A stretch of 42,530 bases of DNA from assembly GCA_029255365.1 (NCBI GenBank), contig JAPFQF010000004.1, positions 1 through 42,530 on the forward strand, read 5' to 3'. The notes under the pieces were generated by a model. The model saw only the letters and a program-made list of their open reading frames with translations. It made no database searches and was not told the origin of the DNA. The translations under genes and the position numbers were made by a program. Every line of letters begins with the position of its first letter. Position 1 is the stretch's first letter. The stretch is from Candidatus Nitrosopumilus sp. (GTDB taxonomy: Archaea; Thermoproteota; Nitrososphaeria; Nitrososphaerales; Nitrosopumilaceae). Of the stretch, positions 1-42,530 are shown one piece after another.

Positions 1-477
1 CAGTGAAAGATAGCGGGCATCCTTGCCAAGCTCCTTTCCTACTGCAGTAACTGCCAGAACAGGCAACCCGTATTTTGTTGCCTCGTTGACCAGTTTTCCA
101 AGGTTTACAACGGTCTGATATTCATATTTTGAGCCGACAAAAATTGACATTGCAAGGGCGCTGGCATTTAGCCTGATTGCATCCTCGATTGATACTGTAA
201 TGTCTTCTTGAGATAAATCATCACCAATAATACTTGAACCGCCAGAAACCCTCAGCACCATAGGAGTATCACTAGTTGCAGGAACAGATGTTCTCTGGAC
301 GCCCCTTGTAACCATCAAAGAATCACAATATTTCAAAAGAGGTGCAATTACTTTTTTTGGATTTTCAAGTTTTTCAGTTGGACCAAGAAAGTATCCGTGG
401 TCTACTGCCAGCATTAATGCACGATTATCTTGCGGTTTGATTATTCTAGAAATTCTATTTTGTAATCCCCAATCCAT
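1..477 (-). CDS. LsrF-like class I aldolase/thiolase (DhnA family), C-terminus cut by window edge
   Basis: This is the N-terminal 159 codons of a DeoC/LsrF-type TIM-barrel enzyme; the rest lies before base 1. It opens MDWGLQNRISRI and continues with VDHGYFLGPTE, VTRGVQRT, VLRVSGGSSI and AVTAVGKE, which track E. coli LsrF (LDWGMQSRLSRI, FDHGYFQGPT, CTRGILRS) closely. LsrF is a thiolase that acts on phosphorylated autoinducer-2 breakdown products; related archaeal proteins are fructose-bisphosphate aldolases or ADH synthases of the alternative shikimate route. No other lsr gene is seen, so the true substrate is open. It lies 45 nt downstream of a zinc alcohol dehydrogenase on the same strand, probably one operon. 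The Schiff-base lysine region is outside the window. Confidence 0.8.
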   Translation of the reverse strand, partial: MDWGLQNRISRIIKPQDNRALMLAVDHGYFLGPTEKLENPKKVIAPLLKYCDSLMVTRGVQRTSVPATSDTPMVLRVSGGSSIIGDDLSQEDITVSIEDAIRLNASALAMSIFVGSKYEYQTVVNLGKLVNEATKYGLPVLAVTAVGKELGKDARYLSL

Positions 478-522
478 AATTCTTCGATTTTGAAGGAATG
501 AAAATCCCTTCTTAAGCCTTTC

Positions 523-1551
523 TTATTTTGTAATGATTATCTTCATTGCATTTTCACCAGTACGTGCATGATCAAATGCTTTTTGAGTGTCAGAAATAGA
601 GTAAGTGTGAGTGATTAATTGTTTAACATCAATTTGAGAAGATTCGATTAGATGTAGTGCGGCCTTGGTATCAGAATCAGATGCAGCATAACTAGTTACC
701 AAAGTTATTTCCTTGGAGTAAATTTTACTCATGTCTAAATCTAATTTCGCACCTTTTGACGGAACACCAAACATCATCACTGTGCCGCCTTTTCTAGTCA
801 CGTCTATAGCATCATCTAATGCTTTGAGACTGCCTGTAGCAACAATTGCCACATCTACGCCTTGGCCATCAGTGTTATCCAAGACTTTTTGTTTTCTATT
901 TTCATCCATAGAAGAAATAGAATCAGTAATATGGAATTTTTTTGCAAAATCTAATCTAAAGTCATTTACATCAAAACAAAATATTTTTGAGAATTTTTTT
1001 GCACAAGCTAGCATTACATGCATCATCCCAGTAGGACCAACTCCAAAGATTGCAGTAGAGTCACCTTCTTGATAAGAGAATTTAGACCATGCTCTAACAC
1101 AGCATGCAAGCGGCTCAATCATTGCAGCTTCTTCATAACTAAGAGAATCAGAAATTTTTAAAACACCACCATGAGAAACGTTCCATGCAGGAACTACATA
1201 TTCTTCAGATAATCCACATGGAGAGAGATTTGTTTCAGAATATTTTTGGCACATTGTTTCATTTCCATGATTACAAAAATGACAGTCATAGCAAGGAACA
1301 TGATGATGGGTAAACACTCTATCACCTTTTTTGAATTCTTTCACATCAGAGCCAACATCTAAAATAATTCCTGAGGGTTCATGACCTAATCGCATTGAGG
1401 GCTGACCATACTGTCCAAAAACTTTTTCCAAATCAGAACCACAAATTCCACATGCTTGCATCTGTACTAGGATATCGCCAGATGTCAGTTGAGGGTTTTC
1501 TGTCTCATCTACAGAAATAACGGATGGTTCCTTAACAGATGCGGTCTTCAT
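523..1551 (-). CDS. Zinc-dependent medium-chain alcohol/polyol dehydrogenase
   Basis: A 342-aa MDR-superfamily NAD(P)-dependent dehydrogenase. The N-terminal GroES-like domain has the catalytic zinc motif CGICGSD (about residues 34-40) and GHEPSG (about 57-62). The structural zinc loop carries four cysteines spaced C-x2-C-x2-C-x7-C (about residues 87-101), all present. The Rossmann domain has the loop GVGPTG near residue 170. The length is normal for the family. The substrate cannot be read from sequence; sorbitol, threonine and glucose dehydrogenases share this architecture. The gene precedes the LsrF-like aldolase with 45 nt between them, which suggests a shared pathway on a phosphorylated or polyol-type carbon compound (inference). 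Confidence 0.85.
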   Translation of the reverse strand: MKTASVKEPSVISVDETENPQLTSGDILVQMQACGICGSDLEKVFGQYGQPSMRLGHEPSGIILDVGSDVKEFKKGDRVFTHHHVPCYDCHFCNHGNETMCQKYSETNLSPCGLSEEYVVPAWNVSHGGVLKISDSLSYEEAAMIEPLACCVRAWSKFSYQEGDSTAIFGVGPTGMMHVMLACAKKFSKIFCFDVNDFRLDFAKKFHITDSISSMDENRKQKVLDNTDGQGVDVAIVATGSLKALDDAIDVTRKGGTVMMFGVPSKGAKLDLDMSKIYSKEITLVTSYAASDSDTKAALHLIESSQIDVKQLITHTYSISDTQKAFDHARTGENAMKIIITK

Positions 1552-1572
1552 TGTAAAACATTAAAAATTTAA

Positions 1573-1866
1573 TCATACGCCGAGAATTTTCTTTAGCATA
1601 ACTCTGTAATCAACTTCATGTTTTGCACTGCCTGTTGCAGGTAATGCAAACACCAGTGTGGATTTTTTGGATCTCAGCGCGGTTAATTCGTTGTCAATAG
1701 ATTCTGTAATATCATCACTAACTAGGATCAGGCCGACATCGGAATCATCAGTCAGTTTTTTGATATCCTCCAAAGCCTTTCTCGGGTCCTCTGAAATCTT
1801 TCCGGGAATTCCTGCCAGCTGAAAGCTGGTTACAAATGATTTGCTGCCGACAGTAAAGATTTTCAC
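1573..1866 (-). CDS. atpF: A/V-type ATP synthase subunit F
   Basis: A 97-aa protein with the subunit F pattern: an MKIFTVGSKSFVTSFQLAGI start, central LILVSDDI strand and LVFALPATGS near the C-terminus. Subunit F sits on the central stalk of the archaeal rotary ATP synthase and influences coupling. The start is GTG at 1866. No other ATP synthase gene is in this window: it is followed 21 nt later by the alcohol dehydrogenase and faces an unrelated small gene. So the subunit is encoded away from the main ATP synthase cluster. Identification is by family pattern and is fairly secure. Confidence 0.85.
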   Translation of the reverse strand: MKIFTVGSKSFVTSFQLAGIPGKISEDPRKALEDIKKLTDDSDVGLILVSDDITESIDNELTALRSKKSTLVFALPATGSAKHEVDYRVMLKKILGV

Positions 1867-1954
1867 AGTTGAGATTTTTGTCTGTTCTAATTTAACCCTT
1901 TTTGGAAGCGTAAGATCAGGAAAGATTGATTTAGTTTGAAAAACCAGTGAGGTT

Positions 1955-2254
1955 ATGGCAGAAATTGATACTCAAAAAGATGTCTATTTGTTCCTACACG
2001 GAAGGATGGATCTTAATGAAAAAGCAACAAGTGCATTGACTGCAAAGGGATTTGCAGCAGACAAAGTCACCATGGCCTTGCCGTCAAAAGTCGGGAACGT
2101 GGGGGACTATATGGCAATGCTCTGGATGCCTCCAAACCCAGATCACATCAAGATTCAGCAAATCACAAAAGTTGAACATGTGGAACCGGAAGGAATGGTT
2201 GGTCTCTGGAAGGGAGTCTCAAAAGACGACATAGACACTATACCGCTAGGATAA
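1955..2254 (+). CDS. Conserved-looking hypothetical protein, 99 aa
   Basis: A soluble 99-aa protein that I do not recognise. It has no signal peptide, membrane segment or cysteine cluster. The first half is polar; a central VGNVGDYMAMLWMPPNPDHI segment is rich in Met, Pro and Trp; the C-terminus is acidic. The ATG is preceded by a purine-rich GTGAGG only 2 nt away, too close for a normal ribosome site, so it may be read from a short leader. It is divergent from atpF, with 88 nt between the two, and ends 2 nt before the convergent gene at 2257. Confidence 0.6.
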   Translation: MAEIDTQKDVYLFLHGRMDLNEKATSALTAKGFAADKVTMALPSKVGNVGDYMAMLWMPPNPDHIKIQQITKVEHVEPEGMVGLWKGVSKDDIDTIPLG

Positions 2255-2256
2255 GA

Positions 2257-2508
2257 TTAGCTGAATCCTGCGCCGAACTCGTTACCTTTGTCCAGAACAT
2301 CGCCTGAATCGGAATTTTTTAATTTTCTATAAAGCATCGTCTCGTAGACAATCTTCATTGCCTCTTCATCGCCAAGATTGTGTTCCTTCCTGACTTGATT
2401 TTTGTATTTCTGTAATTTCGAAACATCCTGTTCGTCAGGTGAAAGACCATCATGAAGCATAATGTTTGCAATCTTCTCAATTATTGAATTTTGTTGGTCA
2501 TCATTCAT
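2257..2508 (-). CDS. Hypothetical protein, 83 aa, mostly helical
   Basis: An 83-aa charged protein with no recognised domain. Residues about 1-65 read as amphipathic helices (IIEKIANIMLHDG, VSKLQKYKNQVRKEHN, EEAMKIVYETMLYRKLKN), followed by a flexible Gly/Asp-rich tail. It contains no cysteines and no membrane segment. It is tail-to-tail with the gene ending at 2254 and lies 48 nt downstream of the SWIM-domain gene on the same strand, so the two could be co-transcribed. Function unknown. Confidence 0.55.
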   Translation of the reverse strand: MNDDQQNSIIEKIANIMLHDGLSPDEQDVSKLQKYKNQVRKEHNLGDEEAMKIVYETMLYRKLKNSDSGDVLDKGNEFGAGFS

Positions 2509-2556
2509 GAATTTGTTTGAGATTTCTAGTTATTAATACATTTGAATGATTTGCAG

Positions 2557-2859
2557 TTACAAATCAGAAATAAGTCCAGAAAGAAAATCAGAAAATTCGT
2601 CATCAGAGAAAATAATTTCCTCTACTTGCTTTTCCCTAATGGCAAGCAGTGCGGATTCCAGGTGGTAGCACGCGGTCTTTCCGTTTAGCTTGCCAAAATA
2701 AAATCCAGGACATGAGCAGTAGATGCCGTCAGGATCAATCCAGTGCTCCTCGCCGATTCCGACAACGGTCCAAATTTTTCTCATGCTCGGTTCAAAAACA
2801 TGCAGCTTCACGCGCCTTTCAGAAACCATGAACTGCAGTCGCCCCAAGTCTTTGTTCAT
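2557..2859 (-). CDS. SWIM zinc-finger protein, 100 aa
   Basis: A 100-aa protein built around one SWIM zinc motif, C-x-C-x(n)-C-x-H. The ligands are in YCSCPGF and, 13 residues on, ACYHLE. SWIM domains bind DNA or proteins and occur in archaeal/bacterial SWI2/SNF2-associated proteins and in Shu-type recombination proteins; here the domain stands alone. Upstream is a small beta-rich part (RVKLHVFEP, WTVVGIG, HWIDPDG). The C-terminus is acidic and helical and contains FSDDEFSDFLSGL, which resembles the N-terminal FSDDELDEVLSNI of the small gene immediately upstream (2923-3060). The start is ATG. Confidence 0.7.
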   Translation of the reverse strand: MNKDLGRLQFMVSERRVKLHVFEPSMRKIWTVVGIGEEHWIDPDGIYCSCPGFYFGKLNGKTACYHLESALLAIREKQVEEIIFSDDEFSDFLSGLISDL

Positions 2860-2922
2860 AGTGGTTCAACCAGACAAGTACAGTATAACTTTGATGCTGC
2901 AGACACCGGCAGTGCGACTTGA

Positions 2923-3060
2923 TCAGGTGGATTTTGTGGCAAGTGTTCCGGCCATCGCACAGTTCGGGCACCGCTGGGATTTGTCCATCCCGTCAGAGCC
3001 AAACTTTGCTATGTTGCTCAGGACCTCGTCAAGCTCGTCATCAGAGAACGTTTTTGCCGT
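2923..3060 (-). CDS. Small CxxC protein, 45 aa, without a conventional start codon
   Basis: Reading from 3060 on the minus strand gives ACG GCA AAA ACG TTC and then a coherent peptide containing TFSDDELDEVLSNIAKFG and a C-terminal CPNC, ending in TGA at 2923-2925. An in-frame TAA sits at 3067-3069, and no ATG, GTG or TTG occurs between it and the TFSDDE block; ACG at 3060 is where an initiator would be expected (ACG-Ala-Lys-Thr). The only in-frame ATG lies inside the peptide and would leave about 19 residues. It sits between carB and the SWIM gene, same strand. The CPNC suggests half a zinc ribbon, perhaps completed by a dimer (inference). Either the start is non-canonical or the gene has just lost its start. 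Confidence 0.4.
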   Translation of the reverse strand, partial: TAKTFSDDELDEVLSNIAKFGSDGMDKSQRCPNCAMAGTLATKST

Positions 3061-3098
3061 GCCGTTTTACGGAATGCCCAGGTTTATGTTTTTTATAA

Positions 3099-6000
3099 TC
3101 ACTCGTATACGTCGTAGGGCTCAATTGGATCCTTTGTGGTTTTGTTGTCCCTCAGCCACTCTAGTGTCTTTACAAAAGAGTCTGCCAGCTCGATGGTGGT
3201 CAGCACAGGAATTCCCAGCTCGAGGGACTTGCGTCTTATCAGGTACTCGTCATCAAGCATTCCAATATATTTTTCCAATGTTGATGTGCTTGGAATGTTT
3301 ATGATGAAGTCAATCTTTCGCTCGTACAGCAAGTCAGAGATGTTTGGTTTTCTCTCAGGCTCTGAAATCTTGTGTACGATTTCAACCTCGCCGATTCTCT
3401 CCTTGAGGAATTCCGCAGTATGCTCCGTTGCCAAAATTTTGAACCCCAGATGCTTGAGCTTCGCTATGGTTGCAACCAGTTTTTCCTTGTTTTGCGCGCC
3501 GCCCACTGTCACTAGTGCCGATCCCTTGTCCGGAAGTGTGTAGCCGACGGACGTCAGTCCTTTTGACAGCGCGTCATAGAAGCTGTTTCCAAAACATGCG
3601 GCCTCGCCAGTAGATTGCATTTCAACACCCAGCGAGATGTCAGCTCCCTCCAGCTGCATGAATGAGAATTGGGGGACCTTGATTCCATAGTTTTGAATTT
3701 TCTGCCACTTGTTTTCAGGTATCTTGGGAAGGGGCTTGTCAAGGATTGCCTTGGCGGCAAGGGAAATCAGGTTTGTCTTGACCAGCTTTGACACAAAGGG
3801 CATCGACCGTGACGCCCGAATGTTCAGCTCTATCACATAGACGTGATCATCATGGACTAGAAATTGCAGGTTGAACGGCCCCTTGACGTTAAACGTCAGC
3901 GCAATCTTTTTTGAGTATTCGTTGATTGTGTCAATTGTTTTATTGCTCAGACGCCATGGCGGAATCACCATCATGGCATCCCCGGAGTGAACCCCTGCGC
4001 TGTCAATGTGCTCGACAATTGCGCCAATTACAACTTCCTTGCCGTTACTTATTCCGTCCACGTCGACTTCAAGCGAGTTTAGCATGAATTTGGAAATTAC
4101 CACGGGATGATCAGGGGACACGTCAGTTGCCTCCTTGACATATGTTTTCAGCTGCTCCTGGGACCAGACAACTTTCATTGCGGCGCCGGACAAAACGTAA
4201 GAAGGCCTTACAAGAACAGGAAACCCCACCTCAAGGGCAAAAGACTTTGCCTCGTTCAGATTTGAAAACGCCTGCCATAGCGGTTGCTGTATGTGAAGCT
4301 TGTCAAGCTCGGCACTGAACTTGGAGCGGTCCTCTGCCCTGTCAACATCTTTTGCACTTGTACCCAAGATGTTTACTCCGTGTTGTGAGAGGCCGAGAGT
4401 CAGGTTGTTTGCAGTCTGGCCTCCAACGCAGGTAACAATTCCCCTCGGATGTTCAAACTCGGTAATGTCCAAAATTCTTTCCTGTGTCAGTTCCTCAAAA
4501 TACAGTCGCGTGCAGATGTCATAGTCAGTCGAAACTGTTTCGGGATTGCAGTTTACCACTGAGACGCTTTTCTCCCCGTTTTCCTGAAGGCCCCAGACCA
4601 TGTTAACGGTGCCCCAGTCAAATTCAACGCTGCTTCCAATTCGATACGGCCCTGCGCCGAGTACGATAATTCCATTTTCATCCAGAGGGACTGCAACGTC
4701 GTTGGAATGGCCGCCGTATGTCAGATAAAGATAATTTGTAACTGCCGGCCATTCTGCTGCCAGCGTATCAATCTGTTTCACTGAAGGAATTACGCCCAAT
4801 TTCTTTCTCAAGTCACGAATTTCATCAGGAGTTTTGTCCTTTGCACGTGCAATCTGCTTGTCTGAAAAACCTGTCTTTTTGGCCTCCCACATCAGCGACT
4901 CGTCAAGTTCTGAATCCTTGAGTTTCCCCTCAACTGTTACGATGTTTTGTATTTTTTCTATGAACCAGGGATCAACAGTGGATAATTTGTAAATCCTTTC
5001 GACTGAAATTCCCATCTTTAAAGCAATTGCGACATGGTAAAGGATATGATCATCATGGTGAGATAATTTGTATTCGATTTCCTCCTCGGTGTATGTAATT
5101 CCGTTTGCACGATTTAAAACCAATCCGTCATTTCCAATATCCAGCATTCGAATTGCTTTTTGAAACGATTCCTCAAAGGTTCTGCCAATTGCCATTACTT
5201 CTCCAACCGATTTCATTGTAGGCCCGAGTCGCCTGTTTACTAATTCAAATTTATCAAAATCCCATCTGGGATGTTTGCATACGACGTAGTCAAGTGACGG
5301 CTCAAAGCACGCGGTGGTATTTTTTGTAATTCTGTTAACAAGCTCTGATAAATTATAGCCGAGTCCGATTTTTGCAGACATGTACGCCAGCGGATACCCC
5401 GTAGCTTTGCTTGCCAGGGCGGACGAACGTGAAAGCCTTGGATTGATTTCAATTGCGACGTACTTGTCAGATGCAGGATCAAGGGCATATTGGATGTTGC
5501 ATTCGCCAACTATTCCGACATGCTTTGTCGCGCGCAATGCTGCAGAACGCAGCATGTGGTATTCGTGGTTGTTAATTGTCTGCGACGGTGCAACCACAAT
5601 GTTGTCACCGGTGTGAACCTTCATCGAAAGCACGTTTTCCATATTGCATACTATGACATTGTTTCCGTCATAATCCTGCATCACCTCGTATTCGATTTGT
5701 TTCCAATGGCCGATGTATTCTTCCACCAGTACCTGTCCGACAAGGCTTGCCTTGATGCCCCGCTCTACAATCTCGTGCAGCTCGATTTCGTTGTATGCGA
5801 CGCCGCCGCCGCGCCCTCCAAGCGTGTATGCGACACGGATGATTACGGGGTAGACAAGCTCCTTTGCAGCCTTTTTGGCATCCTCAAAATTAGTCACAGT
5901 CTTGCTTTTCAGGACGGGGACCCCGCATTCTTTCATGGAATCCTTGAAAAGCTGCCTGTCCTCGGTTTTCTTTATGCCTGCAATCTGGGTTCCCAGTACG

Positions 6001-6341
6001 TTCACACCGTATTTTTTCAGTATGCCGGATTCGTCAATATTCACCCCGCAGTTCAGGGCGGTCTGGCCCCCATATGCCAGCATGATTCCGTCAGGCCTTT
6101 CTTTTTCAATTATTGATTCCACATACTCCGCATTGACGGGAAGCAGGTACACCTTGTCTGCAAACCTGGTATCAGTCTGGATGGTGGCGATGTTCGGGTT
6201 GATCAGGACGCTGTTAATTCCGTCCTCGTGTATTGCCTTGAGACACTGGCTTCCAGAGTAATCAAATTCTCCAGCTTCGCCGATTTTAATTGCGCCGCTT
6301 CCCAGTACAAGAATTTTCTTCAGTGATTCGTTCTTTGGCAA
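3099..6341 (-). CDS. carB: Carbamoyl-phosphate synthase large subunit
   Basis: The 1080-aa synthetase subunit that makes carbamoyl phosphate from bicarbonate, ATP and ammonia, for pyrimidine and arginine synthesis. It has the usual duplicated ATP-grasp layout: first half starting KILVLGSGAIKIGEAGEFD with LGGRGGG near residue 175; oligomerisation region about 400-550; second half with GAGPYRIGSSVEFDW near 560 and a second ATP-grasp; C-terminal MGS-like allosteric domain from about 930 (ALVTVGG, PSTSTLEKYIGM). The start codon is TTG at 6341, directly abutting the carA stop (TAA then TTG). A GGAG about 9 nt upstream, inside the carA end, can serve as the ribosome site. Confidence 0.97.
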   Translation of the reverse strand: MPKNESLKKILVLGSGAIKIGEAGEFDYSGSQCLKAIHEDGINSVLINPNIATIQTDTRFADKVYLLPVNAEYVESIIEKERPDGIMLAYGGQTALNCGVNIDESGILKKYGVNVLGTQIAGIKKTEDRQLFKDSMKECGVPVLKSKTVTNFEDAKKAAKELVYPVIIRVAYTLGGRGGGVAYNEIELHEIVERGIKASLVGQVLVEEYIGHWKQIEYEVMQDYDGNNVIVCNMENVLSMKVHTGDNIVVAPSQTINNHEYHMLRSAALRATKHVGIVGECNIQYALDPASDKYVAIEINPRLSRSSALASKATGYPLAYMSAKIGLGYNLSELVNRITKNTTACFEPSLDYVVCKHPRWDFDKFELVNRRLGPTMKSVGEVMAIGRTFEESFQKAIRMLDIGNDGLVLNRANGITYTEEEIEYKLSHHDDHILYHVAIALKMGISVERIYKLSTVDPWFIEKIQNIVTVEGKLKDSELDESLMWEAKKTGFSDKQIARAKDKTPDEIRDLRKKLGVIPSVKQIDTLAAEWPAVTNYLYLTYGGHSNDVAVPLDENGIIVLGAGPYRIGSSVEFDWGTVNMVWGLQENGEKSVSVVNCNPETVSTDYDICTRLYFEELTQERILDITEFEHPRGIVTCVGGQTANNLTLGLSQHGVNILGTSAKDVDRAEDRSKFSAELDKLHIQQPLWQAFSNLNEAKSFALEVGFPVLVRPSYVLSGAAMKVVWSQEQLKTYVKEATDVSPDHPVVISKFMLNSLEVDVDGISNGKEVVIGAIVEHIDSAGVHSGDAMMVIPPWRLSNKTIDTINEYSKKIALTFNVKGPFNLQFLVHDDHVYVIELNIRASRSMPFVSKLVKTNLISLAAKAILDKPLPKIPENKWQKIQNYGIKVPQFSFMQLEGADISLGVEMQSTGEAACFGNSFYDALSKGLTSVGYTLPDKGSALVTVGGAQNKEKLVATIAKLKHLGFKILATEHTAEFLKERIGEVEIVHKISEPERKPNISDLLYERKIDFIINIPSTSTLEKYIGMLDDEYLIRRKSLELGIPVLTTIELADSFVKTLEWLRDNKTTKDPIEPYDVYE

Positions 6342-7484
6342 TTATTTTTTCTCCATTAGTTTCTTCAGTTCCTCAAAGACGAACTTGCAGTCAAAGGGGC
6401 CGGGTGCAGCTTCCGGATGGAATTGCACGGCAATGCAGTTTTGCTTTTTGTGTTTTATTCCCTCAACTGTCTTGTCATCTGCATTTGTAAACCATAATTT
6501 GAAATCTGATTTCTCTATTGACTCGGGTGTAATCCCGTATCCGTGGTTCTGGCTTGTGACATATACCTGGTTGTTCTCCAAGTTGATGCACGGTTTGTTT
6601 TGACCGCGATGGCCGTATTTCAGCTTGTAAGTCTCGGTGTTTCCCGCAATGCCGATTATTTGTGCACCAAGACAAATTCCCAGTGTGGGAATATTATTTT
6701 TAATTAATTTTTTTGCAGTGTCAATCGTGTCAGGACATTTTTGCGGATCACCGGGCCCGCTGCTGAGAACGACCCCGTCAGGATGATAGGACATTAGTTT
6801 TTCATAAGATATGTTCCAGGGAACAAGAATCGCCTTGTAGCCCAGCTCGCGAATGTTTCGGATGATTGCATTTTTTGCGCCGGTGTCAATTACCACGACG
6901 GATTTTTCCTCGTCGCCGTAGACCTTTGCCTCCTTTGTGGAGACGACGTCCATGAACTGTTCAGAATTGTAATGCGTTGCAGATTTCAGCTGTCTTTTGA
7001 CGGATTCGACATCTATCTCACTGTCAGAGACAACCAGGGCAGCCATCATCACCCCGCCGGTCCGAAGTTTTTTTGTCAGTTCGCGGGTGTCAATTCCGGA
7101 GATGCCGGGCACCTTTTCATTGTTCATCCACTCGTCCAAGGTCATGGAAAGGTTCCAGTGGCTTGCAGTAAGCGACAGCTCATGGACGACAAGGCCGCGA
7201 ATCTGGATCCTGTCAGATTCAAAGAATTTTGAAATCCCGTCCTCGTCTGAAATTGACGGATCCGGAACGCCGTAATTTCCAACAAGGGGGTACGTAAAAG
7301 TGAGAATCTGGCCGTTATACGAGGGATCAGTCAGCGCCTCAGTGTAGCCGACCATCCCGGTATTGAAGACAATTTCCCCGAAAGCAGATGTAGAATAGCC
7401 AAAACCCTGACCGTCAAGAACGGTGCCATCATCAAAGATCAGTTTCCCAAACTTGTTTGCATGGTTTGATTTCTTTGTAGTAAT
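6342..7484 (-). CDS. carA: Carbamoyl-phosphate synthase small (glutaminase) subunit, probable ATT start
   Basis: The glutamine amidotransferase subunit that feeds ammonia to CarB. Residues about 15-180 form the small-subunit domain and the rest is a class I glutaminase: nucleophile in GICLGAQ (Cys about 271) and QFHPEA (His about 356, Glu about 358). The first in-frame ATG (7355) would remove about 30 conserved residues, KLIFDDGTVLDGQGFGYSTS and onward to FNTGMVGYTEA. No ATG, GTG or TTG exists between the upstream in-frame stop (7497-7499) and that block. The best candidate is ATT at 7484, with GAGGG ending 6 nt before it, giving 380 aa, the normal CarA length. CTG at 7442 is a weaker option. 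carB follows with no gap. Confidence 0.9.
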   Translation of the reverse strand: MTTKKSNHANKFGKLIFDDGTVLDGQGFGYSTSAFGEIVFNTGMVGYTEALTDPSYNGQILTFTYPLVGNYGVPDPSISDEDGISKFFESDRIQIRGLVVHELSLTASHWNLSMTLDEWMNNEKVPGISGIDTRELTKKLRTGGVMMAALVVSDSEIDVESVKRQLKSATHYNSEQFMDVVSTKEAKVYGDEEKSVVVIDTGAKNAIIRNIRELGYKAILVPWNISYEKLMSYHPDGVVLSSGPGDPQKCPDTIDTAKKLIKNNIPTLGICLGAQIIGIAGNTETYKLKYGHRGQNKPCINLENNQVYVTSQNHGYGITPESIEKSDFKLWFTNADDKTVEGIKHKKQNCIAVQFHPEAAPGPFDCKFVFEELKKLMEKK

Positions 7485-7490
7485 TGTGAA

Positions 7491-7495
7491 CCCTC
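7491..7495 (-). promoter_or_regulatory. Shine-Dalgarno-like GAGGG before carA ATT
   Basis: On the minus strand GAGGG (7495 to 7491) is followed by six bases and then ATT at 7484. It can pair with the CCTCC at the archaeal 16S rRNA 3' end. A weak A/T-rich TATA-like stretch, TTAAATTCATAATAA, lies about 30 nt further upstream (around 7512-7526). Together these favour initiation at ATT 7484. Confidence 0.45.
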
Positions 7496-7575
7496 GTCAA
7501 GTCCGAGTTATTATGAATTTAAGTTTTGTGCGTGAACTGAATTCAAAAAACTGATCGCAGGATAAGGTTGAGCAA

Positions 7576-8769
7576 TCAGAGGGCTTGGAACTCTTCGCTC
7601 CACTTGTGATAAGCGCGAATCATTTCAAGGGACACACTGGGTTTTCTTCTGTTCATGATGTCTTTAAAATCTGATGTCGTAAGTGACCTTGGCTGTACCG
7701 GCGTCTCACCTTCAACTGGCTCGTGGTAATCAGCGGCGTTGAAAATCTCATGCACTGTTTTTATCTGTGCGGCCTGGCAGACGTCCTTGATGTCACTTGC
7801 ACTGTACCCGTCAAACAGTTTGGCCAGTTCGACATTGTTCACGTTGAGATTTTTGCTCAAGGGCGCAGTGTATTGATTAAACAGATTTTCTCTTGCTTCC
7901 TGGGATGGCAATGATACATAGATTCTCTTCTGGAATCTTCTAAGGAAAGGCCAGTCAAGACTCCACGGCTTGTTTGTCGCGCCGATTACATACAGCATCA
8001 GTTGTTTGCCTTTACTGTTGACACCGTCCATTTCTGTTAAGAATTGATTTTTAGTTCTAACTTCCCCACCAACTTCACTACTTCTGGATCCCAACAAAGA
8101 ATCTACTTCATCTACAAACAAAATAACAGGCTTGCCTTCCTTCTCGGCATACTTTCTTGCCATGGCAAACAGTTTCGAGACGTTCTTTTCTGCCTCGCCA
8201 AGCCATTTGCTCATCATGGATGACGCGTCTACGTTTATGAAATATCCGTCCATCTCGTTTGCAGTTGCTGCTGCAAGCATTGTCTTTCCAGTGCCAGGCG
8301 GACCGTAAAGGAGCATTCCTTTGGGCCATCCAAGTGGAAACAGGTCAGGTCTTTTAGTTGGATATACAATTGATTCGCGCAATGCGCTTTTGGCGTCGTC
8401 CAGGCCGATTACTTGGTCCCAAGTGACGTCGGGTTTTTCTTTCATTATCAGTTCTTCAAAATCATTCTCATTCTCCTGTCTCTCGACAGACTTTTTTTGC
8501 TCGTCCGGTGATGCCGTTGAATCGACTGCAGGCTCTACGCCGTGGGCCTGTTGCAGCGCATTGATTCTGTTGTGATAGGAGTTGCACCGGTCTTTGTAAA
8601 TTTGGTTAGATCTGCTATCAGGATAAAGTTGCAATAGTTTTACTAGCACATCAATCGCTTGCTGGTACTGGCTGATTGCCATTCCACGTGCGCCCTGGGA
8701 GTCAAATTTGATGGCTTCAGAAGCGTACTTGCTTGCTGTGTTTTCTAGTTCTTGGGGGGCTAAACTCAT
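7576..8769 (-). CDS. cdvC: CdvC, Vps4-type AAA ATPase of archaeal cell division
   Basis: A 397-aa Vps4 homologue. An N-terminal MIT three-helix domain (about residues 5-75) is followed by a low-complexity linker (about 76-110) and one AAA module with Walker A GPPGTGKT (156-163), Walker B ILFVDEVD (216-223), the sensor region GATNKPWSLD and a C-terminal Vps4-like helical part. In Cdv-dividing archaea CdvC remodels ESCRT-III filaments (CdvB family) during cytokinesis; the MIT domain binds their tails. It is the last gene of an apparent operon: the start ATG lies 8 nt after the stop of the 161-aa helical gene, which itself follows an ESCRT-III-like gene. Confidence 0.95.
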   Translation of the reverse strand: MSLAPQELENTASKYASEAIKFDSQGARGMAISQYQQAIDVLVKLLQLYPDSRSNQIYKDRCNSYHNRINALQQAHGVEPAVDSTASPDEQKKSVERQENENDFEELIMKEKPDVTWDQVIGLDDAKSALRESIVYPTKRPDLFPLGWPKGMLLYGPPGTGKTMLAAATANEMDGYFINVDASSMMSKWLGEAEKNVSKLFAMARKYAEKEGKPVILFVDEVDSLLGSRSSEVGGEVRTKNQFLTEMDGVNSKGKQLMLYVIGATNKPWSLDWPFLRRFQKRIYVSLPSQEARENLFNQYTAPLSKNLNVNNVELAKLFDGYSASDIKDVCQAAQIKTVHEIFNAADYHEPVEGETPVQPRSLTTSDFKDIMNRRKPSVSLEMIRAYHKWSEEFQAL

Positions 8770-8777
8770 TCTAATAC

Positions 8778-9263
8778 CTACGCAGTTTCCTCTGGAGAAT
8801 TTTGTTGGTATTGTACGGTGTTAATCTCTATAGCAAAATTGGTTAAATTAAGTGAACTTGTTTCACGTTCATTGTAGTCAGGTCCGTCACGGTAGTTTTT
8901 TTTAAAATCGGATTTCTCGGAGATGTTCGTGTGCATTTCCTTTACCTTGTTAATCGAGTCCTCAGCTGAAAGTATCAGTACTGATACCTCGTCGTCCAGG
9001 TAATCGATGGACTCGGCAGTCTCGGTAATAATACTGGTGAAATGCTTCAAGATTGAGCGCATCTCTTTTTTGTCAGCATACTTGCACATCATGAAATCGG
9101 CAATCCCGACAATCTTGTCCAGGTCCTGCAGTTCCTCCAGAGAGAGCTTGTCTATCTTCAAGTCGTCAGACGATTTCACCTCGGATATTTTTTTGTCAAT
9201 TTTGGAGGAAATTAGTCTGATAAGGCTCATGTCCTTTGAAAAATCATGTTTCTGGTTCAGCAT
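8778..9263 (-). CDS. Helical unknown protein between ESCRT-III-like gene and cdvC
   Basis: A 161-aa protein with no family I recognise. It reads as nearly all helix (for example SLIRLISSKIDKKISEV, LEELQDLDKIVGIADFMM, MRSILKHFTSIITETAESI) to about residue 115, then a polar Asn/Ser/Glu-rich tail. The start was chosen as ATG 9263 because it lies one base after the stop of the upstream gene (TGA-C-ATG), a classic coupled arrangement; an in-frame TTG at 9293 would give 10 more residues overlapping that gene. cdvC follows after 8 nt. Context suggests a partner or adaptor in ESCRT/CdvC function, perhaps a very divergent ESCRT-III protein (inference only). Confidence 0.7.
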   Translation of the reverse strand: MLNQKHDFSKDMSLIRLISSKIDKKISEVKSSDDLKIDKLSLEELQDLDKIVGIADFMMCKYADKKEMRSILKHFTSIITETAESIDYLDDEVSVLILSAEDSINKVKEMHTNISEKSDFKKNYRDGPDYNERETSSLNLTNFAIEINTVQYQQNSPEETA

Positions 9264-9264
9264 G

Positions 9265-9828
9265 TCAAGTGTTGCATAGTTTGAAAAAATCAAGATTAGG
9301 GTACTGCTTACTTAATTTACAGTCTGACATCAATTTTACTTTGTTTAGCATAGTGGAGGACTCGGTATTTGATTGGCTGAAATCAAACCTTGCCGTCGTC
9401 AGGGCGGCGGAATCAATTATGATGCTTCCCAGATGAACCGATATCTCAGACAGCGTCCGACTGCAGTTTGGAACAATGCCAAACAGCTGCGCGCTTACTG
9501 TCCTGATCATCGGAATTGAGGACGGAAGAACCTCGGGGATGCTGCCAATGTTGGAAATTCGCCTCATATTTTTTTTGACGTGCAGCAGAATCTCCAGTGA
9601 ATGGACCATCAGGCGTTCCAGTTTCAGGGCATCGGCCTGGGCCCTGTCGGACTCGTCAAAGTCATGGGCCAGGTCTCGGTTTGATTCCTTCATCTCGGCT
9701 CGCTTTCCAAAGAGGACGTCGATGATGTCGTCCAGGAGGTTTATCGAATATTCAAATCGCGGTACCAGTGTTACAGAGTGGGATATGTTTTCAACGTCTA
9801 TTGAACTAACACTGCATTTTACCAACAT
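9265..9828 (-). CDS. Divergent ESCRT-III/Snf7-like protein (CdvB family)
   Basis: A 187-aa helical protein whose pattern follows thaumarchaeal CdvB. A basic start region with LVPRFEYSINLLDDII aligns with the CdvB LKPRV block. Helices then run to SLEILLHVKKNMRRISNIGS and PSSIPMIRTVSAQLFGIVP, like the CdvB segment with an LG(D) turn, a conserved Pro-Ile and an IMP motif. Next come LGSIIIDSA and ES-x2-ML near the end. This comparison is from memory of the family, not a search. It lacks a long C-terminal tail, winged helix or obvious MIT-binding motif. It is first in the operon with the helical unknown (1-nt gap) and cdvC, and divergent from a TrmB-like regulator. Confidence 0.7.
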   Translation of the reverse strand: MLVKCSVSSIDVENISHSVTLVPRFEYSINLLDDIIDVLFGKRAEMKESNRDLAHDFDESDRAQADALKLERLMVHSLEILLHVKKNMRRISNIGSIPEVLPSSIPMIRTVSAQLFGIVPNCSRTLSEISVHLGSIIIDSAALTTARFDFSQSNTESSTMLNKVKLMSDCKLSKQYPNLDFFKLCNT

Positions 9829-9863
9829 ACAGATTAGCAGTTATAGATTTTGTATTTGAGGAC

Positions 9864-9911
9864 GGTGTAACAAATAATTTAGTAACCACAGTTACACCCA
9901 CCGGCGGTTAC
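9864..9911. promoter_or_regulatory. Nested GTAAC/GTTAC dyad between cdv operon and TrmB-like regulator
   Basis: The divergent intergenic region holds GTAAC at 9867-9871 and 9882-9886 and its complement GTTAC at 9891-9895 and 9907-9911. The two pairs are nested around nearly the same centre (about 9888.5-9889). The pair 9864-9871 (GGTGTAAC) and 9891-9898 (GTTACACC) is a perfect 8-bp inverted repeat with a 19-nt spacer. This looks like an operator able to affect both directions; the neighbouring TrmB-like protein is the obvious candidate binder (inference). Confidence 0.5.
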
Positions 9912-9987
9912 AATTTTGATTTTTTTTAAGCAACTGTGTAAAGGAATTTAGCTCTCAATTTTACCTAATAACAAATCAAGAACAACC

Positions 9988-11148
9988 ATGGTAAACGAGC
10001 ATGTTTTGACAGTAAGCCTTGAAGAGTTCGGGCTGAGCAAGTACGAAGCGCATGCATATGTGGCGCTGATTGCAAAGGGCACGATTTCGGCAAGCGAGCT
10101 GGCATACTATTCAGAGATTCCCAGGACCAAAATCTATCCTACATTGCTAAAACTGGAAAGCAAGAAGCTTGCCATCATTTCAAAAAGCAAGCCCATCATG
10201 TGCACGGCAATTGCCCCGGAGGATGCATTTGACGATATAATTCACGAGCAGATTAACAAAGTAAACGCAATGAACACGTTGATTTCAAACTTAAAAAAGG
10301 CAAGCGAGGAAAGCAGAAAGTCGCGGGGCTCCGAGGAAAAAAAATATTTCCACCTGAGTGCAAACAACGTCCTGCCGCAACTGCAGACGATGATTGACGG
10401 ATCAAAGTCGTCAATCAAAATCATGACGGACCAGTGGGGGTTTGAGCTGCTGGCCGAATGCAAGGGGCAGCTGCTGTCGGTGCTGCGCAGAAATCTAGAG
10501 GTCAAAGTTCTGGTGTCGCCATCCCAGATATGCTCGGAATTGTTCAGGGTAATTCCCGACGGTGTGGAAATCAGGGCGTCGGACATCACACAGAACTGCT
10601 TTATTTTTGACGAGACTGAATTGCTGATGATAAATAACGAGAACGGCAAAGGCGCCATTTTTTCATCCACGGATGTCCTCGGAGTAAACCAGGAGAAAAT
10701 GTTTTCAAACATCTGGAAGAACTCTACAAAGACAAAGGCCCTGGCAGACATGACAAAGGCCGAGGCGCAGGAGATTTACAAGATCATCAAGACTGTCAAC
10801 GATGCGGGCCTGCTGTACATGCTGGACTCTGTAATGATATCCAAAAAGCCGGAAGCTGACATGTTCAAACTTTTGGAGAAGAACGGAATCTCCCTGAAAA
10901 CAAAGACACTTGACGACGTGATTGAGATTATCGATGCGGTGATGCAGATAACATGTGCAGGCCACGTCAATTTCGAGGCAAACACCAAAAACATAACAGT
11001 GGAATCAAAACTAAACAGCGGCCACTCGCTGCCATGGGTGTCAATTTTGAACGGATGCCTTCTGAAGCAGGGGTACAAGACAAGGACGGTGTACCAGAAC
11101 AACTCAAGCAAGGGCGAAAAGGTCCTCATAAAAATAAGCAAAAATTAG
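9988..11148 (+). CDS. TrmB-family transcriptional regulator
   Basis: A 386-aa protein. Residues about 8-75 form a TrmB-type winged helix (LEEFGLSKYEAHAYVALIAK, SASELAYYSEIPRTKIYPTL). A short coiled coil follows (about 85-110), then a PLD-like sensor domain of the TrmB type (about 120-250, SSIKIMTDQWGFELL, LEVKVLVSPS). The last 130 residues form a further domain I cannot name. TrmB proteins are usually sugar- or metabolite-responsive regulators; many archaeal members bind other ligands. It is divergent from the cdv operon across a 159-nt region with a nested dyad, so autoregulation and control of the operon are plausible. Base composition is visibly richer in G/C (CTG, GGC, CGC codons) than genes such as ileS. 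Confidence 0.85.
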   Translation: MVNEHVLTVSLEEFGLSKYEAHAYVALIAKGTISASELAYYSEIPRTKIYPTLLKLESKKLAIISKSKPIMCTAIAPEDAFDDIIHEQINKVNAMNTLISNLKKASEESRKSRGSEEKKYFHLSANNVLPQLQTMIDGSKSSIKIMTDQWGFELLAECKGQLLSVLRRNLEVKVLVSPSQICSELFRVIPDGVEIRASDITQNCFIFDETELLMINNENGKGAIFSSTDVLGVNQEKMFSNIWKNSTKTKALADMTKAEAQEIYKIIKTVNDAGLLYMLDSVMISKKPEADMFKLLEKNGISLKTKTLDDVIEIIDAVMQITCAGHVNFEANTKNITVESKLNSGHSLPWVSILNGCLLKQGYKTRTVYQNNSSKGEKVLIKISKN

Positions 11149-11169
11149 AAAAAATTATTTCAGAGGCTT

Positions 11170-11313
11170 CTAAATGCTGTTGGATTTTTTCTTGGATTCT
11201 TTGTAGGCAATGTATGAGATAAAATTAGACGCGCTCCGAAACGGGGTTCTTCATCCAAGATTCTTCTCAATGAATGCAGATATCTGACTCACTAGTTTTT
11301 CGCTGTCAATCAT
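11170..11313 (-). pseudogene. Possible decayed small gene with in-frame TGA
   Basis: ATG at 11313 opens 20 codons (MIDSEKLVSQISAFIEKNLG) ending in TGA at 11251-11253. The same frame then stays open for another 26 codons to TAG at 11170-11172 and reads FISYIAYKESKKKSNS near its end. The first part overlaps the end of the 44-aa ORF upstream (ATGATTGA). It may be a decayed gene or simply chance; there is no family match. Confidence 0.25.
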
Positions 11314-11440
11314 TTCTGTATTCTTTCAGAATCAATTCAATAGTCACAGAATCAAATTTTGCAAAGCATTTGTTCAGATCTTCCTCATTCAGTTCTTCAT
11401 CATGGTACAGCATACGCAGTTTTGATTGGCGTCTTGGCAT
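11306..11440 (-). CDS. Candidate small protein, 44 aa
   Basis: An ATG-started ORF on the minus strand encoding MPRRQSKLRMLYHDEELNEE and continuing as a charged amphipathic helix to EYRND. It has a balanced protein-like composition and a basic N-terminus, but no recognised family and no clear TATA box. It lies in the 421-nt stretch between the TrmB-like gene and the gene at 11570, opposite in direction to both. The rest of that stretch holds the possible decayed ORF (11170-11313) and a hairpin (11462-11533). Confidence 0.35.
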   Translation of the reverse strand: MPRRQSKLRMLYHDEELNEEDLNKCFAKFDSVTIELILKEYRND

Positions 11441-11461
11441 TCATTACATTACCAAGTAAGA

Positions 11462-11533
11462 AACATGTACAAAATGCTCAGTTTTCACACCCCAGGGTCG
11501 CAAGCAGGCTCGGCGGGGTGCAAAACCCATGTT
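11462..11533. other. Long imperfect hairpin, possible structured RNA or regulatory element
   Basis: Three nested complementary pairs share one axis: AACATG (11462-11467) with CATGTT (11528-11533); GTTTT (11481-11485) with AAAAC (11522-11526); CACCCC (11488-11493) with GGGGTG (11515-11520). They enclose a 21-nt G/C-rich loop. The element is more G/C-rich than its surroundings and lies just upstream of the promoter region of the gene at 11570. It has no terminator-like U run and matches no RNA family I know. The strand of any transcript is unclear. Confidence 0.35.
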
Positions 11534-11569
11534 CACCACCAATAAATAATTCAGATTAAGAGACAGGCC

Positions 11570-12175
11570 ATGCAGACAATTTCCATAGACTACATCCTGG
11601 AATGCATGAACGATGAAAAAAACTATTTCGGGGATCTGTGGAAGACATGCCTCAACAACAAAAAAAGATTCAATAGGGCCAAGCTAAAAGAGATTTTAAA
11701 AAGAATGGAGGTGCTAGGACACATCAAGAAGCACGGTTACAAGGACGACGCGTATTATGTGAAACACTATCATTATTCGATGGAGGAGCACATCGGCTTC
11801 ATAAACAATGTAATCTTTACACATGAATCCAAAATAAACTCGACAATAAGGAATCTGGAAAACAAAAAAATATTTGTAGACATAACAAAAGGCCTTGCAT
11901 CAAGCAAATTCAACAAGTACACAAAATCAGATTACGACTTGCTGCTAACTGGCATGTCAGGGATGTTTGAACTGGCATCGTCAATTCTGTGGACCAGGGA
12001 AAACAGCGATGACGAGAGACTAAAAAAGGAATTGAAAAACTGCTTCAATCAGATCAACGAGTTCATGGCAGAAATAAACAAGAGGCTGCTTCAGGGCAGG
12101 GGGACCGAGGAGATGGTACTGTTGCAGAGGGACTTTGCAGGCAAAATTCCAAAAGCAGGGCACCTTAGAATCTAA
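11570..12175 (+). CDS. Winged-helix-like protein of unknown function, 201 aa
   Basis: A 201-aa basic, helical protein. The first 70 residues look like a winged helix (helix around SIDYILECM, recognition-like RAKLKEILKRMEVLGHIKKH, then a short wing KDDAYYVKHY). The middle is a helical segment, and the C-terminal part (LKKELKNCFNQINEFMAEIN) is probably coiled coil. There are no cysteine clusters or membrane segments. I infer DNA-binding or a regulatory role from the fold pattern only. The ATG at 11570 lies about 25 nt after an A/T-rich AATAAATAATT box, consistent with a short or absent leader. Confidence 0.6.
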   Translation: MQTISIDYILECMNDEKNYFGDLWKTCLNNKKRFNRAKLKEILKRMEVLGHIKKHGYKDDAYYVKHYHYSMEEHIGFINNVIFTHESKINSTIRNLENKKIFVDITKGLASSKFNKYTKSDYDLLLTGMSGMFELASSILWTRENSDDERLKKELKNCFNQINEFMAEINKRLLQGRGTEEMVLLQRDFAGKIPKAGHLRI

Positions 12176-12358
12176 AACAAATAATCAAGTGTCACCAAAG
12201 ACACCCATTAGATCCTCATCATAGAATGCCTCCAGTGACAATCAACACTGGATTTTCCGCATATACAATATCTTCTAATCAGTCCGACAGGCAAAAGAAA
12301 TCAAAGACAGATTCCGTTTCTAAATATTAAAATCAGCCCAAAACAAAGCACAGTAATC

Positions 12359-12814
12359 TTGATTGATGAAAAACTCGAGTCCATGGGAGTCAAACTTCCA
12401 AACCCACCTACGCCTTCGGGATCATATGTACCTGCGATAAGAACGGGAAATTTGCTGTTCATCTCAGGCCAGATTCCAATGGAGGATGGAAAGGTAATCT
12501 TTACAGGAAAAGTTTCAGACGGCAATCTGGAGACCGCGCAAAAATCCTCAAGAATGTGTGCAATCAACATTCTTGCCCAGATAAAAAGGGAGTTGGGAAG
12601 CCTGGACAAGGTTACAAAAATTGTAAAGGTCTCAGGGTTTGTAAATTCCGATCCGGAATTTTACCAGCACCCCAAAGTCATCAACCCGGCATCGGACTTG
12701 TTCTTTGAGATATTCGGCGAGAAAGGAAAGCATGCAAGAGTTGCAGTCGGAGTGTCCTGCCTTCCGCTAAACTCCATGACAGAGATTGACGCAATAATTG
12801 AGTTTTCACAGTAA
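12359..12814 (+). CDS. ridA: RidA/YjgF-family protein
   Basis: A 151-aa member of the YjgF/YER057c/UK114 family, subgroup with the GSYVPAIRTGNLLFISGQIP signature (about residues 22-41). These trimeric proteins typically deaminate reactive enamine/imine intermediates. Further family features are NLETAQKSSRMCAINILAQI, SLDKVTKIVKVSGFVNS and GKHARVAVGVSCLPL (the Arg that binds the substrate carboxylate is the usual one in HARVAVG). The start is TTG at 12359: the IDEKLESMGVKLP segment before the first ATG matches the usual start of this subgroup. A TATA-like TAAATATTAA lies about 30 nt upstream. Confidence 0.9.
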   Translation: MIDEKLESMGVKLPNPPTPSGSYVPAIRTGNLLFISGQIPMEDGKVIFTGKVSDGNLETAQKSSRMCAINILAQIKRELGSLDKVTKIVKVSGFVNSDPEFYQHPKVINPASDLFFEIFGEKGKHARVAVGVSCLPLNSMTEIDAIIEFSQ

Positions 12815-12849
12815 ACTAGATTCAGAGACGGCGGTATTGCCAAGAAATC

Positions 12850-13713
12850 ATGGATACAGTTCATATATCTACAGGATTCAGACCTGTCGTGTTTAAGATT
12901 ACTTTGTTGGCATTAATTGTGATATCAGTTTTCTCAGCTTCAGCTTTTGCTGAGGTTTCAATCGAGGTAGAAGTCCAAAACGAGAGCGTCGGCGCACTTG
13001 ACTCAGTTTTAGTGAGCGGAAAAATAACAGGGGTGGGAGATTACAAGCCAGTAAAGATTACAGTAACCGATCCAGACGGAGTTGTCGTGTATGGTCCGCT
13101 GGTTACAATTCAGAATGACAAGACATTCAAGAAACTAATTCAGCCAACCCTGCCAAGCTTCAAGGCAGGAACATACACTGTCACTGCAAGTCACGAAGAT
13201 ACAGAGATGGTTGCACAGGCCTACTTTACAGTGACATCAGAGATAATACCAAGAAATCAAGTCACGCAGACTCAGCCACATGCAGAGCCAGCAGTTGCCG
13301 TGCCAAAAAATCCAGGGACGGATAAAATTTCATTGACGGCAGACACGATTAACGGCTCCAACATCATCAAAATAAACGGAAATACAGACATCAGAAGTAT
13401 GGACGTCACATTCACAGTAAAAGCACCTAGCGGAAACATCATCTCAGTAGGACAAGTAAGTCCAGATGTACAGGGAAAGTTCCAGCTTGAGGTCAAGGCA
13501 GGCTTTCCAGTATGGAAAGAAAACGGAGTGTATACAATCACCGCATATCAGGGAGCATCATCAGAATACAAAAAATCCATCCATGTTGAAATCGAAGACG
13601 GCGTAGTAGTTCCAGAGTTTGGAGCAATAGCATCGCTTGTTTTGATAGTATCAGTATTTGCAATCATAATGGTCTCGTCAAAATCAAAGTTCAGCATCGT
13701 ACCAAGATTTTAA
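12850..13713 (+). CDS. PEFG-CTERM secreted surface protein
   Basis: A 287-aa exported protein. A signal peptide (FKITLLALIVISVFSASAFA, cleavage expected after about residue 35) is followed by two beta-sandwich-like repeats (about 36-130 and 155-250), with phrases such as VLVSGKITGVGDYKPVKITV and NGSNIIKINGNTDI typical of archaeal surface Ig-like domains. The C-terminus has PEFG (about 255-258), a hydrophobic helix and a short basic tail. This is the PEFG-CTERM sorting signal known from Thaumarchaeota, thought to be processed by an archaeosortase. The protein is probably anchored in the cell envelope. No archaeosortase gene is seen here. It starts 36 nt after ridA on the same strand. Confidence 0.85.
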   Translation: MDTVHISTGFRPVVFKITLLALIVISVFSASAFAEVSIEVEVQNESVGALDSVLVSGKITGVGDYKPVKITVTDPDGVVVYGPLVTIQNDKTFKKLIQPTLPSFKAGTYTVTASHEDTEMVAQAYFTVTSEIIPRNQVTQTQPHAEPAVAVPKNPGTDKISLTADTINGSNIIKINGNTDIRSMDVTFTVKAPSGNIISVGQVSPDVQGKFQLEVKAGFPVWKENGVYTITAYQGASSEYKKSIHVEIEDGVVVPEFGAIASLVLIVSVFAIIMVSSKSKFSIVPRF

Positions 13714-13736
13714 CATCGCATCGTTAATCAAAAAAC

Positions 13737-14105
13737 ATGTCATTTTTAGACGAGATAAAATCACAAAAATACATCTCGCTTGAATCATACAGAAAAAACA
13801 GCGAACCTGCAAGGACCCCGGTGTGGTTTGTAGTCGAAGGCGATTCGATAGTCATAGTCACCAGGGAGCAGACTGGAAAAGTAAAACGCATCAGAAACAA
13901 TCAGCAGGTAAAGATTGCAACATGCACGATGAAGGGCAAAGTCACAGGGGAATGGTATCCAGGAGTTGCAAACATCATGGGTGACGAGCAGACAGCCCGT
14001 GCGGTAAAGCAGAGAGACAAAAAATATGGATTTTTTGCAACGGTTGCAAAACTTGCAACCAGAAACAAAGGCAAGTTTGTCGCGTTTGGAATTAAAATCA
14101 GCTAG
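13737..14105 (+). CDS. PPOX-class flavin/F420-binding protein
   Basis: A 122-aa split-barrel protein of the pyridoxamine-phosphate-oxidase-like class, close to the F420-dependent subgroup. The N-terminal FLDEIKSQKYISLESYRKNS and RTPVWFVVEGDSIVIVT are characteristic, followed by KVKRIRNNQQVKIATC and a C-terminal beta strand. Members use F420 or FMN to reduce or bind various substrates; the specific reaction is unknown. It lies 23 nt after the PEFG gene and could share its transcript. Its TAG stop overlaps the stop of the convergent DHH gene in one CTAG tetranucleotide (14102-14105). Confidence 0.8.
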   Translation: MSFLDEIKSQKYISLESYRKNSEPARTPVWFVVEGDSIVIVTREQTGKVKRIRNNQQVKIATCTMKGKVTGEWYPGVANIMGDEQTARAVKQRDKKYGFFATVAKLATRNKGKFVAFGIKIS

Positions 14106-15202
14106 GCGAGTTTTTTATTTAATTCTGTAATGAACTGCTTAATCTTTGGCTTGGGGACAACTGCACCACATGCCTTGTCATGCCCGCCGCCAGATCCGCC
14201 AAGGCTTGTTGCTAAAAGATTGACAATTTTTCCCAGGTGAACCTTGCAGTTCTTTGAACCCCTGACTGAAACGGCATAAATTCCATGGTCTACCCGCTCT
14301 TTGTATGCAACGCCGACATCCTTTCCAGACAGACCCATGACAAAATTGACTGCGCCACTGGCACCAGCATCCAAAATTTCCATATAGCCGAGATTTTTCA
14401 TGGTTTTCATCCCCACCTTTACCTTGGCAATCATTTGTGATAGTTTCTCCACCTGGATTTGGGCAAATTCGAAAGTATTTGGAATGTCATGTGGGAATTT
14501 GGATTCTGCTAATTCCTCGACCAGGTATTGTAAATAATCAGGTTCTCTCTGATGGCCGACAATGTTGTACGTCATCACCGTTGCGCTAATCAAAGCAAAT
14601 TGCCTGTCATAGATTTGAAGTAACTTTGAGCCAATCGGCCTGTCTTCCATGTAATCGGTAATGGCTGCACATGTTGCAACAAATGATGCATGATCATTGA
14701 GTTTTGATTTGTATGCGTTGTACACTTGAACAGTTGTGCATTCGTTGATATCGTGGATAACCTTGACCTTGATTTTTTCCAACGCCTTTACAACGGCAGG
14801 ATCTATATCATGGTGGTCAATGTAAGTAACTGAAACTTTATTTTTTCTTAGTCTTGTCATAATGTCAACAAACTCGTCCTGAGTTTTTTTGCTCAGTCCC
14901 AAGTCGCATATGAATAATGATTTTAATTTTTCATCCGAAACAACTTGGTTTAATGCCTCCATCTGGCCAGGATAGTCTACAAGAATTGCATCACCGCCAA
15001 ACGCTTGACGAATAAGAGCTGCAGAGCTGATACCATCGCAGTCCTCCTTGTGAGAGATGCAGATCAGCTTGGTTCGCTTTGATGCAGCTGTTGGGCCGGC
15101 TGCAGTTTTTTTGGTTACCTTCTTGGCTGCAGTTTTTTTGATTACCTTCTTGGCTGCAGTTTTTTTGGTTTTAGAGGATACCAATACAGATTCAAAAATC
15201 AC
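14102..15202 (-). CDS. DHH-family phosphoesterase with Lys/Ala-rich N-terminal tail
   Basis: A 366-aa DHH/DHHA1 phosphoesterase. Catalytic motifs are HKEDCDG (His51, Asp54, Asp56), CDLGLS (Asp about 100), the eponymous DHH in YIDHHD (129-131) and the DHHA1 motif GGGHDKACG (about 338-346). The family includes RecJ-like exonucleases, oligoribonucleases and cyclic dinucleotide phosphodiesterases; which one applies is unclear. The first 40 residues are a basic tail of repeated AAKKVxKKT units, like histone-H1 tails, probably for nucleic-acid binding (inference). The start is GTG at 15202, with GAGGG 3 nt upstream. It is convergent with the PPOX gene. Confidence 0.85.
   Translation of the reverse strand: MIFESVLVSSKTKKTAAKKVIKKTAAKKVTKKTAAGPTAASKRTKLICISHKEDCDGISSAALIRQAFGGDAILVDYPGQMEALNQVVSDEKLKSLFICDLGLSKKTQDEFVDIMTRLRKNKVSVTYIDHHDIDPAVVKALEKIKVKVIHDINECTTVQVYNAYKSKLNDHASFVATCAAITDYMEDRPIGSKLLQIYDRQFALISATVMTYNIVGHQREPDYLQYLVEELAESKFPHDIPNTFEFAQIQVEKLSQMIAKVKVGMKTMKNLGYMEILDAGASGAVNFVMGLSGKDVGVAYKERVDHGIYAVSVRGSKNCKVHLGKIVNLLATSLGGSGGGHDKACGAVVPKPKIKQFITELNKKLA
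15101..15165 (-). repeat. 27-bp tandem repeat encoding the Lys/Ala tail
   Basis: CTGCAG followed by a T-run and ACCTTCTTGG recurs at 15101, 15128 and 15155, a 27-bp period (nine codons) with very few differences between copies. It encodes the AAKKVxKKT units at the N-terminus of the DHH protein. Such near-identical copies can expand or contract by slippage or recombination. Confidence 0.85.
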
Positions 15203-15231
15203 AAACCCTCATTTAAATGAAGAATGTAAAA

Positions 15232-15447
15232 TTAAGATTTTCTAAATGGTTTTTTGATACTTTGGTTTACCAACGAACTGGAATCAAGATATACATCATA
15301 TAACGACAATCCCTCCATCTGGGTCTGGTTGTCTATTTCCTGAATTTTTTTTAGTTCTTCAGATGAAGCATTTAGTACCAAGTCATCTAATTTTTTCAAA
15401 TGCTCTCGCTCTTTAGGAGTCATTATGTTTTGATTAAAAATAATCAT
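15232..15447 (-). CDS. Small hypothetical protein, related to the gene at 16707-16913
   Basis: A 71-aa charged protein (63 aa if the internal ATG at 15423, MTPKERE, is used). The C-terminal part QTQMEGLSLYDVYLD resembles QAQKKGITFYDMVFE of the small protein on the other side of citrate synthase, and both have a D-(D/E)-LV motif about 30 residues earlier. I recognise no named family. It is divergent from gltA; the 93-nt gap contains the gltA TATA box. Confidence 0.55.
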   Translation of the reverse strand: MIIFNQNIMTPKEREHLKKLDDLVLNASSEELKKIQEIDNQTQMEGLSLYDVYLDSSSLVNQSIKKPFRKS

Positions 15448-15507
15448 TTAGGAGCAAAAGTTGCCATATTAGACTAATTACTAAACTTCATAGACGTGAT
15501 TTTGGCG

Positions 15508-15520
15508 AAAATATAATAAA
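15508..15520 (+). promoter_or_regulatory. TATA box of citrate synthase
   Basis: GAAAATATAATAA at about 15508-15519 is centred about 26 nt before the gltA ATG at 15541. This is the spacing expected if transcription starts at or next to the start codon (leaderless mRNA). Confidence 0.5.
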
Positions 15521-15540
15521 AGATTTCTAGTAGGCTCAGC

Positions 15541-16704
15541 ATGGAGACAAAAAATATCGGTCTGCGTGGAATCGAAGTTGCAGATACCAAGATTTCAAAC
15601 ATAGACGGGGAGAGAGGCAAGCTCATCTATCGCGGATTTGACATACTAGACCTTACAAAAAATTCAACATTTGAAGAAACGGCATATCTATTACTTTATG
15701 ACAAATTACCAACCAAGCAAGAGTTAGACGAATTCAAGACAAAGCTCGTTGACGCAAGATGCATCCCCAAACAGATGCAGAAAAACATGGGAAACTGGAG
15801 AAAAGACGCGGATCCCATGGACATGCTTCAAGCATTCGTAGCAGCACTTGCAGGATATTATGACGAGGAGTTTGCAAACAAGGAGGCAAGTTATGAAAAA
15901 GCAATAAACCTAATTGCAAAAGTTCCCACAATCATTGCCAGCTGGCACAGAATTAGAAACGGGCTGGCAGCGGTGGACCCGGATCCAACACTTAGTCACG
16001 CTGCAAATTTTCTATACATGATGTTTGGTGAAAAACCAGATCCGGAAGTAGAAAAAATATTCGATGTCTGCCTAATTCTTCACGGAGATCACACGTTTAA
16101 CGCATCAACATTTACTGCCAGACAGGTTGCATCGACAAGAGCACACATGTATTCTGCAGTAAGTGCGGCGATCGGGGCACTGAGTGGGGAACTGCACGGA
16201 GGAGCAAATTCGGAAGTAATGAAAATGCTGCTTGACATCGGAGAGATTGGAAAGACTGAGGAATGGATTAAAAAAGAAATGAGTGCAGGTACAAGAATTA
16301 TGGGAATGGGGCATGCGGTATACAAAACGTACGATCCCAGAGCACAGGTACTAAAAGAGCTGTCAAGAAAACTTGCCGAGAAAACCAAAGAGCCGTGGTT
16401 TGACATAACGGAAAAAGTAGAGACTACAACCATCGCAGAGATGAAATCACGGAAAAACAAAGAGATCTATCCGAACGTGGATTTGTACAGCGCCTCACTT
16501 TACTACATGCTAAAAATTCCGCTAGACCTAAACACGCCAATCTTTGCGATTGCAAGAGTTGTAGGGTGGGCAGCGCACATCATCGAAGAGAAATTTGCAG
16601 AGGCCGCACCAAAAACTGCACTGTACAGACCCAAAGCAGTCTATGTAGGAAAATATTGTGGACCGCAGGGTTGCGAATATCAAACACTTGACTTGAGAAA
16701 ATAA
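15541..16704 (+). CDS. gltA: Citrate synthase
   Basis: A 387-aa citrate synthase that condenses acetyl-CoA and oxaloacetate. The N-terminal GLRGIEVADTKISNIDGERG and LIYRGFDI are typical. The catalytic His residues are in HGDHTFNASTF (near residue 182), GELHGGANSEV (near 220) and GMGHAVYKTYDPRA (near 260), and a catalytic Asp is expected later in the chain. The C-terminus has ARVVGWAAHIIEE and YRPKA. In autotrophic thaumarchaea it feeds the incomplete TCA pathway to 2-oxoglutarate. The length is normal for the archaeal/Gram-positive type. It is a monocistronic gene between two related small minus-strand genes. Confidence 0.97.
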   Translation: METKNIGLRGIEVADTKISNIDGERGKLIYRGFDILDLTKNSTFEETAYLLLYDKLPTKQELDEFKTKLVDARCIPKQMQKNMGNWRKDADPMDMLQAFVAALAGYYDEEFANKEASYEKAINLIAKVPTIIASWHRIRNGLAAVDPDPTLSHAANFLYMMFGEKPDPEVEKIFDVCLILHGDHTFNASTFTARQVASTRAHMYSAVSAAIGALSGELHGGANSEVMKMLLDIGEIGKTEEWIKKEMSAGTRIMGMGHAVYKTYDPRAQVLKELSRKLAEKTKEPWFDITEKVETTTIAEMKSRKNKEIYPNVDLYSASLYYMLKIPLDLNTPIFAIARVVGWAAHIIEEKFAEAAPKTALYRPKAVYVGKYCGPQGCEYQTLDLRK

Positions 16705-16706
16705 AT

Positions 16707-16913
16707 TTAATTTCTTGTGCTTAGCCAATCTTTGGCTTTAGAGTTTACATCGTGTTTGTACAACACTTCAAAAACCATATCGTAAAATGTGATGCCTTTT
16801 TTCTGAGCCTGAACATCGAGCCACTTTATTCCGTCTGCCAATTCCGGATCATATTCCGAGAATTCGACTAATTCGTCCACCATTTTTGAAAAGAATGCGT
16901 GTGACTCTATCAT
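16707..16913 (-). CDS. Small hypothetical protein, related to the gene at 15232-15447
   Basis: A 68-aa acidic, helical protein starting MIESHAFFSKMVDELVEF. I placed the start at ATG 16913 because the sequence further upstream that would extend the frame to a TTG at 16967 contains a TATA-like TTAATATATTTT (about 16950-16961) and is better explained as promoter. The QAQKKGITFYDM block matches QTQMEGLSLYDV in the 15232 gene. It ends 2 nt after the gltA stop, tail to tail. Function unknown. Confidence 0.6.
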   Translation of the reverse strand: MIESHAFFSKMVDELVEFSEYDPELADGIKWLDVQAQKKGITFYDMVFEVLYKHDVNSKAKDWLSTRN

Positions 16914-16989
16914 ATGTACATCTTTTAATCTTTGATCATAAGCAAGGGATTCAAAATATATTAACAAAAGACCCCTTTTTGGTTGACAA

Positions 16990-17400
16990 TTGGACCATGT
17001 TCTCTATTCAGACGGAAATGCGAAGAGAATATCATGGTTAATCCAAACAAACGATTCATCTGTTGATCAAAGCAGAGAGCATGCCGATATCTACAGAGAT
17101 AAAATTTCAAACATGCAATCAAAATATGTCGCACTCCATATCGGGCTGTTTTGGGGAATCGGAATCTTTGCGATAAGAAACGGAGATCATGTCAAAATAA
17201 AACTGGACGATAAAACTATGTTCGAGCAGATGACAGACGGTTTAAAAATCAAAGACGAATTTATTCGGAATCGAGTCAGATTCATCGGCCAGCTAATCGC
17301 GCAGAGAAAACTAAAGATCGAATTTGAATTAATTTCACACAGCGACAATCTGGTAAATAAATTATTTGATGCAAAAGAGATTAAGACCAAAAACGGTTAG
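16990..17400 (+). CDS. RNase H-fold-like protein, catalytic residues partly lost
   Basis: A 136-aa protein with the order of elements of RNase HI: a first strand YSDGNAKRISWLI (Asp kept), a helix around SKYVALHIGLFWGI where RNases H have (A)EY-x-AL, a strand/loop HVKIKLDDKTMFEQM (Asp kept), and ISHSDNLVNKLFD near the end. The usual catalytic Glu in the helix appears replaced (Lys before Tyr-Val-Ala-Leu). It may be an inactive or divergent nucleic-acid-binding relative. The start is TTG at 16990, about 30 nt after the A/T-rich AAATATATTA box shared with the divergent gene at 16913. It could be an unrelated alpha/beta protein. Confidence 0.5.
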   Translation: MDHVLYSDGNAKRISWLIQTNDSSVDQSREHADIYRDKISNMQSKYVALHIGLFWGIGIFAIRNGDHVKIKLDDKTMFEQMTDGLKIKDEFIRNRVRFIGQLIAQRKLKIEFELISHSDNLVNKLFDAKEIKTKNG

Positions 17401-17540
17401 TTACTTGGTGAGATCTCATTTGCAGTTTGTAATTGCCCTACATCTGCGATTGATAAAAGAAATAACTGTTCAATTTCATTGACAACACTCGCGTTCAAAT
17501 AGAGTGATCTTGGAGTATTTTCAACGGATTTTTGATTATG

Positions 17541-17593
17541 TTGTAATAATTACAAAAATAACAGAAAAACGACATTTTGAAAATTATATTTTC
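17541..17593. promoter_or_regulatory. Palindromes upstream of the blue copper protein gene
   Basis: TTGTAATAATTACAA (17541-17555) is a perfect 7+1+7 dyad. GAAAAT-TAT-ATTTTC (17579-17593) is a second dyad with perfect 6-bp arms. Both lie 110-165 nt upstream of the ATG at 17704, in the 303-nt gap 17401-17703, which is A/T-rich and otherwise contains only a doubtful minus-strand micro-ORF and the probable core promoter near 17665-17680. They may be operator sites, but A/T-rich DNA yields such dyads by chance more often. Confidence 0.35.
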
Positions 17594-17703
17594 AGTTATT
17601 TCAGCGAATTTGGAAAATAGTCCCAAAGAGTTCTAAAAATTTCATACTATTCATATTTTCAAAGATTAGATTTATTTACTATACAGTAAGTCATGGATCA
17701 ATT

Positions 17704-18297
17704 ATGGTAAGTATAGACAAAGCAGCTATAGTACTCTCAATTGCAATTACACTGATAGGTGTAGGAATTGCAGTTGCAGGAAGCGCTGCAGAAAATACTC
17801 CAACATATAGTGCTCCAGCATCTTCTGCTCCAGCAGTTCCAGTAAAAACTCAAGCAGATCAATTCGGCGCAGATATTGCTGAAAAAGTAAAATCTGGAGA
17901 CGGTATGGTGGGGAAAGATGCTATAGTAATTGAAGATAAAGTAGCCACCGAGGTAACTAAAGAAAAAGAAACCACGATGGACAAACCAGTAGGACCGGCA
18001 ACACACAGTGTTGATATGCCAAAAGGTACTTCAGTTCCAGGATGTGAAGAAAATAATTCATGTTTCGCACCAGCAGACATCACAGTCAACGCTGGAGATA
18101 CAGTGGAATGGATGAATGTCGACACAGCAGCACACACAGTAACTGGCGGTAGTCCAGCAGATGGCCCATCTGGTATATTTGATAGCAGTCTATTCATGGC
18201 AGGTGCATCTTATGCATTTACCTTTAACGACAAAGGCAGCTACGATTACTTCTGCATGGTTCATCCTTGGATGACTGGTAGTGTTACAGTGAACTAA
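17704..18297 (+). CDS. Membrane-anchored plastocyanin-like blue copper protein
   Basis: A 197-aa cupredoxin. An N-terminal hydrophobic helix (about residues 8-26) anchors or exports it, followed by an Ala/Pro/Ser-rich linker to about 100 and the cupredoxin domain. Type 1 copper ligands are all visible: His144 in AAHTVTG, Cys184 in YFCMVHPWM, His187 and Met190. Cys114 and Cys120 could form a disulfide. Such proteins carry electrons outside the membrane in ammonia-oxidising archaea, where copper proteins replace c-type cytochromes. The gene is monocistronic, with a 303-nt upstream region holding two dyads, and is followed by a T-rich stretch that can terminate transcription. Confidence 0.93.
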   Translation: MVSIDKAAIVLSIAITLIGVGIAVAGSAAENTPTYSAPASSAPAVPVKTQADQFGADIAEKVKSGDGMVGKDAIVIEDKVATEVTKEKETTMDKPVGPATHSVDMPKGTSVPGCEENNSCFAPADITVNAGDTVEWMNVDTAAHTVTGGSPADGPSGIFDSSLFMAGASYAFTFNDKGSYDYFCMVHPWMTGSVTVN

Positions 18298-18314
18298 TAA
18301 AAAATCCTTTTTTC

Positions 18315-19901
18315 TTATTTTATTTTGTTTTTCCTTATCGTTCTGTTATACGCCACGCCAAATCTGTGCGTTTCATCCCTGACATATTGTAAAATTTTCA
18401 GAGACGGTTTGTACTTTGGAATTATGACAGGGTTTTTATTTTTTGGAAGATAGACTTCCTCGTTCTCCTTGGCCAAAGATATGCAGGGCAGTTTCAAACC
18501 GAGTGATTCCAGGGCCTTCATTGCAGAACTAAGCTGTCCTTTACCGCCATCAATCACAATCAAGTCAGGGAGTTCGGAATTTTCCTCCAGCAGCCTGTAG
18601 TACCGTCTCTTGACAACCTCCTCAATCATTGCAAAGTCGTCCCGTCCAGAGACTGTCTTTATTTTGAATTTTCTATAGCCGGATTTGTTTGGAATGCCGC
18701 CAACAAATCTTGCCATCGAGCCCACGGCAAACTCTTCACCGTGGTTGGAAATATCAAAGCATTCAATGATGTTTGGAATGACATCCAAATTTAGAATTTC
18801 TTTCAGCTCAACCAGTCCAGGATCACCTCCCTTTGAGTGGATTAGTCGGATATTTTTCAGAATCAGATCAATGATGTCCTTTTTCTTGCCTTTTGCAGGG
18901 GACAGAATCTGGACATTGAACCCAGATTGTTCTGAAAGCAAGGATTCCAACAATCTTTGGTTCTCAGGTAGTTCGCTGACCAGAATAAATTTTGGAATCG
19001 GGTGCGTGGAATAGTACTGGAACAGGAAGTTTGAAAACGAGTTATCCCCCACCAAATCAAAAAAGAATTTGTCGCTGTCTCTGATCACGCCGTTAATCAT
19101 TCTGAAATTCATCACTGCCGCGGACTGTTCCTGTATGCCTATGCCAAAATATTCCTCGTCGGAGTTTTCAACATATTCCATTTTTTGTTTAGTTTGCAGA
19201 CTTCCAAGCCTGATCAGCGTGTCACGGATATCCTTTGCACGCTCAAACTGCTGCAATTCTGCGGCCTGATGCATTTCTTCCTCCAATTTTTTTGTAAAAA
19301 CTTTGGTTTTGTTTTTCCCTTTGAGCACATCCTCCAGCGCTGCAACATGTTTAGGGTACCTTTCCTGCGCACCCCTGAATTCACATGGCCCCTCACAATT
19401 TCCCAAGTGGTATTCCAGGCAGACTTTTTGCGGAAGGGTTTTGCAAATTCGTATTTGGAACGCCTTTCTCAGTGTACCGATTGTGAGCAGTTTTGAACTG
19501 CCTTGAGTGAAAGGGCCAAATGTTTTTCCACGTCCCAGAAATTTTCCGTCCCTGGTTCTTCTTGAAACCAGCAGTCTGGGAAATTTTTCGTCGGAGATTC
19601 TGAGATAGGTGTACCTTTGCTGGTCTTTTAGCTCGATGTTGAATCTGGGCCTGTACTTTTTGATCATGTTTGATTCTAGAAGAAACGCCTCGCTCTCATT
19701 GTCAGTCAAAACAAATTCAATGCCAGAGATATTTTCAACCAGTTTCTGAGTTTTGTAGTTTTGATTTTGGTTAAAATAAGACCTGACCCTGTTTTTCAAA
19801 TTCTTTGCCTTACCAATATAGATAATATTCTCATCAGAATCACTCATCAGATAAATTCCGGGATCGGTGGGGAGGATGATTTTTGAAATATCAAAAGTCA
19901 T
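18315..19901 (-). CDS. uvrC: UvrC excinuclease subunit lacking the HhH C-terminal domain
   Basis: The 528-aa UvrC nuclease, which makes the 3' and 5' incisions in nucleotide excision repair. The N-terminal GIY-YIG domain (GIYLMSDSDENIIYIGKAKN, residues 16-35) is followed by a Cys-containing region (CEGPCEF), a UVR UvrB-binding motif (FERAKDIRDTLIRL, about 222-235) and an RNase H-like 5' nuclease domain (ECFDISNHGEE, DLIVIDGGKGQL). It stops at RDETHRFGVAYNRTIRKNKIK, right where bacterial UvrC (about 600 aa) continues into two helix-hairpin-helix motifs. The ATG overlaps the uvrA stop by ATGA. Last gene of uvrB-uvrA-uvrC. Confidence 0.96.
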   Translation of the reverse strand: MTFDISKIILPTDPGIYLMSDSDENIIYIGKAKNLKNRVRSYFNQNQNYKTQKLVENISGIEFVLTDNESEAFLLESNMIKKYRPRFNIELKDQQRYTYLRISDEKFPRLLVSRRTRDGKFLGRGKTFGPFTQGSSKLLTIGTLRKAFQIRICKTLPQKVCLEYHLGNCEGPCEFRGAQERYPKHVAALEDVLKGKNKTKVFTKKLEEEMHQAAELQQFERAKDIRDTLIRLGSLQTKQKMEYVENSDEEYFGIGIQEQSAAVMNFRMINGVIRDSDKFFFDLVGDNSFSNFLFQYYSTHPIPKFILVSELPENQRLLESLLSEQSGFNVQILSPAKGKKKDIIDLILKNIRLIHSKGGDPGLVELKEILNLDVIPNIIECFDISNHGEEFAVGSMARFVGGIPNKSGYRKFKIKTVSGRDDFAMIEEVVKRRYYRLLEENSELPDLIVIDGGKGQLSSAMKALESLGLKLPCISLAKENEEVYLPKNKNPVIIPKYKPSLKILQYVRDETHRFGVAYNRTIRKNKIK

Positions 19902-22717
19902 TTTTTTAACAATTTCTTCAAATACGTTCCAGTGTAACTTCCGGGCGCTTTTGCAACATCTTTTGGGGTGCCAGCAGCCACAACTTTGCCGCCTTCGTCA
20001 CCGCCTTCTGGACCAAGATCAATTATCCAGTCGGAATTTTTGATGACATCCATGTTATGCTCAATTACAACCACGGTATTTCCCAGGTTTACCAGGCGAT
20101 TAAGGACATCCAATAATTTTTGAACGTCTGCAAAATGCAGCCCAGTCGTAGGCTCGTCTAAGATGTAGAGTGTTTTTCCAGTTCCTCGCTTTGATAGTTC
20201 GGATGCAAGTTTGACTCTCTGAGCCTCGCCTCCAGACAGGGTTGTGGACGACTGTCCGAGTTTGATGTATCCCAATCCGACATCATGCATTGTCTGCAGG
20301 GTTCGTTTTATTGCAGGGATATTCTCAAAGAAAGTCAGCGCCTCGTAAACAGTCATTCCCAAAATGTCAGAAATATTTTTTCCCTTGTACAGCACAGACA
20401 GGGTTTCGGTGTTGTATCTTTTTCCCTTGCACTCGTCGCATTTTACATAGACATCTGACAGAAACTGCATTTCAATTTGCTTTACGCCGTCCCCTTCACA
20501 TGCAAAGCACCTGCCAACGGCAACGTTAAATGAGAACTGCCCCGGCGCATACCCGCGCTCTTTTGATAGCTCTGTGTTTGCATAAAGATCTCTGATGGGT
20601 GTAAAGGCGCCAATGTAAGTTGCAGGGTTTGAGCGAGGAGTTCTGCCAATAGGTGATTGGTCTATGGCAATCACCTTGTCAATATTTTCCAAGCCGGAAA
20701 TTTCCTTGTGAGATCCAGACCTGACATTTGATTTGTAAAAATGATTCTCCAGTGTTTTTAACAGAACGTCGTTGATCAGAGTTGATTTTCCAGAGCCAGA
20801 GACCCCAGTTACGGAAACAAAAAGGCCCAGCGGTATTTCAACGTCAATGTCCTTCAGATTGTTTTCAGAGGCTTTCTTTATGACAAGAGAGCCAGAGCGA
20901 TTGCGAACTTTGTCAACCAAGTTAATCAGCGAGTTGTCTTTCAGATATGCGCCGGTTACGGACTTGCTGTCTTTGAGAATCTGACTCACTGTACCTTCGA
21001 AAACAACGCTTCCCCCGTGAACACCCGCGCCAGGTCCCAAATCTATCATCCAGTCTGAATTTCGTATAACTTCCTCGTCATGCTCTACAACAATGACCGT
21101 ATTGCCCAGATTTCGCAGCTTATTTAGCGTTTTAATCAGTCGGGCATTATCTCGCTGATGCAATCCAATTGTAGGTTCGTCAAGAACGTACAGCACCCCA
21201 GTCAAGTTGGAGCCAATCTGAGTTGCCAGTCTGATTCGTTGTGATTCACCGCCAGACAGTGTCGAACTTAATCTGTTCAGCGTCAGATAGTTTAATCCGA
21301 CATTCATTAAAAATTCAAGGCGCTCTTTAATCTCCTTTAGGACGTCCCTTGCGATGTATTGTTCATTTTCAGTTAGCGTCAGAGAAGAGAAGAAATCATA
21401 GCAGTGATCAATTGACATGTCGCATGCATCAATTATTCCTTTTTCGTTGATTTTGACTGCGAGTGATTCCGGTTTTAGTTTTTTGCCGTTGCATGAATTG
21501 CAAGGAGTGTCCCGCATGAATTGTTTTAGCCATTCCCTTTTTGATTCAGAATCAGTTTCCATGAATGTTCGTTGCAGATTAGATAAAACGCCTTCAAACG
21601 TGTTTGTGGATTGCCAGGAAGAGTCTCCTGATTTTGAGCGGTACGTGAAATCAATCAAGTCGTCGGTGCCGTGCAGAATTATTTTGAGATGCTTTGGCTG
21701 TATCTTGTCAAAAGGGGTCATCAAATCAAAACCGAATTTTTTGCCTACTGCCCTTAACGCTTGACGTCGGAATGCGGAGAATCGTCCGCTCCAAGGAACA
21801 ATTGCACCGTCCAAAATAGACTTGGTTTTATCAGGTACTACTAAATCCTCGTCAAACTCCATCTTCACTCCCAAACCATTGCAAGTTTTGCACATACCGA
21901 AAGGGGAATTGAATGAAAAAGATCTTGGCTCCAATTCGCCAACGGTCAACCCGCAGTAAGGACATGCGTTGTTTTGCGAGAAAATCTTTTCAGACTTTTC
22001 AGTTGCAATCATCACATCGCCTTTGGCGGCCTTGATTGCAGTCTGTATGCCTTCAAAGAGTCTTGATCTCTCAGACTTTTCAGCGACGATCCTGTCAACT
22101 ACAATCTCAATATTGTGCCATTTTTGCCTGTCGAGTGGAGGGATGTCATCATCCAGGCTCAAAATCTCACCATTTAGACGTATTCTGGAGTACCCATCCT
22201 TTTTGATTTGTTCAAATAATTTCTCATACGTCCCCTTTTTTCTCTGAACGATTGGGGCCAAAACGAAGATTTTATTTCCCGAGAAATCCTTGAGGACTGA
22301 ATCGCATATTCGTTCTATGGACTGGGTCGACACCTTGCGCCCGCAATTAGTACAGTAAGGAATGCCAATTCTTGCAAATAGCAATCTCATGTAATCATAG
22401 ATTTCCGTAGTGGTTCCAACAGTGGAGCGCGGGTTCTTGCTGGTGGTTTTTTGTTGTATTGCAATTGCGGGGGAGAGTCCTTCGATTGAATCAACGTCGG
22501 GCTTGTCCATCATCTCTAAGAATTGACGGGCGTACGAGGAGAGTGATTCGACGTATCTTCTCTGCCCTTCAGCATAGATGGTGTCAAATGCCAATGTGGA
22601 TTTTCCAGAGCCAGACAATCCGCTGATTACAACCAATTTATTTTTTGGAATATCAATATCTAGATTTTTCAGGTTGTGATGTCGCGCACCTCTGATTTTT
22701 AATTTATTTTCGGTCAT
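19898..22717 (-). CDS. uvrA: UvrA excinuclease ATPase subunit
   Basis: A 939-aa damage sensor of bacterial nucleotide excision repair. It has two ABC ATPase halves: Walker A GLSGSGKST and GVSGSGKST, signatures LSGGESQRIRLA and LSGGEAQRVKLA, Walker B VLDEPTIGLH and ILDEPTTGLH. Zinc sites are in YCTNCGRK, CPYCG with CKTCNG, and CFACEGDG with CDECKG. The RGARHHNLKN start is typical. I chose ATG 22717 (TENKLKIRGAR); an in-frame TTG at 22729 exists but overlaps the GGAGG that can serve as the ribosome site. It overlaps the uvrB end by 14 nt and the uvrC start by 4 nt. Confidence 0.97.
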   Translation of the reverse strand: MTENKLKIRGARHHNLKNLDIDIPKNKLVVISGLSGSGKSTLAFDTIYAEGQRRYVESLSSYARQFLEMMDKPDVDSIEGLSPAIAIQQKTTSKNPRSTVGTTTEIYDYMRLLFARIGIPYCTNCGRKVSTQSIERICDSVLKDFSGNKIFVLAPIVQRKKGTYEKLFEQIKKDGYSRIRLNGEILSLDDDIPPLDRQKWHNIEIVVDRIVAEKSERSRLFEGIQTAIKAAKGDVMIATEKSEKIFSQNNACPYCGLTVGELEPRSFSFNSPFGMCKTCNGLGVKMEFDEDLVVPDKTKSILDGAIVPWSGRFSAFRRQALRAVGKKFGFDLMTPFDKIQPKHLKIILHGTDDLIDFTYRSKSGDSSWQSTNTFEGVLSNLQRTFMETDSESKREWLKQFMRDTPCNSCNGKKLKPESLAVKINEKGIIDACDMSIDHCYDFFSSLTLTENEQYIARDVLKEIKERLEFLMNVGLNYLTLNRLSSTLSGGESQRIRLATQIGSNLTGVLYVLDEPTIGLHQRDNARLIKTLNKLRNLGNTVIVVEHDEEVIRNSDWMIDLGPGAGVHGGSVVFEGTVSQILKDSKSVTGAYLKDNSLINLVDKVRNRSGSLVIKKASENNLKDIDVEIPLGLFVSVTGVSGSGKSTLINDVLLKTLENHFYKSNVRSGSHKEISGLENIDKVIAIDQSPIGRTPRSNPATYIGAFTPIRDLYANTELSKERGYAPGQFSFNVAVGRCFACEGDGVKQIEMQFLSDVYVKCDECKGKRYNTETLSVLYKGKNISDILGMTVYEALTFFENIPAIKRTLQTMHDVGLGYIKLGQSSTTLSGGEAQRVKLASELSKRGTGKTLYILDEPTTGLHFADVQKLLDVLNRLVNLGNTVVVIEHNMDVIKNSDWIIDLGPEGGDEGGKVVAAGTPKDVAKAPGSYTGTYLKKLLKK

Positions 22718-24656
22718 TTTTGTATTCAACCTCCCTTTCCAGTCTTTTTATCCTATCTCTGCATTCAATCGCACGTTCAAAATCCAACTCTTCGGAATAC
22801 TTTTTCATCTGAGCATCCAAATCAATCACTTCGTTTGTAAGATCGTGTACAGACTTTAGTTTTGAGTCATCCAAAGCAACTTCTTGTGACGGAACAGATT
22901 TGATTATAGTTCTAGGAATAATGTTGTGATCTTTGTTGTATTGTATTTGTTTTTCCCTACGACGTGTGGTTTCACTCATTGTGTTTTTCATAGACTGTGT
23001 TGTTTTGTCAGCATACATTATGACAGTTCCGTTCACGTTTCTTGCAGCCCGGCCACACGTCTGAATCAAACTTGTAAAATTCCTCAAGAATCCCTCCTTG
23101 TCAGCGTCCAAAATTGCAACCAGTGAAACTTCCGGAAGATCAAGCCCCTCCCTGAGAAGATTGATTCCCACAAGAACGTCAAATTCGCCCAATCGCAATT
23201 GCCTGAGGATCTCAGTCCTCTGCAATCCCTCGATTTCCGAATGCATGTATCTGACTCTGACATTCTTTTTTGAAAGATATTCGGCCAAATCTTCAGCCAT
23301 CCTCTTAGTCAAAGTCGTGACTAGCACTCGTTCGGAATTGGCAGATCTTTTGTTAATTTCCACGATTAAATCATCCATCTGGTTTTTGGTAGACCTGACC
23401 TCAACCTGGGGATCAAGCAGGCCAGTAGGCCTTACAAGCTGCTCTACAATCTGAGACGAAATTTTTTTCTCATATTCGGACGGAGTTGCTGAAACAAAAA
23501 TTGTATTTTGTATGTACTCTTCAAACTCTTCAAATTTCAGCGGGCGATTATCAAACGCACTAGGCAACCTAAACCCGTATGTGATCAACTCATTTTTTCT
23601 AGAGCGGTCTCCCTTGTACATTCCGTGAAGCTGCGGCAGTGTCACATGAGACTCGTCAATTACCAAAAGATAGTCATCGCCAAAAAAATCCATCAGACAG
23701 AATGCTTTTTCCCCTGCTTCTCGCCCATCAAAGTGTCTAGAGTAGTTTTCAATTCCAGAGCAGTACCCCAGCTCTTCAATCATTTCCAAATCATATTTTG
23801 TTCTCATCTCAAGTCTCTGTTTTTCCAATTCGTTTAATTCTGGCAATCGTTTTTTCAACTCATCGGCAATTGATTTAACGGCTTTTTTACGAACATCTTT
23901 TGCAATAAGGTAGTGTTTTGCAGGATAAATTTTCATTTGAGATACTATCTTTTTCTCCTTCAAGGAAACATGATCCAAGATTGCAATTTTTTCTACCTCG
24001 TCTCCGAACATGGAGATTCTAACTAAATCTTCAGAGTATGCAGGAGTGACATCGATTGTATCCCCTTTAACTCTGAAATTTCCGGGCGCTACCTCGGTAT
24101 CATTTCTCTCGTATCTTGCATCAACAAATCGTCTAATTATTTCACTTCTCTTGATTTCATCACCAGTGCTAACTGCAACAGCCAAGTCCCCCCAATCCTT
24201 AGGATTGCCAAGAGAGTAGATGCAGGAGACAGTAGACACGATGATTGTCGGCTCCCCTGAAAGCAGCATTGCGGTTGCCTCCAACCTCATCTTTTCAATT
24301 TTTTCGTTGATCTGCGTGTCTTTTTCAATGTAGGTGTCCGTTTGGGGAAGATAGCTCTCAGGCTGGTAGTAATCATAGTACGATACAAAATAACCGACAT
24401 TGTTTTTTGGGAAAAATTGCTTGAGTTCAGAATAAAGCTGCGCTGCAAGAGTTTTGTTGTGTGAAATTACCAGCGTGTTTTTTCCAGTCCTTGCAATAAC
24501 GTTTGCCACGGAGAAGGTCTTTCCGCTTCCCGTTACCCCGAGCAGCGTTTGAACAGTCCCTTTCTGCACGCCTTTTACCAAGGAATCAATAGCCTGTGGC
24601 TGGTCTCCAGTGGGGACGTAGTCAGATGCCAATTCAAAACGAGATATTTGTTCCAA
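22704..24656 (-). CDS. uvrB: UvrB excinuclease helicase-like subunit
   Basis: A 650-aa UvrB. It has Walker A GVTGSGKT, the beta-hairpin YYDYYQPESYLPQTDTYIEK that probes damaged DNA, the DESH-type motif VIDESH, the helicase C-terminal core with GINLLREGLDLPEVSL, and a C-terminal UVR motif (ERAIECRDRIKRLERE) for UvrC. Translation probably starts at TTG 24656 (LEQISRFELAS, about 15 residues before GDQPQAI as in other UvrB); a TTG at 24665 is an alternative. TTG 24719 would add 21 hydrophobic residues with no family counterpart and includes the promoter. First gene of uvrB-uvrA-uvrC. Confidence 0.95.
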   Translation of the reverse strand: MEQISRFELASDYVPTGDQPQAIDSLVKGVQKGTVQTLLGVTGSGKTFSVANVIARTGKNTLVISHNKTLAAQLYSELKQFFPKNNVGYFVSYYDYYQPESYLPQTDTYIEKDTQINEKIEKMRLEATAMLLSGEPTIIVSTVSCIYSLGNPKDWGDLAVAVSTGDEIKRSEIIRRFVDARYERNDTEVAPGNFRVKGDTIDVTPAYSEDLVRISMFGDEVEKIAILDHVSLKEKKIVSQMKIYPAKHYLIAKDVRKKAVKSIADELKKRLPELNELEKQRLEMRTKYDLEMIEELGYCSGIENYSRHFDGREAGEKAFCLMDFFGDDYLLVIDESHVTLPQLHGMYKGDRSRKNELITYGFRLPSAFDNRPLKFEEFEEYIQNTIFVSATPSEYEKKISSQIVEQLVRPTGLLDPQVEVRSTKNQMDDLIVEINKRSANSERVLVTTLTKRMAEDLAEYLSKKNVRVRYMHSEIEGLQRTEILRQLRLGEFDVLVGINLLREGLDLPEVSLVAILDADKEGFLRNFTSLIQTCGRAARNVNGTVIMYADKTTQSMKNTMSETTRRREKQIQYNKDHNIIPRTIIKSVPSQEVALDDSKLKSVHDLTNEVIDLDAQMKKYSEELDFERAIECRDRIKRLEREVEYKNDRK

Positions 24657-24680
24657 CAGATACAATCCCTGAAAACTGAA

Positions 24681-24688
24681 CTTATAGC
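24681..24688 (-). promoter_or_regulatory. TATA box of the uvrBAC operon
   Basis: On the minus strand GCTATAAG is centred about 28 nt before TTG 24656. This fits archaeal TATA spacing and a leaderless uvrB mRNA and supports the shorter UvrB start. Confidence 0.4.
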
Positions 24689-24821
24689 TAACGTTTGCCA
24701 AATAAAAACAACAGGTCAACAGAATATCAATCTAGAAAATTCAGAAAGCAGTCATCAAAGAATCATCTTCAAAGGCAAGAGTAATCAATTGCAAGTTAGC
24801 CAAACTTCAACAGATTCAGAC

Positions 24822-25454
24822 TCACCATACAGGCTCATCAATCATCCGAAGGCCGGTTTCAGTTACCTCAAAGCCCATAATTTTCAAAGTTTCAAGAGCG
24901 GACGGGGATTTCTTCTCCAGGATGTTTTGTGCCAGATTCAATCTGTCTTCAGGTCTCATGTGCTGGCCAATTTTGTATTTACCATGAATTGTTTGGGGAG
25001 TGACTTTGATCACACTTACAGCGTCCAGAACTCGCATGTCGGATCGAATCGGATCATAGCGTCCCTCAGGCTGATATTTTTCCATCAGTCCGTTTAGAGC
25101 AAGTGTCTTCTCTTCTCTGTCAGATACAAAAGAGGCAGTTCCTTTTATCACAACGCTGATGTACAGTGTGTCGGCCAGAGACGCGTTGTGCGGATCCTCA
25201 AAATAAGACGGCAGGAACTCCAACTCCCTGTCGGCCTCAAATCCAACCTTGTTGTTTCTAGAAATGTTATCTAGTTTCTCGCCCCTCACATGGGAATGCA
25301 TGTAAACTGCGTCATCAAGAAATGCAAAGTTCATAGGAATGATTTGCGGAAACCCGTTCTCATCAATACTCGCAACACGTCCGACGTGTTCTGCATTCAA
25401 AAATTCTTTTACTCTTGCATATGATTTAATCTGAAGAATTCCAGTTAGCTGCAC
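24822..25454 (-). CDS. Pyridoxamine 5'-phosphate oxidase-like FMN-binding protein
   Basis: A 210-aa split-barrel flavoprotein of the PPOX superfamily. VKEFLNAEHVGRVASIDENG and PQIIPMNFAFLDDAVYMHS give the FMN-binding strand pattern, followed by GEKLDNISRNNKVGFEAD and YISVVIKGTASFVSD. The C-terminal third (VSVIKVTPQTIHGKYKIGQH) matches the NimA-like/flavin-nucleotide-binding branch. The substrate is unknown. The start is GTG at 25454 (no closer ATG). It lies upstream of uvrB on the same strand, but the uvrB TATA box in the 165-nt gap suggests separate transcription. Confidence 0.8.
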   Translation of the reverse strand: MQLTGILQIKSYARVKEFLNAEHVGRVASIDENGFPQIIPMNFAFLDDAVYMHSHVRGEKLDNISRNNKVGFEADRELEFLPSYFEDPHNASLADTLYISVVIKGTASFVSDREEKTLALNGLMEKYQPEGRYDPIRSDMRVLDAVSVIKVTPQTIHGKYKIGQHMRPEDRLNLAQNILEKKSPSALETLKIMGFEVTETGLRMIDEPVW

Positions 25455-25530
25455 AAACTAATTCAGCAAAATAATATTATAAATCCAGAGCATGGAAATC
25501 CCTAAAATATGAGGTAAATAAAAAATTACT

Positions 25531-25755
25531 ATGGATGATCCATATCTAAACGGGTTAAGGGATGATTTTGAAGGGTATTCCAGTCAATTAAAAAAATTAA
25601 AAGCGAAACTATTGAAAAGCAATTCCCCAGAATTGCAGGCAGCAATCATCAAGCAGATTGATTCCATAGCAAACAAGATGGAAAACAATCAAAGGCAGTC
25701 AGTAAAGGTGACCAAATCCAGGATCAAAGAAAGGAAATCAAAGTCAAAGAGGTAG
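25531..25755 (+). CDS. Small coiled-coil hypothetical protein, 74 aa
   Basis: A 74-aa protein: a helical region with heptad-like spacing (about residues 8-56, YSSQLKKLKAKLLKSN and AAIIKQIDSIANKMENN), then a strongly basic tail (SRIKERKSKSKR). It is probably a small nucleic-acid- or protein-binding coiled coil; I know no family. It is convergent with the 30-aa ORF that ends 3 nt later. Confidence 0.5.
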   Translation: MDDPYLNGLRDDFEGYSSQLKKLKAKLLKSNSPELQAAIIKQIDSIANKMENNQRQSVKVTKSRIKERKSKSKR

Positions 25756-25757
25756 CA

Positions 25758-25850
25758 TCATTCTTCGTCGTCTAGTTCTTTTACCATTGCCTTAATTTCC
25801 AAAATTTTGCATTCCAATTCACTGCACTCATCTTTGAAATCTGTGCCCAT
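25758..25850 (-). CDS. Candidate micro-protein, 30 aa
   Basis: An ATG-to-TGA ORF coding MGTDFKDECSELECKILEIK and then MVKELDDEE. It is acidic and amphipathic, with cysteines at positions 9 and 14. Composition is protein-like and it fills the gap between two confident genes, tail-to-tail with the 74-aa basic protein. Acidic micro-protein next to basic coiled coil hints at a pair, but there is no direct evidence. Confidence 0.35.
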   Translation of the reverse strand: MGTDFKDECSELECKILEIKAMVKELDDEE

Positions 25851-25964
25851 AGAGTATCATTACAAAAACAATCAAAACCAAACGACATTCTAAAACTTGA
25901 CTTTATTCATCCAAATTCTTCATTAATGTAAATTGCTAAATTTAGGATCAATTAAACGTGATAG

Positions 25965-26378
25965 ATGGGTGAAATTGACGAAGAGCGGGAAAAAGCCGTC
26001 AGGGTAACGCTGGACATTCTAGAAGAATGGGGCTCTGCATCAAAATTCATCTGGTTTAGGGAACTGCACAGGATTACAGACGTCGACAAAGGGTTGCTCC
26101 GAAATATTCTCAACGAATTGAAAAAATCAAAAGAGGTTCAAGAAATGCACGGGACAAACAACAGGATATTCTTCTGCCTCAAAAAATATTACGTAAAGTG
26201 CAGGGATATCGAGTACAGGTTCAAAGGAAAACAGATAATGCTGAAGGACGGAAGCAAAACAAAAATCATTCAGGGTTCGACTAATTCAACAGAGCGAACC
26301 AGAAAAAGAATAGAAAAACAAAGAAACAAACGCAAATCCAAATCATTCGTAAAAAAGAAAAGGCCTCATAAATCATAA
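25965..26378 (+). CDS. Winged-helix-like protein with basic tail, 137 aa
   Basis: The first 80 residues have the order of a winged helix: VTLDILEEWGSASKFIWFRE, then the recognition-like DKGLLRNILNELKKSKEVQEM and a wing (NNRIFFCLKKYY). The last 40 residues are extremely Lys/Arg-rich (ERTRKRIEKQRNKRKSKS). It is likely a DNA- or RNA-binding regulator or architectural protein (inference). The ATG at 25965 lies downstream of an A/T-rich promoter-like region. The 3' end overlaps the convergent gene by 6 nt. Confidence 0.6.
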   Translation: MGEIDEEREKAVRVTLDILEEWGSASKFIWFRELHRITDVDKGLLRNILNELKKSKEVQEMHGTNNRIFFCLKKYYVKCRDIEYRFKGKQIMLKDGSKTKIIQGSTNSTERTRKRIEKQRNKRKSKSFVKKKRPHKS

Positions 26379-26603
26379 AGAATTTTCAGATTGCCGTCTT
26401 GCAAAGTTTGATTCTGCGCGTTTTAGTTTGGAAGACTCCGCAACATCTTCAGTCATGTCAAACAGATTATGCAGCTCCATATCGGGAGTCAATTCATCCT
26501 CTTTTTCATCATCCAAATCAAATTCAAGGTCTGCCAGGATGCCCATATTTTCTTCCAAAAGATCAAGGCATTTTTTTACTGACTCGGGAAGGTCTTCATC
26601 CAT
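26373..26603 (-). CDS. Small acidic hypothetical protein, 76 aa
   Basis: A 76-aa protein with a strongly acidic N-terminal two thirds (LLEENMGILADLEFDLDDEK) and a more basic C-terminus. No domain recognised. The ATG at 26603 is preferred; a GTG immediately before it is also in frame. It is convergent with, and overlaps by 6 nt, the very basic winged-helix-like gene. Confidence 0.5.
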   Translation of the reverse strand: MDEDLPESVKKCLDLLEENMGILADLEFDLDDEKEDELTPDMELHNLFDMTEDVAESSKLKRAESNFARRQSENSL

Positions 26604-26656
26604 CACAGAACCTAGAATGAGGTAAACTAAATGATTTGCTGTAGTAAAAAGCGCCC

Positions 26657-27763
26657 TTATTGTGCGGCTTTTTCACGCAATGCAGGCATTACATGGCTTG
26701 CAAATTTATCAATAGAGCCAAAGTAATTCTTCCCCCAGAATCTAATCACAAAGTGGTTTACGCCAGCTTTCATGAATCTTTCAAACGTTGGAATGATGTC
26801 TTCAGGGGTACCTATCGCAGTTGACGAACGTGCAACGCCGTCAGGCAATTTTGTTGCAGCCTCCCTCATCTTTACAATCCAGCTCTGATCAGACATTGAA
26901 TATTCTGTAAAGTATTTTACGAAATCAAATCCCTCGATTTCCTTTATTCCGTGAACGCGTAAAATTTCAGGCTTGAACAAACTAACTTTTACTGCTTCTT
27001 TCATCTTTGCCCATGACTCTTCGGCATCTTCGGAAAAGTAGACATCAATGTCCAGTGCATACTGGAAATTATCCTTCTCTTCCTGAGTTCTGTTGTTTGC
27101 ATCCATGGATACTTTGATTTGTGCGGCGTGATCCTCAAAAAGTTCAGGAGTATAGCCGATTGGCAACCATCCGTCGCCAAGTTTTCCGGTCAATTCCAGC
27201 GTACGTTTGCCACCAGCTGCCATGTAAGTAGGTGGGCGGGGTTTTCTAACCGGAGGAGCTTGCAAACATGCGCCCTTAAGCTGATAGTATTTTCCGTCGT
27301 AATCTACTGTGTGGTCAGGAGTTGATTCGTATAATTTATGAATAGTTTCAATTTGTTCTGCCCATTTAGAAACTGGTTTTTCAAACGGGATGCAGAATTC
27401 TTTTAGATTTTGGGCCTCACCTGCGCCAATGCCCAGAATGGCCCTGCCTTTTGAGATCCTATCAAGGGAAATTGTAGCCAGGGCAATGTTTGACGGGTGT
27501 CTTCTAATTGCATCAGTCACACATGTTCCAATCTCCACATTGCTTGTTACTGCGGCAATTGCAGATAGCATCACCCAAGGATCCAAAACGATTGCATTTT
27601 TCCATTGTGGGACGTTTGTGTGGTCCATGTAGAAAATAGAATCATATCCGGTCTTGTCGGCAAGTATGCAGGCAGTTAAAATTTGATCTTCAGTGTAACC
27701 AGCCCTTGCGACATTGAGTCCGTTTTGAATACCAAATTTTAGTTTTTTATCTTCCAAGTACAT
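26657..27763 (-). CDS. LLM-class (luciferase-like) F420/flavin-dependent oxidoreductase
   Basis: A 368-aa TIM-barrel enzyme of the bacterial luciferase-like family. KFGIQNGLNVARAGYTEDQI at the start, DSIFYMDHTNVP, IGTCVTDAIRRHPSNIA, GRAILGIGAGEAQNLKEF and AAGGKRTLELTGKLGDGWLP are all family blocks. Most archaeal members use coenzyme F420, as in methylene-tetrahydromethanopterin reductase and F420-dependent glucose-6-phosphate or alcohol dehydrogenases. The substrate cannot be told. The gene stands alone, with 92-nt A/T-rich DNA between it and the iron alcohol dehydrogenase upstream on the same strand. Confidence 0.88.
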   Translation of the reverse strand: MYLEDKKLKFGIQNGLNVARAGYTEDQILTACILADKTGYDSIFYMDHTNVPQWKNAIVLDPWVMLSAIAAVTSNVEIGTCVTDAIRRHPSNIALATISLDRISKGRAILGIGAGEAQNLKEFCIPFEKPVSKWAEQIETIHKLYESTPDHTVDYDGKYYQLKGACLQAPPVRKPRPPTYMAAGGKRTLELTGKLGDGWLPIGYTPELFEDHAAQIKVSMDANNRTQEEKDNFQYALDIDVYFSEDAEESWAKMKEAVKVSLFKPEILRVHGIKEIEGFDFVKYFTEYSMSDQSWIVKMREAATKLPDGVARSSTAIGTPEDIIPTFERFMKAGVNHFVIRFWGKNYFGSIDKFASHVMPALREKAAQ

Positions 27764-27855
27764 TTACCTTAGATTATTAGAATAAAAAGTTTCATCAAGC
27801 TGCCAATTTCGCATTTTATCAAGAAAATATAAAAAAGTAAAAAATACGAGATTTT

Positions 27856-28800
27856 TTACAAATTGCCTGCTTTGATATCTTCAAGACACTTTACAACATC
27901 ATCTTTTGATATTGGAATTGGATTCGGATCCAAATGTCCCCTATCTGTCATTACAGTGTCGGCAGCTTCTGAAACATCAGCTTTGAGGTCTAGTTTGTCA
28001 AAGCCGAGTTTTGCCATAGCCTCTTTGAATCTATCATAGAAGATTGAATTGTTATGCTTGTGTGCAACGGTGGTGCAAGAGGACAACGAATATCCGTGAG
28101 GCACACCCTCGTTTGAGAACACGTAGGACAACGCGTGTCCCAAAGTTGTAGAGCAATTACCAAAGCCCATTCCAGACAACATTGATCCGTAAGGATAGTT
28201 TTCCGGTTTGTCGTTCATAATTGCATCATACAGAATCTCAAACGCTTGTTTGCACAGAGTTCTTGTCAAGTCATTGCCGAGTTTGCTGTCATAGCCTTCG
28301 GTAGCTTGAGCACACGCATCACAGACAGAGCTGTTTATGACTTGCTGTGGAGTTCCATCAAGGAAATACGAATCCACAACTGCCATATCGGCTAGAAATC
28401 TGTCTTCACGTAACAATTTCTTTTTACCATCAAATTTCAGAACGCAGTAGGTTGTCATTTCAGCTCCAGTTCCAAATGTCGTCGGAATTAAGATTTTTTC
28501 TTTTTTCATCTCAGGTGCAGCATATTTTACTACATCCATAGAACTTCCACCACCAAGTCCAATTAGACATGATGGGTCTTTGTCTTTGAATTGTGAAATA
28601 ACAGCAGTGACGTCATCCATTGATGGTTCAGGTTTTACTTGGTCATACAACATGTAATCCTTAATTCCCATTCTTGCAATCCACTTGTCAGAAAGTTCAG
28701 GAGGAACTGTTGTGACAATTAGGGCATTTTTAGGATACTTTGTTTCACCAAGTGCATTTTCTCCAAAGTTGATAACTTTTGGAATGCGTACTGTATTCAT
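27856..28800 (-). CDS. Iron-type alcohol dehydrogenase, probable malonic/succinic semialdehyde reductase
   Basis: A 314-aa group III alcohol dehydrogenase with the nucleotide-binding GGGSSMDVVKYAAP (residues about 82-95), PTTFGTGAEMT and metal-site segments GHALSYVF and GVPHGYSL. The nearest characterised protein I know is the Nitrosopumilus maritimus reductase of the 3-hydroxypropionate/4-hydroxybutyrate CO2-fixation cycle, reported to reduce malonic and succinic semialdehyde; assignment here is by family and organism context. The usual first metal pair D-x3-H reads CDACAQATEG, so the His is Gln. The protein is also short compared with about 380 aa. The divergent glycerate kinase promoter lies 52 nt away. 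Confidence 0.75.
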   Translation of the reverse strand: MNTVRIPKVINFGENALGETKYPKNALIVTTVPPELSDKWIARMGIKDYMLYDQVKPEPSMDDVTAVISQFKDKDPSCLIGLGGGSSMDVVKYAAPEMKKEKILIPTTFGTGAEMTTYCVLKFDGKKKLLREDRFLADMAVVDSYFLDGTPQQVINSSVCDACAQATEGYDSKLGNDLTRTLCKQAFEILYDAIMNDKPENYPYGSMLSGMGFGNCSTTLGHALSYVFSNEGVPHGYSLSSCTTVAHKHNNSIFYDRFKEAMAKLGFDKLDLKADVSEAADTVMTDRGHLDPNPIPISKDDVVKCLEDIKAGNL

Positions 28801-28817
28801 GAATGAAATGCGTCATT

Positions 28818-28829
28818 GATTATTATTAT
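28818..28829 (+). promoter_or_regulatory. TATA box of glycerate kinase gene
   Basis: TGATTATTATTATAT (about 28817-28831) ends about 20 nt before ATG 28852. Placing the box here makes the upstream in-frame TTG (28816) part of the promoter, and favours a start at ATG 28852 on a nearly leaderless mRNA. Confidence 0.45.
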
Positions 28830-28851
28830 ATCTTGCATTGATGAGTACAGC

Positions 28852-30129
28852 ATGATTATTCAAAATTTCGGCGATTTGTCAACTACAGACAAGAAAAAAG
28901 ATTGTTTGGAAATTTTAGAAGCTGGATTGCAAGCGGCAAACCCAGAAAACATCATTCCAAAATTCGTAACCCCCAACGAAATCAAAATCAACGGCAAATC
29001 ATTCAATCTTGAGAAATACTCAAGCATCTATTCTGTCGCTTTTGGCAAGGCAGGAGACACCATGACCAGAGCGCTGAATGCAGTAGTTCCGATAAAAAGT
29101 GGAATCATAGTGATTCCCAAAGGCTCAAAATCAGTAATGAAAAGTAAAAAATTTCAAATTTTTAATTCCAGACATCCCAAGCCGGACCAAACCAGCGTAA
29201 AGGCGGCAAAAGAGGTCATGAAATTTGTTCAACACAAGCGAAGCGACGAGCTGATAATTTTTCTGGTTTCTGGAGGCGGTTCGTCGCTGCTAGCATTGCC
29301 AGACGACATCACTCTGGAGGACAAGGTCCATGTCACAGACGTGCTGCTGAAATCAGGGGCCACCATTCAAGAATTCAACTGCATCAGAAAGCACCTGTCA
29401 AAGATCAAGGGGGGCAAACTGGTAGAGAATATGAAATGCGATGGAATCAGTCTGGTAATGTCAGATGTCGAAGGGGATGATCTCTCATCGATTGCATCAG
29501 GTACAACATACATGGATGACACTACATATGCAGACGCGTTGGAGATCATTGCCAAGTATAAAATAAGATGGAAAATGCCTGACGAAGTTCTGACGCTCTT
29601 AGAAAACAGGATGAGTGAAAAAAAAATAGAGACCCCGAAGAGAGCTAGAATTGAAAATTATGTTATTGCAAACAACGACAATTGTCTGAACGAAATGAAA
29701 GCAAAGGCAGAAAAAATGGGATATACGGTTGACATAATGCATCTTTTTGGAGACATCAAAGAGGCAGTTACAAAAATACTTGAGAAAATTTCAGAGAGTG
29801 AAAAGACATGCATCATCTTTGGAGGAGAAACGACAGTCAAAGTTCTTGGAAAAGGAATGGGTGGAAGGAACCAGGAGTTGGTTTTAAGATTGTTAAAGAA
29901 CACGCAGAAGATGAAAAAGATGGTAATCTCATCTGCAGGAACTGACGGAGTGGATGGCAACTCAGTCTTTGCGGGAGCAATCACAGAGAATGTGAAAGTG
30001 GATTTGGACTTGATGAAAGAGTTTCTCAAAAACAGCGATTCGGGAAGATTCTTTCAGAAACAAAAGGGGAACATCAAGACAAATCCGACGCACACAAATC
30101 TAATGGACATAGGCGTAATCCTGAAATAA
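28852..30129 (+). CDS. Glycerate 2-kinase (DUF4147/MOFRL family)
   Basis: A 425-aa GK-II type glycerate kinase: ATP + D-glycerate gives 2-phosphoglycerate. The N-terminal DUF4147 domain has VAFGKAGDTM, GIIVIPKGS, FNSRHPKPDQTS and FLVSGGGSSLLALP; the C-terminal MOFRL domain has IIFGGETTVKVLGKGMGGRNQELVLRL in pieces (GGRNQELVL) and SSAGTDGVDGNS. All key blocks are intact. The start chosen is ATG 28852; an in-frame TTG at 28816 falls on the TATA box. It sits divergent from the iron alcohol dehydrogenase. It may link glycerate to lower glycolysis/gluconeogenesis. Confidence 0.92.
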   Translation: MIIQNFGDLSTTDKKKDCLEILEAGLQAANPENIIPKFVTPNEIKINGKSFNLEKYSSIYSVAFGKAGDTMTRALNAVVPIKSGIIVIPKGSKSVMKSKKFQIFNSRHPKPDQTSVKAAKEVMKFVQHKRSDELIIFLVSGGGSSLLALPDDITLEDKVHVTDVLLKSGATIQEFNCIRKHLSKIKGGKLVENMKCDGISLVMSDVEGDDLSSIASGTTYMDDTTYADALEIIAKYKIRWKMPDEVLTLLENRMSEKKIETPKRARIENYVIANNDNCLNEMKAKAEKMGYTVDIMHLFGDIKEAVTKILEKISESEKTCIIFGGETTVKVLGKGMGGRNQELVLRLLKNTQKMKKMVISSAGTDGVDGNSVFAGAITENVKVDLDLMKEFLKNSDSGRFFQKQKGNIKTNPTHTNLMDIGVILK

Positions 30130-30216
30130 TTTCAGCGATTCAGACATGAAAATGCAAGTGTGAAAGTTCGCGATCTGTTTTAATATAATAATGACGTATT
30201 CCATGTAGAAAAATCC

Positions 30217-30453
30217 ATGCTCGAGAAACAATTCAACCCGGAAATGCTATACAACAGGGTAGTTCATTTCTATATCGACAAAAAGGGATTTTCAAAAGAC
30301 AAGGCAAACGAAATTGCCCAAATGGTGGTTCAGAAAGAAGCTCAGCGAAGAATCTGCAAGAACGAGAAATGCAAGCACTTCTCCCACGACCACATCAGGA
30401 ATTCAGAATCATGTCTGGCAAACAACTGTGAATGTAGCGAGTTTACTAAGTAA
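30217..30453 (+). CDS. Small Cys/His protein, probable zinc site, 78 aa
   Basis: A 78-aa protein with a helical N-terminal half (MLYNRVVHFYIDKKGFSKDK, ANEIAQMVVQKEA). The C-terminal half is rich in possible metal ligands: C-x4-C-x2-F-x-H-x-H and C-x5-C-x-C (ICKNEKCKHFSHDH, SCLANNCECSEF). It probably binds zinc; partner unknown. A TATA-like TTTAATATAATA (30179-30190) lies about 30 nt upstream. It overlaps the convergent MBL gene by 8 nt. Confidence 0.6.
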   Translation: MLEKQFNPEMLYNRVVHFYIDKKGFSKDKANEIAQMVVQKEAQRRICKNEKCKHFSHDHIRNSESCLANNCECSEFTK

Positions 30454-31426
30454 AATCATCCAACGAGTTTACCAGTAACGGCTGCGCGTTAATTCCTCTC
30501 TTCCGCAAGTCCTCAGCAAACTCATCTACAAATCCATGTATCGTGTATACCTGTTCAGCTTCGGATTGCACAACCATCCGGATTAACTCGTCGTAATCGC
30601 AGTGATCACTAATCGGAATTGAATAATCAGTCCTTCGTCCAAAAGAGTATTTCATCGATTGTGCCCATCCGCTAAATCCAATCGTTACGGCGCCGTACTT
30701 TGATTTCATATCTTGGACAAATTTATTTTTGCTGGACATCAGCGGCGCAACCATAACCCAGGGTTTTTTTTCAAGCAGGCCATTTTTTTCAGCCTCAGTA
30801 TGTCCGATTCCGTCATTTAGTGGCACGCCAAATTTTTGATGCAGTGCATTCATGTCCTTTACGGAATCGTGAAAATACAGTGGGCCCCAGTGCCCAAAGA
30901 ACTGCGTGATTGTTTGCGCCTTGCCCAACTGATAGCCCATCAAAATTACCGGAACGCCTCTTCCATAAAGTTCAGAAATCAATTCGTTTACTTGTTTTAG
31001 AGTGTCCTCAAGTTTAGGAAAAACAAATTCAGGCAGACCAAAAGTGCATTCGGTGATCAGTGTCTTGCATTTTGGGATTTTGGCACCCTTGAGAAATCCA
31101 CGGTCTCGGGTACAGACATCGCCAGTATAGAAGATGTCATCAAAAAGCAATCCCTTTGCACCTAGAATATGGCCGCTGTCAATCAGAGAGAAATTATCAA
31201 GTGATTCCACATGGTTTTCCATCTCAAATCCTCGAAGGCTAGCTATTTCGCTGGTCTCAATAGAGGACAGGATGGTTCCGCCATTTTTTGATGGAAGGTG
31301 ATCAGAGTGTGCATGAGATACGAAATTTACCCCGTCGGCGTCACTGTTTTTTGGATCCAGGTAAACTCGCCTGCCATCGACCTCACACAGGATTCCGTTT
31401 TTTGTCATCCTGACTTTGCTAGGCAA
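30446..31426 (-). CDS. MBL-fold/beta-CASP nuclease, SNM1/CPSF-like
   Basis: A metallo-beta-lactamase fold hydrolase of about 326 aa. Metal ligands are in VSHAHSDHL, IDSGHILGAKG, YTGDVCTRDRG and the final SDHCDYDEL, with a beta-CASP-like insert (LMGYQLGKAQTI). The layout resembles SNM1/Pso2/Artemis and the exonucleases encoded beside ligases, which act on DNA or RNA 5' ends; CPSF-like mRNA processing enzymes are related. Three in-frame starts exist: TTG 31435, TTG 31426 and ATG 31408. I chose 31426 because a TTTATATC box lies about 27 nt upstream. It is divergent from purN. Confidence 0.8.
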   Translation of the reverse strand: MPSKVRMTKNGILCEVDGRRVYLDPKNSDADGVNFVSHAHSDHLPSKNGGTILSSIETSEIASLRGFEMENHVESLDNFSLIDSGHILGAKGLLFDDIFYTGDVCTRDRGFLKGAKIPKCKTLITECTFGLPEFVFPKLEDTLKQVNELISELYGRGVPVILMGYQLGKAQTITQFFGHWGPLYFHDSVKDMNALHQKFGVPLNDGIGHTEAEKNGLLEKKPWVMVAPLMSSKNKFVQDMKSKYGAVTIGFSGWAQSMKYSFGRRTDYSIPISDHCDYDELIRMVVQSEAEQVYTIHGFVDEFAEDLRKRGINAQPLLVNSLDDFT

Positions 31427-31484
31427 TGAAAACAAAATCGGTTGGATTTGATATAAATTGCAGGTTTGATTTAGTGTTGACTAG

Positions 31485-32102
31485 TTGCTAAATCTAGGAA
31501 TTCTAATCTCAGGTCGCGGGAGCAATATGGAATCCATCCTAAAGGCAATTAAGAAAAAAAAGATTCCAATTAACCCGGCAATAGTGATTTCCAACAGACA
31601 TGATGCCAAAGGCCTGAAAATTGCCGAAAAGCTAGGAGTGAAAGTAGAGGTGGTCGAAAGCAAAGGCTTCAAGGGAAGCAGGGCAGAGTACGACAAAGAA
31701 ATCATCGCAGTCCTGAAAAAACACGGAGTTACGCCAAAAAACGGTCTCGTATGCCTTGCAGGGTTTATGAGAATTATAAGCCCAGAATTTGTGAAAAAAT
31801 ACAAGAACAGTATAATCAACATCCATCCAGCTTTGCTTCCAGCGTTTCCAGGATTGAATTCCCAAAGACAGGCCTTGGAATACGGAGCCAAAGTATCAGG
31901 ATGCTCGGTTCATTTTGTAGACTCTGGAATGGACACCGGCCCGGTAATCATCCAAGCAACAGTCAAAGTAAACGAGAAAGACACGGAGGAATCACTGTCC
32001 AAAAGAATTCTAAAAGAAGAGCACAGAATTTATCCAGAAGCGGTCAATCTTTTTGCCAGAAAAAAAATCAGAGTTTCAGGCAGAAAGACGGTAATAATCT
32101 AA
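31485..32102 (+). CDS. purN: Phosphoribosylglycinamide formyltransferase
   Basis: A 205-aa GAR transformylase that moves a formyl group from 10-formyl-THF to GAR in purine synthesis. LGILISGRGSNMESIL is the phosphate-binding start; LAGFMRIISPEFV, the catalytic INIHPALLPAFPG (Asn, His) and VHFVDSGMDTGPVI (Asp) are intact. The start is TTG at 31485. It fits with the nearby folD, formyl-THF cyclo-ligase and purD. Its TAA stop overlaps the convergent cupin stop by 4 nt. Confidence 0.96.
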   Translation: MLNLGILISGRGSNMESILKAIKKKKIPINPAIVISNRHDAKGLKIAEKLGVKVEVVESKGFKGSRAEYDKEIIAVLKKHGVTPKNGLVCLAGFMRIISPEFVKKYKNSIINIHPALLPAFPGLNSQRQALEYGAKVSGCSVHFVDSGMDTGPVIIQATVKVNEKDTEESLSKRILKEEHRIYPEAVNLFARKKIRVSGRKTVII

Positions 32103-32425
32103 GAGTCAGGGCCGCCAAAAAAATACAAAACCTTGAGTTCAGTTGTATTTCCATGGAAAAAATGCTCCACATCTTTTGCGACAAAAAATAATTTGTCTTT
32201 GGATACCTTGTAATCCTTATTCTTAATTTTTAAAAATCCGTTGCCTGAAATGACATAGTATACCTCGTCACTGCCATGAGGTGTTTGGGTGTCCTCATCA
32301 CCGGGCTTTAAAACCAGGACTCCGGCAGCTAAACTGTCCTTGTTGATAAAAGTCTGAAAGTATGAATCGCCGTTTTTTATTTTTTCTAGATATGTATCTA
32401 AATCATACTCTATCTTCAATGTCAC
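32099..32425 (-). CDS. Cupin-domain protein
   Basis: A 108-aa single cupin barrel. Motif 1 reads PGDEDTQTPHGSDEVYYVISG, shortened around H-x3-E, and motif 2 is DVEHFFHG. The metal-binding His/Glu set is plausible but not complete, so its role may be structural, sensory or enzymatic. The start is GTG at 32425 and overlaps the stop of the upstream monooxygenase-like gene (GTGA), so the two are translationally coupled. It is convergent with purN. Confidence 0.75.
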   Translation of the reverse strand: MTLKIEYDLDTYLEKIKNGDSYFQTFINKDSLAAGVLVLKPGDEDTQTPHGSDEVYYVISGNGFLKIKNKDYKVSKDKLFFVAKDVEHFFHGNTTELKVLYFFGGPDS

Positions 32426-32754
32426 TCAGCAGCTACTGTGTATGTTTTTCTTTGCGGATCAGCACTCATGAAAGAATGTCCGGTCGGATGAATTTTTTCA
32501 TGCTCAGGACTCTGGTGCATTTTGACAAAGGTCTCCTTGCTTTCATGCTCTACAAGAATTCTATAACTGCCATCAGATGATTTTAGGAATTTTCTTGAGA
32601 TAAATCCAGGAAAGTTGCACAACACTTTGTTTGATTCGGCAAACCAACTTTTGAAGTCCTCTTCAGCGCCATCTTTCAGTTGGATATCTGCAATCATTAC
32701 AAACATGATATGACTGGAAAAGTAGCCACTTAATTTCTTTTCCCTGATTTTCAT
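32422..32754 (-). CDS. Antibiotic biosynthesis monooxygenase (ABM)-like protein
   Basis: A 110-aa dimeric alpha-beta-barrel type protein: FVMIADIQLKDGAEEDFKSW, a middle strand GSYRILVEHESKETFVKMHQ and a short C-terminal strand. ABM-like proteins include quinol and heme mono-oxygenases, but many have no known reaction. ATG 32754 lies about 20 nt after a shared TATA box; the ATG at 32706 (MFVMIADI) would give the bare domain. It is coupled to the cupin gene, forming a two-gene unit possibly acting on one small molecule. Confidence 0.7.
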   Translation of the reverse strand: MKIREKKLSGYFSSHIMFVMIADIQLKDGAEEDFKSWFAESNKVLCNFPGFISRKFLKSSDGSYRILVEHESKETFVKMHQSPEHEKIHPTGHSFMSADPQRKTYTVAAE

Positions 32755-32770
32755 CTCAGAATTCCAAGGA

Positions 32771-32779
32771 TTAAATATC
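32771..32779. promoter_or_regulatory. Shared TATA-like box between ABM gene and folD
   Basis: TTAAATATC (complement GATATTTAA) lies in a 45-nt divergent gap. It is about 25 nt before the folD ATG (32800) and about 21 nt before the opposite ATG (32754), so one A/T-rich core could serve both directions, giving near-leaderless messages. Confidence 0.4.
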
Positions 32780-32799
32780 TACAAATCAAAAAACAGTTC

Positions 32800-33660
32800 A
32801 TGGCAGGGGTCAGAATAGATGGCAAAGTTATCGCCCAGTCAGTAAAAGACAGGGTCAAAAAAGCAGCAGCAGAGCTGAAAAACCAAGGCATCTCCCCTTG
32901 TTTGGCCACAGTGCTGATTGGAGACAATCCAGCTTCTGCCACATATGTAAAAAACAAGCACCTGGCATGCGAAGAGGTGGGAATTGCAACAAAAGACCAC
33001 AAACTTGATTCAAACATAACACAGCCAGAACTGGCCAAAATCATTGACGAACTAAATGCAGACAAATCAGTCCACGGCATCCTAGTCCAATTGCCATTGC
33101 CAAAGCATCTTGATGAATTTGCAATAATATCAAGAATATCACCACTAAAAGATGTGGACGGCCTGACTCCACACAATGTTGGATTGCTCGCCATGAAAAA
33201 AGCGGCACTTGTTGCATGCACGCCGTCAGGCGTAATGGAGATGTTTGATTATCACGGAATTGATCTGGAAGGAAAAAACGTCGTATTGATTAACAGAAGT
33301 AATTTGGTAGGAAAGCCGCTGTATCACCTGCTGTTAGAAAAAAACGCCACTGTTTTGACATGCCACTCTAAAACTAAAAATTTAACTAGATTATGCCAGG
33401 ACGCGGACATCGTCATCACTGCAGTGGGGGACAGAAACAAATTCACATTAACATCAGATATGATCAAAGAGGGGGCAATCGTGATAGACGTTGCAATTTC
33501 AAGATTTCAAGAAAAACTAGTTGGAGATTCAGACTATGACAGCATAATTAAGAAGGCATCATTTGCAACACCGGTTCCAGGAGGAGTTGGACCAATGACA
33601 GTTGCAATGCTGTTAAAAAACACAATCACGGCGGCATCACTGGGTAGTCAAATTGGATAA
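32800..33660 (+). CDS. folD: Methylene-THF dehydrogenase / methenyl-THF cyclohydrolase
   Basis: A 286-aa bifunctional folate enzyme that interconverts methylene-THF and 10-formyl-THF. LIGDNPASATYVKNKHLAC carries the catalytic Lys; VQLPLPKHLD, KDVDGLTPHNVG and NRSNLVGKPL (NADP-binding) and the C-terminal PVPGGVGPMTVAMLL are all present. It supplies formyl groups for purN. The downstream cyclo-ligase starts inside its last codons (8-nt overlap), so they form one unit. Confidence 0.97.
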   Translation: MAGVRIDGKVIAQSVKDRVKKAAAELKNQGISPCLATVLIGDNPASATYVKNKHLACEEVGIATKDHKLDSNITQPELAKIIDELNADKSVHGILVQLPLPKHLDEFAIISRISPLKDVDGLTPHNVGLLAMKKAALVACTPSGVMEMFDYHGIDLEGKNVVLINRSNLVGKPLYHLLLEKNATVLTCHSKTKNLTRLCQDADIVITAVGDRNKFTLTSDMIKEGAIVIDVAISRFQEKLVGDSDYDSIIKKASFATPVPGGVGPMTVAMLLKNTITAASLGSQIG

Positions 33661-34216
33661 AAACCCCGAAAAAGAATCATTGCGAAATCGTCTTTTGGAG
33701 ACAAGGGACAACACGTCTCATGATTTGTTAAAAATTGCAAGTGGAAACATTCAGAAAAAATTAAAGAAAATTTATGCGTTCAATGATGCACAAAAAATCG
33801 GGGCATACTATCCGATAGGAAGCGAGATATTCACCCAAGACATAATTCAAGAGCTGCTCAGCGAAGACAAGGAAGTCTTTTTGCCAAAAGTTGTAGGGGA
33901 CCGCATGGAATTTAGGAAAATTGTCAGTTTTTCAAGCCTGGAACGAGGCAGTTTCGACATCATGGAGCCCAAAGACGACTGTCCGACAGATAACAACCTG
34001 GACGTAATTTTAGTGCCAACTGTAGGGATAGATTTTACCGGAGTCAGATTAGGATACGGTCACGGATTCTATGACAAGTTCTTGGCAGAAAACAAGGTTA
34101 CAACAATATCCCTTACACTAGAAAAACAGATCATCAAAAAAATTCCAAAATCAGAACACGATGTAGCGATGGATTGGATTGTTACGGAAGATAAAACGAT
34201 ACAGACTCAGAGATAA
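33653..34216 (+). CDS. 5-formyltetrahydrofolate cyclo-ligase
   Basis: A 187-aa 5-FCL that converts 5-formyl-THF to 5,10-methenyl-THF with ATP. The N-terminal KESLRNRLLETRDN, IGAYYPIGSEI, LPKVVGDRMEFRKI and the C-terminal GVRLGYGHGFYDKFL are diagnostic. The start is TTG at 33653, within folD. It feeds back stored 5-formyl-THF to the pathway handled by FolD. The 3' end overlaps purD, which is convergent, by 10 nt. Confidence 0.93.
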   Translation: MDKNPEKESLRNRLLETRDNTSHDLLKIASGNIQKKLKKIYAFNDAQKIGAYYPIGSEIFTQDIIQELLSEDKEVFLPKVVGDRMEFRKIVSFSSLERGSFDIMEPKDDCPTDNNLDVILVPTVGIDFTGVRLGYGHGFYDKFLAENKVTTISLTLEKQIIKKIPKSEHDVAMDWIVTEDKTIQTQR

Positions 34217-35472
34217 GAAAGGCCTTTTTTGCCAATATCGGTTCGGTTATATTTCTGAGACCAAGTGATTTTCTCAATTGCAGCATATGCATTTGCAATT
34301 GCAGATTCCAAACTATCACCCAACGCAGTTACACCCAATACACGTCCGCCATTTGAAAGAATTTTTTCTCCGGATTTTTTTGTTCCGGCATGAAAGACAA
34401 TTGTCCCATTGGAAATAGAATCAAATCCAGTTATCTCATCATCTTTAGAATAAGATTCAGGATACCCGTTTGATGCCAACACAACACACACTGCGGATTG
34501 CAGTTTCCAAGAAGCATGAGGCAGTGAAGACAAAGTTCCGTCAACACTAGCTATAAGATAATCATACAGATCAAAATCCATCCTCATCACAATCGGCTGG
34601 CATTCAGGATCGCCCATTCTAACATTGTATTCTAAAACAAATGGCTTTCCATCCCTAATCATTATACCAGCATACAGAAATCCCTTGAAAACAATTCCCT
34701 CATTTTTCATACCGCGGATTGTTTTTTCAATAATCTCTTCCTGGATTATTTTAGCCAAGTCATCATCAATGATTGCAGTTGGGGAATATGCCCCCATTCC
34801 GCCAGTATTTGGCCCCTCGTCATTATCAAAAATTCTCTTGTGATCTTGACTGGTAGCCATTGGTATGGCAACATCCCCATCAGAAAGGGCGATGTAGGAT
34901 GCCTCAATTCCATCAATCCTTTCCTCGACAATTATCCTGTTTCCGGCATCACCAAACGTCTTTTTTACCAAAATTGTCTGAATAGCAGATATCGCATCTT
35001 CGTTACTGTTACATACAATGACGCCTTTTCCCGCGGCAAGCCCATCAGCCTTTACAACTACGTTGTAATCAAGAGATTCCACATATTCCTGAGCTTTCTG
35101 AGCGTCGTCAAATATTTCAAAACGGGCAGACGGAATTTCGTTTCGCTTCATGAAATCTTTTGCCCATATCTTACTTGATTCAAGCTGAGCAGCTTTCCGA
35201 GAAGGTCCAAAAACTTTGAGACCGAGTCCGTTAAATTTATCAACAATTCCTGCAGCTAGAGGGTCCTCAGGCCCAACCACAGTAAAACAATTATTTTTCC
35301 GAGCAAAATCTGCCAATCCTTCTAAATCATCTACGTTGATCTGGACATTGTTTTGTGTGCCGCCATTTCCGGGAGCAGTAAAAACAGTTTCAACTTTGCT
35401 GCTTTGTGATAATTTCCATGACAAGGAGTGTTCTCGTCCGCCAGAACCAACGACTAATACATTTACCAACAA
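34207..35472 (-). CDS. purD: Phosphoribosylamine-glycine ligase
   Basis: A 421-aa GAR synthetase, the second step of purine synthesis, making the substrate of PurN. VLVVGSGGREHSL opens the N-domain; VVGPEDPLAAGI, KADGLAAGKGVIV (ATP-grasp lid), NTGGMGAYSP and EYNVRMGDPECQPI are intact. The start is TTG at 35472 (a second TTG follows directly). A TTATATAA box about 24 nt upstream suggests a leaderless mRNA. Convergent with the cyclo-ligase gene. Confidence 0.96.
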   Translation of the reverse strand: MLVNVLVVGSGGREHSLSWKLSQSSKVETVFTAPGNGGTQNNVQINVDDLEGLADFARKNNCFTVVGPEDPLAAGIVDKFNGLGLKVFGPSRKAAQLESSKIWAKDFMKRNEIPSARFEIFDDAQKAQEYVESLDYNVVVKADGLAAGKGVIVCNSNEDAISAIQTILVKKTFGDAGNRIIVEERIDGIEASYIALSDGDVAIPMATSQDHKRIFDNDEGPNTGGMGAYSPTAIIDDDLAKIIQEEIIEKTIRGMKNEGIVFKGFLYAGIMIRDGKPFVLEYNVRMGDPECQPIVMRMDFDLYDYLIASVDGTLSSLPHASWKLQSAVCVVLASNGYPESYSKDDEITGFDSISNGTIVFHAGTKKSGEKILSNGGRVLGVTALGDSLESAIANAYAAIEKITWSQKYNRTDIGKKGLSYL

Positions 35473-35490
35473 AAATTATCTTTCTCCCAA

Positions 35491-35500
35491 TTATATAATC
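35491..35500 (-). promoter_or_regulatory. TATA box of purD
   Basis: On the minus strand GATTATATAA is centred about 24 nt before the TTG at 35472, which fits a leaderless purD transcript. Confidence 0.5.
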
Positions 35501-35522
35501 CAAGTCTCAGCAAATCAATTTA

Positions 35523-35532
35523 GCTTTATAAT
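35523..35532 (+). promoter_or_regulatory. TATA box of ileS
   Basis: GCTTTATAAT is centred about 28 nt before the ileS ATG at 35556. An ATG at 35531 inside it starts only a 15-codon frame that ends in ileS out of frame, and is not expected to be transcribed. Confidence 0.45.
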
Positions 35533-35555
35533 GCCACAAACATTCCAAAAACCAG

Positions 35556-38500
35556 ATGGAACTTTCTACGAAATTTGATGCAAAGGCAATAGAAGATCAA
35601 GTAAGAGAATACATCAAATCGGTAGACTTGGAAAAACAGATTTTTGCATCAGATGAGCGCAAAAAAATTCGATTCATCGAGGGCCCGCCAACAATGAACG
35701 GAATTCCGCATGCAGGCCACCTCAGAGGCAGGGTAATCAAAGATTTATGGTACAGATTCAACACGTTGCAAGGGAAAAAAATCACATTCAACGGGGGATG
35801 GGACACGCAAGGACTCCCAGTAGAACTGCAAGTCGAAAAGGAATTGGGAGTCACTGGAGGGAAAAGCGAGGCCATCAAGGAATTTGGAATAGAGAGAATC
35901 GTTTCTGAATGTAAAAAAGTTGTGGAAAAATTCAACAAAACGTGGGTCGAAGTGGATGAAATGCTTGGAATGTCATTTAATCACGAAAAGGCATATTGGA
36001 CTTTCAGAGACGAGTTCATCGAAAGGGAATGGCAAGTGCTCAAGAAAGCATATGAAAATAAAATTTTAGAAGAAGACTTTACCGTAATCGCATACTGCCC
36101 AAGTTGTCAGACATCACTCAGTCATGCAGAAGTAAATCAAGGGTATGAAGAAGTCAAAGACCCGTCACTGTACTACAAAGTCAAACTGGTGGACGAGGAT
36201 GCATTTCTGATTGTTTGGACCACAATGCCATTTACACTTGTCACAGATGCAATGGTCGGATTGCAACCGAAAGAAGACTATGCATACGTCAAAGTGAAAA
36301 ACGAGACTTGGGTAATTGGAAAAACAAGATTGGAAGAGTTCATGGCAGATGTAAAAATTGACGAATATGAAATTGAAAAAACAGTAAAGGGTTTAGAATT
36401 TGAAGGGAAAAAATACATTCATCCATTATTAGATTTAATTCCAGAACTAAAGGAAATTTCAAAACAGGATAACTATCACGTTGCAGTGTCAGAGACATTT
36501 GTGGATGCCAGTACCGGAAGCGGCCTGGTCCACCTGTCACCGGCAAACGGTGAGGAAGACATCAAGATTGCAAACAAACGCAAAGTCAAAATTTTCAGTC
36601 CGATTAATGACGAGGTAAAATTCACAGAGAAGGCAGGAAAATATCAGGGGATGTTTGTCAGAGACGCAGACAGGCCGATAGTGGAGGATCTAAAAGAGTG
36701 CAATGCACTAGTAAAAATCAGTACAATCAAACACAAATATCCACTGTGCTGGAGATCACACCACCCAATTGTCTGGCTTGCCAGAAGAGGGTGGTTTTAC
36801 AAACTAGACAAGTTAGAAAACAAGGCAATCGACGCCGCAGAAAGCGTAGAGTATTTTTTTGAGCAACCAAAAAACAGATTTCTTGGGATCATCAAAGAGA
36901 GACATCCATGGTGCATCTCAAGAGAAAGAATTTGGGGCTGCCCCCTCCCAGTTTGGAATTGCGAAGATTGCGGCGAGAAGAACTGGTTCTTTACAAGAAA
37001 AGACATCGTGGATTCCGCAGACAAACTGCCTGACGGTCCAAACTTTGAATTGCACAGACCGTGGATTGACAACGTTACAATAAAATGCAAAAAATGCAAC
37101 AGCGTCAACACAAAAAGAGAAGAGTATGTTTTAGACACATGGCACAATAGTGGCGCAGCACCATATGCATCACTTACAGATGAAGAATATGCCAGTGAAA
37201 TTCCTGCACCGTTTTTCACGGAAGGAATTGATCAAACCAGGGGTTGGGCATACACATTACTTATTGAAAATGTAATTTTAAACAATACTGCAACCCCACC
37301 TTACAAAGCATTCTTGTTTCAAGGGCACGTGCTAGACGAGAAGGGAGGAAAAATGAGCAAAAGCAAAGGCAATGTTCTAGATGGCGCCGAATTGCTTCAA
37401 AAATATCCAGTCGACCTGGTCAGATTCTATTTCATGTGGAAAGCAAGTCCGATTGAGCCGCTAAGTTTCAGCACCGACGAATTGATGTCAAGACCGTACC
37501 AGGTAATCAACACGCTGTTCAACCTTCACCTGTACTTTCAACAAAACAGCAAGTATGACAGTTTTGACCAAACAAACACAGTTGACTGGGCAAAGCAAAA
37601 CGAGTTGCTGACGCCCCCAGACATCTGGCTACTATCCAAACTGCAAAAACTGATTCGAATTATGACTGAGAAAAACGAGTCGTGTAAATTCCACGAAGGA
37701 GCAAAAGCAATTGACGAGTTCATAATTAACGACCTTAGCCAGATTTACATCCCGATTACAAGGGGGGAGCTATGGGACGAAGAAGAGGAAAAGAAGGACC
37801 GAAGACTGTCAATCTACGCAGTACTCAGCGAAGTTCTCAAGACTCTGGACATACTGATTCACCCATTCTGCCCGTTTACAAGTGAGCATCTCTACCAATC
37901 CACATTCAATGGAAAGCAAAGCATTCTGCTTGACAAGTGGCCAACGTATCAAGAATCGCTAGTCAATGAAGAAATCGAAGAATCGTTTGACATCATGAAA
38001 GACGTGGTGTCAGTGTCATCGGCTGCAAGGATGAAAGGAAAACTGAAGAGGCGATGGCCGCTCAATGAGGCACAGGTCTGCGTAAAGAAAGGCCAGAAAA
38101 ACAAACTCGGATCATTATCCGAACTATTACAATCACAGCTCAATGTTGAAAAAGTTACAATCATCGAAACAGAAAAAGAATCAGGACTGGAACAGATTTT
38201 GGAACTAAGAGATCTCGGATTGCCAGTCAAAGGAACAGCCGAGTTGGAAAGAAAACGCATAGGACCAAAGGCAAAACAGCACATGGGAAAACTCGTCTCA
38301 ACATTCAATGAGACAGACCCGGATGAAATAATTTCGTCATTAAAAAAAGAAGGAAAATATGATTTCAGCATAGACGGGGAAACAATCTCGCTGGACAGCG
38401 AGGATTTCATCATAGGTTTTGATGCAAGCAAAAATTTTGCAGTTGCAAAAAGAGACAGCTACACGGTAATCATCTCAACATCTAGAAACAAAGAGTTGAT

Positions 38501-38753
38501 GGCAAAAGGGTTAGTAAAAGACATTGCAAGAAGACTCCAGACCCTCAGGAAAGAGAGAGGATACACGCCGACAGACGTTTTGGATGTCGCGTCAATTTTA
38601 GAATTAGACGAAGAGTCACTCGAAATGATGAAAGAAAAGTCAGACGAACTGGCATTTTTGGTCAGAGTGAAGCAAGTCAACTTTACAGAATCATGTAAGG
38701 AATACAAGGAAGACGACATTGACGGCCAAAAAATCAGAATTTCCGTGGAATAG
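35556..38753 (+). CDS. ileS: Isoleucyl-tRNA synthetase
   Basis: A 1065-aa class I synthetase of the archaeal/eukaryotic branch. The HIGH motif region is GPPTMNGIPHAGH (near residue 46), a zinc-type YCPSCQTSLSHAEV lies in the editing insertion, WTTMPFTL follows, a second Cys pair set is in CEDCG and CKKCN, and the KMSKS loop reads GGKMSKSKGN. The C-terminal anticodon-binding region is helical, with RPYQVINTLFNLHLYF before it. The length is full. No accessory gene follows in the transcript except possibly the Dps-like gene 52 nt later, which has its own A/T-rich promoter region. Confidence 0.97.
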   Translation: MELSTKFDAKAIEDQVREYIKSVDLEKQIFASDERKKIRFIEGPPTMNGIPHAGHLRGRVIKDLWYRFNTLQGKKITFNGGWDTQGLPVELQVEKELGVTGGKSEAIKEFGIERIVSECKKVVEKFNKTWVEVDEMLGMSFNHEKAYWTFRDEFIEREWQVLKKAYENKILEEDFTVIAYCPSCQTSLSHAEVNQGYEEVKDPSLYYKVKLVDEDAFLIVWTTMPFTLVTDAMVGLQPKEDYAYVKVKNETWVIGKTRLEEFMADVKIDEYEIEKTVKGLEFEGKKYIHPLLDLIPELKEISKQDNYHVAVSETFVDASTGSGLVHLSPANGEEDIKIANKRKVKIFSPINDEVKFTEKAGKYQGMFVRDADRPIVEDLKECNALVKISTIKHKYPLCWRSHHPIVWLARRGWFYKLDKLENKAIDAAESVEYFFEQPKNRFLGIIKERHPWCISRERIWGCPLPVWNCEDCGEKNWFFTRKDIVDSADKLPDGPNFELHRPWIDNVTIKCKKCNSVNTKREEYVLDTWHNSGAAPYASLTDEEYASEIPAPFFTEGIDQTRGWAYTLLIENVILNNTATPPYKAFLFQGHVLDEKGGKMSKSKGNVLDGAELLQKYPVDLVRFYFMWKASPIEPLSFSTDELMSRPYQVINTLFNLHLYFQQNSKYDSFDQTNTVDWAKQNELLTPPDIWLLSKLQKLIRIMTEKNESCKFHEGAKAIDEFIINDLSQIYIPITRGELWDEEEEKKDRRLSIYAVLSEVLKTLDILIHPFCPFTSEHLYQSTFNGKQSILLDKWPTYQESLVNEEIEESFDIMKDVVSVSSAARMKGKLKRRWPLNEAQVCVKKGQKNKLGSLSELLQSQLNVEKVTIIETEKESGLEQILELRDLGLPVKGTAELERKRIGPKAKQHMGKLVSTFNETDPDEIISSLKKEGKYDFSIDGETISLDSEDFIIGFDASKNFAVAKRDSYTVIISTSRNKELMAKGLVKDIARRLQTLRKERGYTPTDVLDVASILELDEESLEMMKEKSDELAFLVRVKQVNFTESCKEYKEDDIDGQKIRISVE

Positions 38754-38805
38754 ATTTTGAAAACGAATGTAATATTTTTATTACAATCAAAAATCCCATA
38801 AACAA

Positions 38806-39390
38806 ATGCCCGAATCAACCCCAAATGTTGTTGGAATTAGCGTTCTAAAACAAAACGGCCTTGATGTGGATGCGTTGCTAAAGGAATTAATCAAAAATGC
38901 AGCAGTAGAATTTACTGCATACTATTACTTTACCAACCTTAGAGCACACTGCACAGGCATGGAAGGTGAAGGATTGAAAGGAATCATAGAGGATGCAAGA
39001 TTGGAAGATCTCAGTCACTTTGAATCATGTCTTGAGAGGATCTACCAACTGGGTGGAATTCTTCCAAATGACGCAACCGAATTTATCAAAATTTCCGGTT
39101 GTGAGTTCCTACAACTTCCAGCAAACCCAACAGATCACAAAGCAATTCTAGAAAAATGTCTCAAGGCGGAGCAGGGTGCAATTGTCAACTGGAATAAAAT
39201 TTGCCAAATGACATTTGGAAAAGACCCAGTAACATACGATATTGCAAAAGATATCCTGGCCGAAGAGATCGAGCACGAGTCATGGTTCCTAGAACTAATC
39301 TATGGAAGACCATCTGGACACATGCGAAGAAAGTATGCAGGCGAAAGACCACATACAAAAAAACATTCTAGAGCACTAGATATGGCCTAA
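38806..39390 (+). CDS. Dps-like ferritin-superfamily protein
   Basis: A 194-aa four-helix bundle protein. Possible di-iron ligands are Glu in AAVEFTAYYYFTNLRAHCT, EDLSHFESCLERI (Glu/His), AEQGAIVNWNKIC and EEIEHESWFLEL (Glu/His). This matches the Dps-like (DPSL) subgroup that carries a bacterioferritin-like site and detoxifies peroxide while storing iron. Two nearby cysteines (AHCTGM and SGCEF) recall the DPSL thiol pair, though I cannot confirm equivalence. An A/T-rich TAATATTTTTATTAC promoter-like box lies about 30 nt upstream. Confidence 0.8.
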   Translation: MPESTPNVVGISVLKQNGLDVDALLKELIKNAAVEFTAYYYFTNLRAHCTGMEGEGLKGIIEDARLEDLSHFESCLERIYQLGGILPNDATEFIKISGCEFLQLPANPTDHKAILEKCLKAEQGAIVNWNKICQMTFGKDPVTYDIAKDILAEEIEHESWFLELIYGRPSGHMRRKYAGERPHTKKHSRALDMA

Positions 39391-39504
39391 GCGCCAAATC
39401 ATTTTCTTTATTTTAATTTCACAATTAAAGTGAGTTTATAGACGACAAGTTGTGAAGATGCGTTGTTTTATTACGGTTAAATATAAAAATCACGTATTGA
39501 TATC

Positions 39505-39834
39505 ATGGTAAAACAGATCAGCCTGGACACATGGCAAATTCAGCACCTGTCGGATCTGTTAGAAAAAGGCTCAAACATTGTTACAAAAACAAACAGGCCG
39601 ATTGTTTTGTATCGGCAGACACTGGAGGAAGAGGAAGAATCGTATGAAGAAATTGTGTGCACACTTACCAAGGGATACGTCATCGAGCAGATGGTCACAT
39701 CTGGAGGAATTCTAGTTCCAAGCTTTCACCAACAACTTGTTTTTACAATTGAAGAGTACCCTCAAGAATTATTGCGAAAAAGCAAAGATCGATTTTTAGA
39801 AATGATCGATTTTCTAGACGAGCAGCTGAAATAG
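39505..39834 (+). CDS. Hypothetical protein, 109 aa
   Basis: A 109-aa protein with no known family. It has a helical N-terminus (ISLDTWQIQHLSDLLEKGSN), a short beta segment (RPIVLYRQTLEEEEESY, EEIVCTLTKGYVI) and a helical end (ELLRKSKDRFLEMIDFLDEQ). It is soluble, with one cysteine. TTAAATATAAAAATC about 20-30 nt upstream is a strong TATA-like box, so it is likely transcribed on its own. Confidence 0.55.
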   Translation: MVKQISLDTWQIQHLSDLLEKGSNIVTKTNRPIVLYRQTLEEEEESYEEIVCTLTKGYVIEQMVTSGGILVPSFHQQLVFTIEEYPQELLRKSKDRFLEMIDFLDEQLK

Positions 39835-39874
39835 TATCATAATTAATAAAGACCGTAAAGCGCATGATTTTTGC

Positions 39875-40981
39875 ATGCAATTACTTGAATTTCAGGCCAA
39901 GGAACTATTTCGAGAGTACGGGATTAATCTGCTTGAAAGCATCTCATCTACAAATATTGAAGATGGTAGAAAACATGCAAAAAAGTTAGGGTATCCATTT
40001 GTAATCAAAATTCAGGTGCCTGTTGGAGGCAGAGGAAAAGCAGGAGGCATTCAAAAATGCCAAAACGATGACGAATTTGAGCTAAAGTACCCACAAGTCA
40101 TGGATTTGACAATCAAGGGCGAAAAGGCAAGGGCGATTTTACTTGAAAAAATGGCAGATATTAAAAAAGAGCTGTATCTTTCAATATTTTTGAACCGTTC
40201 AAAGAGATGCTATACGATTATCGCGTCAGCTGAAGGAGGCGTGGAAATCGAGTCAGTCAAAAATCAGATCATCAAAGAGGTAGGATTGGGCGATGTTTCA
40301 GACGAACTGGCAAAAGAAGTTGCAAAAGAGATGAAACTTGAAGGAAAGACCGCAGAGCAATTCATAGACACTTTGAAAAAATTATCAAAACTTACAATTG
40401 AAAAAGAAGCAGAGCTTGTAGAGATTAACCCGCTAGCAATAATGCAGGACGGCTCGGTCATGGCACTTGACGGCAAATTTGTAACAGATGACAACAGTAA
40501 TTTCAGACACGACGAATTGCAAAAATATCAAGAGAAAACAGCTAACGAGGTACAAGCTGAAAAAAGCGGATTTTCCCTGGTAGAGTTAGACGGAAACATA
40601 GCAGTTGTCGGAAACGGTGCAGGGCTTGTAATGTCGACATTGGATATGCTATCAGACAACGGAGGAAAGCCGGCATGCTTTCTAGACGTAGGTGGCGGTG
40701 CAACAACAGAATCAGTCTACGAAGCCTTGACACTTATCAGCAGATTACCCAGAGTGAAAGGAATTCTTGTAAATCTATACGGAGGAATTGTAAAAACTAC
40801 AGTTGTCGCAGAGGCATTTCTCCAAGCATATGAAAATAACCTGATTGACATGCCAGTATTTTCAAGACTGAAAGGCACCGAATCAGAAAAAGCAAAAGAG
40901 ATGCTACGAGGTTCCAGAACAAAAATATTTGATTCTGTGGAAGAGGCAATCAATGCAGCAGTTATGGGGATAAAGAAATGA
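39875..40981 (+). CDS. sucC: Succinyl-CoA synthetase beta subunit
   Basis: A 368-aa ATP-grasp subunit of succinyl-CoA ligase. The QLLEFQAKELFREYGI start is classic, followed by KIQVPVGGRGKAGGI, LVEINPLAIM and GNGAGLVMSTLDM, FLDVGGGATTESV, LVNLYGGIVKTTVVAE. It binds nucleotide and CoA. With SucD it interconverts succinate and succinyl-CoA; in 3HP/4HB autotrophs it can connect the cycle with TCA reactions. It overlaps sucD by ATGA (40978-40981). There is a small ATG (39863) upstream that I do not use. Confidence 0.95.
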   Translation: MQLLEFQAKELFREYGINLLESISSTNIEDGRKHAKKLGYPFVIKIQVPVGGRGKAGGIQKCQNDDEFELKYPQVMDLTIKGEKARAILLEKMADIKKELYLSIFLNRSKRCYTIIASAEGGVEIESVKNQIIKEVGLGDVSDELAKEVAKEMKLEGKTAEQFIDTLKKLSKLTIEKEAELVEINPLAIMQDGSVMALDGKFVTDDNSNFRHDELQKYQEKTANEVQAEKSGFSLVELDGNIAVVGNGAGLVMSTLDMLSDNGGKPACFLDVGGGATTESVYEALTLISRLPRVKGILVNLYGGIVKTTVVAEAFLQAYENNLIDMPVFSRLKGTESEKAKEMLRGSRTKIFDSVEEAINAAVMGIKK

Positions 40982-41892
40982 CAGACATCTTTGGATTACT
41001 AAAGGGGAAGCCGGGAGATTCAGACTATGAACACAAAGGAGTAATAGTTCAGGGAATTACTGGCGCATACGGCTCACTCCATGCAAAGCAAATGATAGCT
41101 TACGGAACCAACATCGTTGCAGGCGTTACTCCGGGTAAAGGAGGCCAGAAATTTGAAGACAAAGTTCCGATATTCAACACAATGAAAGAGGCAGTAGATG
41201 CAACCAATGCAAAAATTTCAATCGTATTTGTCCCGGCAAAATTCTTTTTGTCAGCAGCTAAAGAGGCATTGGAATCAGGAATCAAATTACTTGTAGCCAT
41301 TCCAGAACATGTCCCAATCAGGGATACAATGAAGGTACTGGATTTAGCAAATAAAAAAGGAGCAATAATAATCGGACCAAACACCCCGGGAATAATGATT
41401 CCAGAATTAATCAAAATAGGAATCATGCCGCCAATGCCTTTCAAGGCAGGCAAAATTGCCGTGCTATCAAAAAGCGGGACTCTGCTCTATGAAATTTCAG
41501 ACGCACTTACAACATCAGGGTTTGGCCAATCAATCACCATTGGAATCGGAGGGGATCCGGTTAACGGTACAAGATTGATTGACGCATTTGAAATGGTAAA
41601 AGATATTCCAGATATGGAAGGCCTGGTGATAGTGGGAGAAATCGGCGGGGATTCCGAAGAAATTTTGGCTCAAAGAATTATCGATACAGGATTTAACAAA
41701 CCGACAGTAGCATACATTGCAGGAAGGGCAGCACCCAAAGAAAAGAGGATGGGCCATGCAGGAGCAATAGTTATGGGAAATTATGGTTCAGCAGAATCCA
41801 AAGTATCAATGTTTAACAAAGCAAACATCCCAGTAGCAAAAAGACCTGCAGAAGTGCCAGTATTATTGGCCGGAAAAATCCGATTAGAATAA
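40978..41892 (+). CDS. sucD: Succinyl-CoA synthetase alpha subunit
   Basis: A 304-aa CoA-binding subunit. VQGITGAYGSLHAKQMIAYG and GVTPGKGGQ, then GPNTPGIM, are the Rossmann-like CoA site; the phosphohistidine is in RMGHAGAIVMGNYG. Translationally coupled to sucC through ATGA. Length is normal. The L40e gene follows 26 nt later. Confidence 0.96.
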   Translation: MTDIFGLLKGKPGDSDYEHKGVIVQGITGAYGSLHAKQMIAYGTNIVAGVTPGKGGQKFEDKVPIFNTMKEAVDATNAKISIVFVPAKFFLSAAKEALESGIKLLVAIPEHVPIRDTMKVLDLANKKGAIIIGPNTPGIMIPELIKIGIMPPMPFKAGKIAVLSKSGTLLYEISDALTTSGFGQSITIGIGGDPVNGTRLIDAFEMVKDIPDMEGLVIVGEIGGDSEEILAQRIIDTGFNKPTVAYIAGRAAPKEKRMGHAGAIVMGNYGSAESKVSMFNKANIPVAKRPAEVPVLLAGKIRLE

Positions 41893-41918
41893 AAGAGAGA
41901 GATTGAGGATAAAATTAA

Positions 41919-42086
41919 ATGCCAGTCACAGACCCAGAGAAGAAAAGAATTGCACAGCAAGCACGTCTGGTTATGAAAATTTGCTTCAAATGTGGCGCTA
42001 GAAACGATATTGCTGCAACTCGATGCAGAAAATGCAGAAATCCATACTTGAGATTAAAGAACAGAAATCTCGGTGTCAAGAAATAG
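41919..42086 (+). CDS. rpl40e: Ribosomal protein L40e
   Basis: A 55-aa zinc-binding ribosomal protein, MPVTDPEKKRIAQQARLVMK followed by ICFKCGARNDIAATRCRKC. The C-x2-C...C-x2-C ligand set and basic tail are those of archaeal/eukaryotic L40e (in eukaryotes fused to ubiquitin). The gene is very short and easy to miss. It sits just downstream of sucD. Confidence 0.95.
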   Translation: MPVTDPEKKRIAQQARLVMKICFKCGARNDIAATRCRKCRNPYLRLKNRNLGVKK

Positions 42087-42088
42087 AA

Positions 42089-42337
42089 TTAAGAGATCAT
42101 CAATCTTTGCCTGTAATTTACAATTGCGTGTTTTAATTCAGCGCCATATTGCTTGACAAAGGATTTTGCTTCCTCCGGATCATTCAATTCCTCAAAAGTC
42201 AACTGCAGATCATCAGGTAGTTGATCATTCATGTGGAATAGGATTTTAGCAGCTTCCACATACTGCCCCAAATTGTCCGCGCCCTCAAAGGCCAACTTCA
42301 TCCTGTCAATTAACGCGTCAAATTCTTGCAGAGACAT
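42089..42337 (-). CDS. Hypothetical protein, 82 aa, helical
   Basis: An 82-aa acidic, all-helical protein (LQEFDALIDRMKLAFEGADN, YVEAAKILFHMNDQL, EEAKSFVKQYGAELKHAIV). No cysteine, no membrane segment, no known family. It ends 2 nt after the L40e stop, tail to tail. Start ATG 42337. Confidence 0.55.
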   Translation of the reverse strand: MSLQEFDALIDRMKLAFEGADNLGQYVEAAKILFHMNDQLPDDLQLTFEELNDPEEAKSFVKQYGAELKHAIVNYRQRLMIS

Positions 42338-42431
42338 GAAGACTGTCTCTAAAATCAGTAGAAAAAGGCGTGGTAATTACAACATCATGCAATAGCAAAG
42401 ACAAAAAAACACCCATTTCAGTAATGTGATT

Positions 42432-42529
42432 GGACCGGTCGTCTAGTTTGGTTTGGATGACGCACTCACACTGCGTAAGGAATTAACTTCCCGCAAAGGT
42501 CGTGGGTTCAAATCCCATTCGGTCCACCA
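42432..42529 (+). tRNA. tRNA-Val: tRNA-Val(CAC) with 20-nt intron in the variable loop, CCA encoded
   Basis: Acceptor GGACCGG (42432-42438) pairs with TCGGTCC (42519-42525); discriminator A42526; CCA is encoded at 42527-42529. D-stem GTCT pairs GGAT (two G-U). Anticodon stem ACGCA (42460-42464) and TGCGT (42472-42476) enclose CTCACAC, anticodon CAC at 42467-42469 (reads GUG, valine). T-arm GTGGG-TTCAAAT-CCCAT (42502-42518). Between anticodon stem and T-stem are 25 nt instead of 5; removing 42478-42497 leaves the AGGTC typical of archaeal tRNA-Val. The mature form would be 75 nt plus CCA. Confidence 0.9.
42478..42497 (+). other. Non-canonical tRNA intron (after position 44)
   Basis: The segment forms GGAA (42479-42482)-TTAAC-TTCC (42488-42491). 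Outside it TGCG (42472-42475) can pair with CGCA (42492-42495), leaving a 3-nt bulge TAA on one side and AAG on the other. This is the bulge-helix-bulge rule of archaeal splicing endonuclease; cutting after the second base of each bulge removes exactly 42478-42497. The outer exon helix is weak (about 2 bp), so the motif is a relaxed one. Confidence 0.75.
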
Positions 42530-42530
42530 T

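Follow-up and report, generated by a model that had tools for sequence, protein, structure and literature searches.

A tRNA-Val(CAC) gene of Candidatus Nitrosopumilus with a predicted bulge-helix-bulge intron at the non-canonical position 44/45

The tRNA-Val(CAC) gene of a Candidatus Nitrosopumilus sp., an ammonia oxidiser from the marine archaea, raises the question of how a valine tRNA with an overlong variable region could give rise to a normal mature molecule. The gene lies at the end of the stretch of DNA analysed here (hereafter the window; 42,530 nt of contig JAPFQF010000004.1), in which it is the one tRNA called (ARAGORN, 42432–42529; Rfam RF00005, 42432–42526, 46.3 bits), and a search of this Nitrosopumilus-like (Nitrosopumilaceae) genome found one tRNA-Val(CAC) gene, namely that at window positions 42432–42526. 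None of its four stems (acceptor, D, anticodon and T) is disrupted, and on the 3' side of the anticodon stem positions 39–43 read UGCGU. This strand ends with U43 (42476) and the T-stem starts at 42502, so that 25 nt, AAGGAATTAACTTCCCGCAAAGGTC, separate them instead of the usual five. Judged from sequence comparison and folding, the tRNA-Val(CAC) gene is almost certainly functional, present as a single copy and interrupted at position 44/45 by a non-canonical archaeal bulge-helix-bulge (BHB) intron, which would be spliced by EndA and RtcB. The conserved gene body stops at 42526, since the terminal CCA is not kept in relatives. The parts of the gene, with the basis of each assignment, are:

42432–42477, plus strand: exon 1, comprising the acceptor 5' strand, the D arm and the anticodon arm, with A44 as its last base (ARAGORN, Rfam)
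42467–42469, plus strand: anticodon CAC, within exon 1
42472–42475, plus strand: 5' strand of the central BHB helix, UGCG (tRNA positions 39–42), pairing with 42492–42495 in 88 of 89 versions
42476–42478, plus strand: 5' bulge UA^A, predicted 5' cut after 42477 (fold; cut rule of PMC2738675)
42478–42497, plus strand: predicted 20-nt intron AGGAATTAACTTCCCGCAAA at tRNA position 44/45 (BHB fold; missing in intronless relatives)
42479–42491, plus strand: intron hairpin GGAA-UUAAC-UUCC (compensatory changes in all four pairs, 87–89 versions)
42492–42495, plus strand: 3' strand of the central BHB helix, CGCA, within the intron (fold and covariation)
42496–42498, plus strand: 3' bulge AA^G, predicted 3' cut after 42497 (fold and covariation)
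42498–42526, plus strand: exon 2, comprising G45–C48, the T arm, the acceptor 3' strand and the discriminator A73 (ARAGORN, Rfam)
42527–42529, plus strand: encoded CCA, not conserved in relatives

The archaeal EndA target consists of two 3-nt bulges with a 4-bp helix between them (PMC6379350), and this is the arrangement found in the 42472–42498 region of the precursor, where the bulges UAA and AAG flank the helix UGCG:CGCA and the intron folds into a GGAA/UUCC hairpin, giving a strict BHB. The full precursor folds with a minimum free energy (MFE) of -34.0 kcal/mol (z = -2.97), with pair probabilities of 0.60–0.92 in the central helix and 0.64–0.78 in the intron hairpin. When the 20 nt were shuffled, an in-register 4-bp central helix together with an intron hairpin of at least 3 bp arose in 71 of 200,000 shuffles. 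Cleavage is predicted to fall between the second and third residues of each bulge (PMC2738675), a rule that yields exon 1 up to 42477, the intron at 42478–42497 and exon 2 from 42498. The predicted spliced product is a full class I cloverleaf with a 5-nt variable loop, AGGUC, as in a standard mature tRNA, and the intron lies outside the canonical position 37/38.

Further evidence for this fold came from 89 distinct exon-intron versions among relatives, in which the bulges and helices are kept while the intron loop and length vary freely (16–48 nt; 16 to 25 nt among the versions, plus a single intron of 48 nt in L118, from genome G106 of genus g13). The first pair of the central helix (C1) is U-A in 79 versions, A-U in six, G-U in two, U-G in one and mismatched in one, the A-U and G-U forms coming from several genera with a changed anticodon-stem position 39. 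Thus, C1 is paired in 88 of the 89 versions (shuffle maximum 79). The hairpin pairs H1–H3 are paired in all 89, through G-C/A-U/C-G exchanges (shuffle maxima 84, 84 and 78), and H4 in 75 of 87 (shuffle maximum 56). None of 2000 shuffles, which were made without correction for relatedness, reached the observed pairing at C1 or at H1–H4, and the changes at C1 and in the hairpin are spread over several genera. Pairs C2–C4 are near-constant and therefore little informative; likewise, the exon-side outer helix (C38-G46, A37-U47) has just 2 bp, almost invariant, and is uninformative for covariation.

The same set of versions bears on the exact position of the cuts. A real intron might be cut one base away, at 43/44 instead of 44/45, or be processed via a register in which U39 forms a wobble pair with G45 rather than pairing with the intron A. 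Either is very unlikely, even though the two registers have equal computed energy, with the U39-G45 register being the one drawn in the precursor MFE, and even though cuts at 43/44 and 44/45 would yield identical mature RNA here, since the intron ends in A, as does exon 1 (A44). As for the first variant, 19 of the 89 versions have an intron that ends in G, T or C, so that moving the cut by one base would cost these relatives the conserved A44; together with the BHB rule, this favours the 44/45 cut. As for the second, a change of U39 to A comes with a matching intron U in several genera, and comparison of the sequences thus leads us to favour the canonical 4-bp register over U39-G45.

Regarding the distribution of the intron, the tRNA query matched 85 of 95 same-genus genomes, mostly over nearly its full length (nine same-genus genomes were without a full-length match), and had no match in the plasmid collection. 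Where read, the same-genus matches have an intron at this site between exons that are nearly identical, while the core of the intron varies. Across the family, 19 of 22 genera sampled have an intron at this site (g1–g4, g7–g18 and g20–g22), and the predicted 44/45 intron of tRNA-Val(CAC) is hence a trait common to most of its family. An intron-spanning pattern found 107 matching stretches in named public genomes; among the matches listed (80 of the 107) are records labelled Nitrosopumilus, Nitrosarchaeum, Nitrosotenuis, Nitrosotalea and Cenarchaeum, which assigns the window to this group. Intronless tRNA-Val(CAC) genes, in which the junction runs straight into GGTC, occur in genera g6 and g19 and in part of g9 (loci L105, L108–L110 and L143–L147), g9 having a mixture of intron presence and absence. 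Besides, the gene is uninterrupted in families f2 (g23), f4 (in part), f6, f7, f9, f10, f11, f14 and f15 of the same order or class. By their sequence, these intronless genes are natural equivalents of the predicted spliced product. The original prediction of a 20-nt intron in the variable loop is thereby upheld at 42478–42497, where the fold, the covariation and the intronless relatives agree, as is its use of the BHB rule to place the cut at 42477/42498 and obtain an AGGTC loop, since the intronless relatives join exactly there. Its further statement that a tRNA fold is attainable only once the 20 nt are removed went too far, given that both ARAGORN and Rfam model the unspliced form with a 25-nt variable loop.

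This acceptance of the unspliced form, together with the hairpin present within the insert, could speak for a mature tRNA that retains the 20 nt as a long, class II-like variable arm. We consider this very unlikely. Long variable arms belong to serine and leucine (and bacterial tyrosine) tRNAs, not to those for valine. A single class II arm does not account for the 10 nt that stay unpaired between the 3' side of the hairpin and the T-stem, and a variable arm would leave the conserved CGCAA within them without a function, whereas in the BHB it pairs with the exon, with which it covaries. Nor would the insert of a class II tRNA be expected to be missing from orthologues in other genera and families, and in the intronless relatives that share the CAC anticodon the variable loop is 5 nt long. 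On the basis of the covariation and the intronless orthologues, we rejected the reading as a class II arm.

Alternatively, the gene might be a decayed tRNA copy, as its location at a contig end could suggest, all the more since integration into tRNA genes is common in Thaumarchaeota (PMC6563490). Yet no other tRNA-Val(CAC) was found in the genome, all stems are intact, the 46-nt exon 1 is identical in most same-genus relatives read, and the insert evolves with compensatory changes. A decayed copy is thus exceedingly improbable, and we discarded it on the grounds that a single gene was found for the CAC anticodon and that its exons are intact.

Other interruptions of the same gene were observed in more distant relatives. 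Genome G290 of family f4 (L391) has a 24-nt insert at 44/45 whose sequence is unlike the family intron; a strict BHB can be paired by eye (GGCG:CGCU, CGGGG/CCCCG), yet is absent from the local-segment MFE. In G279 of family f2 (L392), the variable loop of tRNA-Val(CAC) is enlarged by a 13-nt insert that may represent a minimal relaxed intron, while G296 of family f3 has an intron similar to the family's. In most f3 genomes (e.g. G262, G266 and G271), no tRNA-Val(CAC) was recognised by DNA or pattern searches, and the gene may be absent there or differently interrupted. A looser tRNA-Val(CAC) pattern gave mostly chance matches, G290 excepted. The family-wide intron, the inserts of G290 and G279 and the mixed genus g9 tentatively hint at 44/45 of tRNA-Val(CAC) as a recurrent intron-gain site in ammonia-oxidising archaea and their relatives, although we regard this as rather doubtful. 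If true, tRNA-Val(CAC) would represent a natural test of archaeal tRNA intron gain and loss. Either way, the intron-bearing, intron-free and differently interrupted orthologues form a tidy data set on these processes, which could also serve to test for constraint on an anticodon stem that an intron uses for its own pairing.

As for the enzymes that would be needed, the same genome encodes two EndA paralogues (tRNA intron endonucleases; 178 and 199 aa), both with N- and C-terminal EndA domains, as well as the ligase RtcB, that is, genes for a putative broad-specificity, heteromeric EndA and for exon ligation. The 178-aa protein (the alpha subunit) aligns almost end to end with the Sulfolobus tokodaii (2cv8) and Aeropyrum pernix (3p1z) subunits and keeps the catalytic Tyr (FAVY), His (DHAP; Ala in entry 3ajv) and Lys (VRKQ), whereas the 199-aa paralogue lacks the catalytic His. 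In the alpha subunit, the residue aligned with A. pernix K44 is also a lysine, which we take to be the important lysine of the crenarchaea-specific loop. From these genes, we infer that the two paralogues assemble into an (alpha-beta)2 enzyme; Thaumarchaeota endonucleases are of the alpha2-beta2 type (PMC4090602).

The BHB intron is thus supported by the fold, the covariation among 89 introns, intronless homologues that are joined at the junction, and the EndA and RtcB genes, and we infer that it is excised in the cell. Before splicing, bases 39–42 (UGCG), on the 3' side of the anticodon stem, would pair with CGCA near the 3' end of the intron, and the intron would close its own hairpin, giving rise to the strict bulge-helix-bulge. 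Following its assembly, the (alpha-beta)2 endonuclease would cleave each 3-nt bulge between its second and third bases and release the 20 nt, the exons would be ligated by RtcB, and the anticodon stem would re-form, leaving a mature tRNA-Val(CAC) with a normal 5-nt variable loop, AGGUC.

How novel is such an intron? The tRNAscan-SE 2.0 publication (PMC8450103) describes 107 non-canonical introns in Thaumarchaeota and a model specific to the phylum that was trained on them, in line with the original prediction, which had referred to known introns outside 37/38 in this group. Like the 44/45 intron, these are short, lie outside 37/38 and have BHB splice sites, and we see no difference in kind. 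In Caldiarchaeum subterraneum, introns occur at non-canonical sites including the V-arm (PMC3293823); the lineage differs, and the likeness is one of site. Given these two published precedents, the assignment of the predicted intron to an ordinary, known kind of archaeal tRNA intron is well supported. The passages covered by the literature search held no mention of a 44/45 intron in tRNA-Val(CAC). Canonical archaeal introns share the BHB logic and the enzymes with the 44/45 intron, but sit in the anticodon loop (37/38), and five introns of the anticodon loop are predicted by ARAGORN in the same genome, in tRNA-Met(CAT) (40 nt), tRNA-Leu(CAA) (21 nt), tRNA-Tyr(GTA) (35 nt), tRNA-Ser(GGA) (15 nt) and tRNA-Gln(CTG) (15 nt) (loci L063, L065, L066, L067 and L069). 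The 44/45 intron matters mostly for the annotation of tRNA-Val(CAC): a general tRNA finder takes the gene for a tRNA of 98 nt whose variable loop looks odd, and would thus give an incorrect mature sequence.

The surroundings of the gene gave rise to a few additional observations. The contig ends (window position 42530) one base past tRNA-Val(CAC), and contigs of relatives (L195, L197, L049 and others) also stop inside or beside this gene; L032 and L033 have identical tRNAs followed by different sequence immediately downstream. Such contig ends and differing downstream sequences are as expected for a site of integration or rearrangement. In L196, 28 bp of the tRNA 3' end recur (3694–3721) some 880 bp downstream of the complete gene (2724–2815), resembling the scar that an integrated element leaves at its attachment site. 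Of the stretches matching the intron-spanning tRNA-Val pattern, L299 (CATQHD010000001.1) is titled as an uncultured Acidimicrobiia bacterium, suggesting a mislabelled or mixed archaeal contig.
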